Part shown: in pieces, positions 1 to 64,000 of the stretch
How the letters are laid out: each line of letters opens with the position of its first letter
Position numbering within the stretch: position 1 is the first letter of the stretch
Assembly: GCA_016756725.1 (NCBI GenBank)
Contig: JAESII010000004.1
Span: 723,482 to 787,481, forward strand
Source: Synergistaceae bacterium
GTDB taxonomy: Bacteria; Synergistota; Synergistia; Synergistales; Aminithiophilaceae
DNA length: 64,000 nt
Direction: 5' to 3'
Notes under the pieces: model-generated
What the model was told of the DNA's origin: nothing
Databases searched by the model: none
The model's input: the letters and a program-made list of their open reading frames with translations, nothing else
Program-made: the position numbers and the translations under genes

Positions 1-61
1 GTAGGAAAGTGTCATTCGTTCCCCCCTAGGGTCTGTCCATTTGCGGAAACTCCAAGAGCAT

Positions 62-80
62 AAGGGCTTCGCCCCTTTTT
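62..80 (+). terminator. Possible terminator of an upstream gene
   Basis: A short hairpin (AAGGG pairing with CCCTT over a 6-nt loop) runs directly into five T residues on the plus strand. It would end a gene lying left of the window. The stem is short, so this is a moderate call. Confidence 0.4.
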
Positions 81-111
81 GGCCAGACCTTCGGTCAGAG
101 AGAAAGGGCTA

Positions 112-140
112 TTGACATTAACTATATATTAATATATAAA
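112..140 (+). promoter_or_regulatory. Near-consensus sigma-70 promoter
   Basis: A perfect -35 TTGACA (112-117) and a -10 TATAAA (135-140) are separated by 17 bp of AT-only sequence. The AT-rich block stands out sharply in a very GC-rich region. It points at the broken exported gene beginning at 218. Confidence 0.7.
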
Positions 141-217
141 TAAATGCACATGCGATTCGGTTCGCCCTGCCCTGATGACGAGAGACGAGAGCAAGAGAAA
201 GGTGAGGGGGAGGCCTG

Positions 218-530
218 ATGGGAAGAGCAGTTCTGCGGTTCTGCTGCTGTTGTGTCGTCCTTTTTCTGCTGGCCCGAGGGGCCTGTGCCGAACGGTATCT
301 GGTCCTGGGCCAGCCGGGAGAGGGGGTGTCGGCCCTGCCTCTGGCCGGGGATCGCCATCGTCCCCGTCAAGGTGGCCGACGAGACGGCGTCGTCGACACT
401 GGAGACCTTCGCCGCCGCCTTCAACGGCATTCTTGCCCGGGCCATCGATCCCGACGACGCCTTTCACGGAAGGCGACTCGTCTTCAACGTCAGCTACAGC
501 GTCACCTCCCGCGATGGCGCCGGTGAGACC
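218..530 (+). pseudogene. Frameshifted remnant of a small exported protein
   Basis: An ATG at 218, 78 bp after a strong promoter, opens a frame with a clear signal peptide (basic start, Cys/Val/Leu-rich core, then ARGACA before a cleavage-like site). Around 340-350 the protein-like reading moves from this frame to the +1 frame, which continues with IAIVPVKVADETAS and RRLVFNVSYSVTSRDG, then loses coding character near 530. I read this as an exported protein broken by a one-base indel and truncated at its 3' end; a second shift further on is possible. The family is not recognised. A sequencing error at the indel would instead make it a short intact gene. Confidence 0.4.
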
Positions 531-630
531 CCCCGGTACGGCCCCCGCCGGGTGGTCCCGAGCGGGAATTGGAGGAGCCGAGGCCTGGCTGGCCCGGGTC
601 CTCTCGTCTTTTGCGTGCCGCTTTTTGTCT

Positions 631-1521
631 TCAGGCGGAGAGGAGCAGGGCGCCGATGACGACGCAGGCGATGCCGATTCCCTTGCGGAGGGAGAAGGCC
701 TCGCCGAGGACGATGACGGCAAAGAGGGCGGCCAGGAAGGGACGGAGGGAGGCGACGCAGGTCGCCACGTCGACGGTGACGTAGTTCATGCTGGAGGTGA
801 AGAGGAGATTCCCCGCCGTCAGGCCCAGGACGCCGGAGAGGAGGATTTCGAAAAGACTCCTGCCCCGGATGCGGGAAAGGGGCTGTTTCCGCCTTTCGGC
901 GACGGCGTAGAGGAGCCAGGATCCGGCCGTGATGGCCACGGAGCGCCACCATTCGAGACGGGCCACGGCAATCTCGGCCATGAGCATGCGGTTGGTGATG
1001 ATGCCGAAACTCCAGCAGAAGATCGTCCCCAGGGCGAAGAGAATGCCCGGGATAAGGGCCTTCCGGGGAGAGCCCTCCTCTTGAAGGCGCAGCGTCAGGA
1101 TGACCAGGCCGGCGACGATAAGGGTCGTCGCCACGAAGACGGCGGGCTTGAAGGGCTGCCCCAGAAAGATCCAGGAGGCCGGAACGGCCACGAGAGGATA
1201 GGCCGAGGTGAAGGGGACGCCGATGGAGACGCCCAGCCGGGGAAGGGCCAGGAAGTAGAGAAGATCGCCCAGGACGAGCCAGACGACGGCGGTGAGGAAG
1301 ATCGCTCCCAGCAGGGGAAGGGGAGGAAGGGCGAAGGCCGAGGGGCCTTCGGTGACGGCGAGAAAGAACGCGGCGCTGGCCAGATAGCCGACGGTTCTGA
1401 CGGCGCCCAGTTCCAGCGAGGAGACCCGGTCCAGGGAGCGGCGGTAGAGGACGGGAGCCAGGGCCCAGATGGCGGCCGAAGCCAGGGCGAGGGCGACGCC
1501 CCAGGCAAAGGAAAGAGTCAC
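631..1521 (-). CDS. EamA-family drug/metabolite transporter
   Basis: A 296-residue integral membrane protein with about ten hydrophobic segments arranged as two EamA repeats. The first is roughly residues 5-140, the second 150-294, joined by a short charged linker (LQEEGSPRKAL). The second repeat contains the usual loop with a conserved glutamate (VIVLGEAFSLRKGIG). Family members export amino acids or other small metabolites across the inner membrane; the substrate cannot be told from sequence. It stands alone, convergent to the fragment upstream, with a hairpin separating it from the next gene on the same strand. Confidence 0.85.
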   Translation of the reverse strand: MTLSFAWGVALALASAAIWALAPVLYRRSLDRVSSLELGAVRTVGYLASAAFFLAVTEGPSAFALPPLPLLGAIFLTAVVWLVLGDLLYFLALPRLGVSIGVPFTSAYPLVAVPASWIFLGQPFKPAVFVATTLIVAGLVILTLRLQEEGSPRKALIPGILFALGTIFCWSFGIITNRMLMAEIAVARLEWWRSVAITAGSWLLYAVAERRKQPLSRIRGRSLFEILLSGVLGLTAGNLLFTSSMNYVTVDVATCVASLRPFLAALFAVIVLGEAFSLRKGIGIACVVIGALLLSA

Positions 1522-1573
1522 GGCGAGGACCTCCTGAAGTTGAAAGTGTGGGGCCCTCCTATCCTAATCCTCA

Positions 1574-1606
1574 GGAGGCGCCGGGGAAAGCATCCCCGGC
1601 GCCTCC
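1574..1606 (-). terminator. Strong 13-bp hairpin terminator
   Basis: A perfect 13-bp GC stem (GGAGGCGCCGGGG and its complement) with a 7-nt loop lies just after the stop of the ProRS-like gene at 1627. The T-run (CTTTT, 1607-1611) is on the plus-strand side, and the minus side has little U tract, so the direction of termination is less certain than the hairpin itself. Confidence 0.6.
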
Positions 1607-1626
1607 CTTTTGCTCGGATCCTTCCG

Positions 1627-3174
1627 TCAGGGGGTGGTGCAGTCGCAGGGCTCCCCCAGGAGGTGGAGGAGGGCGTGAGGGGCGTCGTCGAGGGGGAGGT
1701 CGGCCTCCTCGTCGCCGAGGCGGACTTTGGCCCGAGCACCGTCGCCTTCGTCGGTGACGGCGATGCGGATCGGCAGGGCGAGCCCTTCAAAATCGGCCTC
1801 GCGGACGGCGGTCTTGGCGAAGCGGTCGTCGTGGAGAACGGCGAATCCGGCCTCGGTCAGGCTTTCCTCAAGGGATTCGGCGGCACGGGCCGAAGGGCTT
1901 TCCGGCTCGCCCCAGGGGGTGACGAGAATCTGGAAGGGCGCCAGGTCCAGAGGGAGCCAGGGGCTCTGTCCGTCGAAGAGGGCCAAAAGAAGGGCCTCTC
2001 CGTCGAGGTGCCCCCGCAGCAGGTCCGGTCGGTGGGGCTTGCGGTCTTCGCCCCGGTAGGTGATGTCGATCCCCTCGGGCAGGTCCTTCAGGGGGGTGAC
2101 GTCGGCGACGACGCGCCAGCAGGCCTCTTCCAGGGCCGCGCCGCAGGTGGGGCAGGGCTGTCCGACCTCGAGGGCCAGGAGGTCCGCCACGGCCGTGGCC
2201 TTGAAGTCCCGTCCCCAGGCGGCTCCGGTGAGGTGATGGTCGGGCTTGTTGGCGCCGACGGCGACGTCGGCGATGGCGACGACGTTCTCGTCGGCCACGA
2301 TGGTGACTCCCTCGGGCAAGCCCACGGGGCCGAGGTAGCCGCCCAGGGTTCCCATCGTCTCGTGGAGCTCGACGGGCGTGGCGAATCGGACGGAATCGGC
2401 CCCGAAGAAGGCGGCCACCTTGGCGTTGCTGATCTTGCAGTCGCCCCGCATGAGGACGACGACGACGTCACGGTCCGCGCCCTTCTCGACGGCGTAGAAC
2501 ATGGTCTTCAGCGTCCGTTCCGGCGGCACGTCGAGCTGGCGGCAGAGCTCGGCGATCGTGTCGGCGCCGGGCGTGTGGGCCTCCTCAAGGGAAAGGGAGG
2601 GTTCCATCGGCTCGCCCTGCCGCTGTCCCGCCGGGGAGTGGGCCGTGCCGCCCCAGCCGCAGTGGGGGCAGGCGAGGCCGTCGATGGCGTTTCGGGCCTT
2701 TTCGCTTCCCCTGAGGGCGAGGCGCAGTCGGGAGCCCGAGGAATGAGGTTCCTCGATGAGGACCGGGTCCAGGCCCCGTTCCTCCAGTTCGTTCCGGAGC
2801 AGGCCCAGAAGGGATGTTTTTTCCTCGCCCGACTGTTCGGCGTCGAGCCGGAGGAGCTCCAGACAACGCCCCTGCCGATCGAAGAGGGTCAGGGGGAGCT
2901 GTTCGGCCTGTTTGACGACCCGGGCGGCAACGGCGAGGGCTCCCTGGGGATGGCCGCCGCTGTCGATCGACTGGGCGCCGTCGTGACGGCAGAGGTCGTC
3001 GAAGAGATCGAAGACGTTCTCCAGCGCCACCTGCCCGAGGGGCAGAAAAAGCAGCTTGTCCGAAGCGGCCTCGTAGAGGGCGTAGCCGCCCTTGACGAGG
3101 GCGATGACGGCCCTGTCCTTGACCTTGCCCGGATTGTTGCGGCTCGTCGGGGCCAGAAGCGTCGAGAGTCTCAT
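1627..3174 (-). CDS. Prolyl-tRNA-synthetase-like protein lacking class II catalytic motifs
   Basis: 515 residues. The start at 3174 has AGGAGG eight bases upstream; an in-frame ATG at 3204 lacks a site. The N-terminus (MRLSTLLAPTSRNNPGKV, then LLFLPLGQVALENV) mirrors the opening of bacterial ProRS. Residues about 200-340 match the ProRS insertion/YbaK-type editing domain (TIAELCRQLDVPPERTLKTM, VLMRGDCKISNAKV, GTLGGYLGPVGLP). The C-terminus (DLAPFQILVTPWGE onward, with LHDDRF) resembles the anticodon-binding domain. Between them the class II motif 2 and 3 regions cannot be recognised and the core is much shortened; two Cys pairs (CPHCG, CPTCG) may bind zinc. It is therefore unlikely to charge tRNA. 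Trans-editing of mischarged tRNA-Pro or a regulatory role are the reasonable inferences. Confidence 0.75.
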   Translation of the reverse strand: MRLSTLLAPTSRNNPGKVKDRAVIALVKGGYALYEAASDKLLFLPLGQVALENVFDLFDDLCRHDGAQSIDSGGHPQGALAVAARVVKQAEQLPLTLFDRQGRCLELLRLDAEQSGEEKTSLLGLLRNELEERGLDPVLIEEPHSSGSRLRLALRGSEKARNAIDGLACPHCGWGGTAHSPAGQRQGEPMEPSLSLEEAHTPGADTIAELCRQLDVPPERTLKTMFYAVEKGADRDVVVVLMRGDCKISNAKVAAFFGADSVRFATPVELHETMGTLGGYLGPVGLPEGVTIVADENVVAIADVAVGANKPDHHLTGAAWGRDFKATAVADLLALEVGQPCPTCGAALEEACWRVVADVTPLKDLPEGIDITYRGEDRKPHRPDLLRGHLDGEALLLALFDGQSPWLPLDLAPFQILVTPWGEPESPSARAAESLEESLTEAGFAVLHDDRFAKTAVREADFEGLALPIRIAVTDEGDGARAKVRLGDEEADLPLDDAPHALLHLLGEPCDCTTP

Positions 3175-3264
3175 GGCATTCGCCTCCTGGTGGTGGGGTC
3201 TCATGGAGCATCATACCCCTTGACGGGGAGGGGCGCATTGTGACGGTGCACAGAGGAGGGCCGG

Positions 3265-3888
3265 CTGCAGAAGGAGCTTCTCGAGACCCAAGAGGAGACG
3301 ATCGACCTCATCGGCGACGCCATCGAGGGGAGATCCCGGGAGACGGCCAATCACGTGCGCCGCGTCGCCGAGGTGGCCGCCTTTCTCGGTGCCAGAGCGG
3401 GCCTCGATCCGCAAGAGGCCCAGAGGCTCCGCCGGGCCGCTCCCCTTCATGACGTGGGCAAGGTGGCCATCAGCGACGCCATTTTGGCCAAGCCGGCCAG
3501 GCTTGACGCCGACGAGTTCGAACAGATGAAGCGGCACGCCGCCTTGGGGGCCGAACTGCTCGGCCGGTCCCGCCGTCCCGTCCTGCAGCTGGCGGCTCTC
3601 ATCGCCGGAACCCATCACGAGCGCTGGGACGGCACGGGCTATCCCGAGGGGCTGGCCAAGGAGGCGATCCCCCTCGTCGGCCGCCTCGTGGCTGTCGCCG
3701 ACGTCTTCGACGCCCTCCTGAGCCGGCGCTGCTACAAGGAGCCCTGGTCCGCCGACGAGACGATCGCCTACTTCCAGGCCGAAAGGGGCGGCCATTTCGA
3801 TCCGGCTCTGGTCGATCTCGTCGTCGCTCATCGCGATGAACTTCTCGACCTCCGGTCCCGCTACCCGGACCAGGACCAGAAAAGTTAA
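3265..3888 (+). CDS. HD-GYP domain phosphodiesterase, short or 5'-truncated
   Basis: An essentially bare HD-GYP domain, predicted to hydrolyse cyclic di-GMP. The metal-binding signature HDVGK, the HHE triad and the DGTGYP motif are all present, followed by the ADVFDAL helix. The domain's usual first helix (ETIDLIGDAIEGRSRETANHV) lies upstream of the first in-frame ATG (3355), so the gene must start earlier; the frame is closed by TGA at 3241-3243. A CTG at 3265 follows GAGGAGG closely and is the tentative start. No sensor domain precedes it, so it may be the tail of a once longer sensor protein. Confidence 0.65.
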   Translation: MQKELLETQEETIDLIGDAIEGRSRETANHVRRVAEVAAFLGARAGLDPQEAQRLRRAAPLHDVGKVAISDAILAKPARLDADEFEQMKRHAALGAELLGRSRRPVLQLAALIAGTHHERWDGTGYPEGLAKEAIPLVGRLVAVADVFDALLSRRCYKEPWSADETIAYFQAERGGHFDPALVDLVVAHRDELLDLRSRYPDQDQKS

Positions 3889-3895
3889 GGAGGCG

Positions 3896-4099
3896 ATGGT
3901 GACGGTGACGCTCTTTCGCCTTTCCGGGGGGGGTGCCGTGCTCTTTCTCGTCGGGGCCTTTCTGGCGGGCTGGTTCGGCCCCGTCCTCAGGAAGAGAATG
4001 AAGGCCTCCCTTCTCTTCTTCTGCCATCGTTGGATGGGCCTTGCCGCTCTGGCCTGCGGGCTCCTTCACGGCTTTCTCTACTGGCGCTACCTCCGCTGA
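3896..4099 (+). CDS. Small two-helix membrane protein
   Basis: 67 residues, starting at an ATG three bases after AAGGAGG and 7 bp after the HD-GYP stop, so probably co-transcribed with it. Two hydrophobic segments (GGGAVLFLVGAFLAGWF and WMGLAALACGLLHGFLYW) flank a basic loop (RKRMKAS). Two histidines near the second helix (CHRWMG and LLHG) recall haem-ligating histidines of small cytochrome-like membrane proteins, but this is only a resemblance. Family not recognised. Confidence 0.55.
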   Translation: MVTVTLFRLSGGGAVLFLVGAFLAGWFGPVLRKRMKASLLFFCHRWMGLAALACGLLHGFLYWRYLR

Positions 4100-4120
4100 A
4101 AGGTCTTTCTAAAAGAGCCG

Positions 4121-4152
4121 AAAAAAGGCCGGGTCCCTTCGGGGACCCGGCC
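4121..4152 (-). terminator. Rho-independent terminator of the citrate lyase operon
   Basis: On the minus strand an 11-bp stem (GGCCGGGTCCC) with a CGAA tetraloop is followed by six T residues. It lies about 20 bp after the stop of the FAHD1-like gene and closes the minus-strand operon. Confidence 0.9.
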
Positions 4153-4173
4153 CGGATCTGCCTGGTGGGGGAC

Positions 4174-4941
<768 letters not shown>

Positions 4942-4982
4942 GAAGGACACCTCCGAAAGGTCGTTGTGGCGTTCCGTCCAGT

Positions 4983-6554
4983 CTAGCGGACCTGAAAGAC
5001 GCTGTCGATGAGGGTTCCGTCGCGGTATTCGACGACGGCCACGACGCGGTCCGAATCGGGCTCGGCCCTTTCGGGGACGCCTGTGAGGGCCTCGACCTCC
5101 TTCTTGAGGTCGGCGATCTCCTTGACGGGCAGACGGGCGGCCCGGGCCGCCTCGGCGAGATCCTTCCGGCGGGGATTGATGGCGATGCCCCGCTCGGTGA
5201 CGATGGCGTCGACGGTCTCTCCGGGGGTAACGACGGTCTGGACCCGGTCCAGAATGGAGGGCACGCCGCCCCGGAAGGAGGGGGCGACGACGATGGCCAG
5301 CTTCGCTCCCGCCGCCGTGTCGCAGTGCCCCCCCGAGGCGCCGCGGAGGACGCCGTCATGGCCGGTCATGACGTTGACGTTGAAGTCGACGTCCACTTCG
5401 AGGGCGGCGAGGACGACGACGTCGAGGTTGTGGACGACGCAGCCCCGGTTGAGGGGATTGGCGTACCAGGACTGGTCGATCTCGATGTGGTTGCCGTTGC
5501 GGGCCAGCGACTGGCAGACGGCGGCGTCGAAGCTCTGCACGTCGTAGAGGGCCTCGAAGAGCCCCTCCTCGAGCATCTGGACCATGTAGCCCGTGATGCC
5601 GCCGCAGCCCCAGCTTCCCTTGATCCCCTTCTGTCTCATGTGGTCGCGGACGAAGGCCGCCACGGCCAGGCTGGCCCCTCCGGCGCCGACCTGGAAGGAG
5701 ACGGCCGGAGCGAGGAGCTCCGAGGCGGCGATGAGCCGGTAGGCGTCCTGGGCGATCTTGAGGTCCACGGGGCTCCGGGTGATCCGGGCCGCTCCGGTGG
5801 CGATCTTGGAGGCGTCGCCCAGGCTCTCGACGACGACGACCTGGTCGACGAGGTATTGAGGGATCGAGACCTGCCTGAGCGGCTGCGGGACGAGATGGTC
5901 CGTCACGGCCACGACGTGGCGGGCGTGGCGGGCGTCGGTCTGGGCGTAGCCCAGGGAGCCGCACCCCGACGGGCCCAGTGCGCCCGTCATGTTGCCCTGG
6001 GGGTCGCAGGCCGGGGCGGCCAGGAAGGCGACGTCGATGACGACCGAACCCTCCTCGATGGCCCGGGCCCGTCCGCCGTGGCTGCGGATGACGACGGGGA
6101 CCTCCACCTCACCGCGGGAGATGGCCTTGCCGACGGCTCCCCGGACGCCGGAGGTGTGGATCTGGCGGACGACGCCGCGGCGGACCAGGTCGGCCACGCC
6201 CTCGTGGGCGTCGGTGAGGGAGCTGGGGGCGACGGTGAGATCGGCGATGCCCATCGCCTCGCACTCGTTCAGGACGGCCATGAGAAGGGCATCGCCGTTG
6301 CGCAGGTGGTGATGGAAGGAGACGGTCATGCCGCTTTGGAGGCCCGAAGCTTCGATGGCCTGGCGCAGGCTCGGCGTGACCTTGCTCCCTTGGGGCATCC
6401 GTCCCTTCAGGGGTGGCGCGAAGTGGGTCCTCTCGTGGCCTCCTTCGAGGCGGCTCCAGGGCCCCCGGTAGGGATCGAAGGCCCCGAGGCCGTCGATGAA
6501 GGTCGGAACGCTCCGTCCCAGGCTGTTGAGGACCCGACGGTTCTCCTGTCCCAT
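4983..6554 (-). CDS. citF: Citrate lyase alpha subunit
   Basis: 523 residues, the usual size for the citrate:acetyl-ACP transferase subunit, which exchanges acetyl for citryl on the acyl carrier CitD. It shows the family's glycine-rich segments ([38 protein letters not shown]) and the C-terminal GIAINPRR region. Its ATG directly abuts the stop of citE (TAGATG), so the genes are translationally coupled. No citC ligase, citX or citG prosthetic-group genes lie in the window, so these must be elsewhere if the enzyme is active. Confidence 0.95.
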
Positions 6555-7433
6555 CTAGAGCACCTCCTCGGCAAGCCGGGCCATCTCGAGGGTGTGGCGG
6601 GCCCGGGTCACGATGGGGGCGTCGACCATCTTGCCGTCGACGGCAATGACGCCCTTCCCCCGGGCTTCGGCGGCCTCGGCGGCTTCGACGATGCGGCGCG
6701 CCTTGGTCACCTCGCCCGGTTCGGGGATGAAGGCCCGATGGATCCAGGCGACCTGGCCGGGATGGATGGCGGCCTTGCCGGTGAAGCCCAGGCCGATGAC
6801 GGTCCTCGTCTCCTCCAGGAGCCCCTCGTTGTCGTTGACGTCGGACCAGACCGTGTCGAAGGCGGCGATCCCGGCGGCCCTGGCGGCGAGGGCCACCAGG
6901 CAGCGGGCGGTGAAGAGCTCCGTCCCCTCCCGGGTCTTTCTCACGCCCATGTCGGCCGTCAGGTCCTGACCGCCCAGGGTGAGGGCCGTCACGCGGGGGC
7001 AGCAGTCGGCTATGGCCTGGACGTTGGACAGGCCCCGGGCCGTCTCGATCATGGCGTGGAGTTTGACCGTCCCCGGCTCGAGGCCGTTTTTCCGCTCCAG
7101 TTCGGTCATCAGGGCGTCGCAGGAACGGACGTCCTGGGGCGACGAACACTTGGGCAGCCGTACGGCGTCGGGCCTGCAGGGGATGACGGCCCGCAGATCG
7201 TCCTCGAAATAGGGCGTGTCCGCCCCGTTGAGGCGGACCGTGACGACCTGGCCGCCGAAGTCGAGAGTCTTCAAGAAGGCCGCCACCAGGTCGCGGGCGG
7301 CGTCCTTCTCCGAGAGGGCCACGGCGTCTTCCAGGTCGAGGAGGACGCTGTCGGCGCCGAAGACGGGGGCCTGCTGGATCATGGAGGGGCTGTTGCCGGG
7401 AATGTAGAGCATCGACCGCAGGATGGCTCTCAT
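6555..7433 (-). CDS. citE: Citrate lyase beta subunit (citryl-ACP lyase)
   Basis: 292 residues of the HpcH/HpaI TIM-barrel family, splitting citryl-ACP to acetyl-ACP and oxaloacetate. Diagnostic segments: RSMLYIPGNSPSM at the N-terminus, VLLDLEDAV (metal/substrate site), RLPK, and the GFTGKAAIHPGQV motif. The ATG at 7433 overlaps the citD stop by four bases (ATGA), which fixes this start even though the frame is open further upstream. Confidence 0.95.
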   Translation of the reverse strand: MRAILRSMLYIPGNSPSMIQQAPVFGADSVLLDLEDAVALSEKDAARDLVAAFLKTLDFGGQVVTVRLNGADTPYFEDDLRAVIPCRPDAVRLPKCSSPQDVRSCDALMTELERKNGLEPGTVKLHAMIETARGLSNVQAIADCCPRVTALTLGGQDLTADMGVRKTREGTELFTARCLVALAARAAGIAAFDTVWSDVNDNEGLLEETRTVIGLGFTGKAAIHPGQVAWIHRAFIPEPGEVTKARRIVEAAEAAEARGKGVIAVDGKMVDAPIVTRARHTLEMARLAEEVL

Positions 7434-7699
7434 CGGTTCGCCCCCTTCCGCGCCCGGTCCAGGGCCGTTCCGATCCGGGCCCGGAGGGTCACCTCCAGGG
7501 CCCCCTGGTCCTGAACGATGATCTTGGCGCCTTCGAGGCCCTTCTCGGCGAGGACGGTCTCGACGAGGCTCCTGTTGCGCCCGGCGAAAAGGGAAGCCGA
7601 CGGGCCCCGCCACTCCAGTTCCAGGCCCGGCGCCGGCGAGACGGTCACGAGACAGTCCGACGATTCCAGCGTTCCCGCCTGGGCTACCTGTACGATCAT
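7430..7699 (-). CDS. citD: Citrate lyase acyl carrier protein (gamma subunit)
   Basis: 89 residues, typical CitD length. The N-terminal AGTLESSDCLVTV holds the serine that carries the phosphoribosyl-dephospho-CoA prosthetic group in this family. It opens the citD-citE-citF-FAH run. A large hairpin separates it from icd just upstream, so it may have its own promoter in the 65-bp gap or receive read-through from the aconitase/isocitrate dehydrogenase genes. Confidence 0.93.
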   Translation of the reverse strand: MIVQVAQAGTLESSDCLVTVSPAPGLELEWRGPSASLFAGRNRSLVETVLAEKGLEGAKIIVQDQGALEVTLRARIGTALDRARKGANR

Positions 7700-7764
7700 G
7701 GTCGATCACGCTCCTTTGACGGTCCTCATGACCGTTGCTCTGTCGATGATAGCGCAAGATGAAG

Positions 7765-7804
7765 GACAAGGGAGGCCCGGGAATCGTCCCGGGCCTCCCT
7801 TGTC
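7765..7804 (-). terminator. Perfect 18-bp hairpin between icd and citD
   Basis: An uninterrupted 18-bp stem (GACAAGGGAGGCCCGGGA and its complement) with an ATCG loop lies 10 bp after the icd stop. The flanking sequence has only a weak T tract on either strand. It could terminate or attenuate icd transcription before the citrate lyase genes. Confidence 0.75.
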
Positions 7805-7814
7805 TGACTGATTC

Positions 7815-9077
<1,263 letters not shown>

Positions 9078-9168
9078 GTCTTCTTCCTCCTTCGGTCTCT
9101 TCGTCTCTTGTCGGTCCTTCCCTCTCCGGGAAGGTCTCTCGCGGCTCCCGATGGGTTGTGACAGCGAA

Positions 9169-11106
9169 TTACTTTTTCCTCGCCCGGACCCAGTTCAGCT
9201 TGCCTCCGGCGAGGATGACCTCCAGGTCGTCGGCCGAGACGGGCGTCCTGCAGCGGATCGTCTGTCCCGTCGTCTCGTTGACGACGGCGATGGTGCCGGT
9301 CGGGGAGAGGTCCTGCCGTTTGAGCTTCAGCCTGTGCCCCTGCTCGATGGCCTCGTAATCGGTGCCGTCCTCGAAGACGAGGGGGAGGATGCCGCAGTTG
9401 ACGAGGTTGGCCAGGTGGATGCGGGCGAAACTCTTGACGAGCACGGCCTTGACGCCCAGGTAACGCGGGGCCAGGGCGGCATGCTCCCGGCTTGATCCCT
9501 GTCCGTAGTTGGCGCCGCCGACGAGGAAGCCGCCTCCCTTGGCCAGGGCCCGGTCGTGGAAGTCGGCATCGACGACCTCGAAGACGTGGCGGGCGATGGC
9601 GGGGATGTTGGAGCGCAGGGGAAGAATCTTCGCCCCGGCGGGCATGATGTGATCCGTCGTGATGTCGTCGCCCACCTTGAGGAGGACCTCGCCGTCGAGG
9701 GACTCGCCCATGGCCTCGATGGGAGGCAGGGGGGCGATGTTCGGCCCCCGACGGATGGTGATCGTCTCGGGCCTGTCGCTTGGGGCGATGAAGCGGCTGT
9801 CGTCGATGGTCAGCTTCTCGGGGAGGGAGAAGCTGAAAGGGGCGATCCCCGCTTCCTTGGCGAAGTCTCGGGGGTCGACGAGATGGCCGGCCAGGGCCGA
9901 GGCGGCGGCGACTTCAGGGCTCACCAGATAGACCTTGCCCGTCTTGTGGCCGCAGCGGCCCAGAAAATTGCGGTTGATCGTCCGCAGCGACACGCCTTCC
10001 GTGGGAGGGGCAAAACCCATGCCGATGCAGGCGCCGCAGCTTGATTCAAGGATCCGGACGCCCGAGGCGACGAGCGTTGCCAAGGCTCCCCCCTCGGCGG
10101 CTTCCAGGATGACCTGGCGGCTGCCGGGCGAAATCCCGGCGTCCACGGTAGGCGACAGCACCCTCCCCTTGAGGAGATGGGCCACGGCGGAGATGTCGCG
10201 GAGCGACGAATTGGTGCAGGAACCGAACATGACCTGATCGACGGGCAGTCCCGCAAGCTCCCGCACCGGGACGACCCTGTCGGGCTGGAAGGGCTGGGCC
10301 ACAAGAGGCTCAAGGGAGGAAAGATCGATCTCGATCACGTCGTCGTAGCGGGCGTCGTCGTCGGCGACGATCTCGACCCACTGATCCTCCCGTTCCTGGG
10401 CGCGGAGCCAGCGGCGGGTCACCTCGTCGCTGGGAAAGACCGACGTCGTCGCGCCCGTCTCGGCGCCCATGTTGGTGATCGTCGCCCTGTCGGGAACGGA
10501 AAGGCTCTTCACGCCGGGGCCACCGTATTCGAGGATGCGGCCGACGCCGCCCTTGACGGTGATCCGTCGGAGCACTTCGAGGATGACGTCCTTGGCAGAG
10601 ACGAAAGGCTGAAGGGAGCCGGTGAGGCGGACGAGGGTGATGCGGGGCATGGGGGTGACGAAGGGTTCGCCGGCCATGGCCAGGGCGACGTCCAAGCCGC
10701 CGGCGCCGATGGCGATCATGGCCAGGCCACCGGCCGTGGGAGTGTGGGAGTCGCTGCCGATGAGGGTCTTTCCGGGGCGGGCGAAGCGCTCCAGGTGGAC
10801 CTGATGGCAGATGCCGTTGCCGGCGGGGGAAAAGACGATGCCGTACTTGGCTGCCACGTCCTGGAGGTAGCGGTGGTCGTCGGGATTGCGGTAGTCGTCC
10901 TGAATCATGTTGTGGTCCACGTAGCTCACGGAGAGCTCCGCCTGGACCCGCTCGACGCCGATGGCCTCGAACTGGAGGTAGGCCATCGTCCCCGTGGCGT
11001 CCTGGGTCAGCGTCTGATCCATCCTGATGCCGACGGGGCTGCCCGGTGTCATCTCGCCGGCGACGAGATGACCGGCCAGGATCTTCTCTGCCACTGTCTT
11101 TCCCAT
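9169..11106 (-). CDS. Aconitate hydratase (short bacterial/archaeal type)
   Basis: 645 residues, the compact aconitase class rather than the ~890-residue AcnA. The three [4Fe-4S] cysteines are visible in GSCTNSS and [31 protein letters not shown] and the C-terminal swivel-domain [16 protein letters not shown] are present. It interconverts citrate and isocitrate in the cytoplasm. First gene of the minus-strand run aconitase-icd, followed by citrate lyase. Upstream lie a good promoter (11226-11254) and an operator-like inverted repeat (11279-11305). Confidence 0.95.
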
Positions 11107-11225
11107 CTCTCATTCCCTCCCGTTGAGGCCTGGCCCGGAGGAGGTCGAACGGTCCGGGCCCATAAGGCCGTAATGGTCCGTACAGTTGTTCTGACTCTGC
11201 AAGGGCAGTTCGAATATTGTCACAC

Positions 11226-11254
11226 AGAGTAAAGGGAGGGCGAATCGACGTCAA
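11226..11254 (-). promoter_or_regulatory. Promoter of the aconitase-icd genes
   Basis: On the minus strand a -35 TTGACG and a -10 TACTCT are separated by exactly 17 bp, about 120 bp before the aconitase start. A second TTGACA occurs 25 bp further upstream but lacks a well-spaced -10. Confidence 0.55.
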
Positions 11255-11278
11255 TAGTAGAGATTTTTTAAAAATTGG

Positions 11279-11305
11279 TTGTCAATATGCAGTATATCGT
11301 GACAA
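11279..11305. promoter_or_regulatory. Operator-like inverted repeat upstream of aconitase
   Basis: TTGTCA (11279-11284) and TGACAA (11300-11305) form a perfect 6-bp inverted pair, with a second inner pair ATAT/ATAT around GCAGT. It sits 25 bp upstream of the -35 box in an AT-rich patch, the placement of an activator site or upstream repressor operator. The cognate regulator is unknown. Confidence 0.45.
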
Positions 11306-11374
11306 AGATCGCAGATGGCTCTCAGCGGGCGCCAAGACTCTTTCGGACCGGGGCAAAGAGGGGAGAGACGAAAA

Positions 11375-11400
11375 GGGGACCTCCCCGAAGGAAGGTCCCC
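11375..11400 (-). terminator. Terminator of the PAS/HD-GYP gene
   Basis: On the minus strand GGGGACCT and AGGTCCCC form an 8-bp stem over a 10-nt loop, followed by TTTT. It lies about 50 bp after the stop of the HD-GYP gene at 11451. Confidence 0.7.
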
Positions 11401-11450
11401 GTGAAAGCCATTGTGATCATTTGGTGAAAAACGTCAATAATGATGCGGCT

Positions 11451-14081
11451 TCAGATCAGGCCGTCCTCGTCGAAGCGGAAGCCCTGACGGAAGAGGTCGA
11501 GGCAGGCGTCGACGACCTCCCCGTCGTAGCGGCTTCCCCGGTGGGCTTCGACCTCCTCCAGGGCCGCCGCCAGGCCCGGGGCGGGGCGGTAGGGGCGGTG
11601 GGAGGTCATGGCCTCGACGACGTCGGCGACGGCGATGATCCGGGCCGCCCGGCCGATCTCCCCGCCCTTCAGCCCCCGGGGGTAGCCGGAGCCGTCGAGG
11701 CGCTCGTGATGCTGGCGGACGATCTCCGCCACGGGCCAGGGAAAGTCGATGTCCTTGAGGATGGTCCAGCCGGCGTCGGCATGTTCGCGGACGATGGCGA
11801 ACTCGAGCTCGCTCAGCCGTCCCGGCTTGTTGAGGATCTCCGAGGGGACGCGGATCTTGCCGATGTCGTGGAGGCGGGCGGCGAAGAAGACGGCTTCCGT
11901 TTCTGCCTCGGAGAGGCCGAGCCTTCCCGCCAGGGCCCGGGCGAGGCGGGCCACTCGTTCCTGATGGCCCGCCGTGTAGGGGTCGCGGGTCTCGACGGCC
12001 TTGGCCAGGACGGCGATGGTCCCCTCCTGGGCCTGGCGGATCTTGAGGTAGCTTGCCGCCAGGGCCTCCCGGTCCCGTTCGCGGGCCTCGTCGGCCTCGA
12101 TGAGAGAGAGGGCGAAGGCCACGTCGCCCGAGACCTCGCGGAAGAGAGCGAGCTCCTCCTCGTCGGCGGACACGCCGTCGGGCAGGGTCAGGCCGAGGAC
12201 GCCGTAGGTCCTGTCCTGGTGATCGAGTCGCGACAGAAGGAGCGTCTTGTCGGTCCTGGCCGAGCAGGCGGGGCAGCCGATGCAACAGCTTTGAATCCCC
12301 TCGATCTGGGCGTATCCTGTTTCCACCAACACCTCGGCGGCGCAGGGGGGAAGAAAACCGTCGCGGAGGAGGGTGATGGCCGGGATGCATTCGGTCTCCC
12401 CGCCGGAGCTCGCGAAGGTGGTCAGCCCTTCGCAGGCGTCGAAGAGGGCGATCCAGGCCGAGAGGTAGCCCCGTTCGTCGACGAAGAGATCGCAGACGCT
12501 CCTGAGGAGCCGCGACCGGTCCCGTTCGGCCACGATGAGGCGGTTGATCTCCCGGATCGATCGCAGGACGCGGTTGAGATGGTCCGTCTGCTTCCGGGCC
12601 CGCTCGAGCTCGCTGATGTCCCGGAAGAGGGTGACGAACCGGCCTGCTTCCATGCGGTAGACGACGATCTCGAAGGTCTTCGCCAGGACCGGGTCAAAGC
12701 GGATGAAGGAGGCGGGGCGCCCCGTGCGGACGACGTCGCCGTAGGTGTCGATCCAGAACCGGTCGCTGTCGGGCAGGGCCTCGAGCAGGGTCTTGCCCAG
12801 GACCTCCTCGGTCAGTCCCGTGAGGGAGAAAAAGGCCGGGTTGGCGTCGAGAAAGCGGTAGTCGGCGGGCTCTCCCCTGTCGTCGTAGACCATCTCGTGA
12901 AGGGCGAAGCCGTCGAGCATGCTCTCGAAGAGGAGGCGGTAGCTCCTTTCCAGGCGGCGTCCTTCGGTGACGTCGCGGCAGATGACGAGAGTGCCGCCGC
13001 CGGCCTCGGCCACGGCGCGGCAGCTGAACTGGCGGCTGTTGTCCCCGGGGAGGGTGATGAGCCTCTCCCGGTTCTCCCCACCGGTAGGGGCTTGGGCGAG
13101 AAGGGCCTCCCAGTCGCGGCAGAAGCCCTCGTCGATGCCGGCTTCGCCCAGGGACCGTCCTTCGAGGCTGCCCGGGGCCAGGCCCAGGGCGGCCTCGGCT
13201 TCAGGGCCGGCGAAGCGGCACCGGCCCGAGCCGTCGAAGCGGAGGATCCTGTCGGGCAGGTTGGCGATGAGATCCCGGTACTGGCTCCGGCTCGCCTCGA
13301 TCTCCCGGGTCCGACGGCGGTTTTCGGTGACGTCCCGGAGGACCATGACGGCACCGGCGAGCTCGCCCTCGTCGGTGACGATCGGGGCGGCGCTGTCGGC
13401 CACGTCATGGAGTGCTCCCCGGCTGTCGACGAGGAGGGCCCCCTCGTCGAGGCCGATGACGGCCCGTTCCCTCAGTGCCCGGCGCAGGGGGTTTTCGAGA
13501 GGGCCGCCGGCGCCGTCGCGGAGGGTGACGACCTCCTCGACGGCCCGGCCCAGGGCTTCAGCTTGGCCCGTCAGCGATTGGGCAGCGCCGTTGAGGCTCG
13601 TGACGCGGCCTTCGGTGTCGGTGGTGATGACGGCGTCTCCGATGCTTCGGAGCGTCGCCTCCAGGTGGGCCTTCGCCGCTTCGAGGCGCCGCCGCGATTG
13701 CACCCGCTCCGAGATGTCCCGGTAGAGGGCCAGGACGCCGACGATCCTGCCTTCGTAGAGGATCGGCAGGCCCAGGACGAAGACCTCCAGGGCGGTCCCG
13801 TCCCTGCGGTAGCGGGTCGTCTCGAACTGGACGGGCCGGCCGGCGAGGACCTGGTCCGTGTAGCTTTGGGCCTCACCGTAGCGTGGAGAGCCGCCGGAGA
13901 CGACGTCGTCGAGATCGCGACCGACCACCTCTTCCTCGTTGTAGCCGAAGAGGGAGCAGAAGGCGGGGTTGGCCCGCAGGAGTCTCTGATCGGCGTCGCA
14001 GATGGCGAGGCCTTCGGGCAGGTGCTCGAAGAGGCCGGTCAGGTAAGCTTCAATCCAGGGGGCGATCTGCTTCATCTTCAA
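11451..14081 (-). CDS. Multi-PAS, GAF-like, HD-GYP sensor phosphodiesterase
   Basis: 876 residues, no membrane segments. About four PAS domains occupy residues 15-500 (starts near FEHLPEGLAICDADQRLL, IGDAVITTDTEGRV, LIANLPDRILRFDGSG and FESMLDGFALHEMVYDD). A GAF-like region with a cysteine cluster (CCIGCPACS) follows at about 515-660. The C-terminal HD-GYP domain (690-850) has HDIGK, HHE and DGSGYP, so cyclic-di-GMP hydrolysis should be intact. The cysteine cluster may bind metal or sense redox state. The likely role is a cytoplasmic sensor lowering cyclic di-GMP. It is followed by its own terminator. Confidence 0.9.
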   Translation of the reverse strand: MKMKQIAPWIEAYLTGLFEHLPEGLAICDADQRLLRANPAFCSLFGYNEEEVVGRDLDDVVSGGSPRYGEAQSYTDQVLAGRPVQFETTRYRRDGTALEVFVLGLPILYEGRIVGVLALYRDISERVQSRRRLEAAKAHLEATLRSIGDAVITTDTEGRVTSLNGAAQSLTGQAEALGRAVEEVVTLRDGAGGPLENPLRRALRERAVIGLDEGALLVDSRGALHDVADSAAPIVTDEGELAGAVMVLRDVTENRRRTREIEASRSQYRDLIANLPDRILRFDGSGRCRFAGPEAEAALGLAPGSLEGRSLGEAGIDEGFCRDWEALLAQAPTGGENRERLITLPGDNSRQFSCRAVAEAGGGTLVICRDVTEGRRLERSYRLLFESMLDGFALHEMVYDDRGEPADYRFLDANPAFFSLTGLTEEVLGKTLLEALPDSDRFWIDTYGDVVRTGRPASFIRFDPVLAKTFEIVVYRMEAGRFVTLFRDISELERARKQTDHLNRVLRSIREINRLIVAERDRSRLLRSVCDLFVDERGYLSAWIALFDACEGLTTFASSGGETECIPAITLLRDGFLPPCAAEVLVETGYAQIEGIQSCCIGCPACSARTDKTLLLSRLDHQDRTYGVLGLTLPDGVSADEEELALFREVSGDVAFALSLIEADEARERDREALAASYLKIRQAQEGTIAVLAKAVETRDPYTAGHQERVARLARALAGRLGLSEAETEAVFFAARLHDIGKIRVPSEILNKPGRLSELEFAIVREHADAGWTILKDIDFPWPVAEIVRQHHERLDGSGYPRGLKGGEIGRAARIIAVADVVEAMTSHRPYRPAPGLAAALEEVEAHRGSRYDGEVVDACLDLFRQGFRFDEDGLI

Positions 14082-14114
14082 GGCCTCCTCGCGTTGCGGT
14101 GCCGTGATGAGAGA

Positions 14115-14897
14115 TCAGGAGAAAAAGGAAAGGGAGGTGACGATCGTTCCCTTCGGGATTTTCGGCAGACCCCTCAGGGCCAGGAGGACGCCGGGGACGT
14201 AGACGGCGCTGCTGAAATCCTGGACGGTGATGCGGATCAGCTCGTCGGGACGCCCCAGGGTGATCTCGTGCTCCGAGTAGCTGCCGGGGTAGGGAAGGCG
14301 CTGGGAGAGGATCTGGCAGCCCTCACGGGAGGCGCCGAGGACGCCGTCGATGACGGGCCGGCTCTCGACGGGGCCGGCCTCGCCCGAGGCGGCTTCGGCC
14401 AGGGTCAGGGCCGTTCCGCTGGGGGCATTGGCCATGCGGGCCGGGTGGCGGTCGATGATGCTCACGTAGGGGTAGTGGGCGCGGACCCTTTCGAGGAAAT
14501 CGGCCACGAGGTTGATGGCCAGACCGTAGTTGGCGATGACGACCCAGCGGAGTCCCTTCGACGCGGCCAGGGCTTTGGCCTCGGCCATCATGGCCTCGTC
14601 GAAGCCCGTCGTGCCGATGACGGCGTCAAGACCTCGCTCGGCGTAGAGACGGAGGTTGTCCATGACGATGCGGGTCGAGGTGAAGTCGACGACGGCGTCG
14701 GGCCCGGCCTCGTCGAGTCCCCGGGCGAGGTCGTCATGGCCGGTGACGCCGCAGGGAGCAAGGCCCTGGAAGGCGGCCAGGTCGACGGCCCCTTCAGCGC
14801 AGAACCCGCCGGCCAGCTCCAGGTCGGCTTCGCCCAGGACGGCGCGAACCAGAAGACGCCCCACGTTGCCCGTGGCACCGGAGATGAAAAGGCGCAT
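14115..14897 (-). CDS. DapB-like dihydrodipicolinate reductase paralogue
   Basis: 260 residues; ATG at 14897 lies nine bases after AAAGGAGA. The N-terminal Rossmann motif is SGATGNVGR, and VIGTTGFDEAMM and NAPSGTAL are DapB signatures. In the DapB catalytic segment the first histidine is kept (IIDRHPARM) but the second histidine is Pro and the conserved lysine is Met. The C-terminal substrate region is also divergent. It is therefore probably a reductase of another substrate rather than the lysine-pathway enzyme, unless this family variant uses other residues. Ends 33 bp before the HD-GYP gene; no lysine biosynthesis genes are nearby. Confidence 0.7.
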   Translation of the reverse strand: MRLFISGATGNVGRLLVRAVLGEADLELAGGFCAEGAVDLAAFQGLAPCGVTGHDDLARGLDEAGPDAVVDFTSTRIVMDNLRLYAERGLDAVIGTTGFDEAMMAEAKALAASKGLRWVVIANYGLAINLVADFLERVRAHYPYVSIIDRHPARMANAPSGTALTLAEAASGEAGPVESRPVIDGVLGASREGCQILSQRLPYPGSYSEHEITLGRPDELIRITVQDFSSAVYVPGVLLALRGLPKIPKGTIVTSLSFFS

Positions 14898-15239
14898 GAA
14901 AGTCACTCTCCTTTCTTCCGGATCACAATGTCATGGCGATCAGAGCGCCGGAGGGAAAAGAAGAAATTAAAACAGGAAAACCCAGAAGGAGGACCGACGG
15001 CTTCAAAAAGGACGTAACTGTAAGTAAGATATCATAGAAAGGGAAGCCCTGACAGGAAGCCGTTATGATCCACTGAGGCGAGGCTGATGTTTCTCTTGTC
15101 CGCTCCGAAGGATGCTTTGAGAACGATGAAGAGGAGGTCAATTTTTCCTTGCCTTTCTCTCTTGCTTCCCTCCTTTCGGTGGCGCTAAGGTGACCCTGTC
15201 CCCGAAAGGGAGGACAGGAAAATGAAGGAGGTGTGGCTC
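14898..15239. other. Divergent intergenic region, 342 bp
   Basis: This gap separates the minus-strand DapB-like gene from the plus-strand alcohol dehydrogenase and should hold both promoters. I see AT-richer patches near 14960-15050 and 15130-15180 but no well-spaced -35/-10 pair and no clear -24/-12 element. A GAGGAGG at about 15131 precedes only a ~14-codon TTG frame, which I do not call. No hairpin terminator or repeat is evident. Confidence 0.5.
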
Positions 15240-16388
15240 ATGCCGGGAAGCTATTTCATGCCCCCAGTCAATCTCATCGAACGGGGTGCCCTGAAGAGGA
15301 TGGGGTACTGGGCCCGTTCCCTGGGCGGGAAGAGAGCTCTCGTCGTCGCCTCCCTGGGCGACGTCGGCGAAAATCAGGGCCGGGCCGTCCTTGAGGCCCT
15401 CGAGGCGGCGGGACTGGAAGGGGAGCTCTGGGCCGGGGCCGGGCCCAACCCGACGGACCGGATGGTCGAGGAGGCGTCAGAGCGGTATGGGGCGGCGGCC
15501 TGCGATTTTCTCGTCGCCGTCGGCGGCGGCAGCGCCATGGACTGTGCCAAGGCCGTCGGCCTCGTCGTCTCCGGAGGAGGGGCGATCGCCGACTATGAGG
15601 GCCTTCACCGGTCGACGAAGGATCTGCCCCTGCTGGTGACGGTCAACACGACGGCGGGAACGGGCAGCGAGGTCACCAATGCCGCCGTCATCACCGACAC
15701 GACCCGTCAGGTCAAGATGACCCTCATCGACTGGCGCATCACCCCCCGCCTTTCGGTGAACGATCCGGAGATGATGGTCTCCATGCCGCCTCATCTGACG
15801 GCCTCGACGGGCATGGACGCCCTCTCCCACGCCGTCGAGGCCTATGTCTGCCTTCAGGCGTCGCCCATCACCGACGCCCTGGCCTACAAGGCCGTGGAGC
15901 TCATCTACCGCTGGCTGCCCCGGGCCTTCGACGACGGCGCCGACATGGAGGCACGGGAGGGGATGTGCCATGCCGCCTTCCTGGCCGGCCTGGCCTTCAG
16001 CAACTCCGGCCTGGGCTATGTCCACGCCCTCTCTCATCCTCTGAGCGCACGCTACGACCTGCCCCACGGCGTCGTCAACGCCGTTCTGCTCCCCGCCGTG
16101 GAGCGCTTCAACCTTCCCGTCGCCGCCTCGAAGCTGGCCTCTCTGGCCCGGGCCATGGAGACGGCCCTCTCCTGGCGTTCGGAAGGGGAGAACGCCGAAC
16201 GGGCTCTGAAGGGCTTCGAGGATCTGAGAAGCCGGCTGGGTCTTCCCGGCCGCCTCGCCTCCCTGGGGGTCAGGGCTGCGGATCTGCCCGAGCTGGCCCG
16301 GGAGGCCTCGGGGGAGATCGTCGGCAAGGGGAACCCCCGCGAGGCCTCGACGGCGGCGCTGGCACAGATCTACCATGACGTTTTCTGA
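15240..16388 (+). CDS. Iron-containing alcohol dehydrogenase, PduQ-like
   Basis: 382 residues; ATG at 15240 is eight bases after AAGGAGG, so the upstream ATG at 15222 is rejected. NAD-binding GGGSAMDCAKA and TTAGTGSEVTNAAVI are present, with metal-binding histidines in MDALSHAVEAY and HALSHPLSARYDLPHG. It reduces an aldehyde to an alcohol or the reverse. Its position just ahead of the PocR-type regulators and the microcompartment operon suggests it serves as PduQ, recycling NAD by reducing propionaldehyde to propanol. No encapsulation-like helix is visible at either end, so luminal location is uncertain. Confidence 0.85.
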   Translation: MPGSYFMPPVNLIERGALKRMGYWARSLGGKRALVVASLGDVGENQGRAVLEALEAAGLEGELWAGAGPNPTDRMVEEASERYGAAACDFLVAVGGGSAMDCAKAVGLVVSGGGAIADYEGLHRSTKDLPLLVTVNTTAGTGSEVTNAAVITDTTRQVKMTLIDWRITPRLSVNDPEMMVSMPPHLTASTGMDALSHAVEAYVCLQASPITDALAYKAVELIYRWLPRAFDDGADMEAREGMCHAAFLAGLAFSNSGLGYVHALSHPLSARYDLPHGVVNAVLLPAVERFNLPVAASKLASLARAMETALSWRSEGENAERALKGFEDLRSRLGLPGRLASLGVRAADLPELAREASGEIVGKGNPREASTAALAQIYHDVF

Positions 16389-16491
16389 AAAGACGGAACG
16401 GGATGGCAATCCTTTCCCCTTTGGGGTAAAGTCCTGGAGGAGAGGCTTTTCCGTCACTCCCTTGTCCTTTCTGCCCCAGGAGGTGATTCCC

Positions 16492-17712
16492 CTGACCGAA
16501 CTGGCCTACGGTTCCCTCGAATGGTGGCAGCAGGTCGTCGACATCGACATGCTTCAGGAGATCATCGACCGTTTCGCCACTTCCCTTCAGTGCGGTGCCG
16601 TTCTGACGACGACCGAAGGTGAACCCGTCACCCAGCCCAGCAACTTCACGGCCTTCTGCCGCAAGGTCCGCCTGACCCGAGAGGGACGGATGCGCTGTTT
16701 CCGCAGTGACGCCGAGGGGGGCAGGAAAGGGCTCGAGATGGGCAATTTCCACATCTACCGCTGTCATACGGGGCTCATCGACATGGCCATTCCCCTCATC
16801 GTCGAGGGACGCCTCGTGGGCATTCTCCTTCTGGGCCAGGTCAAGGTGCGGCACTACAGCCGCGACGAGGCCGAGGAGCTGGCCCGGACGCGGTGGGACT
16901 TTTCGACGGACCCCGAGGACCTGATCGAACGGTTCCTTCAGGTCCCCGTCGTCGACGAGGAGCAGATCAACAGCGGCGGGGCCCTGTTGCGGCTTGTCGC
17001 CTCCCACGTCGTCACCCTCTGTGAGAGGCGCCTCACCGAACGGCGGCTGCTCCAGAAGGGCATTGCCCTCATGAAGGAACAGATGGACCGGGAGAGCCTG
17101 GAGCGCAACTTCAAGCTCAGCCAGGCCCGGAACCTCCACCGCCAGCTCAATCCCCACTTCGTCTTCAACACCCTCAACGCCATCAGCCGCCTGGCCATGT
17201 TCGAGGGCGCCACAGAGACTCAGAAGCTGACGATCCAGCTCGCCGAGTACCTCCGCTACGTGCTGCGCAAGCAGTCTCAGGAGGAGCTCGTCCCCCTCTC
17301 GCAGGAGCTGGAGTGCATCGGGCACTTCCTGGAGATCTATCAGGTCCGCTTCGGCGATCGCCTCTCTTTTTCCGTCGAGGCCACGGCCGAGGCCTCGCGG
17401 GTCCGCGTTCCCTTCATGGTCCTTCAGCCTCTCGTCGAGAACGCCGTCGTCCACGGCATCGAGCCCTCCCTCGCCCGGGGGGTCATCGAGGTCTCCTGCC
17501 GCATCGTTGAAGGTTGTCTCGTCATGCGCGTCGCCGATAACGGCGTGGGCTGCGACGTCGATCACCTCCAGTCGGGGCTGGGCATCGCCAACGTGAGGGA
17601 GAGACTGGAGCTCCATTTCGGCGACTCCGTCTCCCTCAACATCGACAGCCTGCCCGGAGGGGGGACCGCCGTCGACGTGACCCTGCCCGTCTCTGTCGAG
17701 GACGGGTCATGA
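16492..17712 (+). CDS. PocR-domain sensor histidine kinase (LytS-type), probable CTG start
   Basis: About 406 residues. Residues ~15-180 form a PocR sensory domain with its conserved cysteines (FCRKVR, MRCF, RCHTGLIDMAIPLI) and closing GQVKV. The kinase part is of the His_kinase/LytS class: NLHRQLNPHFVFNTLNAIS holds the phospho-acceptor His, followed by an ATPase domain (LVENAVVHGIE, DNGVGCD, GLGIANVRERL). No membrane segments. The start is chosen at CTG 16492, eight bases after a perfect AGGAGGTGA; the in-frame ATG at 16375 overlaps the previous gene and lacks a site. A GTG at 16483 is the alternative. It overlaps the response regulator by four bases and probably senses the diol or a metabolite. 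Confidence 0.85.
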   Translation: MTELAYGSLEWWQQVVDIDMLQEIIDRFATSLQCGAVLTTTEGEPVTQPSNFTAFCRKVRLTREGRMRCFRSDAEGGRKGLEMGNFHIYRCHTGLIDMAIPLIVEGRLVGILLLGQVKVRHYSRDEAEELARTRWDFSTDPEDLIERFLQVPVVDEEQINSGGALLRLVASHVVTLCERRLTERRLLQKGIALMKEQMDRESLERNFKLSQARNLHRQLNPHFVFNTLNAISRLAMFEGATETQKLTIQLAEYLRYVLRKQSQEELVPLSQELECIGHFLEIYQVRFGDRLSFSVEATAEASRVRVPFMVLQPLVENAVVHGIEPSLARGVIEVSCRIVEGCLVMRVADNGVGCDVDHLQSGLGIANVRERLELHFGDSVSLNIDSLPGGGTAVDVTLPVSVEDGS

Positions 17713-19295
17713 CCGAGCCCTACCGGATCCTCATCGTCGAGGACGAGCCACTGGAGCGGCGGGCTCTGGAGATGACCCTGGCCTCTCTCGTGACGGAGGA
17801 GCCCCTGGAGGTCCGGAGTGTCGCCACCGCTCCCGACTTCGAGTCCCTGGCCGAGTCATGGCTGCCCGACGTGGTCCTCCTCGACATCCGCATTCCCGGC
17901 GGCGACGGGCTCACCAGCCTCCGGGCCCTGAGAGGCCGGGGCTTTTCGAGCCATGTCGTCGTCCTGACGGCCTTTGACGTCTTCCAGTATGCCCAGAAGG
18001 CCATGGGCCTGGGCGTCACCTCCTTCCTCGTCAAGCCCGTGTCGGAGGGAACCTTCACCGAAACGCTTCAGAAGGTCTTTCAGGGCGTGGCCGAGAAGAG
18101 GAACCACAAGGCCCAGTTCGACGAGATCCGCGACTTCGTCGAGCGCAACCGGGGCGCCTTCGCCATGGGCATCATTCAGGATCTTCTCCGAGAGAAGGGC
18201 GTCGAGGCCAGCGTCGTCGGGATCATGGCCAGCCTGGGTCTGCCCCCGGCCCGCCCCTGCTACCTTTTCGGCGTCGTCTGCCTCGCCGAGGAGGAGGACC
18301 GCAAGGGGGAGCAGATCTTTCTCTGGGAGGCCTTCGAGAGGACCCTCGGTCCCGAGGTGATCGTCGTTCCCTGGCGCCGTTCGTCGGCTCTTCTGTTCAT
18401 CCCCTCCGGCGAGGCCATCGCCGAGCCCGATTTCGTCGCCTCCCGCCTCCTGGGGATCATCTCCAGCCGGGGTTTCGAGGCCAACATCGTCTACGGCGGA
18501 CGGATCCGCCGCCTTGAAGAACTGGCCCCGGCGGTGACCCAAGTCGAGGAGGGGCTTGAGGAGAGCCTCCTCAGCGGAACGGGACGGATCGTCATGCGCG
18601 ACGTCGTATCGGACGAGGGCGTGGCCGACCCGTCGCCGGTCCTGGCTCAGCCGGGACTGCTTGCCTCCCAGGCCCAGATCGTCGAGGGCTTCTCCTACGG
18701 ACAGCCGGAACAGATCACCCGCGGCAGCCGTGCCCTGGCGGACGTGCTCAACAAGATCGCCTTTCAGGACGTGGAGCTGGCCAAAATGCTCGTTTTGGGG
18801 CTGATGGGCCAGATCTGCCAGGTTCTGCTGAGCCTCAAGTGCGATTCCGGCTCGGTCCGGGCCTGGACGCGCCGCCAACTCCTCAATCTGCTGGCCCCCA
18901 ACACGCCGGTGGGCCTCAACCGGATCTTCTCCCAGGCCCTCGATCAGGCCTGGTCCGTCCGGGGCAGCGCCAGCGACACGGGGTCGATGATCATCGAGCA
19001 GTCCCTGGCCTACATTCGAGAACATTACGAGGAGGTCACCCTTGAGAGCGTCGCCGAGGCGGTCCATGTAAGCCCCTCCTACCTGAGCCGCCTCTTCCGC
19101 AAGGTCCTGAAACGGCGCTTCGTCGACGAGGTGAAGGCGATCCGCATCGAGAGGGCCAAGTCCCTTCTGGCCCAGGGCCATTCGGTGCGGGATGTGGCCA
19201 TCTCCGTCGGCTACGGCAACATCGCCTATTTCAGCACCCTCTTCCGTCAGATGACGGGCCGCAGTCCCAGCGAGTACCGGCGGGACCAGGAGTAG
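17709..19295 (+). CDS. Response regulator with AraC-type DNA-binding domain
   Basis: 528 residues. N-terminal receiver domain with the acidic pocket (VEDE), phospho-acceptor Asp in VVLLDIRIPGGDG, the Thr of LTAFD and the Lys of FLVKPVS. Residues ~125-410 form an unrecognised middle region of the type found in YesN-like regulators. The C-terminus is a two-helix-turn-helix AraC domain (VTLESVAEAVHVSPSYLSRL, VRDVAISVGYGNIAYFSTLF, GRSPSEYRR). Overlaps the PocR kinase by four bases (ATGA) and is followed by a terminator and the microcompartment operon, which it probably activates. Confidence 0.92.
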   Translation: MTEPYRILIVEDEPLERRALEMTLASLVTEEPLEVRSVATAPDFESLAESWLPDVVLLDIRIPGGDGLTSLRALRGRGFSSHVVVLTAFDVFQYAQKAMGLGVTSFLVKPVSEGTFTETLQKVFQGVAEKRNHKAQFDEIRDFVERNRGAFAMGIIQDLLREKGVEASVVGIMASLGLPPARPCYLFGVVCLAEEEDRKGEQIFLWEAFERTLGPEVIVVPWRRSSALLFIPSGEAIAEPDFVASRLLGIISSRGFEANIVYGGRIRRLEELAPAVTQVEEGLEESLLSGTGRIVMRDVVSDEGVADPSPVLAQPGLLASQAQIVEGFSYGQPEQITRGSRALADVLNKIAFQDVELAKMLVLGLMGQICQVLLSLKCDSGSVRAWTRRQLLNLLAPNTPVGLNRIFSQALDQAWSVRGSASDTGSMIIEQSLAYIREHYEEVTLESVAEAVHVSPSYLSRLFRKVLKRRFVDEVKAIRIERAKSLLAQGHSVRDVAISVGYGNIAYFSTLFRQMTGRSPSEYRRDQE

Positions 19296-19335
19296 GGGAG
19301 AGGTCAAAAAAACAAAAACATTAAAGACATTAACG

Positions 19336-19378
19336 AAAAGAGGAGCGACGGACGCCTTGGGCCCGCCGCTCCTCTTTT
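19336..19378 (+). terminator. Terminator of the two-component regulator genes
   Basis: A 12-bp stem (AAAAGAGGAGCG with CGCTCCTCTTTT) over a 19-nt GC-rich loop ends in a T-rich run, 40 bp after the response regulator. An A-rich tract with two ACATTAA repeats precedes it. The microcompartment operon promoter must lie between here and 19452, but I see no convincing -35/-10 pair. Confidence 0.8.
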
Positions 19379-19465
19379 CTTGATTGGACAAGTATACGGC
19401 TGCCGCGGTGAATGCCTCCGGCCCTTTCAGCGGGCAGACTGATAGAGACGGAAGGAGGGAAGGCC

Positions 19466-19807
19466 GTGATCGACGAGAAGCGACGGGTCATCCAGGAATA
19501 TGTCCCCGGCAAGCAGGTCACCCTGGCCCACGTCATCTGCAATCCCCGGAGGGAGCTCTGCGACCGGATCGGTGTCGACAATCACGGTGCCATCGGCGTC
19601 ATGACCATCACGCCCGGAGAAGGGGCCGTCATCGCCGCCGACATCGCCGGCAAGGCCGCCCCGGTCCACCTCGAGTTCGTCGACCGTTTCACGGGCTGTC
19701 TCATGGTCACTGGCGACGTCTCCTCCGTCGAGAGGGCCCTGGACGCCACCGTCGGCGCCCTTCAGTCCCTCCTCGGTTTCTACCCCGCCGGGATCACCCG
19801 CTCGTGA
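19466..19807 (+). CDS. pduU: Circularly permuted BMC shell protein, PduU/EutS type
   Basis: 113 residues; GTG at 19466 is seven bases after AAGGAGG. The N-terminal VIQEYVPGKQVTLAHVI, the AIGVMTITPGEGAVIAADIA segment and FVDRFTGCLMVTGDVSSVE are diagnostic of the permuted PduU/EutS hexamer family, which forms shell facets with a small beta-barrel over the pore. First gene of the microcompartment operon, overlapping the next gene by four bases. Confidence 0.92.
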   Translation: MIDEKRRVIQEYVPGKQVTLAHVICNPRRELCDRIGVDNHGAIGVMTITPGEGAVIAADIAGKAAPVHLEFVDRFTGCLMVTGDVSSVERALDATVGALQSLLGFYPAGITRS

Positions 19808-20280
19808 AGTCGCGCCTCATGGTCATGGGGCCCACGGGAGCCGGCAAGTCAACCCTCCTGGCGGCCCTGGGCGGTTCGCAGGAAGTGGCGAAAAAGACCG
19901 AATCCGTCGTCTTCACCGACAGCTCCGTCGATACGCCCGGCGAGGCCTTCGACATGCCCCGTCTCTATTTCATCCTCATCAACAGCGCCGTCAAGTCGGG
20001 CCTGGTCCTGCTCGTGGCCGACGCCACGAGGCCCCGGTTCTTCCCGGCCGGATTCACTAAAGTCATGAAGGGCCCCGTCATCGGGGTCATCAACAAGATT
20101 GACGTCGCCGGGGAGGCGGGGATCGACCTCTCCCGGCGGGCGCTCAAAGTCGCGGGAGTGAAGGAGGTTTTCGCCGTATCGGGAAAGGGAGGTCAGGGCC
20201 TCGAAGCGTTGAAAGCCCGTATCGAAGAAATCCTAGGGAGGTGCTGTGCGAATGAACGGAGAAGCGCTCGGATTGATTGA
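19804..20280 (+). CDS. pduV: PduV/EutP-family small GTPase
   Basis: 158 residues starting at a GTG that overlaps the pduU stop (GTGA). P-loop [10 protein letters not shown]3 region DTPGE and G4 NKID are visible; a [11 protein letters not shown] segment fits G5. PduV/EutP are Ras-like GTPases linked to microcompartment positioning or biogenesis; the exact role is unsettled. The last ~28 bases overlap the following shell gene. Confidence 0.9.
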
Positions 20281-20530
20281 AACGCGGGGCCTCGTCGGCT
20301 CCATCGAGGCGGCGGATGCCATGGTCAAGGCCGCCAACGTCCGCCTCGTGGGCTACGAGAAGATCGGGTCCGGCTACGTGACGGTCATGGTCCGGGGTGA
20401 CGTGGGGGCCGTCAAGGCCGCCGTCGACGCCGGAGCCGCAGCGGCCAAGCGGGTCGGGGAGATCGTCTCGGTCCACGTCATCCCCAGGCCCCATGCCGAC
20501 ACGGAAAAGATGCTGCCCAAGCTCGGTTAG
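20252..20530 (+). CDS. pduA: BMC-H shell protein, PduA/EutM type
   Basis: 92 residues from ATG 20252 (a GTG at 20246 is an alternative, but only four bases after AGGGAGG). A single BMC domain: [20 protein letters not shown], pore loop [19 protein letters not shown], and [16 protein letters not shown] at the end. The pore keeps the standard KIGSG of PduA/EutM, which lines the hexamer channel for small diols. Compare the second BMC-H protein at 27401, which has a changed pore. Confidence 0.94.
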
Positions 20531-20561
20531 GGCCTGATCGGTTGATGGGGAGGTGCAGTTG

Positions 20562-21371
20562 ATGGAACAGGATGTCATGAAAAAAGTGATGGATGAAGTG
20601 ATGAAGCGCCTCGGCACCGAGGCCTGCCCCGCGGCGCCGACGGCAGGGGAAGAGAAATCAAAGACGGCGGCCAATTTCGATCCCATCGGCGTCACCGAGT
20701 TCGTCGGCACGGCCATGGGCCATACCATCGGCCTGGTCATCGCCAACGTTGACGCCACCCTCCACGAGAAGATGGGCATCGACAAGCGGTTCCGCTCCAT
20801 CGGGATCATCTCGGACCGCATCGGCGCCGGGCCGCAGCTCATGGCCGCCGATGAGGCCGTCAAGGCCACCAACACGGAAGTCATCTCGGCCGAGATGCCC
20901 CGCGACACCGAGGGCGGCTGCGGCCACGGCTGCCTCATCATTTTCGGCGCCGAGGACGTCTCCGACGTGCGCCGCGCCGTCGAGGTCACCCTGGCCAACG
21001 TGGAGACCTATTTCGGCGATGTCTGGGCCAATGAGGTGGGCTATCTCGAACTCCAGTACACGGCCCGGGCCTCCTACTGCCTCAACAAGGCCCTGGGCGC
21101 CCCCCTGGGAAAGGCCTTTGGCCTCGTCCTGGGCGCTCCGGCCGGCATCGGCGTCGTCATCAGCGACACGGCGCTGAAAGCCGCCGAAGTGGAGGCCTAC
21201 GCCTACTGCTCCCCCAGCCAGGGGACGTCGTTGACCAACGAGTCCTTCATCATGATCTCCGGCGACTCGGGCGCCGTGCGCCAGGCCATCCGCTCGGCCC
21301 GCGAAGTGGGCGTCAAGCTGCTGGCCACTCTCGGATCGGAGCCCAAGTCGGGCAGCGTCTCCTACATCTAG
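20562..21371 (+). CDS. pduB: BMC-T shell protein PduB with N-terminal helix
   Basis: 269 residues from ATG 20562, eight bases after GGGGAGG. Two fused BMC domains follow an N-terminal amphipathic helix (MEQDVMKKVMDEVMKRL) and a ~25-residue Ala/Pro/Lys linker. In Salmonella the PduB N-terminus tethers the enzyme core to the shell; this helix closely resembles the encapsulation-like helices on the enzymes of this same operon. FVGTAMGHTIGLVIANVD begins the first domain. It forms trimers with a gated pore. Confidence 0.93.
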   Translation: MEQDVMKKVMDEVMKRLGTEACPAAPTAGEEKSKTAANFDPIGVTEFVGTAMGHTIGLVIANVDATLHEKMGIDKRFRSIGIISDRIGAGPQLMAADEAVKATNTEVISAEMPRDTEGGCGHGCLIIFGAEDVSDVRRAVEVTLANVETYFGDVWANEVGYLELQYTARASYCLNKALGAPLGKAFGLVLGAPAGIGVVISDTALKAAEVEAYAYCSPSQGTSLTNESFIMISGDSGAVRQAIRSAREVGVKLLATLGSEPKSGSVSYI

Positions 21372-21396
21372 GAGGCGTTGGAGACCACTTCAGGGG

Positions 21397-23079
21397 GTGA
21401 AGGCAGTGGCTGTGAACAAAAAGAGCAAGCGTTTCGAGATACTTCGTCAGCGTGACGTCCACAAGGACGGCTTCATCGGCGAGTGGAAAGAGGTCGGCCT
21501 CATCGCCATGGGCAGTCCCAACGACCCCAGGCCGTCGATCCGCATCGAAGGCGGGAAAGTCGTCGAGATGGACGGCAAGAAGAGAGCCGACTTTGACATG
21601 ATCGAACAGTTCGTCGCCGACTACTGCATCGACAGTTCCGTTGCCGAGGAGGCCATGGCCAAATCGGAGAAGGAGCTAGCCCACATGCTCGTCGACGTCG
21701 ACGTCTGCGCCAAGGAGATCCGCCGGATCTTCCTCGGCCTCACTCCGGCCAAGCTGTCGGCCGTTCTCGACTGCCTCAACATCGTCGAAATCATGATGGC
21801 CATGCAGAAGATGCGGGTCCGTCAGATGCCGGGCAACCAGGCCCATATCACCAGCGCCACCGACAACCCCATCGCCCTGGCCTGCGACGCCGCCGAGGCG
21901 GCCTACCGGGGCTTCCTCGAGATCGAGACGACGGTGGCCGTCACCCGCTATGCCGCCTTGAATGCCCTCTCCCTCCTCGTCGGCGGTCAGGTGGGACGGC
22001 CCGGGATCCTCTCCCAGGATGCCCTGGAGGAGTCCTTTGAACTTCAGATCGGCATGAAGGGTCTCACGGCCTATGCCGAGACCGTCTCCGTCTACGGCAC
22101 GGAGAGCGTCTTCGTCGACGGTGACGACACGCCCTGGTCCAAGTCCTTCCTCGCCTCGGCCTATGCCAGCCGGGGGTTGAAGATGCGTTTCACTAGCGGC
22201 ACCGGCAGCGAGGTGCAGATGGGCGCTGCCGAGGGCAAGAGCATGCTCTACCTTGAGGCCAAGTGCGTCATGATCACCAAGGGAGCCGGCGTCCAGGGCC
22301 TCCAGAACGGCTCCATCTCCTGCATCGGCGTTCCCGGGGCCGTACCCAGCGGCATCCGGGCCGTCGCCGCCGAAAACCTCCTCACCATGATCCTGGGCCT
22401 GGAGGTCGCCTCGGGCAACGACCAGACCTTCTCCCACTCCGACCTGCGCCGCACGGCCCGAACGATCCCGCAGCTCTTTGCCGGAACGGACCTCATCTTC
22501 TCCGGCTACTCGGGCGTTCCCAATTACGACAACATGTTTGCCGGTTCCAACTGGGACATCGAAGATGTCGACGACTACCTGGCCCTCCAGCGTGACTTCC
22601 GCATCGACGGCGGCCTGCGCCCCGTCCTGGAGGCCGACGTCATCGCCGTGCGCAACAAGGCAGCCCGGGCCCTCCAGGCCGTCTACGACGAGCTGGGCTT
22701 CCCGGCCATCACCGACGACGAGGTCGAGGCGGGGACCTACGCCAACGGCAGCAAGGACATGCCGCCCCGCAACATCCCCGAAGACCTTAAGGCCGCCGAG
22801 CGGATCATGAAAGAGGGCATCACGGCCGTCGACGTCATCAAGGCCCTGGCCAAGAGGGGCTTCCGTGACGTGGCCGAGGCCCTGGTCATGATGATGCGTC
22901 AGCACGTCTCCGGCGACTACCTCCAGACCTCGGCCTGGATCGACAGCGAGGGCTATGTCTGGAGCGCCGTCAACGATCCCAACACCTATGCCGGGCCGGG
23001 CACGGGCTACCAGATGAGCGATGAGCGCTGGGAAGAGATCAAGGCCATTCCCTGGGCCATCAATCCTGAGGACGTCTAG
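21397..23079 (+). CDS. pduC: B12-dependent diol dehydratase, large subunit
   Basis: About 560 residues, full length. It dehydrates 1,2-propanediol or similar diols to the aldehyde by an adenosylcobalamin radical mechanism. The active-site Gln and His occur in GNQAHITSATDNP; ETTVAVTRYAALNALSLLVG, EVQMGAAEGKSMLYLEAK and SCIGVPGAVPSGIR follow the PduC/DhaB family. GTG 21397 and GTG 21406 (better spaced from AGGGGG) are both possible starts. Sequence alone does not separate diol from glycerol dehydratase with certainty; the pdu-type context favours diol. Confidence 0.95.
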   Translation: MKAVAVNKKSKRFEILRQRDVHKDGFIGEWKEVGLIAMGSPNDPRPSIRIEGGKVVEMDGKKRADFDMIEQFVADYCIDSSVAEEAMAKSEKELAHMLVDVDVCAKEIRRIFLGLTPAKLSAVLDCLNIVEIMMAMQKMRVRQMPGNQAHITSATDNPIALACDAAEAAYRGFLEIETTVAVTRYAALNALSLLVGGQVGRPGILSQDALEESFELQIGMKGLTAYAETVSVYGTESVFVDGDDTPWSKSFLASAYASRGLKMRFTSGTGSEVQMGAAEGKSMLYLEAKCVMITKGAGVQGLQNGSISCIGVPGAVPSGIRAVAAENLLTMILGLEVASGNDQTFSHSDLRRTARTIPQLFAGTDLIFSGYSGVPNYDNMFAGSNWDIEDVDDYLALQRDFRIDGGLRPVLEADVIAVRNKAARALQAVYDELGFPAITDDEVEAGTYANGSKDMPPRNIPEDLKAAERIMKEGITAVDVIKALAKRGFRDVAEALVMMMRQHVSGDYLQTSAWIDSEGYVWSAVNDPNTYAGPGTGYQMSDERWEEIKAIPWAINPEDV

Positions 23080-23099
23080 GGAAAGGGGGTTGCCACAGG

Positions 23100-23753
23100 A
23101 TGAACGAGGAACTGATCCGCAAAGTCATCGCTGAGGTCATGGCCGAGGTCGCGACCGGAGAGGGAAAGAAGGCCCCTAAGGCCGAACTTTCCGCCCCCGC
23201 CGCGGGGATCAAGATCACCGAGCTCGAAAAGGCGACGAAGGGGACCAGTCCCAAGGAGGTCGTCTTGGCCGTCACGCCTGGCTTCGGCGTCCACTTCCAG
23301 GGAACCATCGTCGACGTCCCCCATGGCGAGGTCATCCGCCAGATCATGGCCGGCGTCGAGGAAGAAGGGCTCACCTGCCGGGTTATCCGGGTCTACCACA
23401 CGGCCGACGTGGCCTTCATGGCTCACTACGCCGCCAAGCTCTCCGGCTCGGGGATCGGAATCGGCGTCCTCTGCCGGGGGACGTCCGTCATCCACCAGAG
23501 GGATCTGGCTCCCCTCAACAACCTGGAGCTCTTTCCCCAGTCCCCTTTGCTCGACGCCGAGGCCTTTCGCGCCATCGGCCGCAACGCCGCCAAATACGCC
23601 AAGGGCGAGCAGCCTGTCCCCGTGGCGACGCGAAACGACCCCATGGCCAGGCCTCGCTTCCAGGGGTTGGCGGCTCTCCTCCACAACAAGGAGATGCGCT
23701 ACCTCGATCGCAAGCGGCCTCCCATGGAGGTCAAAGTCGAGTTCACCCACTAG
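23100..23753 (+). CDS. pduD: Diol dehydratase medium subunit with encapsulation-type helix
   Basis: 217 residues. An N-terminal amphipathic helix (MNEELIRKVIAEVMAEV) and a Lys/Ala/Pro linker precede the conserved subunit beginning near residue 36. In Salmonella the PduD N-terminus targets the whole dehydratase to the microcompartment, and this helix has the same pattern. The conserved body includes VTPGFGVHFQGTI and VYHTADVAFMAHYAAKLSGS, which help bind the cobalamin. Confidence 0.95.
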   Translation: MNEELIRKVIAEVMAEVATGEGKKAPKAELSAPAAGIKITELEKATKGTSPKEVVLAVTPGFGVHFQGTIVDVPHGEVIRQIMAGVEEEGLTCRVIRVYHTADVAFMAHYAAKLSGSGIGIGVLCRGTSVIHQRDLAPLNNLELFPQSPLLDAEAFRAIGRNAAKYAKGEQPVPVATRNDPMARPRFQGLAALLHNKEMRYLDRKRPPMEVKVEFTH

Positions 23754-23768
23754 GGAGGAGGTGTCCCC

Positions 23769-24296
23769 ATGGCAATGGAACTGAACGAACAGATGGTGGC
23801 TGAACTGGTCCGCCAGGTTCTGAAAGGCGTCAACGGAGCTCAGGGCGCCCCGCAGGTCCAAAAGGGCCAGGGCGGCCTCGGCGCCGGCGATTTCCCCCTC
23901 GCCGCCAAGCGTCCCGATCTGCTCACCGGGCCGAGAGGCAAGAAGTTCGAGGAGTTGACCCTCGACAACGTCATGAGCGGTGCCGTGGCCTTCGAAGACT
24001 TCCGCATCACCCCCCAGGCCCTGGAGTATCAGGCCCAGGTGGCCGAGAGTGCCGGGAGCCCCCACGTGGCCCGCAACCTGCGCCGCGCCGCTGAGATGAC
24101 CCGCATCCCCGACGAGCGGGTCCTGGAGATGTACAATGCCCTGAGGCCCCACCGCTCCGATAAGGCCGAGCTTTTGGCCATGGCCGACGAGCTGGAGAAG
24201 AAGTACGAGGCCAAAATCTGTGCTGCCTTCGTCAGGGAGGCCGCCGACGTCTACGAGCGCCGCCACCTCCTCAAGGGCGACCTGCCCGAGGCCTAG
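23769..24296 (+). CDS. pduE: Diol dehydratase small subunit with encapsulation-type helix
   Basis: 175 residues. A further amphipathic N-terminal helix (NEQMVAELVRQVLKGV) and a Gly/Gln-rich linker lead into the small-subunit fold (DFPLAAKRPDLLTGPRGKKF, SGAVAFEDFRITPQALEYQA, ARNLRRAAEMTRIPDERVLE). A good ribosome-binding site (GGGAGGAGG) precedes the ATG. With two targeted subunits per protomer, the dehydratase carries multiple encapsulation tags. Confidence 0.95.
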   Translation: MAMELNEQMVAELVRQVLKGVNGAQGAPQVQKGQGGLGAGDFPLAAKRPDLLTGPRGKKFEELTLDNVMSGAVAFEDFRITPQALEYQAQVAESAGSPHVARNLRRAAEMTRIPDERVLEMYNALRPHRSDKAELLAMADELEKKYEAKICAAFVREAADVYERRHLLKGDLPEA

Positions 24297-24323
24297 GCCT
24301 CGCGTTCCGGGAGGCGAGCGGTC

Positions 24324-26156
24324 GTGCCCATCGTCGCAGGAATCGACATCGGAAACTCGACGACGGAGGTCGCCCTCGCCCGCGTGGAGGGCCGGGACAT
24401 CACTTTCCTGGCCTCGGCCCTCCATCCCACCACCGGCATCAAGGGGACCGTCCAGAACGTGCGGGGCGTCCTCCTCGCCCTGAGCAAGGCCCTTGAGGCT
24501 GCCGGAAGGGGCCGCGATGACTTCCGTTTTGTCGACCTGATCCGCCTCAACGAGGCCGCTCCCGTCATCGGCGACGTGGCCATGGAGACGGTGACGGAGA
24601 CGATCATCACCGAATCGACCATGATCGGCCACAATCCCAGCACCCCCGGCGGCGTCGGCATCGGCGTCGGCGAGACGATCCTCGTCGACGATCTCGCCGA
24701 CGCACCTGAAGGCAAGGCCCTAGTCGTCGTCATTCCCGCCTCTTGGGACTACGAAAGGGCCGCCACCGCCCTGGGCCAGGCCCGGGACCGGGGCCTGGCC
24801 GTAAAGGCCGCCATCTGCCAGAGCGACGACGGCGTCCTCATCGCCAACAGGCTTCCTTCTCCCGTTCCGATCGTCGACGAGGTGCGGGCCATCGACCGCG
24901 TCCCCCTGGGGATGCCCTGCTGCGTCGAGGTCGCCCCGCCGGGCCGGGTCGTCGAAGTCCTGGCCAACCCCTACGATGTGGCCACCCTCTTCGGCCTCTC
25001 GCCCGAGGAGACCCGCCAGATCGTTCCCGTCACGCGGGCCCTCGTGGGCAACCGCTCGGCCGTCGTCATCCGGACGCCTCTGGGCGAGGTGAAGGAACGG
25101 TCCATCCCGGCCGGCGAGCTCTACGTCGAAGGGCCGGCGGGACGGCGGACCCTCAACGTCGAGGAGGGCGCCCGGGCCATCATGGCCCTCGTCGCGGAGA
25201 GCGAGCCCCTCAAGGACGTCTTCGGCCAGCCCGGCACCAACGTGGGCGGCATGATGGAGCGGGTCCGGCGCACCATGTCGAACCTGACGGGCATTCCCAT
25301 CGGTGACGTCCACATCCGGGACCTCCTCGCCGTGGATACCCTCGTTCCCCAGAAGGTCGTCGGCGGACTGGCCGACGAATTCTCCCAGGAAAGCGGCGTC
25401 GCCCTGGCCGTCATGGTCGAGACGAAGGAGCTCCCCATGAAGCACCTCGCCGAGGCCGTCCAGGCCGAGGCGGGCGTCGCCGTCGAGATCGGCGGCGTTG
25501 AGGCCGAAATGGCCATCAACGGCGCCCTCACCACGCCGGGGACGAAACCGCCTCTGGCCATCATCGACCTCGGAGCGGGGAGCACCGACGCCTCGCTGAT
25601 GAGGGAAAACGGCACCGTCGAGCTGATCCATCTCGCCGGGGCCGGCAACATGGTCAACACCATCATCGCCAGCGAACTCGGTTTCGACGATCCCGAACTG
25701 GCCGAGTCGATCAAACGCTACCCTCTCTGCAAGGTGGAGAGCGTCTTTCACATCCGCCAGGAAGACGGAACGGTCCGCTTCTTCGACCGCCCTCTGGAAC
25801 CCCATCTTTTCGGTCGCGTCGCCCTCATCGTCGAAGGGGATCTGCTCCAGCCCGTCCCCCTGAGGACGACGATGGAAAAGGTCCGTCAGGTGCGGCGAAA
25901 GGCCAAGGGGGAGGTCTTCGTGACCAACGCCGTGCGGGCTCTGGAAAGGGTTGCCCCCGCCAGGAACGTGCGTCTTCTCGATCATGTCGTCCTCGTCGGC
26001 GGGTCGGCCCTGGACTTCGAGATCCCCACGATGATCACCGACGCCCTCTCCCGTTACGGCGTCGTCTCGGGGCGTGGAAACATCCGCGGCGTCGAGGGAC
26101 CGAGAAACGCCGTCGCCACCGGTCTCGTCCTGACCTGCCGGAGGCAGGGGCCATGA
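24324..26156 (+). CDS. pduG: Diol dehydratase reactivase, large subunit
   Basis: 610 residues, full length, GTG start. The reactivase uses ATP to exchange damaged cobalamin on the dehydratase. The actin/Hsp70-like fold shows GIDIGNSTTEVALARVE at the start and LAIIDLGAGSTDASLM mid-chain, with the family's RTPLGEVKERSIPAGEL region and a C-terminal VVLVGGSALDFEIP. Overlaps pduH by four bases (ATGA). Confidence 0.95.
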   Translation: MPIVAGIDIGNSTTEVALARVEGRDITFLASALHPTTGIKGTVQNVRGVLLALSKALEAAGRGRDDFRFVDLIRLNEAAPVIGDVAMETVTETIITESTMIGHNPSTPGGVGIGVGETILVDDLADAPEGKALVVVIPASWDYERAATALGQARDRGLAVKAAICQSDDGVLIANRLPSPVPIVDEVRAIDRVPLGMPCCVEVAPPGRVVEVLANPYDVATLFGLSPEETRQIVPVTRALVGNRSAVVIRTPLGEVKERSIPAGELYVEGPAGRRTLNVEEGARAIMALVAESEPLKDVFGQPGTNVGGMMERVRRTMSNLTGIPIGDVHIRDLLAVDTLVPQKVVGGLADEFSQESGVALAVMVETKELPMKHLAEAVQAEAGVAVEIGGVEAEMAINGALTTPGTKPPLAIIDLGAGSTDASLMRENGTVELIHLAGAGNMVNTIIASELGFDDPELAESIKRYPLCKVESVFHIRQEDGTVRFFDRPLEPHLFGRVALIVEGDLLQPVPLRTTMEKVRQVRRKAKGEVFVTNAVRALERVAPARNVRLLDHVVLVGGSALDFEIPTMITDALSRYGVVSGRGNIRGVEGPRNAVATGLVLTCRRQGP

Positions 26157-26659
26157 ATCCCTGGTGCCGTCCCCTCAAGGACGCCCCGACGGACCGGCCC
26201 GCCGTGACGCTCCTCGCCGCTCCGTCCGTCCCTGAAGAGGCCATCGGGGCCCTCGGTGCCGGAAGCGAGGAGGAGGGCATCCCCCTCGTCTGGGAGCGCC
26301 TCGACGGCGAGGCCTCCGCTCTGGCCCGGGAGGCGGCCCGCCGGTCCCGCCTGGAGGTGGGCATCGGTCTCGACGGCCGGGCCGCCTCGGTGACGCCCGC
26401 CAAGTTTCCCGAGGAGCGGGGAGTCTACCTTCACGAAGAGGGACCGGACCTTCCCCTCCGCTGGATCGGCCAGGCCGCGGCGTGCCTTGTCAAGGGCGAG
26501 CCTCTGCCGCCGAAGATGAAGGAGGGCCAGTCCCCAGCCGGTTTGCCTGTCCCGGAGCCGATGGCGACTCTGGAGGAGGAAGACAGCGAAGAAGAGGCCC
26601 TCGTCGCGGCCGTGACCCGGATCGTGATGGAGGCATTGGAGAAGGAAAGGAGGCGGTGA
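26153..26659 (+). CDS. pduH: Diol dehydratase reactivase, small subunit with C-terminal helix
   Basis: 168 residues, about 50 longer than typical PduH. Residues 1-125 are the usual swapped-subunit fold (RPAVTLLAAPSVPEEAIGAL, ARRSRLEVGIGLDGRAA, YLHEEGPDLPLRWIGQAAA). A flexible Pro/Glu linker then leads to an amphipathic helix at the very end (EALVAAVTRIVMEALEK). That helix matches the pattern of the encapsulation helices on PduB, D, E and P but sits at the C-terminus. I infer it recruits the reactivase into the microcompartment. It ends six bases before the next shell gene's ATG. Confidence 0.88.
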   Translation: MNPWCRPLKDAPTDRPAVTLLAAPSVPEEAIGALGAGSEEEGIPLVWERLDGEASALAREAARRSRLEVGIGLDGRAASVTPAKFPEERGVYLHEEGPDLPLRWIGQAAACLVKGEPLPPKMKEGQSPAGLPVPEPMATLEEEDSEEEALVAAVTRIVMEALEKERRR

Positions 26660-26664
26660 AGGCC

Positions 26665-27348
26665 ATGAAGGCGATCGGAACCGCCCTGGGCTTCATCGAG
26701 ACCGTCGGCCTCGTCGCCGCCGTGACTGCCGCCGACGCGGCCCTGAAAGCCGCCGACGTGAGCCTTCTGGGCCGGGAGAATTCGAAGGGAAGCGGCATGA
26801 TCACCGTCAAGATCGCCGGTGATGTCGGCGCCGTCAGGGCCGCCCTCGCCGCCGCCACGGCCGAGGCGACGCGTCTCGAAAGGCTCCAGGCGTCTCACCT
26901 CATCGCCAGGCCGGCGCGGGAGATCGACGCCGTCATGGTCCGCAATGTCGAGACCATGGGCGTCTCGACGCGCCTAGAGATCGTCGAGGCCGATGAGATT
27001 CCTCCCGAGGCGGAGAAGGCCACCGAGGATCGGCCCGAAGAAGGGACTCTCGAAAAGGAGAAGGACGAATCAGCCGGACCTTCCGAAGGGGAGGGCGAGA
27101 AGAAGGAGGAGGCCCTTCCCGGGATGACCGAAGCGGAGGCCGATGTCCTTGCCTCTGAAAAGGGGGAAAAGGCCGAACCGGAAGGGAAGGTCTCAGCGGA
27201 GGATTCTCCGGCGGAACCTCAAAAGGCCGTAAAGGCCGAAAAGGCCCAGGAGGCCGAAAAGCCCCCGGAGCCGCCGAAGGAGACCGGAACGGCCCGGAAG
27301 CGCAATCCCCGGCGGGGGGGCACGAAGGGCCCCAAGGGGAAAAGCTGA
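26665..27348 (+). CDS. BMC-H shell protein with long charged C-terminal tail (PduK-like)
   Basis: 227 residues from ATG 26665, behind AAAGGAGG. Residues ~1-90 are a divergent BMC domain (ALGFIETVGLVAAVTAADAAL, pore loop RENSKGSGMITVKIAGDVGAV). After a short segment the remaining ~130 residues are low-complexity, rich in Glu, Lys, Ala and Pro, and end in a strongly basic tail (ARKRNPRRGGTKGPKGK). Salmonella PduK and EutK also carry C-terminal extensions (Fe-S and helix-turn-helix respectively); this one matches neither. It could be a disordered scaffold for the cargo or bind nucleic acid or polyanions. Confidence 0.85.
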   Translation: MKAIGTALGFIETVGLVAAVTAADAALKAADVSLLGRENSKGSGMITVKIAGDVGAVRAALAAATAEATRLERLQASHLIARPAREIDAVMVRNVETMGVSTRLEIVEADEIPPEAEKATEDRPEEGTLEKEKDESAGPSEGEGEKKEEALPGMTEAEADVLASEKGEKAEPEGKVSAEDSPAEPQKAVKAEKAQEAEKPPEPPKETGTARKRNPRRGGTKGPKGKS

Positions 27349-27400
27349 CGTTCGCCCCAGGGCGACGACGTTCCATCACCGATAAAAGGAGGAAGGCAGA

Positions 27401-27712
27401 ATGGCCCAGGAAGCTCTCGGCTTGATTGAGACAAAGGGTTTTGTCGGCGCCGTCGAGGCCGCTGACGCCATGGTCAAGGCCGCCAATGTCACCCTCGTCG
27501 GGTCGAAACTCACCGGTGGCGGCCTCGTGACGGTCATGGTCCGCGGCGACGTGGGGGCCGTGAAGGCCGCCGTCGACGCCGGTTCGGCCGCGGCGGGACG
27601 GGTGGGCGAGCTCGTCTCGACTCACGTCATCCCCAGGCCCCACGGCGACACGGAAAAGATGCTGCCCTTCGGCGATCAGCCGGCCGAATCGGTCGACGTC
27701 GCCAAGGATTAG
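27401..27712 (+). CDS. pduJ: BMC-H shell protein with altered pore motif (PduJ/EutM type)
   Basis: 103 residues. Nearly identical to the shell protein at 20252 over its first 35 residues and after the pore ([34 protein letters not shown]), but the pore loop reads SKLTGGGLV instead of EKIGSGYV. It also has a ~12-residue acidic tail ([12 protein letters not shown]). Probably a duplicated gene whose hexamers have a different channel. Confidence 0.93.
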
Positions 27713-27735
27713 CGCTTCGGACGGAGAGCGACGCA

Positions 27736-27960
27736 GTGGCCTGGGATCGGACCGTCGTCGGGGGAGTGATCCGGGAGGTTCTCCAAAAGATGGAGCCCCT
27801 CTTGCAATCCCCGTCGGGAGGGGCTGGCGCCGCTTCCGTCATCGTCGACCCCGACGAGGCTGCCGTGGCGGGCCTGCACCCCGGAGACCGGGTCCCGATC
27901 CTTCAGGGAATCCTTCCCCTGCGCCGCCGATCGCCCCTGGCCGCCGGGAGCCTGTCATGA
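27736..27960 (+). CDS. Mini-gene: encapsulation-type helix plus short PduL-like tail
   Basis: 74 residues. GTG 27736 is seven bases after GGAGAG, and the stop overlaps the eutJ ATG (ATGA), so it looks like a genuine translated gene. Residues 6-23 (TVVGGVIREVLQKMEPLL) form the same amphipathic helix as the cargo enzymes. Then VDPDEAAVAGLHPGDRV resembles the end of PduL phosphotransacylases (MHIDTDEANA...GD). PduL also begins with an encapsulation helix and belongs at about this operon position. The whole catalytic middle, including the zinc-binding HxHxS repeats, is absent. I read it as an internally deleted pduL, or a new small adaptor. Confidence in the family link is low. Confidence 0.55.
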   Translation: MAWDRTVVGGVIREVLQKMEPLLQSPSGGAGAASVIVDPDEAAVAGLHPGDRVPILQGILPLRRRSPLAAGSLS

Positions 27961-28817
27961 CCTGTCTTTGGCTCACTCCGGAACTGGAGGCCTGCGCCAG
28001 AGCCCTTGAAAGTCCCAGGGCCCTGGCGCCGTGGAAACGACTTTATCTCGGCTTCGATCTGGGCACGACCAATCTCGTCATCGTCGCCCTCAACGAGGAG
28101 GGCCAGCCCGTTTCCGCCGTCCTGGAGCCCTCGTCCTCGTCGGTCCGAGACGGCGTCGTCGTCGATTACATGGCCGCCCTTCAGGGGATGAAACGGGCCC
28201 TGGAGCGACTGCGCCAGAAGCTCGGTGACGGTCTCACCCGAGCCGTGGGGGCCGCCGCCTACCCGCCGGGCGTCTCGCTCAAGACGGCCAAGGTCTGTGC
28301 CAACGTCGTCGAAAGCCTCGGTTACGACTGCCTCGGTCTCTATGAGGAGCCGACGGCCGCCGCGGCGGCCCTGGGCCTGACGGAAGGGGCCATCGTCGAC
28401 ATCGGCGGCGGGACGACGGGCATCGCCGTCCTCGACGGAGGCGAAGTCCGCTACAGTGCCGACGAACCCACGGGAGGGACGCACATGACCCTCGTCATCG
28501 CCGGGAGCCGGAACCTCACCCTCGACGAGGCGGAACGGCTCAAGCGGGATCGGCGGGAGCAGAAAGGGCTGATGCCCACACTCCGGCCCGTCCTGGAAAA
28601 GATGGGCACCATCGCCCGGAACCATCTCCTCCGAAGCGGAGCCCTCGGCCGCGTTCCCGTCGTCGTCGTCGGCGGCGGGGCCGATCTGCCCGGGGCGGAA
28701 GAGATCCTTGCCGACGTCGTCGGCCACCCCGTCTCCCTCGCCCCGGAACCTCTGCTTGTGACGCCTTTGGGCATCGCTCTCAATCTCTGGAGGGATCACC
28801 ATGACGACGACCGGTAA
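27957..28817 (+). CDS. eutJ: EutJ-type Hsp70-like chaperone
   Basis: 286 residues with the actin/Hsp70 nucleotide fold: FDLGTTNLVIVAL (phosphate 1), IVDIGGGTTGIAVLDGG (phosphate 2), EEPTAAAAALGL, and VPVVVVGGGADLPGAEEIL (adenosine). EutJ is a presumed ATP-dependent chaperone or reactivation factor of microcompartments. Its presence among pdu-type genes shows the operon mixes eut and pdu parts. Overlaps the mini-gene by four bases and the next gene by 17. Confidence 0.9.
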   Translation: MTCLWLTPELEACARALESPRALAPWKRLYLGFDLGTTNLVIVALNEEGQPVSAVLEPSSSSVRDGVVVDYMAALQGMKRALERLRQKLGDGLTRAVGAAAYPPGVSLKTAKVCANVVESLGYDCLGLYEEPTAAAAALGLTEGAIVDIGGGTTGIAVLDGGEVRYSADEPTGGTHMTLVIAGSRNLTLDEAERLKRDRREQKGLMPTLRPVLEKMGTIARNHLLRSGALGRVPVVVVGGGADLPGAEEILADVVGHPVSLAPEPLLVTPLGIALNLWRDHHDDDR

Positions 28818-29469
28818 CCTCGTCTCCCTCGTCCTGGAACGGCTGCGCCTGCCCCGGGTGGGCCTGCTCTGGTGGCATGAGACGGCGCCTCACCGCTTCG
28901 CCCCTCCTCCCGGTGTCACCTGGGTCCACTATCTGGCGCCGGGGTGCGTCTTCCCCCGCGAGCTCCGCCCCGCCTACCGCCTTGCCGCTCTGAAGGCGCC
29001 CGAGGAGGAGGCCGGAACGCTCCGTATGCTGGCCGTGCCGGCGGCAAGGATCGAGCTCCTGGCCGATCTCCTTTCGGGGCTGCCAGCCTCTCCCGAAGGA
29101 CGCCTCGTCGCAGGCTGTCTCGGCGCCGGCCTGCCCGTCGTCGTCGATGTTTCGGCCCTGGCCTCCCGGAGCCGGTGGACGGGGGCCATCGGCAACGGAC
29201 ACCGGGAGGCTCTGGGCCGCCTCGAGGCTCTGGGCTGCCTTCTCCTTCGGGGGGAGATGTCCCCGGCCTCCCCAACTTCGCCGGTCACCGTCGGCGAGAG
29301 GACGGCACCGGATGTCCTCGTCGTCGATGAGCCGGGATGGCTGAGCTGGAGGGAGCTCGCCCCGAGGCTCGGCGGCAGGCGCGCCGTCAGCATCGGCCCG
29401 GAGGTGCGGCTCACCGCCGAAGCCCGGGACCGATTGAGGCAGCACAGGATCGCCCTGAAGGAGGGATAG
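28801..29469 (+). CDS. PduM-like microcompartment assembly protein (tentative)
   Basis: 222 residues. There is no strong motif. The middle (AARIELLADLLSGLP, then CLGAGLPVVVDVSAL) resembles the PduM-type pattern of a helix followed by a small Rossmann-like strand, and the C-terminus (RRAVSIGPEVRLTAEARDRL) resembles the end of that family. The location after eutJ and before the BMC-P gene also fits. PduM is needed for normal shell assembly in Salmonella but has no known activity. Overlaps eutJ by 17 bases. Confidence 0.5.
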   Translation: MTTTGNLVSLVLERLRLPRVGLLWWHETAPHRFAPPPGVTWVHYLAPGCVFPRELRPAYRLAALKAPEEEAGTLRMLAVPAARIELLADLLSGLPASPEGRLVAGCLGAGLPVVVDVSALASRSRWTGAIGNGHREALGRLEALGCLLLRGEMSPASPTSPVTVGERTAPDVLVVDEPGWLSWRELAPRLGGRRAVSIGPEVRLTAEARDRLRQHRIALKEG

Positions 29470-29473
29470 TCCG

Positions 29474-29779
29474 ATGGCCATGACCTGTCATCTCGTCGTC
29501 AGGCCCACCGAGGCCTGCCGGAGAATCATCGAACGCCGTCTTGCCACGAAGAGGGACGAGGCCCTTGAGGGAGCCCTCTGGGGGGCGGTCCTCCTCGTTC
29601 AGGGGCCTGTGGCCGAAATCCTGGCCGCCGTCGACGTGGCGACCAAGGCCGCCCCTGTCGTCGCCGGAGAGGTCGTCGGCAACTGCCCCCAGCAGATCAA
29701 CACCGTCGCCTTCATCGGCGCCGTCTCCGACGTCAAGATGGCCCTGGCGGCTCTCAAGGAATGGGGGGATGTGAAATGA
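29474..29779 (+). CDS. Divergent BMC-domain-like small protein
   Basis: 101 residues. The segment GAVLLVQGPVAEILAAVDVATKAAPVVAGEVV has the strand-helix-strand pattern of a BMC domain, followed by QINTVAFIGAVSDVKMALAAL, the second BMC helix-strand unit. The usual opening (GLIE...) and pore loop are not recognisable, so it may be permuted or degenerate. Its last bases overlap the pduN start (ATGA). A minor shell or shell-associated role is likely. Confidence 0.6.
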   Translation: MAMTCHLVVRPTEACRRIIERRLATKRDEALEGALWGAVLLVQGPVAEILAAVDVATKAAPVVAGEVVGNCPQQINTVAFIGAVSDVKMALAALKEWGDVK

Positions 29780-30075
29780 AGCTCGGTCGGGTCGTGGGCA
29801 ACGTCGTCGCCACCCGCAAGGATGAACGGCTCGTCGGCCACAAGCTTCTCGTGATCCAGGTCCTCAGGCCCGAGGCGGGCCGCCAGTTCACGGCGGCCGA
29901 CGAGAAGGACGGCTTCGTCGTCGCCGTCGATCTCGTCGGGGCGGGCCTGGGAGAGACGGTCCTCTTCTGTTCGGGCAGCTCGGCCCGGGCCTCGGCGGCC
30001 GAAGGGGCCTCTCCCATCGATGCCGCCATCGTCGGCATCATTGACGACATTGACGTGAACCTGGAGGCGAGGTAG
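29776..30075 (+). CDS. pduN: BMC-P pentameric vertex protein, PduN/EutN/CcmL type
   Basis: 99 residues from the ATG overlapping the previous stop. MKLGRVVGNVVATRKDERL, GHKLLVIQVL, FVVAVDLVGAGLGETVLFCSGSSAR and AAIVGIIDDIDV are the hallmark EutN/CcmL strands. Pentamers cap the vertices of the shell. It is the only BMC-P gene in the window. Confidence 0.95.
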   Translation: MKLGRVVGNVVATRKDERLVGHKLLVIQVLRPEAGRQFTAADEKDGFVVAVDLVGAGLGETVLFCSGSSARASAAEGASPIDAAIVGIIDDIDVNLEAR

Positions 30076-31038
30076 ATGGCTCCCATCTACACCCGCGGCG
30101 GGGATCGCGGCACGACCCGACTCTGGGACGGGACGGTTGTCACCAAGGGGGATTTCCGGATTGCTCTCAACGGAACCCTCGACGAGGCCAATTCGGTGTT
30201 GGGCCTGGCGAAAAGCGCCTCACCCACGGAGGCCCTGAAGGAGGAGGTGACCTTCGTCCAGAAGGCTCTCATGGCTCTCATGGCCTACGTGGCCCGGGGG
30301 AAGAAGGTCCAGGAACCTCCCGATGCCCGAGAGCTGGAGGGGCGCATCGACGCCCTCCAGGCTCAGTGGCCGGCCCAGGGACGGTTTGTCCTTCCCGGGG
30401 ATTCCCTCGCCGGGAGCGCTGTCCACCAGGCCCGGGCCATCGTGCGCCGTGGAGAGAGGACCGCCCTGAAGCTTCTCGACGAAGGACTCTTGGACGAGGA
30501 GGCCTATGCCTACATCAACCGTCTCTCCGATTTCCTCTACGCCCTGGCCCTGGCCTGTGACGGTGAGGCCTTCGTCGCCCGCGTCACGGCTCTGGTCCTT
30601 GAGGGAGAGCGCAGGGAGCAAGACGGCAAGGGGCTGACTCTGGCCAAGGCCAAGGATCTGCTGAACGAGGCCGAGGCCGAGGCCGACCGGATCGGCGTTC
30701 CCATGGTCGTCGCCGCCGTCGACGGGGCGGGAGATCTCGTGGCTCTCCATCGCATGGACGGAGCCCTGCCGGCCAGCATCGACCTGGCCCCGAAGAAAGC
30801 CAGGACGGCGGCCCGGCTGCGGATGACGACGGAGGCCCTTTCCCGGCTCGTCCAGCCCGGGGCCCCTCTCTACGGGCTGGCCTCCGATCCGGGGCTCTGC
30901 TGCTTCGGCGGCGGCGTCCCCCTCGAGGCGTCGGGCGAGACCGTCGGCGCCCTGGGCGTGAGCGGCGGCTCCGTCGAAGAGGACCAGCTCGTGGCGGGCA
31001 AGTCCCGTGACGTCTGGGACAGTCTCTTTCAATCCTGA
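30076..31038 (+). CDS. pduO: PduO-type cob(I)alamin adenosyltransferase with GlcG-like domain
   Basis: 320 residues. The N-terminal domain (1-~175) is the PduO adenosyltransferase: IYTRGGDRGTTRLWDG, the phosphate-binding start, LNGTLDEANSVLGLA and INRLSDFLYALA. The C-terminal domain (~190-318) is of the PduO/GlcG haem-binding type (GVPMVVAAVDGAGDLVALHR, LGVSGGSVEEDQLVAG). It makes adenosylcobalamin for the dehydratase from ATP. It abuts pduN with no spacer. Confidence 0.95.
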   Translation: MAPIYTRGGDRGTTRLWDGTVVTKGDFRIALNGTLDEANSVLGLAKSASPTEALKEEVTFVQKALMALMAYVARGKKVQEPPDARELEGRIDALQAQWPAQGRFVLPGDSLAGSAVHQARAIVRRGERTALKLLDEGLLDEEAYAYINRLSDFLYALALACDGEAFVARVTALVLEGERREQDGKGLTLAKAKDLLNEAEAEADRIGVPMVVAAVDGAGDLVALHRMDGALPASIDLAPKKARTAARLRMTTEALSRLVQPGAPLYGLASDPGLCCFGGGVPLEASGETVGALGVSGGSVEEDQLVAGKSRDVWDSLFQS

Positions 31039-31060
31039 AGGTCAGATGGAGGTGGACGGT

Positions 31061-32458
31061 ATGGATTCCAAGGACCTCGCCCAGATCGTCAGACAGGTCC
31101 TGGCGCGCCTGGAACGGGAGATGGACTCCGCAGGGGGCGGGGGCTGTCCCTACGGCTTCAGCGCCGTTGACGAGGCCGTCGAGGCCGCGGCGACGGCTCA
31201 GACGACCTGGCACAGGGACTTCAATATCCAGGCCAAGTCGAAGATCATCGCCGGTCTCAGAAAGGATCTCCTCGATCATCTCGAGGAGCTGGCCCGCCTC
31301 GCCCTGGAGGATACGGGCATGGGCCGCCTCGACGACAAGATCCTAAAAAAAGAGCTGGCCATCACGAGGACGCCGGGCCCCGAATACTTCACCACCAAGG
31401 CCGTCTCCGGCGACAACGGCCTCGTCCTGGAGGAGCTCGCCCCCTTCGGCGTCATCGCCTCGATCACGCCCTCGACCAATCCCGTGGCTTCGGTCATCAA
31501 CAACACCATCGCCATGATCGCCGGCGGCAACGCCGTCGTCTTCGCCCCCCACCCTGGCGCGAAACGGTCGACCCTCCGGGCCGTGGAGATCATCAACGAA
31601 TCCCTGGGCCGCCAGGGGGCGCCCTGCGGCCTGGTGACGACGCTGACGGCGATCAGCATGGAGAACGTCGACCATCTCATGAAGCACCCCAAGGTGCGTC
31701 TCGTCGCCGCCACGGGCGGCCCCGGCGTGGTCCACGCGGCCCTCAGCTCGGGGAAGCCCGCCATCGGCGCCGGCCCGGGCAACCCGCCCGTCGTCGTCGA
31801 CGAGACGGCCCATCTTCGCCAGGCCGCCATCGACGTCATCCTGGGCTGCTCCTTCGACAACAACCTGCCCTGCACGTCCGAGAAGGAACTCATCGTCGTC
31901 AACTGCGTCGCCGAGGAGCTCAAGAGGCACATGCTCGAAAACGGCGCTCACGAGCTCAAGGCGGCCTCGGAGATCGGAAAGCTGCGCGATCTCGTCTTCG
32001 ACGACAAGGGTAAGCCTGACAAAAGCTGCGTCGGCAAGGACGCGACGTGGCTTCTCAGGAAGATCGGCGTCGTCGTCCCGGCCAAGACGCGGGTCATCCT
32101 CATCGAGTGCGACGAGCAGGACCCCTTCGTCCAGGAGGAGATGCTCATGCCCATCCTGCCTTTGGTGCGCGTCGCCGATTTCGACGAGGCCCTGGCCATG
32201 GCCCTCCGCGTCGAGCATGGCTTCCGCCACTCGGCGGCGATTCACAGCACCAACATCGACAACATGAGCCTCATGGCTCGTCTCATGGAGACGACGATCT
32301 TCACGAAGAACGCTCCCTCCTTCGCCTCCCTGGGCTATGGAGGAGACTGCCCGACGGCCTTCACCATCGCCACCTCGACGGGCCAGGGGCCGACGACGCC
32401 TCTGTCCTTCTGCCGCCTGCGGCGCTGCACCCTCCACGGCGCCTTCAGGATCATCTAG
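31061..32458 (+). CDS. pduP: CoA-acylating propionaldehyde dehydrogenase
   Basis: 465 residues from ATG 31061, eight bases after GGAGG. It oxidises propionaldehyde to propionyl-CoA with NAD and CoA. An N-terminal amphipathic helix (KDLAQIVRQVLARLEREM) is the encapsulation peptide type known for PduP. The catalytic Cys is in FDNNLPCTSEKE; APFGVIASITPSTNP and AATGGPGVV are family signatures. Its product would normally go to PduL, which is missing here as an intact gene. Confidence 0.95.
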   Translation: MDSKDLAQIVRQVLARLEREMDSAGGGGCPYGFSAVDEAVEAAATAQTTWHRDFNIQAKSKIIAGLRKDLLDHLEELARLALEDTGMGRLDDKILKKELAITRTPGPEYFTTKAVSGDNGLVLEELAPFGVIASITPSTNPVASVINNTIAMIAGGNAVVFAPHPGAKRSTLRAVEIINESLGRQGAPCGLVTTLTAISMENVDHLMKHPKVRLVAATGGPGVVHAALSSGKPAIGAGPGNPPVVVDETAHLRQAAIDVILGCSFDNNLPCTSEKELIVVNCVAEELKRHMLENGAHELKAASEIGKLRDLVFDDKGKPDKSCVGKDATWLLRKIGVVVPAKTRVILIECDEQDPFVQEEMLMPILPLVRVADFDEALAMALRVEHGFRHSAAIHSTNIDNMSLMARLMETTIFTKNAPSFASLGYGGDCPTAFTIATSTGQGPTTPLSFCRLRRCTLHGAFRII

Positions 32459-32469
32459 GAGGCCTTACG

Positions 32470-33801
32470 GTGAAGGCCGACGAGGTGATCCGCAAGGTCT
32501 ACGAGGCCGGCGTCGTGGGGGCCGGAGGGGCCGGATTCCCCACCCACGTCAAGCTTCAGGCCCGAAAGATCGACACCTACCTCATCAACGGGGCCGAATG
32601 CGAGCCCCTCCTGGCCGGCGACCAGCACCTCATGAGGGAAAAGGCCGCCTTCCTTCAGAACGCGGCCGAGACGGTCCGCGGCGCCCTGGGGGCGGAAAGG
32701 GCCCTTTTCGTGATCAAGAAGAAGCACGTCGCCGAAAGGCAGGCCCTGGAGGCGGCGGGGGCGGCTGTGGCCGTCATGGGCGACTACTATCCCGCCGGCG
32801 ATGAGGTGATCCTCATCGAGGAGGTGACGGGTCGGATCGTCCCCGAAGGCGGCCTGCCCCTGGCCGTCGGCGTCGTCGTCAACAACGTCGAGACCCTCTA
32901 CAACATCGGCCGGGCCCTGGAGGGGATCCCCGTCACGAGAAGCTGGGTCACCGTGAGCGGCGCCGTCCGCGAGCCCGGCCTCTGGCTCGTCCCCCTGGGC
33001 ACGCCGGCGTCTAAGCTCCTTGAGCTGGCCGGCGGTCCGACGGAGGACGATCCCTGGTATGTCGACGGCGGTCCCATGACCGGTCCCTACCACAGGGAGC
33101 CCGATTTCCTCGTCACCAAGACGAGCAACGCCCTCCTCGTCCTGCCGGGCCGGTCCGCCCTCGTCCGGTACGAGACGATGGACCTGGAGCGCATGATCCG
33201 CCAAGCCCGCTTTGCCTGCATCCAATGCAACCAGTGCACCGTCGCCTGTTCGCGGAACCTCGCCGGCTACAACCTGGAGCCGCACCGGATCATGCGGGCC
33301 ATGGCCTATCCCGAGCAGAGGACGGAGGCCGTCCTCCGCCAGGCCTTCCTCTGCAGCGACTGCAACCTCTGCAGCGGTCTCCACGCCTGCCCCATGCAGC
33401 TTTCGCCCCGTCGGGTCAACCAGGAGCTCAAGAAAGCCCTCCGTTCCCAGGGCGTGACGCCCGATTTCCCGGCGCGAGAAATCCGGCCCCATCCCATGCG
33501 TCCCTACCGCCTGGCCTCGACGAACCGCCTTCTCTTCCGCCTCGGCCTGGCCGGCTACGACGGCCATCCCCCCTTCCGGGGCGAGGTGGCCGTCGATGAG
33601 GTCTTCCTTCCCCTCAGGCAGCATCTGGGTGCCCCCTGCCTTCCTCTTGTCGCCGTCGGCGACGTCGTCGACGAGGGGCAGGTCGTCGGGGAACCCCCCG
33701 AGGGAGCTCTGGGCGCCCCTCTTCACGCCTCCCTGGCCGGCAGGGTGGAGGAGGTCTCCGAGAGGGGCCTGAAGATCCGATCGATCAGGACGGAGGGATA
33801 A
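32470..33801 (+). CDS. pduS: Cobalamin reductase PduS (RnfC-like iron-sulfur flavoprotein)
   Basis: 443 residues; GTG 32470 is seven bases after AGGAGG. N-terminal RnfC/SLBB-type region (GAGGAGFPTHVKLQ, LINGAECEPLL) and two [4Fe-4S] sites, CIQCNQCTVAC and CSDCNLCSGLHACPM. It reduces cob(II)alamin to cob(I)alamin for PduO, drawing on NADH. The C-terminus has a lipoyl/barrel-sandwich-like region typical of RnfC proteins. It works with PduT, which follows. Confidence 0.94.
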   Translation: MKADEVIRKVYEAGVVGAGGAGFPTHVKLQARKIDTYLINGAECEPLLAGDQHLMREKAAFLQNAAETVRGALGAERALFVIKKKHVAERQALEAAGAAVAVMGDYYPAGDEVILIEEVTGRIVPEGGLPLAVGVVVNNVETLYNIGRALEGIPVTRSWVTVSGAVREPGLWLVPLGTPASKLLELAGGPTEDDPWYVDGGPMTGPYHREPDFLVTKTSNALLVLPGRSALVRYETMDLERMIRQARFACIQCNQCTVACSRNLAGYNLEPHRIMRAMAYPEQRTEAVLRQAFLCSDCNLCSGLHACPMQLSPRRVNQELKKALRSQGVTPDFPAREIRPHPMRPYRLASTNRLLFRLGLAGYDGHPPFRGEVAVDEVFLPLRQHLGAPCLPLVAVGDVVDEGQVVGEPPEGALGAPLHASLAGRVEEVSERGLKIRSIRTEG

Positions 33802-33804
33802 GCG

Positions 33805-34353
33805 GTGGAACGAGCGATCGCAACTCTCGAAAGCATCAGCGTCGCCCAGGGGTATCTCGCCACGGACGCCATGCTCAAGGCGGCCGACGTCTCTCTCCTC
33901 TGGGCCTGCACGATCTGTCCCGGCAAGTACCTCGTCGTCGTCAGCGGCCAGGTCAGCGCCGTCAGGAGCTCCCTGGCCGCAGGACTCCAGGCGGCGGGGG
34001 AGGCGGCCATCGACCACATGATTTTGCCCAACGTGCACCCCGACGTTTTCGCCGCCCTGGCTGACGCCACCGATCCGGGCCTGCCCAAGGATCTGGGCGT
34101 CGTCGAGACCATGGCCGCTCCCGTTGCCCTTGAAGCGGCCGACGCCGCCGTCAAGGCAGCCCAGGTGAAGCTTCTGGAGATCCGTATCGGCCGGGGCATG
34201 GGGGCCAAATCCTTCTTCAGCCTCACCGGCGAGATCTCCAACGTCAAGACGGCCGTCGCCGCAGCCAGGGCCATCGTGGGCGAGCGGGGATTCCTCGTCG
34301 ATGCCGTCGTCATCAGCCGGCCTCACCGGGCCCTTCTGGAGGCGATGCTCTAG
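33805..34353 (+). CDS. pduT: BMC-T shell protein PduT (iron-sulfur pore type)
   Basis: 182 residues, GTG start, two fused BMC domains (SISVAQGYLATDAMLKAADV; GVVETMAAPVALEAADAAV). The TICPGKYLVVVSG loop contains the cysteine which in Salmonella PduT ligates a [4Fe-4S] cluster at the trimer pore, presumably passing electrons across the shell to PduS. Last gene of the microcompartment operon, followed by a terminator. Confidence 0.95.
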   Translation: MERAIATLESISVAQGYLATDAMLKAADVSLLWACTICPGKYLVVVSGQVSAVRSSLAAGLQAAGEAAIDHMILPNVHPDVFAALADATDPGLPKDLGVVETMAAPVALEAADAAVKAAQVKLLEIRIGRGMGAKSFFSLTGEISNVKTAVAAARAIVGERGFLVDAVVISRPHRALLEAML

Positions 34354-34413
34354 AGGTTCCTACGGGATTGTGGTAAGCTGATGTTTCATCATTGCCCTGT
34401 CTTCAAAGGACGT

Positions 34414-34447
34414 GGGGTCGGAGGCGCAAGCCCCCGACCCCCTTTTT
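34414..34447 (+). terminator. Terminator of the microcompartment operon
   Basis: An 8-bp stem (GGGGTCGG with CCGACCCC) over a 12-nt loop is followed by C and five T residues, 60 bp after pduT. Confidence 0.85.
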
Positions 34448-34476
34448 GGACTTCCGGGGCTCAGGAGGGATGGAGG

Positions 34477-35823
34477 GTGAAGCTTGATCCCAGGACGGAG
34501 GTGATGGGCCGCGATCCCGTCGGCCCGCTCCTCCTGCGTTTTTCCATGCCCGCCATCGTGGGGCTTCTCGCCAACGCGCTCTACAACATCGTCGACCGCA
34601 TGTTCATCGGCCGCATCGTCGGCTCCCAGGGGCTGGCGGCGGTGACGGTCTCCTTCCCCTTCTTCGGTCTGGCCATCACGCTGGGAATCTTCGTCGCCGT
34701 CGGCGCCTCGTCGCTCGTCTCGCGCAGCCTCGGCCGCGGCGACAGCGCGAAAGCCGAGCAGATCCTGGCCAACGCCTTCACCCTGGCCCTTCTGGCCGGG
34801 CTCTTTCTGGCTTTGGCCGGTCATTTCCAGGGCCCAAGGATGCTCCGTCTCTTCGGTGCCAGTGCGGAAATCCTGCCTGCGGCGTTGGGTTACCTGAAGA
34901 TCGTCCTCCTGGGAATCCCCTTCCTGCTCGTCACCTTCGTCCTCAACGGCCTCATGAGGGCAGAAGGGGCGCCGCGGTGGGCCATGGGGACCATGCTGCT
35001 GGCCACGATGACGAACATCGTCCTCGACTGGCTCTTCATCGCCCGATGGGGCTGGGGCGTCGCCGGAGCGGCCTGGGGGACGACGATCGCCCAGGCCGTG
35101 GCCGTCCTCTGGGTCGCTTTCTACTACGGCCGCCGTAGCGTCCTCAAGGTGCGGCTCCGCCTGATGGCGCTGCGGAGAGCCATCGTCGGGCCCCTCCTGG
35201 CCGTGGGGCTGTCGCCGGGGCTGATGGAGCTCTCCTTTGTCGTTCTCCTGGTGATGCTCAACCATATCCTCGGTTCCCTCGGGGGAGATGTGGCCATCTC
35301 GGCGGCGGGAATCTTCCTCAGCCTGGACAGCCTCTTCTACCTCCCCGCCCTGGGGATCGGCGAAGGGGCCCAGCCTCTGATCGGCTTCAACTACGGCGCC
35401 GGCAAGATGGATCGGGTCCGCAAGGTCGTCGTGCTGGCCATCGGCGCGGCCGCCTCCGTCTTCGCCCTCTCCTGGGCCGTCGTCGAGATCTTTCCCCACT
35501 TCCTGGTGGGGCTTTTCTCCAAAGGCGACGGCGAGCTCACGGCCATCGCCGTCAGAGGCCTCAGGCTGGGCTACATGATCCTGCCCCTGGCCTCCCTTTT
35601 CATCATCACCGGCTACACCTTCCAGGCCCTGGGCCGGGCCCGGGCGGCCTTCGTCCTCCAGGTGCTGCGGCAGGTCGTCTTCTGCTTTCCCCTGCTCCTT
35701 TTCCTGCCGCGCCTCTGCGGAATCGACGGCGTCTGGCTCTCCTTCCCCCTCATGGACGGGAGCGGCTTTCTCATGGCTCTCTGGATGCTGCGGCGGGAGA
35801 TGAGGCGGTGGCCCCGAAGCTGA
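34477..35823 (+). CDS. MATE-family efflux protein
   Basis: 448 residues; GTG 34477 lies eight bases after AGGAGG. About twelve membrane helices in two MatE halves. The start (MGRDPVGPLLLRFSMPAIVG), NALYNIVDRMFIGR, and GAGEGAQPLIGFNYGAG-like segment (GIGEGAQPLIGFNYGAG) are typical of the MepA/NorM-like branch. It exports drugs or metabolites using an ion gradient. It follows the microcompartment terminator, so it should have its own promoter in the short gap. Confidence 0.92.
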   Translation: MKLDPRTEVMGRDPVGPLLLRFSMPAIVGLLANALYNIVDRMFIGRIVGSQGLAAVTVSFPFFGLAITLGIFVAVGASSLVSRSLGRGDSAKAEQILANAFTLALLAGLFLALAGHFQGPRMLRLFGASAEILPAALGYLKIVLLGIPFLLVTFVLNGLMRAEGAPRWAMGTMLLATMTNIVLDWLFIARWGWGVAGAAWGTTIAQAVAVLWVAFYYGRRSVLKVRLRLMALRRAIVGPLLAVGLSPGLMELSFVVLLVMLNHILGSLGGDVAISAAGIFLSLDSLFYLPALGIGEGAQPLIGFNYGAGKMDRVRKVVVLAIGAAASVFALSWAVVEIFPHFLVGLFSKGDGELTAIAVRGLRLGYMILPLASLFIITGYTFQALGRARAAFVLQVLRQVVFCFPLLLFLPRLCGIDGVWLSFPLMDGSGFLMALWMLRREMRRWPRS

Positions 35824-35839
35824 AAGGAAGAGGTCCCGC

Positions 35840-36049
35840 TTAGCGGAAGAAGGGGAGGATGAGGCGCCGCTCGACGATCATGCGCACCAGCAGCGTGTCG
35901 GTCCACCCTTTCCCGGGATGGCTGTATTTGTCGATGACGACGACCAGGACCAGGGCCAGGACGGCCACGGCCAGGACGGTCAGAAACTGACGAAGATAGG
36001 GCGGTCGGGGGTGGATACGCCGCCGGGGGTCCCGAAAGGGTCCGTACAT
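35840..36049 (-). CDS. Small single-pass membrane protein
   Basis: 69 residues, ATG seven bases after GGAGGG. A basic N-terminus (RDPRRRIHPRPPYLR) precedes one strong transmembrane helix (FLTVLAVAVLALVLVVVI), with a charged C-terminal part (DTLLVRMIVERRLILPFF). The positive-inside rule would leave the N-terminus in the cytoplasm. It is convergent with the MATE gene and divergent from the GGDEF-EAL gene. No family recognised. Confidence 0.65.
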   Translation of the reverse strand: MYGPFRDPRRRIHPRPPYLRQFLTVLAVAVLALVLVVVIDKYSHPGKGWTDTLLVRMIVERRLILPFFR

Positions 36050-36220
36050 GGTGATCCCTCCTTCTCCGGTTCTGTCCCTTCACCCCATAGAATAGATCCA
36101 TTCTCTCTTGAGGGCGACCCGTCTTTCATGGAAAGAGGAGATTGCTTATACTGGAAGCCCGGTGATGGAGACGCTGCTTCCGAATGAGGGATGAACGCCG
36201 CTTCGCTCAGGAGGTTTTCG

Positions 36221-38740
36221 ATGGTCAACCGACACTGTCCCTGTTCCTTTCTCCGATCGGGCCGCTGTCTCGGCGGCGAGCGGAAGGCCGAGGCCTGCCG
36301 CCTCAGAAAACAGGACGAGAACCTGCGCCTCCTCCTTGAGGCTACGCCGGATCTGATCGCCTTCAAGGACGCCGAGGGGCGCTATCTTGACGTGAACGAC
36401 AGCTTCGCCGCTCTCTTCGGCCGCGACAAGGCCCAAATCGTCGGGAAAAGGGACGCCGAACTCGATGACGGCGGTCCGGGGAGCTCCTTCTTCCGGGAAG
36501 AGACCTTTTCCGCCCCGGGCGCCTGGAGGGAGGGCCGTCAGATCCGGGAGACCTGCCAGATCGTCGACGGCCAGGGGCGGCATCGCGTCTTCGACGTCAT
36601 CAAGATCCCCCTCTTCGACGGCGACGGAACCCCGCGCCGTCTTCTCGTCATGGGCCGAGAGGTGACGGAGAGTGCGGCCGTTCTGGGCGATCTCGTCGAA
36701 CAGCGTCGGCGCCTCCGCGAGGTGGAACGCATCGCCGCCATGGGCTACTGGGCCTTCTTCCCCGACGAGGACCGGCTCGACTGGGACGACGGGGCGGCAG
36801 CCATCCTCGGGGGGACGCCCTCCGATCTCGCCCCTTCCGGCGCGGCCATCAGGGCCCGCATTCACCCTGACGATCTCCAGGACTACCTGGAGGTGCTGAC
36901 GAAGCTTCGTGAAGCGGGGCATTTCCGCTGCTCTTTCCGCTTTCTTTGTCCCGACGGGCGTTGGGTCCACCTCTGTTCCCAGGGCGTCACCCTTTTCGAC
37001 GACGACGGCCGGATCGTCCGCGTCGAGGGCTACATCCAGGACGTGACGGCCGACCGGGCCAGGGAAAAGGAGCTCCTTCTGGCCTCGACGATCTTCGACC
37101 ACGCCGTCGAGGGCATCTGCATCACCGACGGCGAGAACCGCATCGTCTCCGTCAACCCCGCCTTTTCGGCCATCACCGGCTACAGCCGCGACGAGGTCCT
37201 CGGCAAAGACCCGAGGATCCTCAAGTCCGATCGCCATCCCAAGTCCTTCTACGAAGAGTTCTGGCGCGTTCTCCTCTCGGAGGGGCGCTGGCAGGGCGAG
37301 ATCTGGAACCGGCGCAAGAGCGGCGAGACCTACCCGGAATGGATCTCCGTCTCCGTCGTCCGCCATGACGACGGGACGCCCCAGAACTTCATCGCCGTCT
37401 TCCGCGATCTCTCGGCCCTTTCCTTCCGCGATTCGGGCATCATGCTTCCCTCCTACAGCGACCCCCTGACCCAGCTCCCCAACAAGAGCCTTTTCGTCGA
37501 CCGGATCAGCCAGGAGCTGGCCGAGGCGAAGGGGAAGGAGCGCCATTTCGGCGTCGTCTGTCTTGACCTGGACCGGTTCAAGAACCTCAACGACAGCTTC
37601 GGCCACTTCCTGGGCGACCAGTTCCTCCAGCAGGTGGCCCAGCGCCTTCTGGAGCGCTCGTCCCCGACGGACACGGTGGCCCGTTTTGGCGGCGACGAGT
37701 TCGGCATCCTCGTCCGCGAGGCCGGGACGGCCTCGGACGTGGCCCAGAGGGCCGACAGCTTCCTGCACGTCTTCCGCAGGCCCTTTGACCTCGACGGGAA
37801 ATCGGTCTTCATCAGCGCCAGTGCCGGCGTCAGCCTCTACCCCGAGGATGGCGGCGACGTGGACACGCTGCTCCGCAAGGCCGACCTGGCCATGTACCGC
37901 GCCAAGGAGCTGGGTGGCAACCAGACCAGCTTCTTCACGGAAGAGCTGGGTGCCAGGACGTCGCGGCGGATGCAACTCGAGACGCACCTCCGCCAGGCCC
38001 TCGTGCGGGGCGAGTTCGAGCTCTTCTACCAGCCCCTGATCCATCTCGTCCGGCGGGACCTCACCTCCCTGGAGGCCCTGATCCGCTGGCACCACCCCAC
38101 CAGGGGCTTCACCCCGCCGGCGGAGTTCATCGATCTCGCCGAGGAGACGGGGCTCATCGTTCCCCTGGGCGACTGGATCATGAAGGCCCTATGCTCCCAG
38201 CTCCGGCGGTGGCGCGACGAGGGGCTGTCGGATTTCCGCATCGCCATCAACCTCTCGCCCCGCCAGTTCAACCGGCCCGGTCTGGTCGATCATCTCTGCC
38301 GGGTCCTCGAAGAGGAGAGACTCGGCCCCGATGACATCGAGCTGGAGATCACCGAGGGGACGGTCATCGCCGATGACGGCAGCGCCATGGAGTCGCTGAG
38401 GGAGCTCCGCCGGCGGGGATTTCGCATCTTCATCGATGATTTCGGCACGGGGTACTCCTCCCTGAGCTACCTGCTCCGCCTGCCCGTGACGGGCATCAAG
38501 ATCGACCAGTCCTTCATCCGGGGCATGGCCAAAGATTCGGCCATGAGGGCCATCGTCAAGGCCATCATCGACATGGGTCTCACCCTGGGGCTGGAGATCG
38601 TCGCCGAAGGCGTCGAAGACGACGAGGAGCTGGCCCTCCTCAGAGAAATGGGCTGTCCCGTCGTCCAGGGCTACTGGCTCACGCCGCCGCTGTCTCCCGA
38701 AAAGGTGAGGCCCTATCTGGACCGGGGGAGGCGTTTCTGA
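36221..38740 (+). CDS. PAS-GGDEF-EAL cyclic-di-GMP protein
   Basis: 839 residues; ATG 36221 is six bases after AGGAGG (an ATG at 36191 lacks a site). Three PAS/PAC sensor domains occupy ~35-405. The GGDEF domain (~415-575) has an intact RFGGDEFGIL, so diguanylate cyclase activity is possible. The EAL domain (~590-830) has LEALIRWHHP, ELEITEG, IDDFGTGYSSLSYL and KIDQSFI, so phosphodiesterase activity also looks intact. No membrane helices. The stop overlaps the start of the next gene. Confidence 0.93.
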   Translation: MVNRHCPCSFLRSGRCLGGERKAEACRLRKQDENLRLLLEATPDLIAFKDAEGRYLDVNDSFAALFGRDKAQIVGKRDAELDDGGPGSSFFREETFSAPGAWREGRQIRETCQIVDGQGRHRVFDVIKIPLFDGDGTPRRLLVMGREVTESAAVLGDLVEQRRRLREVERIAAMGYWAFFPDEDRLDWDDGAAAILGGTPSDLAPSGAAIRARIHPDDLQDYLEVLTKLREAGHFRCSFRFLCPDGRWVHLCSQGVTLFDDDGRIVRVEGYIQDVTADRAREKELLLASTIFDHAVEGICITDGENRIVSVNPAFSAITGYSRDEVLGKDPRILKSDRHPKSFYEEFWRVLLSEGRWQGEIWNRRKSGETYPEWISVSVVRHDDGTPQNFIAVFRDLSALSFRDSGIMLPSYSDPLTQLPNKSLFVDRISQELAEAKGKERHFGVVCLDLDRFKNLNDSFGHFLGDQFLQQVAQRLLERSSPTDTVARFGGDEFGILVREAGTASDVAQRADSFLHVFRRPFDLDGKSVFISASAGVSLYPEDGGDVDTLLRKADLAMYRAKELGGNQTSFFTEELGARTSRRMQLETHLRQALVRGEFELFYQPLIHLVRRDLTSLEALIRWHHPTRGFTPPAEFIDLAEETGLIVPLGDWIMKALCSQLRRWRDEGLSDFRIAINLSPRQFNRPGLVDHLCRVLEEERLGPDDIELEITEGTVIADDGSAMESLRELRRRGFRIFIDDFGTGYSSLSYLLRLPVTGIKIDQSFIRGMAKDSAMRAIVKAIIDMGLTLGLEIVAEGVEDDEELALLREMGCPVVQGYWLTPPLSPEKVRPYLDRGRRF

Positions 38741-40060
38741 TGGATGAAAGGCCCTATTCTCTGATCTCGGGCGGAGGGGCCCTGACCCGGGTCGTGCCCC
38801 TCCTGGAGGCGGCCGAAGAGGGCTTCTTCGACCGGAACGTCGCCGCCGACGAGATCCGGTTCAACGACCGCTACTCCACCATGCGCGGCTACGAGCCCGG
38901 TGCCTTTCCCGCCGCCTGCGGGGCCTGGCGGGGCCTTCTCCACACCGACAACTGGCTTCAGGTCTCCTCCGTCGTGGCGGAACTTTTCGACGGTCAGCGG
39001 GAGAGCTACGACATCGAGTTCCTCATCCGCAACAGCCGGGGCCGCTATCAGGTCCTGCGGGCCCGAGGCCGCGTTCTCTCCCGCGACAAAAAGGGCCGGC
39101 CGGAGCGGATCATCGGCATCGACAGCGACGTGATGGAGCGCCACGAGGTCGAGGAGCGCTTCTTCCGTCTCTTCCGGCGGTCGTCGGCACCTCTGGCCGT
39201 CCTTGCGGCCTCGACGAAGCGGTTCCTCCTCGTCAACGAGAGCTTTTCCGCCTATTTCGGCCGCAGGGAGGCCGACTTCGCCGGCCGGCCCTCGGATGAA
39301 CTCGGCCTCTGGGCCGATCGGAGCGAGAGGGAGCGTCTTTTCTCTCTCCTTTTGAGCGGCGAGGAGGTCGACGGCGAAGAGATCCTCTTCCGCGGCGCTG
39401 CCGGCGGCTCCCGTTACGGACAGGTCTACGCCGAAGGGGGCGGATGGAAGGGAAAAGCCGTTTTTTTCATCGTCATCAACGACGTGACGGAGATCAACCG
39501 CTCCGAGGAGCGCCTCGAGATGGCTCTCGAAGCGGGCGGCGACGGTCTTTGGGGCTGGGAGATCGATTCGGGAAAGGTCTTTTACAGCGCCACCTGGAAG
39601 GCCATGTTCGGTTTCGGTTCTGACGAGGCCGAGCCCTCTTACGCCTACTGGTCCGAGCGCATTCACCTTCTATCTGGACCGCTTCAAGGCCGTCAACGAC
39701 ACCTAGGGCCATCTCGTCGGCGACGCCGTCCTCATCGGAACGGCCCCGGTTGTCGGGGGGCGCCTTCGGGAAGGGGACACCCTCTGTCGCTGGGGAGGGG
39801 AGGAGTTTCTTGTCCTTGCCCTGGCCGGTGCCAAGGGAGCGCTGGCTTCGGCCGAGTCTCTCCGTGATCTGCTGGAGAGGACGGAGCACGACGAAGCGGG
39901 AGTCGTCACGGCCAGCTTCGGCGTGGCTTCCTGCGAGGAGGGCCTTGATGCCGACGCTTGGGTCCGCCGGGCCGACGAGGCCCTCTATGGCGCCAAACGG
40001 TCCGGGAGGAGCTGCGTCGTCCTCTGGATGCCTGAGGCCGAGGGCATCTTCGACGAAGGA
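38740..40060 (+). pseudogene. Broken PAS-GGDEF protein (deletion, frameshift and amber codon)
   Basis: Translation starts at the ATG overlapping the previous stop and runs through about two and a half PAS domains to WSERIH near 39660, where a third PAS domain is cut. The protein-like reading then jumps frame into a GGDEF domain (FYLDRFKAVNDT, a TAG at 39704-39706 in place of the usual Tyr/Phe, then GHLVGDAVL). It continues through RWGGEEFLVL, which is an intact active-site motif, to ALYGAKRSGRSCVV. An internal deletion removed the end of the third PAS domain and the GGDEF start. At least a frameshift and a nonsense codon inactivate it; a terminator follows at 40061. Confidence 0.85.
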
Positions 40061-40086
40061 CCGGGCTTTGGGGGGCCCGGCTTTTT
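40061..40086 (+). terminator. Terminator after the broken GGDEF gene
   Basis: A 6-bp GC stem (CCGGGC with GCCCGG) over an 8-nt loop is followed by C and five T residues. It should end transcription from the two cyclic-di-GMP genes. Confidence 0.7.
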
Positions 40087-40240
40087 GAAGCGGATGATTT
40101 ATCACCTGGTCTTAAAAGGAGATGCTGCAGTCGGCCATCTCTTGTCTTATAATCGACGGACCGGAAGGGTGTCTGGAGTGCCTTCGAGAGAGGAGTTCCC
40201 TTCCGGCATCTCTCAGGGAACGGTTTAAGGAGGAGTCTCC

Positions 40241-41272
40241 ATGAGTGAAATGAGAGCGGGCCTGGCCCGCATCGCCTGTCATCTGCCGCCGAAGCGGATC
40301 ACCAACGCCGATCTCGTCCGGGAGTTCGGGAGCTGGACGGCCGAAAAGATCCAGGCCAAGACGGGCATCGAAGCCCGTCACGTTGCCGAAGACGAGCCCG
40401 TCTCAAAGCTGGCCTGCCTTGCTGCGGAAAAGCTCTTCTCCCAGGGCGTCGACAGAAGCGAAATCGACATGCTTCTCCTCTGTACGGAGACGCCCGATTA
40501 CATCATGCCCTCCACGGCCTGCATCATCCACGAGAAGCTCGGTCTTTCCAAAGGATGTGGCGCCTTCGACTACAATCTGGGCTGTTCGGGCTACGTCTAC
40601 GGCCTCCACATGGCTTCGGCCATGGTCCGGTCCGGCCTGGCCAAGAAGGTCCTCCTTCTCACGGGCGACGTCATGACCCGCTACATTCACGGCGGCGACA
40701 AGAGCACGCGCACCATCTTCGGCGACGGCTTCACGGCGAGCCTCATCGACGGCGGCGGAGCTGGCCGGATCGGCCAGTTCGTCCTCGGCACCGACGGCAG
40801 CGGCGTCGAGAACCTCATCATCCCAGCCGGAGGGACGGTCCTGCCCTGCTCGGAGGAGACGAGACAGATGAGGACCAACCGCTACGGCAACAGCCGAACC
40901 AGGGAAAACCTCTACATGAACGGCCCCGAGGTGCTCAAGTTCGCCCTCCGCGAGGTGCCTCAGGCCGTCGGTGCCTGTCTGGAGAAAAACGGTCTGACCC
41001 TGGACGACGTCGATTTCTTCGTCTTCCACCAGGCCACGACGATGATGCTTGAGAGGCTCCGCGAGGCCATCGGCATCGCCGAGGAGAAATTCGTCATCGA
41101 TCTGGCCGACAAGGGGAACACGATCAGCTCCACGATCCCCTTCGCCCTGAAGGCCCTGGAGGAGGACGGGCGCCTGACGCCGGGCAAGGTGGTCCTGCTC
41201 TGCGGGTTCGGCGTCGGCTATTCCTGGGGTGCCACCGTTCTCCGCTACGGGCCTCACCAGGCCCGGCGGTAG
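40241..41272 (+). CDS. 3-oxoacyl-ACP synthase III-like enzyme
   Basis: 343 residues, with AAGGAGGAG before the ATG. KAS III fold with the catalytic triad Cys (DYNLGCSGYVYGL), His (VFHQATTMM) and Asn (DKGNTISSTIP). It condenses an acyl-CoA with malonyl-ACP or a related acceptor. It stands alone, without fab genes, so it may be a secondary FabH for a special starter unit or a secondary metabolite rather than the housekeeping copy. Its 3' end overlaps the convergent alcohol dehydrogenase gene by 19 bases. Confidence 0.9.
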   Translation: MSEMRAGLARIACHLPPKRITNADLVREFGSWTAEKIQAKTGIEARHVAEDEPVSKLACLAAEKLFSQGVDRSEIDMLLLCTETPDYIMPSTACIIHEKLGLSKGCGAFDYNLGCSGYVYGLHMASAMVRSGLAKKVLLLTGDVMTRYIHGGDKSTRTIFGDGFTASLIDGGGAGRIGQFVLGTDGSGVENLIIPAGGTVLPCSEETRQMRTNRYGNSRTRENLYMNGPEVLKFALREVPQAVGACLEKNGLTLDDVDFFVFHQATTMMLERLREAIGIAEEKFVIDLADKGNTISSTIPFALKALEEDGRLTPGKVVLLCGFGVGYSWGATVLRYGPHQARR

Positions 41273-42405
41273 ATCGCGAGGGCGTCCGACTCCGTCACGG
41301 GTCGGGGGTTGTTGGCCAGAAGACGGGCCTCCTTGAGGCAGGCCTTGGCCATTTTGGGCAGGTCCTCTTCGGCGATGGCGAGTTCCCGGAGGCGGATGTC
41401 GCAGCCTAGGGCCTCGACGAGGCGCTGGAGGCGGTCGAAGATCTCTTCGGCCCGCTCGGCGTCGTCGGCCCCGTCCACGCCGAGGGCCCTGGCGAGGCCT
41501 TCCGTCTTCTTCCCGCACCAGGGAAGGGTGAACTGGAGGACTGATTTCATGAGGACCGTGTTGGCCAGGCCGTGAGGGACGTGAAAGGTTCCCCCCGGCG
41601 GGTAGGCCAGGGCGTGGATGGCCGCCGTCCCGGCCATGGAGAAAGCCAGCCCCGCCAGGAGGCTCCCCAGGCTCAGGTGGGTCCGGGCCTCGATGTCGCT
41701 GCCGTTCTTGACGGCCTTCTCGAGCCAGGGGAGAATCTCGGCCACGGCAGAGAGGGAGAAGAGTTCGCTCATCGCGTTGGACCGTCGCGACAGGTAGGAT
41801 TCGAGGCCGTGGATGAGGGCGTCCATCCCCGTGTAGGCCGTCGTCGTCGGCGGAAGTCCCACGGTGAGGAGGGGGTCGACGAGGGCGGCATCAGGTGTCA
41901 GGAAAGGGCTCGACAGGCCCAGTTTGACGCCTTCGTCGGGGAAGGAGAAGACGGCCACGGGCGAGACTTCCGACCCGCTTCCGGCCGTGGTGGGGATCAT
42001 GATCATCGGCAGCCCCTTGGCTGGCACGAGGCCCTGGCCGACGAACTCCCTCAGGGGCTGTTCCGTGGCGGCACAGACCGAAAGCCCCTTGGTGAAATCC
42101 ATCGTGCTGCCCCCTCCGAGGCCGATGAGGAGGTCGAAGCCCTTGTCGTGGATATTCCTCCCCGCCTCTTCCACGAGGGCGGCCGGAGGCTCCGGCTCGG
42201 CGCCAGTGAAAAGCTCGCCCGGGATCCCGGCCTTCTCGAGGGCAGCCAGAAACTCGGCTGCCATGGCGCTTTTGCCCAGCCTTGGTCCCGTCACCACCAG
42301 GGGCCGGGAGGCCCCGAGACGGCGGATCTCCTCCGGTGCCTCTTGGGCTTTGCCGCAGCCGAAGGCGATTCTCGTCGGACAGAGCATGTCAAAGCTGTAG
42401 GTCAT
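41254..42405 (-). CDS. Iron-containing alcohol dehydrogenase
   Basis: 383 residues of the group III alcohol dehydrogenase family: GGGSTMDFTKG (NAD), TTAGSGSEVSPVAVF, and metal-binding residues in MDALIHGLESY and IHALAYPPGGTFHVPHG. It oxidises an alcohol or reduces an aldehyde; substrate unknown. It differs clearly from the copy at 15240. Monocistronic on the minus strand and tail-to-tail with the KAS III-like gene. Confidence 0.92.
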   Translation of the reverse strand: MTYSFDMLCPTRIAFGCGKAQEAPEEIRRLGASRPLVVTGPRLGKSAMAAEFLAALEKAGIPGELFTGAEPEPPAALVEEAGRNIHDKGFDLLIGLGGGSTMDFTKGLSVCAATEQPLREFVGQGLVPAKGLPMIMIPTTAGSGSEVSPVAVFSFPDEGVKLGLSSPFLTPDAALVDPLLTVGLPPTTTAYTGMDALIHGLESYLSRRSNAMSELFSLSAVAEILPWLEKAVKNGSDIEARTHLSLGSLLAGLAFSMAGTAAIHALAYPPGGTFHVPHGLANTVLMKSVLQFTLPWCGKKTEGLARALGVDGADDAERAEEIFDRLQRLVEALGCDIRLRELAIAEEDLPKMAKACLKEARLLANNPRPVTESDALAIYRRAW

Positions 42406-42516
42406 CGGGTCATTGCCCCTTTCTCGGCCCAGGGGCCGTCAGTGCCATCATAGTCTCCCGCTGCGGGAGCTTCAACGGAGCCGGCCAAGGCGCCCGGCGA
42501 AAGGAGACCCTTTTTT

Positions 42517-43437
42517 GTGCGACGTTCCCTGATTGCCGCCGTTCTTCTGCTTGTCCTCCTGCTTTCCCGCCCCGTCGGGGCTGCTCCGGGGAGTGCCCGC
42601 TTCGTCGCCCCCGACCGGGTGGTCCAGGGCGAGCCCTTCCTCGTCGAACTCCTCCTTCCCTTCGAGCCCGACCGGGCCGAACTGCGTTGGCTAGGGCGGT
42701 CCCAACCCCTCAGGGCCGAGCCTCTTGCCGACGGGCTCTGGCGTCTTCGGGCCCTGGCCGGCACGACGGCCTCTCATCCCGCCGGCAAGGAGATCGTCGC
42801 CTTCCGCGTCGAAGCCGATGGACGGACCTGGTCCTTCCCCTGGCAGATCGAGATTGGGGCCAAGGCGTTCCCTGAAAGCAGGCTGACGGTGCCGGAAAAG
42901 ATGGTCGTTCCTCCCGATGAGGTCCGGTCGCGCATCGAGGCCGAGGGCCGCCGCGTCGCCCAGGCTCTGGCCCGGTCTCAGGAAGAGATCCTCTGGGCCC
43001 TGCCCCTCCACCGTCCCGTCAAGGGAATCGTGACCTGTCCCTACGGCTGGCGACGGGTCTACAACGGCAAGCCCCGGAGCCCCCACAGCGGCGTCGATCT
43101 CCGGGCCGCGGTGGGCACGCCTGTCGGCGCCGTGGCTGCCGGCGTCGTCGTCCTCGCCGAGGAGCATTACTTCGCGGGCAACGTCGTCTACGTCGATCAC
43201 GGCGGCGGTGTCCTCTCCGCCTACGGCCACCTCTCGCGGATCGATGTCGGGCCCGGCCAGCCCGTCAAGGCCGGCCAGACCGTGGGCCTCGCCGGGGCCA
43301 CGGGACGGGTCACGGGCCCCCATCTGCATTTGGGCCTCTTTCTGCAGGGCCGCCATGCCGATGCCGTGCCCCTCTTCGAGGCGGACGAAAAGGCCCTTCT
43401 CGAGGGACGAGAAGGGCTTGAGGTGAGTCTCCGCTAG
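42517..43437 (+). CDS. Exported M23-family metallopeptidase
   Basis: 306 residues with a GTG start and an N-terminal signal peptide (RRSLIAAVLLLVLLLSRPVGA). The C-terminal LytM domain has the zinc ligands in PHSGVDLRA and the catalytic GPHLHLG, plus AYGHLSRIDV. The N-terminal ~110 residues form an Ig-like or linker region. It probably cleaves peptidoglycan cross-bridges in the periplasm during growth or division, or activates other hydrolases. Confidence 0.93.
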   Translation: MRRSLIAAVLLLVLLLSRPVGAAPGSARFVAPDRVVQGEPFLVELLLPFEPDRAELRWLGRSQPLRAEPLADGLWRLRALAGTTASHPAGKEIVAFRVEADGRTWSFPWQIEIGAKAFPESRLTVPEKMVVPPDEVRSRIEAEGRRVAQALARSQEEILWALPLHRPVKGIVTCPYGWRRVYNGKPRSPHSGVDLRAAVGTPVGAVAAGVVVLAEEHYFAGNVVYVDHGGGVLSAYGHLSRIDVGPGQPVKAGQTVGLAGATGRVTGPHLHLGLFLQGRHADAVPLFEADEKALLEGREGLEVSLR

Positions 43438-43457
43438 GTTTTCTTGCGTTCTGCCCG

Positions 43458-43892
43458 TCAGTGGCGGACGAGCCAGGCGCCGAAGAAGACGAGGGCCACC
43501 CCGACGAGACGGGGCAGGGTCACGGCATGGGCGCCGAAGCCGCAGAAGTCGGTGGCGTCCAGGAAGAGGCCCGTCGCGAGCTGGGCGGCGATGATCATCG
43601 AAAAGCCCACCGTCGTCCCCAGGCGGGGGACGGCCACGATGAGAGCCAGGACGTAGACGGCGCCCAGGGGACCGCCGAGCCACTCCCACCAGCTCGTCTT
43701 TCCCAGATGGGTCAGGCTTCCCTGGCCGCGCGTCAAAGCCAGGGGAAGAAGGACGGCCGCGCCGACGGCGAAGGAGAGGAAGGCGCTCTCGAGGACGCCG
43801 ACCTTCTGGGCCAGGCTTCCGTTGACAGAAGGCTGCAGGGCCGTCGCGGCTCCGCCGAGCAGGAGAAGCAGAAGAAGTGCGCTGTGGGACAT
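43458..43892 (-). CDS. YdcZ (DUF606) small transporter
   Basis: 144 residues, about five membrane helices; the full DUF606 length. ATALQPSVNGSLAQKVG, the WWEWLGGPLGAVYVL motif and GFSMIIAAQLATGLFLD are typical. The family belongs to the drug/metabolite transporter superfamily and often works as a pair or dimer; no partner gene is adjacent. The ATG at 43892 has only a weak AAGGCGG site. It is convergent with the M23 gene. Confidence 0.85.
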   Translation of the reverse strand: MSHSALLLLLLLGGAATALQPSVNGSLAQKVGVLESAFLSFAVGAAVLLPLALTRGQGSLTHLGKTSWWEWLGGPLGAVYVLALIVAVPRLGTTVGFSMIIAAQLATGLFLDATDFCGFGAHAVTLPRLVGVALVFFGAWLVRH

Positions 43893-43960
43893 GGGGCGAA
43901 CCGCCTTTCCGGGTCGAGGCCCAAAGATCTCTGCGTCAGGACAAAGCATCAATGGCGTCA

Positions 43961-43997
43961 CGCGATCAGGAGGCCCCGCCGGGGTCTCCTGATCGCG
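43961..43997 (-). terminator. Hairpin after the etf-oxidase operon
   Basis: A 12-bp arm CGCGATCAGGAG pairs with its exact complement, extended by a G:U and four G:C pairs, over a 3-nt loop. It lies 9 bp after the FAD-oxidase stop on the minus strand. No T-run follows on either side, so it may stabilise the 3' end or be Rho-assisted. Confidence 0.65.
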
Positions 43998-44006
43998 TCT
44001 GGCGAC

Positions 44007-45431
44007 TCACTTCCAGGGGACGATCTTGTCGGGGTTGAGGATGTTGTTGGGGTCGAAGGCCAGCTTGACGCGGCGGATCAGATCGATCTGGGCCTCGTCG
44101 AGGAAAAGCCCGACCTGATCTCTCCGCTTGAGGCCCACGCCGTGCTCGCCCGTCAGGGTCCCTCCCAGTCCCTTGACGACGTCGTAGATATCGGCCTGGA
44201 TGGCCTTCAGCACGGCCTCCCGGTCGGGGCGGTCCCTGTCGGGGGCGATGGTGAGGTGCATGTTGCCGTCGCCGATGTGGCCGAAGGCGACGTAGTCGCT
44301 CCCGTGCCTGGCGGTGATGGCCTGAACCTGTTCCATCAGTTCCGGCACGGCCGAGGTGGGGACGACGACGTCTTCGTTGACGTTCTTGCCGGGGTGGAAG
44401 GCCCAGACCGACTCGGTGATGCTCTTGCGGGCCTTCCAGAGCCGGTCGCGGCTGTTGCGGTTGTCGGCGACGAAGACCTCGAGGGCGCCGTGGGCGAGGC
44501 AGAGGTCGCCGATCCGCTCGTACTCGTCGGCCATGTTTTCCCGATCGTTGCCCTCAAGCTGGATGATCAGGTGCGCTCCCGCGTCGCTGTAGGGCAGCTT
44601 CCGGTTGAGATAGCGCTCCGTCAGGCTGATGGAGCGGTGGTCCATGAACTCCACCGAGGCCGGCAGGATCTTGCCTTCCGTGACGATGCGGGGCACGAAG
44701 CGCACCGCCGAGGCCACGTCGGGGAAGGGAACGAGGAGGTCGACGACCTCGCCCGGCAGAGGCAGGAGCTTGAGGATGATCTTCGTGATCAGCGCCAGCG
44801 TTCCCTCCGATCCGACGAGGAGATGGACGAAATCGTAGCCCGTCACGTCCTTGCGCCGCTTGCCGCCGAACCAGGTCACCCTTCCGTCGGCCAGGACAGC
44901 CTCGAGGGCGAGGACGTGGCTTCCCGTGGGGCCGTACTTGACGACCTTGTTGCCGCCGGCGTTTTCGGCCACGTTGCCGCCGATGAAGGAGGCGTCTCCG
45001 CTGCAGGGATCTCCGGCGTAGAGGAGGCCCGCGTCGGCGGCGGCCTTGTTGATCTCGGCCGTCACGACGCCGGGCTCGACGGTGACGGTCAGGTTGTCCC
45101 TGTCGAGCTCGATGATGCGGTTCATCTTCTCGAAGGAGACGACGATGCCCCGGCGGGCCGGGACGGCGCCGCCAGAGAGGCCTGTCCCGGCCCCCCGGGC
45201 GGTGAGGGGGATTTTGTTCTCGTTTGCGTAGCGGGCCAGGGTGGCCACGTCTTCGGTCTTTTCGGGAAAGACGACGACGTCGGCACGGCAGCTTTCCTTC
45301 CAGGGCGGTCCCTGGACCTCGTCGAGGGAGTAGGCGATGAGCTTGTCGGGGTCGCAGGAGACGTTCCTCTCGCCCAGAATCGCCGCCAGATCGGCGACGA
45401 CGTCGGCCGTTACGGAGCGGTACTCAGTCAT
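44007..45431 (-). CDS. FAD-binding 2-hydroxyacid oxidase/dehydrogenase (GlcD/lactate dehydrogenase type)
   Basis: 474 residues from ATG 45431 (site AAGGAGG). FAD_binding_4 domain with PLTARGAGTGLSGGAVPARR and GGNVAENAGG; C-terminal oxidase domain with FGHIGDGNMHLTIAP and GEHGVGLKRR. It should oxidise D-lactate, glycolate or another 2-hydroxyacid. It is co-encoded with etfB and etfA, the arrangement of the Etf-linked lactate dehydrogenase of Acetobacterium woodii, where lactate oxidation is driven by electron confurcation with NAD and ferredoxin. Overlaps etfA by eight bases. Confidence 0.9.
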   Translation of the reverse strand: MTEYRSVTADVVADLAAILGERNVSCDPDKLIAYSLDEVQGPPWKESCRADVVVFPEKTEDVATLARYANENKIPLTARGAGTGLSGGAVPARRGIVVSFEKMNRIIELDRDNLTVTVEPGVVTAEINKAAADAGLLYAGDPCSGDASFIGGNVAENAGGNKVVKYGPTGSHVLALEAVLADGRVTWFGGKRRKDVTGYDFVHLLVGSEGTLALITKIILKLLPLPGEVVDLLVPFPDVASAVRFVPRIVTEGKILPASVEFMDHRSISLTERYLNRKLPYSDAGAHLIIQLEGNDRENMADEYERIGDLCLAHGALEVFVADNRNSRDRLWKARKSITESVWAFHPGKNVNEDVVVPTSAVPELMEQVQAITARHGSDYVAFGHIGDGNMHLTIAPDRDRPDREAVLKAIQADIYDVVKGLGGTLTGEHGVGLKRRDQVGLFLDEAQIDLIRRVKLAFDPNNILNPDKIVPWK

Positions 45432-46443
45432 GGCGTTCCTCCTTCTCCCGGCGGATCGCGTCGATGAGCCGGGGCAGGATCTCATAGAGGTCGCCGCAGA
45501 GGGCCACGTCGGCGACGCGGAAGAGGGGAGCCTCGGGGTCCTTGTTGACGGCGATGATCGTCTCCGCCGTCTGCATGCCCGCCAGATGCTGGACGGCTCC
45601 GGAGATGCCGGCGGCCAGATAGATTCTGGGGGCGACGACCTTGCCCGAAAGTCCCACCTGGTGGGGGTAGGAGATCCACTTGGCCTCGACGGTGGGCCGG
45701 CTGGCTCCGACGGCGCCTTCGAGCAGGTCGGCCAGCTCCTGGAGGAGCCGGAAGCCCTCGGGGCGCTTGAGCCCCTTGCCGCCGGAGACGATGACGTCCA
45801 GCCCCTGGATGTCGACCTCCTCGCCCTCGACGGATTCCTCGCCGAGACAGACCACGGAGGTGCAAAAAAGGGACTCGTCCAGGAGGGGCCGTTCCACCCG
45901 GCCCAGGCGGTCCTGGGGAGGGGCCACGGGGAAGGTCTTGGGCCGGACCGTCGCCATCTGGGGAAGATGGTCCGGCGTCTTGATCGTGGCGATGACGTTG
46001 CCGCCGATGGCGGGCCGCGTCTGGAGGAGCAGTCCCGTCTCGGCGTCGATCTCCAGGCCCGTGCAGTCCGCCGTCAGTCCCGTGTGGATCAGGGCCGCCA
46101 CGGCGGGCAGCAGGGTCCTTCCTGTCGTCGTCGCCGGGGCGAGGACGATCTCGGCGTCGCCTTTTCCGATGAGATGGGCGACGATGCGGCTGTGGACCTC
46201 GGCGTTGAGCGAGCCCAGCCTTTCGTCCTCGACGAGGAGGATCCGGTCGGCGCCGTGGCGGAAGAGGGGCTCGACGGGCTCCTCCGAGGGCGACCGGAGG
46301 ACGATGGCCGTCACCTCCCGGCCCCGGGCGTCGGCCAGCTCGCGGGCCTTGGAGACCAGCTCCAGCGTGCAGGAGTGGATGCCGCTCCTGCGGACCTCGG
46401 CGACGACGAAGACGCCGCCCAGGCCGTTCCGTTCCGTCCTCAT
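45424..46443 (-). CDS. etfA: Electron transfer flavoprotein alpha subunit
   Basis: 339 residues. The C-terminal FAD domain has VSGGKGLKRPEGFRLLQ, VGASRPTVE and APRIYLAAGISGAVQHLAGM, the classic EtfA signature. It passes electrons between the 2-hydroxyacid dehydrogenase and its acceptors. It overlaps etfB by four bases upstream and the oxidase gene by eight bases downstream, so all three are translationally coupled. Confidence 0.95.
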   Translation of the reverse strand: MRTERNGLGGVFVVAEVRRSGIHSCTLELVSKARELADARGREVTAIVLRSPSEEPVEPLFRHGADRILLVEDERLGSLNAEVHSRIVAHLIGKGDAEIVLAPATTTGRTLLPAVAALIHTGLTADCTGLEIDAETGLLLQTRPAIGGNVIATIKTPDHLPQMATVRPKTFPVAPPQDRLGRVERPLLDESLFCTSVVCLGEESVEGEEVDIQGLDVIVSGGKGLKRPEGFRLLQELADLLEGAVGASRPTVEAKWISYPHQVGLSGKVVAPRIYLAAGISGAVQHLAGMQTAETIIAVNKDPEAPLFRVADVALCGDLYEILPRLIDAIRREKEERHD

Positions 46444-47243
46444 GCCTGTCCTCCTCCCTGGAGAAGGGCCTTCTCCTTCAGCAGGGCGACGACGTGAGCG
46501 ATGCCTCGGTCGAGATCCCTGGCTCCGTAAAAGGCCGTCTGGCGGGTGATCTTGGGATGGGCGATCCTGACGACCCGTGTCGGTGAGCCCGAAAGCCCCA
46601 CCTCGGTCTCCTCCAGGCCCAGGTCGGACAGTCCCCAGCGGGTCACCTCGGCCCGCCGTCCCCGCTTCTTCCCCGCCAGGGTCGGCATGGAGGGTTCGTT
46701 GAGGTCGTGGAGGACTGTGGCCAGACAGGGATAGGGGAGGCGCAGCCTCTGATAGCCCTCCTCGACGGTGCGCCGCACCTCGAGCCCCCCGTCGGTGGCC
46801 GACAGGCGACTCACGTAGGTGGCGAAGGGCAGCCCCAGAAGGGTTGCCACCTCGGGGCCGACCTGGCCCGTCTCTCCATCGGTGGCCTTCTCTCCGGCCA
46901 GGACAAGATCGTAGGGGCCCGTCTTCTCCAGCAACGTCGCCAGCACCTTGGCCGTGGCCCAGGTGTCGGCTCCGGCGAAGGCCCGGTCCGAGAGGAGGTG
47001 GGCCCTGTCGGCCCCCAGGGCCAGCCCTTCCCGGAGGGCCCGTTCGGCCTGGGGCGGTCCCATGGAGAGGACCGTCACCGTTCCGCCCCGTTCTCCCTTC
47101 AGGAAGAGAGCGGCCTCAAGGGCGTTGAGGTCAAGGGGGTTGATCAGACTGCCGACGCCGTCACGGATCATCGTCCCCTTTTCGGGGTCCATCTTCACCT
47201 CGTCCGTGTCGGGAACCTGCTTGATGAGCACTGCGATCTTCAT
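46440..47243 (-). CDS. etfB: Electron transfer flavoprotein beta subunit
   Basis: 267 residues from ATG 47243 (GGAGGAG site); the in-frame start 33 bases upstream has no better site. MKIAVLIKQVPDTDEVK, INPLDLNALEAALFL, LSMGPPQAERALREGLALG and AGEKATDGETGQVGPE define EtfB. In bifurcating Etfs this subunit holds the second flavin near the NAD site; the sequence is compatible but I cannot confirm bifurcation. First gene of the minus-strand operon, divergent from the GntR regulator. Confidence 0.95.
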   Translation of the reverse strand: MKIAVLIKQVPDTDEVKMDPEKGTMIRDGVGSLINPLDLNALEAALFLKGERGGTVTVLSMGPPQAERALREGLALGADRAHLLSDRAFAGADTWATAKVLATLLEKTGPYDLVLAGEKATDGETGQVGPEVATLLGLPFATYVSRLSATDGGLEVRRTVEEGYQRLRLPYPCLATVLHDLNEPSMPTLAGKKRGRRAEVTRWGLSDLGLEETEVGLSGSPTRVVRIAHPKITRQTAFYGARDLDRGIAHVVALLKEKALLQGGGQA

Positions 47244-47384
47244 GAAAGGGCACTCCTCCTGCGCGAAAGACATCACCCGGCGTGAGGATGTGGTCCCGGC
47301 CGGTCTCTTTTGCCATCGCTTTGATGGAATGAAGTCTCTTCATCCTCCGTCTTGCTTGCATGAGTTTACCGCCAGTGCTATAGT

Positions 47385-47479
47385 TGTGTCCAGCAGCATA
47401 CTGTAAACAAATCTGACTTATCAGCATTTGCAGTGGTTTGACGGATTCAGGATAATTTTTGTCTGTGTCCAGTATGCAA
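47385..47479. promoter_or_regulatory. Divergent promoter region with repeated operator-like sites
   Basis: TGTGTCCAG occurs twice in direct orientation (47385-47393 and 47464-47472), 79 bp apart. Attached to these, CAGCATACTG (47394-47403) and CAGTATGCAA (47470-47479) are near-inverted copies of CAGTATGC. Between them lies a plus-strand promoter, TTGCAG (47428-47433), 17 bp, GATAAT (47451-47456). The sites bracket the gntR promoter in the gap shared with etfB, as expected for an autoregulating GntR repressor. Confidence 0.5.
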
Positions 47480-47497
47480 TAAAGAGGAGGCCTGGTC

Positions 47498-48208
47498 CTG
47501 AAGACTCTGACGCCGACTTTGACGGAACGAGCCTATTTCGAGCTCCGCAACGGCATTCTCAACGGCGAGATCGGCCCCGGTGCCTATCTTCTTGAGGAGC
47601 GCCTCGCCGCCCGTCTTGGCATGAGCCGCACGCCCATACGGACGGCGCTGAAGATGCTTTTGACCGAAGGCTTCCTCATCCAGGGGGAAGACCGCCGTCT
47701 CCGGGTGGCCGGCATTTCTCTCAAGGAGCTGGAGGAGACCTTCGCGGCCCGCCGGGCCGTCGAGGGAGCCATCGCCGACTTGGCCTGCCGTGCCGGAGGC
47801 AGCGCCGAACTGGCCCGGCTGGAGCATTTCGTCTATGACGAGGAGCTGGCTCACCGGGAACACAACCGCCTTTTGATTCTCCACAGCGACAGGAACTTCC
47901 ACGCCCAACTGGCCCGTATGGCCGGCAACGCCTTCCTGGCCGACTTTCAGGAGCGTCTCGGCGGCGTCGTCAGCCGCTTTCTCGCCCTCAGCTCGACCCT
48001 GAACGAAGAGATCATCCTGGCCCTGGAAGAACACCGGGCCATCGTCGCCGCCTTGGCAGGCCGGGACCCCAAAGAGGCCCGGTCGGCCATGTTGCGTCAT
48101 CTGGACAACATCGAGGACCGGATCCGCCGGCGCGTCGGCGGCCCGGTCCTCGACGAAGACGAAGGAGAGGAGACGGGAACATGCAGATCCATTGGGACCG
48201 ATTTCTGA
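47498..48208 (+). CDS. GntR-family (FadR/FCD) transcriptional regulator, probable CTG start
   Basis: About 236 residues. N-terminal winged helix (YFELRNGILNGEIGPGAYLLEERLAARLGMSRTPIRTALKML) and an all-helical FCD ligand domain with metal-type ligands (DRNFHAQLARMAGN, EHRAIVAALAGRD). CTG 47498 is seven bases after GAGGAGG and in frame; the later TTG at 47519 has no site. FCD regulators usually respond to organic acids. It is divergent from etfB-etfA-oxidase and overlaps the aminotransferase by 28 bases, so it probably controls both sides in response to a 2-hydroxy or 2-oxo acid. Confidence 0.88.
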   Translation: MKTLTPTLTERAYFELRNGILNGEIGPGAYLLEERLAARLGMSRTPIRTALKMLLTEGFLIQGEDRRLRVAGISLKELEETFAARRAVEGAIADLACRAGGSAELARLEHFVYDEELAHREHNRLLILHSDRNFHAQLARMAGNAFLADFQERLGGVVSRFLALSSTLNEEIILALEEHRAIVAALAGRDPKEARSAMLRHLDNIEDRIRRRVGGPVLDEDEGEETGTCRSIGTDF

Positions 48209-49410
48209 CGGAAAAGGTGGCCAAGCGCCTTGAGCCTTCGCTGATCGGCGAGATGATGATGCTCGTCAAGGAGCGGGAGGCCATCTCCTTCACCGCCGGT
48301 GAGCCCAGCGCCGACCTCTATCCTCTGGAGGAGCTCGGAAAATCCTTTGAGCGGGCCTTCGGGGAGCCCTCCCTTTTCGCCTACTACCCCCACAACGGCG
48401 GCCTTCTGGAGCTGCGTCGCTGGATCGCCGACTGGATGAAAGGCGACGGCCTCGCTCCCCGGAGCCTCACGGAAGAGGAGATCCTCCTCACCAACGGCTC
48501 TCAGGAGGGCATTCATCTTCTGGCCGAGGCCTTCATCGCCGAAGGTGACGCCATCGTCGTCGAAAGTCCCACCTACCCCGAGGCCCTGCTCACCTTCCGT
48601 CGCCAGGGAGCACGTTTTCTCTCCGTCCCCGTCGACCGTGACGGCATCGTCCCCGAGGCCCTCGAAAGGGTGTTGGCCGAGGCGGGGCCGGTCAAGTTCA
48701 TCTACACCATCGTCAACTTCCAGAACCCTTCGGGCTACACGACGACGGACGAGCGCAAGGCCCAAGTCCTCGCCTTGGCTCGCCGGTACGACACGGTCAT
48801 CATCGAAGACGACCCCTACCGTCACCTTCGCTACGAGGGGGCGCCTCAGGGGAGCTATTTCGCCCTCGACGGAGAGGGGGGACGGGTGATCTACCTCGGC
48901 AGCTTCTCCAAGATCGTCGTCCCCGGCATCCGCGTCGGCTGGATGGCCCTGCCCCCGGAACTGGCCGACAAGATGACGGAGCTGCGCGTCTCCTGCGAGA
49001 TCAGCCTCCCCGCCCTGACCCAGTACGCCCTCTGGGATTTTCTCAAGGACCGGGACCTGCCCCATTACCTGTCGACTCTTCGGGGCGCCTACAGGAGCCG
49101 CCGCGATGCCCTGGCCGAGGCCCTGCGCGGCCAATGCGGTCCTCTGGGGTTGGAAATCGACGTGCCCCAAGGCGGCTTTTTCCTCTGGGGCCGCATCCCC
49201 TGGGTCAAGGACATGGTCGCCTTCGCCCGCTATGCCATCGAAGAGGAGCGGATCGGTTTCATTCCGGGACGGATCTTCTTCGCCGACGAGACCGAAGGAG
49301 CCGACACGATCCGCTTCTCCTTCGCCAAGGTCGACGGCGACCTCGCCAGGGAGGGGGCCCGCCGTCTGGCTCGGGCCATGACCTCCTACCGTTCGGCCCT
49401 CAATAATTGA
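48181..49410 (+). CDS. PLP-dependent aminotransferase, 2-aminoadipate/MocR-like class I
   Basis: 409 residues, fold type I. VNFQNPSGYTTT binds the cofactor Asp/Asn side, DDPYRHLRYEG holds the pyridine-N aspartate, and GSFSKIVVPGIRVGW the Schiff-base lysine. The sequence resembles LysN/2-aminoadipate transaminases and the catalytic half of MocR regulators. A 2-oxoacid product would fit with the neighbouring 2-hydroxyacid genes, but the substrate is unknown. Its end overlaps the TRAP promoter. Confidence 0.9.
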   Translation: MQIHWDRFLTEKVAKRLEPSLIGEMMMLVKEREAISFTAGEPSADLYPLEELGKSFERAFGEPSLFAYYPHNGGLLELRRWIADWMKGDGLAPRSLTEEEILLTNGSQEGIHLLAEAFIAEGDAIVVESPTYPEALLTFRRQGARFLSVPVDRDGIVPEALERVLAEAGPVKFIYTIVNFQNPSGYTTTDERKAQVLALARRYDTVIIEDDPYRHLRYEGAPQGSYFALDGEGGRVIYLGSFSKIVVPGIRVGWMALPPELADKMTELRVSCEISLPALTQYALWDFLKDRDLPHYLSTLRGAYRSRRDALAEALRGQCGPLGLEIDVPQGGFFLWGRIPWVKDMVAFARYAIEEERIGFIPGRIFFADETEGADTIRFSFAKVDGDLAREGARRLARAMTSYRSALNN

Positions 49411-49434
49411 CTTTGATTTTTTCTTGCGTAAAAT
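49407..49434 (+). promoter_or_regulatory. Promoter of the TRAP transporter operon
   Basis: TTGACT (49407-49412) overlaps the aminotransferase stop; TAAAAT (49429-49434) follows after 16 bp in an AT-rich stretch. A ~115-nt leader then precedes dctP. Confidence 0.6.
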
Positions 49435-49549
49435 ACATAACTATTGTTTAGAAGGAGGGTTGTCCCGGGAGAAAGCCGTCCCTTTCCCTGTCTGGTCCTG
49501 TAGAAGACACCGCCTTTATGTCGCATCGAGAGAAGGAGGCATCATCACC

Positions 49550-50554
49550 ATGAGGATGAACAAGAGGTTATTCGCCGTCACCCTTTCGCTCGTCGCCCTG
49601 ACGGGACTGGCCTTGGCCGGACCGGCCCTGGCCAAGACCTACACGATCAAGATGGCCTATGTCGTTCCCGAGACCCAGTCGACGCACATCGCCGCCGCCG
49701 AGGCCTTCAAGCCCTACGTGGAAGAGGCCTCGGAGGGCCGCATCAAGGTCGAACTCTACCCCAACGGCCAGCTTGGCGGCGACCGCCAGGCCATCGAGGC
49801 CGTCCAGCTCGGCACGGTGCACATGACCATTCCCGCCGCGGCCGTCCTCTCCGGCTTTGAACCCAAGTTCCAGGTCTTTGACCTTCCTTTCGTTTTCAAG
49901 TCCAAGGAAGCCGCCTACAAGGCCCTTGACGGCGAACTGGGCGACAGGCTCTCGTCCCTGCTGATTCCGCTGGGAATGCGCAACCTGGCCTTCGCCGAGA
50001 ACGGCTTCCGCCACGTCTCGAACAACAAGGGGCCCATCACCAAGCCGGAAGACCTGGCCGGTTTCAAGATCCGCACCATGGAGAACCCCGTTCACATGGC
50101 CACCTTCAAGGCTCTGGGGGCCAACCCGACGCCGATCAGCTTCGGCGAGCTCTACACCGCTCTTCAGCAGAAGGTCGTCGACGCTCAGGAGAATCCCATC
50201 CCTCTCGTGTACACCTCCAAGTTCTACGAGGTACAGAAATACTACTCCCTGACGGGCCATGTCTACGCCGCCACGGTGGTCCTCGTCAACGACGCCTTCT
50301 TCGCCTCCCTGCCCGAGGACCTGCAGGACATCCTCGTCGAAGGGGCCGTCCGGTACCGCACCTATCAGCGCGAACTCTCCCAGAAACAGGATGAGGAGAT
50401 GATCGCCAAGCTCCGCGAGGCCGGCATGGAGGTCAACGAGCTGACGGAGGAGCAGAAGCGGGCTTTCATCGAGAAGACCCTTCCCGTCTACGATCAGTTC
50501 GCTGACGAGATCGGCGCCGACCTGATCGAGCTCGCCAAGAAGGCCAACGACTAG
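49550..50554 (+). CDS. TRAP transporter substrate-binding protein (DctP family)
   Basis: 334 residues; ATG follows AAGGAGG. Signal peptide at residues 1-~26 (NKRLFAVTLSLVALTGLALAGPALA). Mature DctP fold with FKPYVEEASEGRIKVELYPNGQLGGDRQ and the substrate-carboxylate region FKIRTMENPVHMATFKALGANPTP (broken here into MENPVHMATFKALG). It captures an organic anion in the periplasm for DctQM. Given the neighbouring oxidase, lactate or another 2-hydroxyacid is a plausible ligand. Confidence 0.94.
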   Translation: MRMNKRLFAVTLSLVALTGLALAGPALAKTYTIKMAYVVPETQSTHIAAAEAFKPYVEEASEGRIKVELYPNGQLGGDRQAIEAVQLGTVHMTIPAAAVLSGFEPKFQVFDLPFVFKSKEAAYKALDGELGDRLSSLLIPLGMRNLAFAENGFRHVSNNKGPITKPEDLAGFKIRTMENPVHMATFKALGANPTPISFGELYTALQQKVVDAQENPIPLVYTSKFYEVQKYYSLTGHVYAATVVLVNDAFFASLPEDLQDILVEGAVRYRTYQRELSQKQDEEMIAKLREAGMEVNELTEEQKRAFIEKTLPVYDQFADEIGADLIELAKKAND

Positions 50555-50570
50555 CGAAATTCCTTGTCAC

Positions 50571-50596
50571 GCCGGGGCGCTTCCGAGCGCCCCGGC
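50571..50596 (+). other. Intercistronic hairpin between dctP and dctQ
   Basis: A perfect 11-bp stem (GCCGGGGCGCT) with a TCCG loop and no T-run lies 17 bp after dctP. Such hairpins protect the 3' end of the binding-protein message or partly terminate, so dctP would be made in excess of the membrane subunits. Confidence 0.7.
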
Positions 50597-50625
50597 AGCC
50601 CAACGAAAGGGGGGGTGGGGAAATC

Positions 50626-51108
50626 GTGCTTGGCAAAATCTGGAACCGCCTGGAGGAGATCCTTCTCGTCACCAGTCTCGCCTTCACCGTTGGCCTCATT
50701 TTCATTCAGGTCCTGATGCGTTATGTCTTTCAGAACTCCCTCTCCTGGAGCGAAGAGCTTGCCCGCTACCTCTTCCTCTGGCAGATCTGGCTGGGAGCCA
50801 GCTTCGCCGTCAAGGAACAGGCCCACCTCCGGATCGGGGCCCTCGTCGACAACGTCCCGCCTAAAGCCAAGAGGGCCATGGAATTCGCGGCCCTGCTGGC
50901 CTGGTTCGCCTTCAGTCTCTTTCTGGCCGTCAAGGGATCGGAGCTGGCTCTCCTCCTTCTGAAGCGGGGCCAGGTCTCGCCGGCCATGAGGATGCCCATG
51001 GCCTACGCCTATGCCTCCGTCCCCGTCGGATCGGCCCTCATGGCGATCCGTCTCGTCGAGGAGATGGTCCGTTTCTTCCGCAGGCCTCCCACGGGGGAGG
51101 TGGGCTAG
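50626..51108 (+). CDS. TRAP transporter small membrane subunit (DctQ)
   Basis: 160 residues, GTG start, four membrane helices. QVLMRYVFQNSLSWSEELARYLFLW is the DctQ signature, followed by EQAHLRIGALVD. It is the small permease subunit that pairs with DctM, whose ATG directly follows its stop. Confidence 0.93.
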   Translation: MLGKIWNRLEEILLVTSLAFTVGLIFIQVLMRYVFQNSLSWSEELARYLFLWQIWLGASFAVKEQAHLRIGALVDNVPPKAKRAMEFAALLAWFAFSLFLAVKGSELALLLLKRGQVSPAMRMPMAYAYASVPVGSALMAIRLVEEMVRFFRRPPTGEVG

Positions 51109-52392
51109 ATGTCGGTCCTCGCCCTTTTCGCCGTTCTCACGGCCTGTCTGGCCCTCTCCATCCCCATCGGCATCTCCCTGGGCATCGCCACGGCCATCAT
51201 CCTCTGGCTGACGAGCGATATCCCCCTCATCATGATCAGCCAGAACGCCTTCGCGGCCCTCGACTCCTTCCCTCTTCTGGCCATTCCTCTTTTCATGCTC
51301 GCCGGTTCCCTCATGAGTTACGGCGGCATCTCGAGGCGTCTCGTCGCCCTCGCCGACAGCCTGGTGGGCTTCATCTCCGGCGGTCTGGCCATGGTGACCG
51401 TCACGGCCTGCATGTTCTTCGGCGCCATTTCGGGTTCGGGGCCGGCCACGGTTTCGGCCATCGGCTCCTTCATGATCCCGGCGATGAAGAAGAAGCAGTA
51501 CGGCGACGGCTTCGCCGCGGCTCTCACGGCGGCGGCCGGTTCCATCGGCGTCATCATCCCGCCCTCGATTCCCTTCGTCATCTACGGCGTCGTCTCGGGA
51601 GCCTCCATCGGCGAGATGTTCATGGCCGGCGTCATCCCCGGCATCATCATCGGCCTGGCCCTCATGACCGTCTCCTACGTCATCGCCAGGAAGAGGGGCT
51701 ACCCCAAAAGCGACACGCCGCCGACGGCTTCGGGACTCTGGAAGACCTTCCGTGAGGCCTTCTGGGCCCTTCTCGTCCCCCTCATCATCCTCGGCGGCAT
51801 CTACGGCGGCATCTTCACCCCCACCGAGGCCGCCGTCGTCGCCGTCGTCTACTCCCTCTTCATCGGACGCTTCGTCTATCACGAACTCGACGGCGTCACG
51901 ACGTACCGTGCCTTCCGCGACGCGGCCCTCGTCAACGGGGCGACGACGTTCATGATTGGCCTCTCCATGGGCTTTGCCCAGTACCTCACCATGGAGCAGA
52001 TCCCCATCAAGATCGCCGGGGCCATGCTGGCTCTCTCGTCCAACTACGTCGTCATCATCCTGCTCATCCTGGCGCTGCTTCTCGTCGTGGGCTGCTTCGT
52101 CGACAACATCTCGTCCATGATCATTCTGACGCCCATCCTCCTCCCCGTCGTCGAGAAGCTTGGCATGGAACCGGTCCACTTCGGTCTCGTCATGACCGTC
52201 GCCCTCGCCACGGGCTTCATCACCCCCCCTTATGGGGCCAATCTCTTCGTCGCCTCCGCCGTCTCTGGCGTGAGGATGGAGAAGATCTCACGCAACATGG
52301 TTCCCTTCTTCGCCGCCCTCATGGGCTGCCTGCTCCTTTTTGCCTTCGTGCCGGCCCTCAGCATGGGCCTCGTGAGACTCTTCATGCGCTGA
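51109..52392 (+). CDS. TRAP transporter large permease subunit (DctM)
   Basis: 427 residues, about 12 membrane helices. FPLLAIPLFMLAGSLMSYGGIS, GAISGSGPATVSAIGSFMIP and AAAGSIGVIIPPSIPFVIYG are typical DctM motifs. It drives sodium- or proton-coupled uptake of the anion delivered by the DctP protein. It ends 8 bp before the long inverted repeat at 52401, which may act as its transcript end. Confidence 0.95.
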   Translation: MSVLALFAVLTACLALSIPIGISLGIATAIILWLTSDIPLIMISQNAFAALDSFPLLAIPLFMLAGSLMSYGGISRRLVALADSLVGFISGGLAMVTVTACMFFGAISGSGPATVSAIGSFMIPAMKKKQYGDGFAAALTAAAGSIGVIIPPSIPFVIYGVVSGASIGEMFMAGVIPGIIIGLALMTVSYVIARKRGYPKSDTPPTASGLWKTFREAFWALLVPLIILGGIYGGIFTPTEAAVVAVVYSLFIGRFVYHELDGVTTYRAFRDAALVNGATTFMIGLSMGFAQYLTMEQIPIKIAGAMLALSSNYVVIILLILALLLVVGCFVDNISSMIILTPILLPVVEKLGMEPVHFGLVMTVALATGFITPPYGANLFVASAVSGVRMEKISRNMVPFFAALMGCLLLFAFVPALSMGLVRLFMR

Positions 52393-52400
52393 CGGAAAGC

Positions 52401-52475
52401 AAGGATCGGGGTCAGGTCTTGATTCTTGACAAAGTGAACCTTTTTGTCAAGAATCAAGACCTGACCCCGATCCTT
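52401..52475. repeat. Perfect 33-bp inverted repeat (REP/RAYT-like palindromic element)
   Basis: Two exactly complementary 33-nt arms (52401-52433 and 52443-52475) flank a 9-nt loop. Each arm contains the core GATCGGGGTCAGGTCTTG. The element lies between dctM and the fragment of a permease gene. Its core recurs in the composite palindrome at 57074-57276. The length and perfection exceed an ordinary terminator and suggest a mobile, transposase-dispersed repeat such as those mobilised by Y1-type (RAYT/IS200-like) transposases; no transposase is encoded here. Confidence 0.85.
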
Positions 52476-52697
52476 GGGACCATCTTCGGCTCCTCCAAAT
52501 GGAGCGGCCTTCTTTCCCGCTATCCCGCCGGAAGGGTGGCCCCCTTCTCGCTTCTGATCCCGCTGACGAGCCTCGTCCTGGCCCGGGTGATCCTTCAGGA
52601 GCAGCTGTCTCCGCTGCAGTACCTGGGCAGCCTCGTCGTCATCGTCGGCCTCTGCATCATCAACTTCCGCGGCGCCCTGAGGCCGAGGGCGGTCTGA
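52476..52697 (+). pseudogene. C-terminal fragment of an EamA-type permease
   Basis: About 73 codons directly joined to the right arm of the inverted repeat. The reading GSSKWSGLLSRYPAGRVAPF, then SLLIPLTSLVLARVILQEQL and LGSLVVIVGLCIINFRG, is the last part of an EamA drug/metabolite transporter of the amino-acid exporter branch. The first ~230 residues are absent. An open frame extends back through the repeat but is not a plausible protein. The boundary with the repeat suggests the element or a deletion at it destroyed the gene. Confidence 0.8.
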
Positions 52698-52703
52698 CCT
52701 CTT

Positions 52704-54212
52704 TCAGGAGAGGTGTCTCTCCAGGGGTTGGGGTAAAAGAGGCGCCAGGTCGCCGGGAGGGAAGTCGCGCAGAGCCTTCCCGGCGGCGGCGCGGAGGAAG
52801 TTGTCGACCCACCAGAAGATGTCCCGTCGCTTGACGATCTGCCTGAGACGCCTCATCCTCTTCCGCCGATCCTTGAGGTCCATGAAGAAGGCCTCTTTGA
52901 GCACCTTGGAGAGGCCTTCGATGTCGTGGGGGTTGACGAGAAGGGCCCCCTGGGCGAGCTGCCCCGCCGCACCGGCGAATTCACTTAGGATGAGGATGCC
53001 GTCGTTGTCGAGTTGGCAGGTGCAATATTCCTTGGCGACGAGATTCATCCCGTCCCGCAGGGGCGTGACGACGGCCACGTCGGCGGCCCTGTAGAATCCG
53101 GCCAGCTCCTCCGGCGGCAGGGAGCGGAAAAAAAAGATCAGCGGCACCCAGCCTGTCGTGGCGAAGCGGCCGTTGATGCGGCTCACCGTCTGGGCGATCT
53201 CGTCGCGGAGGCGGCTGTAGGCGCCGACGCCCTCCCGGCTGGGGACGAGAATCTGGACGAAGACCACCTTCTCCCGCAGCTCCTCGTTCTGCTCCAGAGT
53301 ACGCTCGTAGGCTTCAAGGCGCTGGAGAACCCCCTTGGTGTAGTCGAGGCGGTCGACGCCGAGATAGATCTTGCGGTCCCCGTGGGTCTGCCGGAGGGCC
53401 TTTTGAGTCTCCCGGGCCATCTCCGACCGGGCGAGAGTCTCGAAGTGGCCGTAGTCGATGCTGATCGGCAGGGCTCCGGCGATGACGTCGCCCTCGTCGC
53501 GGCTGATGCGGACCACCGGCCCCCGGCCCCGGATCCGCGACGAGGGCCAGAAGGCCCGCAGGCAGGCCTGAAAATTCTGCCGGTCCCTCAGCGTCTGGAA
53601 TCCGACGAAGTCGAAGGCCGCCAGAGCCTCCATGACCTCATAGCGCCAGGGAAGCTTGAGGAAGATGTCCGGCGGCGGGAAAGGGATATGGAGGAAGAAG
53701 GCGCACCGCCTTTCGCGGTCCTTTTTTTTGAGTTCCAGGGCTAGATTCATCAGGTGGTAGTCGTGGACCCAGATGAAATCCTCATGGCGGCTGTGGCGGC
53801 TCACGACGCGGGCGAAGCGGCTGTTCACGGCCCGATAGGCCTCCCAGAAACGGGGATAGAAGAGGCATTCCGTCTGGAGGTCGTGAAAGAGGGGCCAGAT
53901 CGAGGCGTTGGCGAAGCCCTCGTAGTAGTCTTTGACCTCTTCGGCCTCGAGCGTCACGGGGATGAGGCGGTAGCCGCTCGACTTCGAGATGGGGCCCAAG
54001 ATGTGGCGGAGCAGATTCCTTTCGATGGGTTCTCTGTTGCCGGGCCAGCCGACCCAAATCCCCCCCCGGTCTTTGAGGACCGGTCCCAGTGCCGAGACGA
54101 GACCGCCTGACCCGGCCTCGAAGCGCCAGGTGTCTCCCTCCCTCCGCAGAGCCAGGGGGAGGCGGTTGGAGACGACGACGAGGCGGCCTCCCCCGTTGGG
54201 ATTATCCTTCAT
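52704..54212 (-). CDS. otsA: Trehalose-6-phosphate synthase
   Basis: 502 residues, GT20 family. VVVSNRLPL at the N-terminus, GGLVSALGPVL, VHDYHLMNLAL, FFLHIPFPPPDIF, GVDRLDYTKGV and LRDGMNLVAKEY are the conserved donor and acceptor motifs. It makes trehalose-6-phosphate from UDP- or ADP-glucose and glucose-6-phosphate. Last gene of the trehalose operon; overlaps otsB by 11 bases. Confidence 0.96.
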   Translation of the reverse strand: MKDNPNGGGRLVVVSNRLPLALRREGDTWRFEAGSGGLVSALGPVLKDRGGIWVGWPGNREPIERNLLRHILGPISKSSGYRLIPVTLEAEEVKDYYEGFANASIWPLFHDLQTECLFYPRFWEAYRAVNSRFARVVSRHSRHEDFIWVHDYHLMNLALELKKKDRERRCAFFLHIPFPPPDIFLKLPWRYEVMEALAAFDFVGFQTLRDRQNFQACLRAFWPSSRIRGRGPVVRISRDEGDVIAGALPISIDYGHFETLARSEMARETQKALRQTHGDRKIYLGVDRLDYTKGVLQRLEAYERTLEQNEELREKVVFVQILVPSREGVGAYSRLRDEIAQTVSRINGRFATTGWVPLIFFFRSLPPEELAGFYRAADVAVVTPLRDGMNLVAKEYCTCQLDNDGILILSEFAGAAGQLAQGALLVNPHDIEGLSKVLKEAFFMDLKDRRKRMRRLRQIVKRRDIFWWVDNFLRAAAGKALRDFPPGDLAPLLPQPLERHLS

Positions 54213-54987
54213 TACCGTTCATCCTCCTTTCTCGTATTTCGGCCCACTCCTCAAGAAGGGCCGCGACCTCTTCCGGCCTGATGCGGCCTTTCGCCGCTGT
54301 GGGGCGCTCCTCGTCAGCGACGAGGAGCGCCAGAGCCGACGGAGGCAGGGCGGCAAAGGCGTCCTCATCGGTCTCATCGTCGCCGATGTAGGCCGCCGCA
54401 GCCTGAGGCTCCTCGGTGACGAGAGCTCTCACGGCCTGTCCCTTGTGGTGGCCCTTGAGGCGCAGTTCGAGGCCGCCGTTGAAGGGGCGGATTTCGCCTC
54501 CTTTCTCCAGCAGAGGCCGCCAGGCCGAAAGGAGGGCCGCCTCGGCGCGGCTCGTTTCCTCCTCGTTCAATCCCCGAAAGTGGGCGGCGATGGAGAGGGG
54601 TTTCAGCTCCACCCGCTTTGAGGGAAGCTGCTTGAGGGCCTCTTCCGCCCCCTTGGTGAGGAGGTCCTTTTCGTCTTCGCCGATGGGGGGCAGGTGGCGT
54701 TCCCCCCCGGCGGTGAGCCTTTCGGCGCCGTGACAGCCCCAGATCTCGGGACGGTGCTCCAGGCCAAGCAGGGCGGCCACGTCATCGGCGGCCCGGCCCG
54801 AGATGATCACGATCCGCGTGTCCCCCCGGCCCAGGCGGTCAAGGCCTTTCCGGACGGCATCGTCCGGCAGGGCCTCGTCGCGTCTGAGCCGGAAGGGGGC
54901 CAGTGTCCCGTCGTAGTCGGCCATGAGGAGGGCCCGGGGAGCCTCGGCCAGTCGCTGCCGGAACTCCTTGGGCAGGAGGCGGCTCAG
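54202..54987 (-). CDS. otsB: Trehalose-6-phosphate phosphatase, probable CTG start
   Basis: 261 residues of the HAD phosphatase family. ADYDGTLAPFRL holds the nucleophilic Asp; IISGRAADDV, KPLSIAAHFRG and IGDDETDEDAF complete the motifs. The usual OtsB N-terminal helix (KEFRQRLAEAPRALL) lies upstream of the first ATG at 54924. A CTG at 54987 is seven bases after GGAGG and overlaps the treT stop (CTGA), so I take it as the start. It dephosphorylates the OtsA product to trehalose. Confidence 0.88.
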   Translation of the reverse strand: MSRLLPKEFRQRLAEAPRALLMADYDGTLAPFRLRRDEALPDDAVRKGLDRLGRGDTRIVIISGRAADDVAALLGLEHRPEIWGCHGAERLTAGGERHLPPIGEDEKDLLTKGAEEALKQLPSKRVELKPLSIAAHFRGLNEEETSRAEAALLSAWRPLLEKGGEIRPFNGGLELRLKGHHKGQAVRALVTEEPQAAAAYIGDDETDEDAFAALPPSALALLVADEERPTAAKGRIRPEEVAALLEEWAEIRERRMNGNEG

Positions 54988-56252
54988 AGGGAGACCTCCA
55001 GCCGCTCGGGGTCGCCCACCTGGAGGGCCGCCATGAGGGCCAGGACGCTCCGGAGCTGGCGGGTGATGAGGAAATTCTCCTTCGCGTAGTGGTGGGCGTT
55101 TTCGCCCATCCGCTCGGCCTGGTGCGGGTGCTGAAGGAGGTGTCGCAGCCGGAGGGCTGCCCCCTGAGGCGTGCGGACCCGGTAACCGTTGAACCGGTCC
55201 AGCACCTGAAGGCGAATGCCGCCCACGTCGCCGCCGATGACGGGCTTGCGCTTCCAGAGTCCTTCGGAGACGGTGAGGCCGAAGCCCTCCTTCGTCGATT
55301 TCTGGATGACCACCGTGGCCCCCCGCTGGAGGGCGTTGATCGTCCGGTGGGCATCGCCGGGGAGAACGAGGATGTGGATGTCGGGGTCGCCCGAGGCGGC
55401 TTCCATTACCTCTTCCAGGACGGCCGCCCCTTCGGGGTCGTCCGTGGCGCCCCCCCCGGCCAGGACGAGCTGGAGGTCCTGATGACGCTTGCAGAGCCGG
55501 TAGGCCTCGATCACGCCCAGAGGGTCCTTGAACCGGTCGAAGCGCGAGACCTGGACGGCCAGGGGCCGGTCGGGGTCGATGCCGTGACGGGTCAGCGTCT
55601 CCCGCACCTCCCCGTCGTCGAGGGCGATATTTTTCTCGCTCAGCGGATCGATGCTGGGCGGGATGATGTACTGCAGGTGGGGCAGGGGCTGGGCGAAGTC
55701 GGCCAGGGAGAAGATGCTGGCGTCATAGGGGGCCGTCCAACGCCTCAGGTAGCGCCAGACCTTCCGGTTGGGCCTGCTGGCGTCGATGTGGCAGCGCCAG
55801 ACCCATTTGCCTCGCCGGTTGGGACAGAGGGAAAGGAGCGGCGCCGGCTGAGGGTCGTGGATGAAGACGAAATCGGCCTCCTCGAGAAGGGGCCGGAGCC
55901 GCCGGGCGTTCTCCTCGTTGACGGACTCGAAAGAGGACATCATCGTCGTCGAAAGTCCCTTGGACGCTCCCTGAAGAGCGTTGTGGATCGTCTTCGTCGT
56001 CTCGAAGAAGCCTTCCGTCCCGGTGATGACCTCCCAGGAGGTGTCGATGCCGAGATCGTTCATGAGGGGGACGAATCGGTCCAGGATCTCTGCCACGCCG
56101 CCGCCGCTTTTCGTCGAATTGACGTGGACGACACGCAGGCCCTCGAGATGACGCCCCAGCTGACGGAGTTGCCGGATGACGGCCGAGCCGACGACCTCTT
56201 CGTACCGGCCGAGAAGGGCCGTGCCGTTGGTGCCTTTCGGTAGTCCCGTCAT
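54984..56252 (-). CDS. treT: Trehalose synthase TreT-type glycosyltransferase
   Basis: 422 residues, GT4 family. VVHVNSTKSGGGVAEIL is the TreT hallmark; VQVSRFDRFKDPLGVIEAY and QKSTKEGFGLTVSEGLWK with GGDVGGI bind the nucleotide sugar. It joins glucose from ADP- or UDP-glucose to glucose to give trehalose, reversibly. Located between a DUF5752 gene (4-base overlap) and otsB (4-base overlap), so the operon carries both the TreT and OtsAB routes. Confidence 0.93.
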   Translation of the reverse strand: MTGLPKGTNGTALLGRYEEVVGSAVIRQLRQLGRHLEGLRVVHVNSTKSGGGVAEILDRFVPLMNDLGIDTSWEVITGTEGFFETTKTIHNALQGASKGLSTTMMSSFESVNEENARRLRPLLEEADFVFIHDPQPAPLLSLCPNRRGKWVWRCHIDASRPNRKVWRYLRRWTAPYDASIFSLADFAQPLPHLQYIIPPSIDPLSEKNIALDDGEVRETLTRHGIDPDRPLAVQVSRFDRFKDPLGVIEAYRLCKRHQDLQLVLAGGGATDDPEGAAVLEEVMEAASGDPDIHILVLPGDAHRTINALQRGATVVIQKSTKEGFGLTVSEGLWKRKPVIGGDVGGIRLQVLDRFNGYRVRTPQGAALRLRHLLQHPHQAERMGENAHHYAKENFLITRQLRSVLALMAALQVGDPERLEVSL

Positions 56253-56914
56253 CGTGAGTCCCTCCCTTCAAAGAGGGCGAAATGTTCGAGGAGGATCTCC
56301 CGCAGCTCCTCCAGGGAGAGCAGGTAGGGGTCAAGGTAGCGCAGCTTCCTCCGCGTCTCTTCCGTCTCCTCGAAGGCCTCAAGCCAGCAGGAGAAATCGT
56401 CGTCGTGATGCTCCGTTCTCCGCCGGGCGTCGATGAAGTGATAGAAAATGCTGCTCCGTTCAATCTCGCGGCAGCGCTTGCCCATCTCCTTCGGCGTCGC
56501 CGCCCACAGGCCGCTGTCGAAGACGAGCATCTGGGCGCGGCTGAAGAAGAAGGGCCGTTCCGCCCGGGTCCAGTGGAGCCGTTCCTCCTCGTCGAGCCGT
56601 TCTTCGATGATCCCCAGGACCTCCTCGCGGAGGCTCTCCAGATCGGCGTGATCGGAGGGGTTGATAGCCGAAAGGCGCTCGGCCAGAGTGCGGTCGTGGA
56701 GCTCCGACTCGGCCCAGGAGGCGAAATCGTTGCCGAACTCGCTTTCTCCGATTTGAGGCCTCAAAAGGCGCCCCCAGAAGTGGTAATGGAGGCTGCCTTT
56801 GGGGGCGGCCTGAAGATGGGAGGCCAGCTCCTCCAGGCTTTGGGAACGCAGCCCCGTGCTCAGGGGGACGAGTTCGCAGCTTTTGAACTGAAAGGGTGTG
56901 GGAAGGGTCTTCAT
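56249..56914 (-). CDS. DUF5752-family protein of the trehalose operon
   Basis: 221 residues from ATG 56914, after AAAGGAG. Fully helical and charged, with FKSCELVPLSTGLRSQSLEE at the start, SLHYHFWGRLLRPQ, NDFASWAESELHD and SSIFYHFIDARRRTEHHDDD. The two similar segments (HYHFW...NDFASWAE and FYHFIDAR...DDFSCWLE) suggest an internal duplication. DUF5752 proteins are commonly found beside trehalose synthase; their function is unknown. First gene of the operon, coupled to treT. Confidence 0.75.
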   Translation of the reverse strand: MKTLPTPFQFKSCELVPLSTGLRSQSLEELASHLQAAPKGSLHYHFWGRLLRPQIGESEFGNDFASWAESELHDRTLAERLSAINPSDHADLESLREEVLGIIEERLDEEERLHWTRAERPFFFSRAQMLVFDSGLWAATPKEMGKRCREIERSSIFYHFIDARRRTEHHDDDFSCWLEAFEETEETRRKLRYLDPYLLSLEELREILLEHFALFEGRDSR

Positions 56915-57073
56915 CGCATCAACTCCTTTCTGATGAAGAGAAAAAACCATGGGAGACCGACCGTGAGGAGGGTCTCTTTATCGTGCCGAAAGAGAGGAAA
57001 AAGGCCAGGGGAAAGGTAACGGCAAGAGGGTAGCAAAGATAAATGCTAGCCAAAAGTTTAACATGGATGACGA

Positions 57074-57276
57074 GAGAGGTCAAAGATCGGGCTCAGGCAT
57101 ACCGTCCGTCGTCAGAGAGGGGAAGCGGCCGATCTTGATTGCGAGCTCGCGGCTCAAGACCTGACTCGGCCTCTCTGTCCCCTAGTACCGTAAAGCCTTA
57201 ACCGAATCCTCTTTTCGGTTAAGGCTTTACGGTACCTCCACTATTGACGAGGCCTGGCCCCGATCTTTGACCTCTC
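57074..57276. repeat. Composite palindromic element with terminal inverted repeats
   Basis: Ends 57074-57098 and 57252-57276 are 25-nt inverted repeats with two mismatches (GAGAGGTCAAAGATCGGG...). Inside lies a perfect 22-bp palindrome (57186-57207 and 57215-57236, 7-nt loop) and, at 57154-57165, TCAAGACCTGAC, the complement of the core of the 52401 repeat. The right-hand end reads AAAGATCGGGGCCAGGCCT on the minus strand, matching the start of the 52401 arm closely. It lies in the gap between the trehalose operon and an aminotransferase gene and codes for nothing. It looks like a MITE- or BIME-like array of related palindromes. Confidence 0.8.
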
Positions 57277-57286
57277 CGCGAATTTC

Positions 57287-58480
57287 TTACGGCCGAAGCT
57301 GCTCCAGGAACCGGTGGAACCGTTTCATGCCTTCCTCGATCTCCTCTTTGGCGTTGGCGTAGGAGAAACGCAGGAAGCCGGGGGCGAGGAAGGCGCTCCC
57401 CGGGACGGCGGCGACGTATTCGGCCTCAAGGAGGCGGCTGCAGAAGGTCACGTCGTCGTCGAGGCTCTGTCCGTCATGTTTCATGCCCAGGCAGGCCCGG
57501 ACGTCGACGAAGGCGTAGAAGGCCCCCTCGGGCGGCGCGAAGGCGATGTGGGGCATGGCCAAAAGGCGGTCGACGATGAGGTTGCGCCGGTCCTCGAAGG
57601 CGGCGTGCATGGTCCTGACGTCGTCGTCGGCTCCCTGGAGGGCGCCGACGGAGGCCCACTGGGAGATGGAGCAGGCGTTGGAGGTCAGGTGCCCCTGGAG
57701 AGCCGCCATCTTGTCCATCACGGCCTTGGGGCCGAGGGCGTAGCCGATGCGCCATCCCGTCATGGCGAAGGCCTTGCTGACGCCGTTGATGACGATCGTC
57801 CGTTCCTTCGCCTCCGGGACGAGGGCGACGAGGTTCTCGTGGGCCTTGCCGCCGTAGGTGAGGCGCTCGTAGATCTCGTCGAAGATGATCCAGAGGTCGT
57901 GTTCCTCGGCGATAGCCGCCAGACCCCGGAGAAGGTCGCCGTCGTAGACGACGCCCGTGGGGTTGCAGGGGGTGTTGATGAGGATTGCCCGGGTCCTGTC
58001 CGTGACGGCTCGTCTTACGTCCTCCAGGCGGGGGATGTAGTCCGTTCCGGCCGTGTCGACGACGACTTCCCTGCCGTCGCAGAGGCGGATCTGCTCGACG
58101 TAGCTCACCCAGGCCGGGGCGAAGAGGAGAACCTCGTCGCCGGGGTCGAGGATGCAGGAGAAGGCCTCATAGACGAGAGGTTTGGCTCCCGATCCGACGA
58201 GGACCTGGGTCGGCTCGTAGGAGAGGCCGAACCGATCCTGGTAGTAGCCGCAGACGGCCTCGCGGAGTTCGACGATTCCCGATCCCGGCGTGTAGTGTGT
58301 CTCGCCCCGATCCATGGCGGCCCGGGCCGCCTCAAGGGCCGCCGGAGGCGAGGCGAAATCGGGTTCACCGGCACCGAAGGAGATGACGGGTTTGCCCGCC
58401 CGCTTCAGTTCCTTGGCCTTGGCCGTGACGGCCAAGGTGGCCGACGGTTCCATCTTCATGGCCCGTGATGACAGTTTCAT
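57287..58480 (-). CDS. Class I aspartate-type aminotransferase
   Basis: 397 residues; ATG 58480 lies after GAGGAG (an ATG nine bases earlier is too close to the site). GAGEPDFASPPAALEAAR, THYTPGSGIVELREAV, INTPCNPTGVV, FDEIYERLTYGG and GVSKAFAMTGWRIGYALG (PLP lysine) define the AspC/thermophile aspartate aminotransferase subgroup. Monocistronic. Whether aspartate or an aromatic amino acid is preferred cannot be told. Confidence 0.93.
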   Translation of the reverse strand: MKLSSRAMKMEPSATLAVTAKAKELKRAGKPVISFGAGEPDFASPPAALEAARAAMDRGETHYTPGSGIVELREAVCGYYQDRFGLSYEPTQVLVGSGAKPLVYEAFSCILDPGDEVLLFAPAWVSYVEQIRLCDGREVVVDTAGTDYIPRLEDVRRAVTDRTRAILINTPCNPTGVVYDGDLLRGLAAIAEEHDLWIIFDEIYERLTYGGKAHENLVALVPEAKERTIVINGVSKAFAMTGWRIGYALGPKAVMDKMAALQGHLTSNACSISQWASVGALQGADDDVRTMHAAFEDRRNLIVDRLLAMPHIAFAPPEGAFYAFVDVRACLGMKHDGQSLDDDVTFCSRLLEAEYVAAVPGSAFLAPGFLRFSYANAKEEIEEGMKRFHRFLEQLRP

Positions 58481-58598
58481 CGGGATCATCTCCTCTTAAG
58501 CGGTAGGCGTGTTGCCTATTTTATGTCATTTTGCGGAAGGCAGGTAGTCCTGAGCGAAAGTGTCGTCGAAAGACGGTCCCTTCCCGCGGAAAGGAGAA

Positions 58599-60179
58599 TC
58601 AACCTCCAAAAGACTTGGACAGAGCCCAGAAGAACCCGTAGAGACCGTCTCCGGCGATGAGGCCCGCTTCGCGGATCTCCATCCATTCTTTGCCCATCAT
58701 GAGCTTGAAGACGACGGCTGCGGCGACCCCCAGGCCGTAGACGGGATTGTTGATTAACAGCCCCGTGGCGAAAAGGATCCCCAGAGCTCGCTGTGGTCCT
58801 CCAACGAGCTGGATCAGTGCTCCGGGGAGAGCCCAGAGAAGCAATTCCCGGAAGATCGCGGGATTGCTGCCGGCCTTGATGGTCGTGGCGAAGACCCGGC
58901 TGACGGGAGCGAGGAGGTCGAGGCGGAAATGCATATCCATTAGAAAATAGACGACCACCATGGCGATGACTCCGCCCAGGGCCTCGGCCAGAAATTGTTG
59001 CTTTTTCCCGGCCGCCTCTGCTTCCCGATTTCGTCCCGAACCCCGGATGTACCAGCCGGTCTTGAGGTCGTAGCCCATATCAGCGAAGCTGGGGCCGCTA
59101 GAAGAAATATATCCTACCATGAGCGCCAACGGGAGTGCTGGAAAGCCCATGAAAAGCCCCAGGCTCAGGAAGATGATGCTTATGGCGAAGGCGGGGAACC
59201 ATCCGGAATGCATGGCGCTGAGACCGACGAGTACGGGGGTGACGGAGGCGGAGAAGGTCGTCCAGAGCACCCATGCGCCCAGGAGGGGGAAGGACATCGA
59301 TTGATACAGCCCTCCGATGAGGGAAAGGATGGCTGCTCCTGCCGCGAAAAGAGCGATGTGGATCAGCATGGCGCGTCGAAGATCTCTGTTCAGGACGGAG
59401 GGACGGGGAAAACCCCCTGACGGATCGGAAGGATTCCCCTCTCCATTTCCTCCTTTTTCCCTGGCCGTGATGATCCGGAGGGCCTGAAAGAGTGAGACGA
59501 TTCCCGCTCCGATCATCACGCCGTGGGGGATGTAGGTCTTTCCCAGGTCGAGGGCGAAAAGAGAGGAGGAGTAGCCCCGTAATAGAAGGCCCAGACCGAG
59601 GGCGGACATGGCGAAGGTGTTGGCGATGAAGACGATGCCGATGGCGGCCATGGGGAGACCGAAGTGGCTCCCGATGGCGCCCGCGGCGGCACCCTGAAGG
59701 AGGCGGATGGCTTTTTGTCCCCCCTCATCTCCGGCGATCAGGGCCTGAGCGGTGGCGACGCCGGGCGGCCATGCCCCGGCGGCGGGGAAAATGGACGAGT
59801 CGAAGGTCCGGTAGACAAAATGAATGCCGACGAGTGTGGCGACCCCCGATCCGACCAGCATGGGAAGGACGTAGGCTCTTTCTCCCAGGGCATAGACGAT
59901 GCCGATGGCCAGCAGGCCACAGTTGGAGGCAGCAAAACCCGCTCCGGAGGCCATCGTCTGTACCAGATTCTGCCGCTCCAGGGACCGGAAACGCCTGCAA
60001 TGAGAGAAGGGGAGACGGGCCAAAGCCATGGCGATAACGGCGCCCAGAATGGAGGTGTTGGCGGGAATCCCGATCCGGGCGATGAGTTGCATGCAGATGA
60101 TGGCCGAGAGGACGGAGACGGTGACGCTCAGGAGCAAAGTCGATGGTTCCAGCGCCTTGACACGTTCCTTGACGTCCAT
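58599..60179 (-). CDS. OPT-family oligopeptide transporter
   Basis: 526 residues from ATG 60179 (GAGGAG site). About 14 membrane helices with OPT-type segments: NTSILGAVIAMALARLPF, QTMASGAGFAASNCGLLAIG, AAGAWPPGVATAQALI and SSGPSFADMGYDLKTGW. Family members import peptides or metal chelates by proton coupling. It is the last gene of an operon with two peptidase-like enzymes, so peptide uptake is the likely role. Confidence 0.88.
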   Translation of the reverse strand: MDVKERVKALEPSTLLLSVTVSVLSAIICMQLIARIGIPANTSILGAVIAMALARLPFSHCRRFRSLERQNLVQTMASGAGFAASNCGLLAIGIVYALGERAYVLPMLVGSGVATLVGIHFVYRTFDSSIFPAAGAWPPGVATAQALIAGDEGGQKAIRLLQGAAAGAIGSHFGLPMAAIGIVFIANTFAMSALGLGLLLRGYSSSLFALDLGKTYIPHGVMIGAGIVSLFQALRIITAREKGGNGEGNPSDPSGGFPRPSVLNRDLRRAMLIHIALFAAGAAILSLIGGLYQSMSFPLLGAWVLWTTFSASVTPVLVGLSAMHSGWFPAFAISIIFLSLGLFMGFPALPLALMVGYISSSGPSFADMGYDLKTGWYIRGSGRNREAEAAGKKQQFLAEALGGVIAMVVVYFLMDMHFRLDLLAPVSRVFATTIKAGSNPAIFRELLLWALPGALIQLVGGPQRALGILFATGLLINNPVYGLGVAAAVVFKLMMGKEWMEIREAGLIAGDGLYGFFWALSKSFGG

Positions 60180-60190
60180 GGGATCACTCC

Positions 60191-61588
60191 TCAGCTTGCC
60201 AGTTCCACCATGGCGGCGGCCATGATTCGGACGGTGCGCAAAAGGGAATCGAGGGAGATGTATTCGTCGGCTTTGTGAACGACGTCCGGATCGCCGGGGA
60301 AGCGGGGGCCGAAAGCCACCGTGTTCGGCAGGGCCTTGGCGTAGGTCCCGCCTCCCATGGAGAGCAGCGACGGTTCCTGGCCGGTCTTCTCCCGGTAGAC
60401 CTTTTGAAGACGGCGGATCAGTTCGCTTTCCTGAGGCATCCAGAGAGGGGGTTTCCGGCGCAGAAGTTCCATATGGAGGGATTTCCCCTGAGCCCAGCCT
60501 TTGAGCCGGGTCAAGAGTTCCTCCGCATCGGCGGTGACGGGGTGACGAATATCGAGGCCCATTCGGAAAGAGTTCTCTCCCCCCTCGACGAGTCCCACGT
60601 TGCATGTCAGGGCTCCCGAAGGCGCGTCGGAAATAGCCAGTCCCAACTTCCTTCCTTCCGGGGCGTCAAGGAATGCGCTGCCCACCTCTTTCAGACGGCA
60701 AGCCCAGCTTTCGTCGACGGTTTCGCCGAGAAGGTCCATAAGAAGCAGCGCCGCGTTGACTCCCCGTTCCGGCGTGCTGCCGTGGGCCGAGCGCCCCCGA
60801 AGGGAAACTTCGAGGGGCTCCGCCCCGTTTCCTCGAAGGGCAAGGGAGATTCCCCTGGCCGAAGCGTCTTCGTTCAGAACACGTCCGAGCTTTGCGGCTG
60901 CCGTCTCGTCGGGGCAGGACAGAATGGCGACCGCCTCGTCAGGTACGACATTGATGGCTGTCCCGGCTGTCAGTTTTTTCAGCCCGATTTGCCGAGGAAG
61001 CGGAAGTGTCCCCCTCAGGTCAATGTGAAGCTGCCCTTTTTCCGCGGCGACGATGGGGAAATCGCCGTCGGGCGTGAACCCGAAACGGGGAGATTCACCT
61101 CCGGCCTGAAGGTAATGGGGGATGTCGGCCATTCCGCTCTCCTCATTCGTTCCCAGGATAAGACGAATGCGCCGGTGAAGGGGCAGGGCGAGCGATTGAA
61201 TGGCGTGAAGTGCCCAGAGGGCTCCGATGGCGGGTCCCTTGTCGTCCATGGCGCCTCGGCCGTAGATCCGTCCCTCCCGCACTTCTCCCCCATAGGGAGG
61301 AAGGCTCCAGCCGTCGCCTGCCGGAACGACGTCGAGATGCGCGAGGACGGCGACCATCTCGTCGCCGTCGCCGATCTCGGCCCAGCCCACATAACCGTCG
61401 CATTCTCCCGTCCGCAGCCCCAGGCGACGCGCTTCGCAGAGGGCATGATCCAAAGCCCTCCCGATCTCCCGACCGAAAGGAGCTCCCTCTTCGGCCGCAG
61501 AGCGCACCGAGGGAATCCTAATAGAAACCTGCAGGGAGGAGAGAATTTCAGGGAAAAGTTCCTGAACTTTCCGATCCAGGGTCTTCAT
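60191..61588 (-). CDS. M20-family dipeptidase (PepV-like)
   Basis: 465 residues. Zinc ligands and catalytic residues occur in VLAHLDVVPAGDGW, GRGAMDDKGPAIGALWAL and GTNEESGMADIPHY; a dimerisation/lid domain lies between, and the last His ligand is in VVHKADEYISLD. It hydrolyses dipeptides in the cytoplasm, matching the co-encoded OPT transporter 11 bp downstream. The ATG has no strong ribosome site, so translation is probably coupled to the upstream gene. Confidence 0.92.
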   Translation of the reverse strand: MKTLDRKVQELFPEILSSLQVSIRIPSVRSAAEEGAPFGREIGRALDHALCEARRLGLRTGECDGYVGWAEIGDGDEMVAVLAHLDVVPAGDGWSLPPYGGEVREGRIYGRGAMDDKGPAIGALWALHAIQSLALPLHRRIRLILGTNEESGMADIPHYLQAGGESPRFGFTPDGDFPIVAAEKGQLHIDLRGTLPLPRQIGLKKLTAGTAINVVPDEAVAILSCPDETAAAKLGRVLNEDASARGISLALRGNGAEPLEVSLRGRSAHGSTPERGVNAALLLMDLLGETVDESWACRLKEVGSAFLDAPEGRKLGLAISDAPSGALTCNVGLVEGGENSFRMGLDIRHPVTADAEELLTRLKGWAQGKSLHMELLRRKPPLWMPQESELIRRLQKVYREKTGQEPSLLSMGGGTYAKALPNTVAFGPRFPGDPDVVHKADEYISLDSLLRTVRIMAAAMVELAS

Positions 61589-61604
61589 GAGGGGATCACT
61601 GTCG

Positions 61605-62672
61605 TCAGTAACCGGAGACGCCCATCTTCCGGCACAGCTCAACCGTTCGAGCGTCGCGGTAGATGCCTTCGTCCTCAAAAAGCTCGTCATCCAGAAGAAT
61701 TGTCGGAGAGAGGGTGATTCCGTCCGTGTGGGAGGCGGCAGACCAGCAGCGCCCCATGATCTGCTTGCCCTGACTGCCGAATCCGAACTCGATGCAGCCG
61801 AAGACACGCTCGTCTTCGACGATCCTGCCCGTGGGAGCTGTTACTCCGGGATTGAAGCCCAACGAATAATGAGCCAGACGGAACATGGCGGGATCGTGGA
61901 AAGAGTCCAGCCAGGAACGGAAGACGTCGGCTTCCCGGCCTCCCGAAATCTTGACGGCGACGCCGTCGGCGATGTCCAGCCGGACGGGTTCCCGGAGGAT
62001 TCCCAGTTCTTCCGGTGGAAAGACGGCCCCGTCGAAGACCAGCGTCCCGTTAATGGTCTCCTCGATCGGGCACCAGCTCACCTGTCCTCCGAGCATGATG
62101 GGATAGCCCTTTTTGGTGGCTTTTTCCCCGGAAAGGCGGATCCTGCGTCCCCGATTGAAGGCGACGAGATTTGTCCCTGCCGGACTGCGGATCTCGACCT
62201 TGTCGGCCTCTCCGAGTCGCTTCTGGAAATGCTGTCCCATCTCAATCATCAGATCATAGTCGACGTTGGCGATGCAGTTGACGGCCATGGCGACGTCCAT
62301 GCCGGTGAGGTTGATGTAGCGGCAGCCTCGTTCCATGGCGTTTCTCCACGATTGAGAGTGCATGACCGTCGCGTAGGCGAACTCGATCCAGACGTCGGCA
62401 TGGGCGGTGGCTTCCGCCATGGGGGGGGGCATTTCGCTTGCAAATGTCTGGTGTGGCGTGGGGTAGTAGAGGAGGAGAGGGCAGGCTCCGACGGCGTAGG
62501 CGGCTTCGGCGGTCGCCTCGGCCACGCGCCTGTCTCCGGAGCTGTCGCAGGTTATGACGACAGTTTCTCCCTTTTGGGCGAGCATGACGTCACGGACAAG
62601 GGTGAGCGCTCCTTTGGCAAGTTCCATCGATCGATAGGCTGCTGTAGGTTCGATGCCGCTTTTGAACTCCAT
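61605..62672 (-). CDS. M29-aminopeptidase/NicX-like metalloenzyme
   Basis: 355 residues. The N-terminal part has GETVVITCDSSGDRRVAEATAEA-like Rossmann features; the C-terminal part has GFNPGVTAPTGRIVEDERV and GFGSQGKQIMGR with SASHTDGI, the metal-binding pattern of the thermophilic aminopeptidase/2,5-dihydroxypyridine dioxygenase-like family. Peptidase activity is plausible from its operon with a dipeptidase and a peptide transporter, but ring-cleaving activity cannot be excluded. First gene of that operon. Confidence 0.8.
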   Translation of the reverse strand: MEFKSGIEPTAAYRSMELAKGALTLVRDVMLAQKGETVVITCDSSGDRRVAEATAEAAYAVGACPLLLYYPTPHQTFASEMPPPMAEATAHADVWIEFAYATVMHSQSWRNAMERGCRYINLTGMDVAMAVNCIANVDYDLMIEMGQHFQKRLGEADKVEIRSPAGTNLVAFNRGRRIRLSGEKATKKGYPIMLGGQVSWCPIEETINGTLVFDGAVFPPEELGILREPVRLDIADGVAVKISGGREADVFRSWLDSFHDPAMFRLAHYSLGFNPGVTAPTGRIVEDERVFGCIEFGFGSQGKQIMGRCWSAASHTDGITLSPTILLDDELFEDEGIYRDARTVELCRKMGVSGY

Positions 62673-62827
62673 ATCATTGCCTCCCTTGAATGGATGTCGG
62701 TACCGTGGGTCGAAGTATAGGTTCTCAAGGGAAGGAAGGCATCGTCGGCGACCGAGAGCAGGAATGGCGGCAGGGGTTGAAAAATGAGAATAAAAGACAA
62801 AGATCGCGGTTAATTGTCCATCGGAGA

Positions 62828-64000
62828 CTAAGAAAGGGGGGGTTTTTTGTCGATTTGGTAAAGGAGCACGGCCAAAGCGAGTTCCATCCGGCGCCTACCG
62901 TCATGGTCGGCCAAACGGAGCATCTCCTCCAGGCAGCGAATCCTGTATTTCATTGTGTTGTAATGCAAGTTAAGGTCCGCGGCGGCTGGAGCGATCTGCC
63001 AGTCATAACGCACAAGGGCCTCTAGTGTCTCCATAAAATTAAATCTTTTTTGAGAGTTGTTTTTGTTTAAGAGCGGGCCTAGCTGTTTTTCGATGAAGCT
63101 TTGCCCCATCTCTGTATTTTTTAGTACGCTTAGAATTCCATCCAACCCGATTTCATCGAATAGTCTCACAGGAGGGTAACCAGATGTCCTCATAACGACA
63201 TCCAGGGCTTTTTGGGCTTCGGAAAAAGCTTCTCTTGCTAAAAATAGTCCATCCTTTGCTGAACTCAACCCACCCATTAAATTGAATTCTTTTTTGGCGT
63301 TCACGGAGAGTATTGTTTCTTTTATGTATTTAAAAACATTGTCCAGGTCGCTGCTTGCTTTTAGTGGAACAAATAAGACAAGGTCATGGTCAGATGCAAG
63401 ACCTAGCGAGCCTGAGAATTTTGATTTCATCCGAAGCAGTAAAGACTCGAATAGACTTTTATCTTCTTTGATTTTTGATATGTCTGGGTTGTTTTTGATA
63501 ATCGATACAGAGAGTTTCCAGGATAAGTCCCACTTATAAAACTTAGATTTTCTTTTTATATCATATTCGTTGATGTTTTTGTTGTAGAGCAAGTTTTTTA
63601 AGAAATCTTCCAGGTGGTAATTTTCTATTTGGATTTCAGCGTCTTCTCTTTGTATCAAAATTGAAATATACTTCTTCGCTAAGCTTGTGATTGTTGAAAG
63701 TTCAGCATCACTAATACTTTCTCCGCGGTTTCGAACGCACAGAGAAGCTCTTAGTTTTCCATTTACTGCTATGTGGAAACTTCCGGAGTCATTAAAATTA
63801 TCTGATTCGTAATTGTTGTTTTTTGCAAAGAAAGACACGTCTGTTCGATTTCTTGAAAAAGTTATGTTAGCATCAATTAGCTCAGAAGTTTTACAAATAA
63901 TATCGTCAATAGTGGCTCCATTAAGTAATAAATCTAGATATACGTCGTTTATTTTGTTTTTTAGAACGAGTTGCTCGTGATCGTCATGCATTATGGTCGC
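62828..64000 (-). CDS. PucR/CdaR-type transcriptional regulator, runs to window edge
   Basis: At least 387 residues; an ATG lies at 63991 but the frame is open to the window end, so the true start may be outside. The C-terminus is a PucR helix-turn-helix (ALVRYDWQIAPAAADLNLHYNTMKYRIRCLEEML, shown in part by LHYNTMKYRIRCLEEML). A GGDEF-like/CdaR middle region (VLFVPLKASSDLDNVFKYI, SEAQKALDVV) precedes it. Upstream of about 63040 the DNA is strongly AT-rich (Lys, Asn and Ile codons), unlike the rest of the window. It probably controls the peptidase/OPT operon that follows in the same direction. Confidence 0.85.
   Translation of the reverse strand, partial: ATIMHDDHEQLVLKNKINDVYLDLLLNGATIDDIICKTSELIDANITFSRNRTDVSFFAKNNNYESDNFNDSGSFHIAVNGKLRASLCVRNRGESISDAELSTITSLAKKYISILIQREDAEIQIENYHLEDFLKNLLYNKNINEYDIKRKSKFYKWDLSWKLSVSIIKNNPDISKIKEDKSLFESLLLRMKSKFSGSLGLASDHDLVLFVPLKASSDLDNVFKYIKETILSVNAKKEFNLMGGLSSAKDGLFLAREAFSEAQKALDVVMRTSGYPPVRLFDEIGLDGILSVLKNTEMGQSFIEKQLGPLLNKNNSQKRFNFMETLEALVRYDWQIAPAAADLNLHYNTMKYRIRCLEEMLRLADHDGRRRMELALAVLLYQIDKKPPLS

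Follow-up and report, generated by a model that had tools for sequence, protein, structure and literature searches.

The 64,000-nt stretch of Synergistaceae DNA analysed here (the window) carries an operon for a B12-dependent diol metabolosome, and a 74-codon ORF in this operon lies where related Synergistales have pduL, the gene for the phosphotransacylase PduL. This mini-gene is very probably a remnant of pduL, in a genus that is without PduL and whose compartments must therefore pass on propionyl-CoA in another way. We put the probability of the full reading, in which an internal in-frame deletion left the mini-gene, PduL was lost from the genus and acyl-CoA or CoA crosses the shell, at roughly three in four. 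A first-pass annotation had described the ORF as a collapsed PduL. Three things support this description: the position of the ORF, its two ends, which resemble those of PduL and come in the same order, and the outcome of an unbiased search.

The locus was annotated by Pfam and NCBIfam matches and by synteny, and its main features were the following.

15222–16388, + strand: iron-type alcohol dehydrogenase, candidate PduQ (PF00465 match at G000:C8:738751-739248)
19412–20280, + strand: EutS-type shell gene and EutP/PduV-type GTPase gene, start of the operon
21397–24296, + strand: pduCDE-type B12-dependent diol/glycerol dehydratase, the signature enzyme (NCBIfam)
24324–26659, + strand: dehydratase reactivase, PduG- and PduH-type (Pfam, NCBIfam)
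27401–27712, + strand: pduJ-type BMC-H shell gene, 5′ neighbour of the pduL slot (Pfam BMC, synteny)
27957–28817, + strand: eutJ-family gene, 3′ neighbour of the pduL slot (NCBIfam EutJ, synteny)
31061–32458, + strand: PduP-type acylating aldehyde dehydrogenase, the acyl-CoA source, which itself has an encapsulation-peptide-like N-terminus (Pfam, NCBIfam)
32470–33801, + strand: PduS-type flavin/Fe-S (RnfC-like) oxidoreductase

The candidate PduQ ORF is located upstream of the two-component regulator of the operon, and both are just upstream of the operon itself. The gene order in the window (S-P-A-B-C-D-E-G-H-K-J-slot-eutJ-orf222-BMC-N-O-P-S-T) is the same as in the PduL-bearing Synergistales G008/UBA5560, G011, G027, G015, G048 and G012, where pduL is found exactly between pduJ and eutJ; the mini-gene thus occupies the pduL slot of a syntenic locus. 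The 222-codon ORF between eutJ and the BMC gene (28801–29469) is kept in most such loci with 30–63% identity and had no Pfam or NCBIfam match; its position suggests a PduM-like role. We found no literature on this locus in this genus.

The mini-gene starts with GTG, and its TGA stop overlaps the ATG of eutJ as ATGA; the ribosome site and the 4-base overlap of the first-pass annotation were confirmed. Its product would begin with an encapsulation-peptide-like helix and a linker, continue with a stretch that matches the final ~22 residues of PduL and end in an unrelated extension.

27723–27726, + strand: Shine-Dalgarno-like GGAG, separated from the GTG by 9 nt (sequence)
27736–27960, + strand: mini-gene, probable pduL remnant, 74 codons plus stop (synteny, profile, search and tail tests)
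27736–27801, + strand: encapsulation-peptide-like helix, residues 1–22, MAWDRTVVGGVIREVLQKMEPL (match to PduL N-termini; helix in the AlphaFold2 model)
27835–27903, + strand: PduL C-terminal tail segment, residues 34–56, SVIVDPDEAAVAGLHPGDRVPIL (alignment; strand-helix-strand in the model)
27904–27957, + strand: C-terminal extension beyond the usual PduL stop, without a PduL match and predicted to be disordered (alignment, codon score, model)

The similarity of the tail to PduL was clear. The tail scored 56 against PduL tails, a value reached by none of 500 shuffles and by none of 1000 random frames of the window. A match to a similar internal GD motif of PduL instead of the tail was ruled out, as the score against that motif was 21. 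When the ORF starts of the window, 298 in a mechanical list, were ranked by their match to Synergistales PduL N-termini, the mini-gene came second after PduE and was followed by PduD and PduB, all of which have encapsulation-peptide-like N-termini; no shuffle out of 1500 matched the PduL N-termini as well. The targeting-type helix and the PduL-like tail noticed in the first-pass annotation were both recovered in these comparisons, yet the helix, as judged from its sequence, is encapsulation-peptide-like without being assignable to PduL over other proteins with such a peptide. The score of the mini-gene against a whole-length PduL profile was equalled by 0–1 of 5000 shuffles. A search of 183 Synergistales genomes with the mini-protein yielded 11 non-self matches, the best of which was the C-terminus of PduL in G084 (45% over 38 aa, residues 34–71; E = 0.0015 per genome); another, in G033 (47%), was likewise a PduL C-terminus, in frame. 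The likeness to PduL goes beyond chance. The mini-protein had no match in Pfam at E up to 1 or in NCBIfam at E up to 0.1, and it did not match the PTAC family (PF06130) over its full length, the 22-residue tail being the sole likeness. In a single-sequence AlphaFold2 model, which was moderately confident (mean pLDDT 68; block pLDDT 86–89 over residues 1–20), residues 5–23 formed a helix and the tail a strand-helix-strand unit, and both the linker and the extension were predicted to be disordered.

The mini-gene lacks the whole part of PduL that follows the linker, up to the final ~22 residues, and with it the metal-ligand core, as the first-pass annotation had stated; the alignment contained no core with the PduL ligands. 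Rhodopseudomonas palustris PduL has two Zn sites, one formed by His48, His50 and Glu109 and the other by His157, His159 and His204; its Asn211 is in contact with CoA (PMC4784909). Only the His204–Asn211 stretch has a counterpart in the mini-gene, where, when residues are equated by spacing and alignment, His204 is replaced by I and Asn211 by A. Among 92 PduL homologues, 89 have both the tail His and the Asn (70 by pattern and 19 read from the list). Because the core is gone and a Zn ligand and the CoA-contacting Asn are replaced, the mini-gene product, if made, would not be an enzyme and could not serve as a phosphotransacylase.

At such a high G+C content, 74 stop-free codons would occur by chance about one time in six (a rough estimate), and the frame alone is therefore unremarkable. 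The codon score of the mini-gene (0.19) was the best of its six frames; about 99% of the true gene pieces from the locus scored higher and ~95% of off-frame pieces scored lower, which is as expected for a decaying gene. When the parts were scored separately, the tail was gene-like and the first part and the extension were not. No orthologue was found in three sibling genomes (G001, G002 and G003). Short homologues across many genomes, which the first-pass annotation had named as evidence against a relation to PduL, did not appear in the search of the 183 Synergistales genomes, and a conserved small-protein family was thereby ruled out. The first-pass annotation had also concluded that the mini-gene is still translated. 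Judged from the start signals, translation is possible; it does not follow, because the siblings have lost the ORF and the codon usage is poor. Most likely the mini-gene is a relic rather than a living gene.

The window genome (G000; 13 contigs, 82.9% complete) was compared with three congeners, G001 (SV1-B2.2, JAHDQY010000032), G002 and G003 (strain L-13, CP074691), which are 98–99% complete, G002 and G003 being single-contig. A profile search detected no PF06130 gene anywhere in these four genomes and detected one in 16 of 61 Synergistales. The sampled genus is without PduL, and the earlier claim that the pathway lacks its phosphotransacylase holds for PduL across the genus. An intact PduL elsewhere, which would have spoken against that claim, was found neither in G000 nor in the siblings; of the pduL and pta genes sought in the genome, the former was absent, and Pta/Ptb-type genes (PF01515) were present outside the locus. 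The slot measures ~22 bp in G001/L057 and ~115 bp in L-13. No recognisable pduL fragment was found in the slots of the siblings, G053, L060, L062–L064 or L070, and at the nucleotide level the window slot resembled the slots of L-13 and G053 no better than shuffles did. An intact pduL at this position, named in the first-pass annotation as a thing to look for in related strains, is present in the syntenic Synergistales and absent from the three congeners examined, which had no intermediate allele either; a relic does not strictly need one.

PduL is also missing from the slot in other members of the order. No PF06130 gene was found anywhere in G053 or in the metagenome-assembled genomes (MAGs) behind L060 and L062 (completeness unstated for both), where the eutJ locus is present. 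In the MAGs behind L063–L065 the slot is empty and a divergent PduL, 42–45% identical to the in-slot type, lies elsewhere; L070 has a divergent PduL further down the locus. When eight proteins of the locus were concatenated (2,783 columns), the resulting tree grouped the genus as a single clade (support 100) with a poorly supported backbone position (34), and the PduL-bearing G008/UBA5560 was nested among lineages without in-slot PduL (supports 100 and 100). Under vertical inheritance, this nesting implies at least three losses of PduL from the slot; one loss followed by a regain into the same slot is less likely. PduL was probably lost more than once in the order.

Other variations were observed in these and related loci. 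Several Synergistaceae that lack PduL in the slot have a EutJ that is extended at its N-terminus, to differing lengths (L062, L063–L067 and L070 were surveyed). In L066 and L067, eutJ lies downstream of eutS without pdu genes, as in a satellite locus. L063 and L064 have two PduP-type aldehyde dehydrogenase matches, one on each side of pduO, which suggests a duplicated or split gene. In three loci of Pseudoramibacter/Eubacteriaceae (L095:9177-9926, L101:9234-9926 and L103:9105-9926), the pduL slot is occupied by a PduL homologue of full length whose metal ligands are replaced (HVH by HIY, HIH by SVN or SLN, and MHVD...N by LMLT/LLLT...K/Q); no other PF06130 gene was found in these genomes. By their sequences, these look like metabolosomes that came to be without active PduL by another route.

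Several observations weigh against descent from pduL. An intact frame with a good ribosome site is needless in a pure fossil and, together with the tight eutJ overlap, would suit a mini-gene that still works, its small product, an encapsulation-peptide helix plus a folded tail, having been retained as a lumen scaffold or shell-binding peptide after loss of the enzyme. Its encapsulation-peptide match equals that of PduP, and in the model the N-terminal helix is predicted with confidence, along with a small unit of strand, helix and strand. We nevertheless consider such a role unlikely, given the missing orthologue in the three siblings with their short slots, the lack of short homologues in the order, the weak codon signal and the loss of the conserved tail residues. 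Somewhat less likely still is a combination in which the metabolosome has no CoA recycling in its lumen, with acyl-CoA leaving or CoA entering, and what is left of PduL has been retained to act as a scaffold or to bind the shell.

The tail match is also short (~22 residues), no per-genome E-value improves on a weak 0.0015, the N-terminal helix scores below PduE and the sibling slots hold no recognisable pduL piece. The ORF might then be no pduL relic, only a chance frame in a G+C-rich spacer or a newborn small gene with a coincidental likeness to PduL; DNA of this kind often contains open frames as long as this one, and the homology depends on two short segments. Coincidence would, however, have to place the correct two ends in the correct order in the exact pduL slot, with a tail score beyond all shuffles and random frames and with PduL tails returned by an unbiased search, and we regard it as very improbable. 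Slimmer yet is the chance that PduL was missed in the incomplete, 13-contig assembly, or that the slot was mis-assembled, and that the pathway is complete. G064–G066 and G069 (Synergistales) do carry a divergent PduL away from the slot, but none was found in the three siblings, including the two single-contig genomes.

If the mini-gene is a pduL remnant, the ancestor would have had pduL between pduJ and eutJ, as related Synergistales do now. An internal in-frame deletion of ~150–165 codons would have placed the final ~22 residues of PduL directly after the linker that follows the encapsulation peptide, in a frame running past the usual PduL end up to the eutJ start, and the resulting peptide would be non-functional. 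PduP would yield propionyl-CoA, or its homologue from another diol; acyl-CoA (or CoA) would most likely cross the shell, and a cytosolic Ptb/Buk pair, an ADP-forming acyl-CoA synthetase or a CoA-transferase could recycle CoA.

The locus keeps the dehydratase and contains no known CoA-recycling enzyme; since the acylating aldehyde dehydrogenase, PduS and a nearby alcohol dehydrogenase are also retained, the CoA step alone is missing. Candidate enzymes are encoded outside the locus. Two phosphate butyryltransferase-like genes (PF01515) are flanked by two butyrate-kinase-like genes at about G000:C8:64,400-68,700, and there is one ADP-forming acyl-CoA synthetase-type gene. Acetate kinase is present in the siblings. 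An acetyl-CoA hydrolase/transferase-family gene (PF02550; G000:C9:404687-405211) has an internal TAG, which the G001 copy lacks. The earlier statement that no recycling route would remain was thus too strong for the cell as a whole, and metabolosomes without a PTAC are known (PMC4207490). The Ptb/Buk, acyl-CoA synthetase and acetate kinase genes also occur in PduL-bearing relatives, and therefore none is a specific replacement. Reading of the Ptb ORF sequences revealed no encapsulation peptide. With neither a specific replacement nor a targeted Ptb, passage of acyl-CoA through the shell is something that we infer.

The usual model holds that metabolosomes do not let CoA out and that PduL or EutD must recycle it inside them. 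An otherwise complete, well-conserved diol metabolosome without PduL across a genus is a natural test of this model, and with strain L-13 listed with a complete genome, the question is open to a bench test if the strain is cultured.

Compared with PduL (PTAC, PF06130), the mini-gene shares the operon slot, an encapsulation-peptide-like N-terminus, the linker and the C-terminal D-x-DEA-x-x-x-GL-x-x-GD-x-V segment, whereas no more than the last strands of the two beta-barrel domains are present, and it has none of the metal ligands and neither the tail His nor the tail Asn. The locus has the PduABCDEGHJK-NOPST content and much of the order of PDU1-type propanediol utilization loci, but differs in its EutS/EutP/EutJ-type genes, its two-component regulator and the lack of pduL. 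With an aldehyde dehydrogenase present and a PduL-type PTAC absent from locus and genome, it would encode an incomplete-core metabolosome. PTAC-less metabolosomes have been described, including one MIC locus in Synergistetes bacterium SGP1 (Axen et al. 2014, PMC4207490), and the present case therefore falls in a known class. To this class it adds the probable fossil of the PduL loss, the spread of the loss through the genus and the evidence for repeated loss in the order. Like the MIC loci, the window locus has an acylating aldehyde dehydrogenase without a PTAC; unlike them, it keeps the diol dehydratase, PduS and a nearby alcohol dehydrogenase, so that the PTAC alone is missing and the probable remnant of its gene is still visible.
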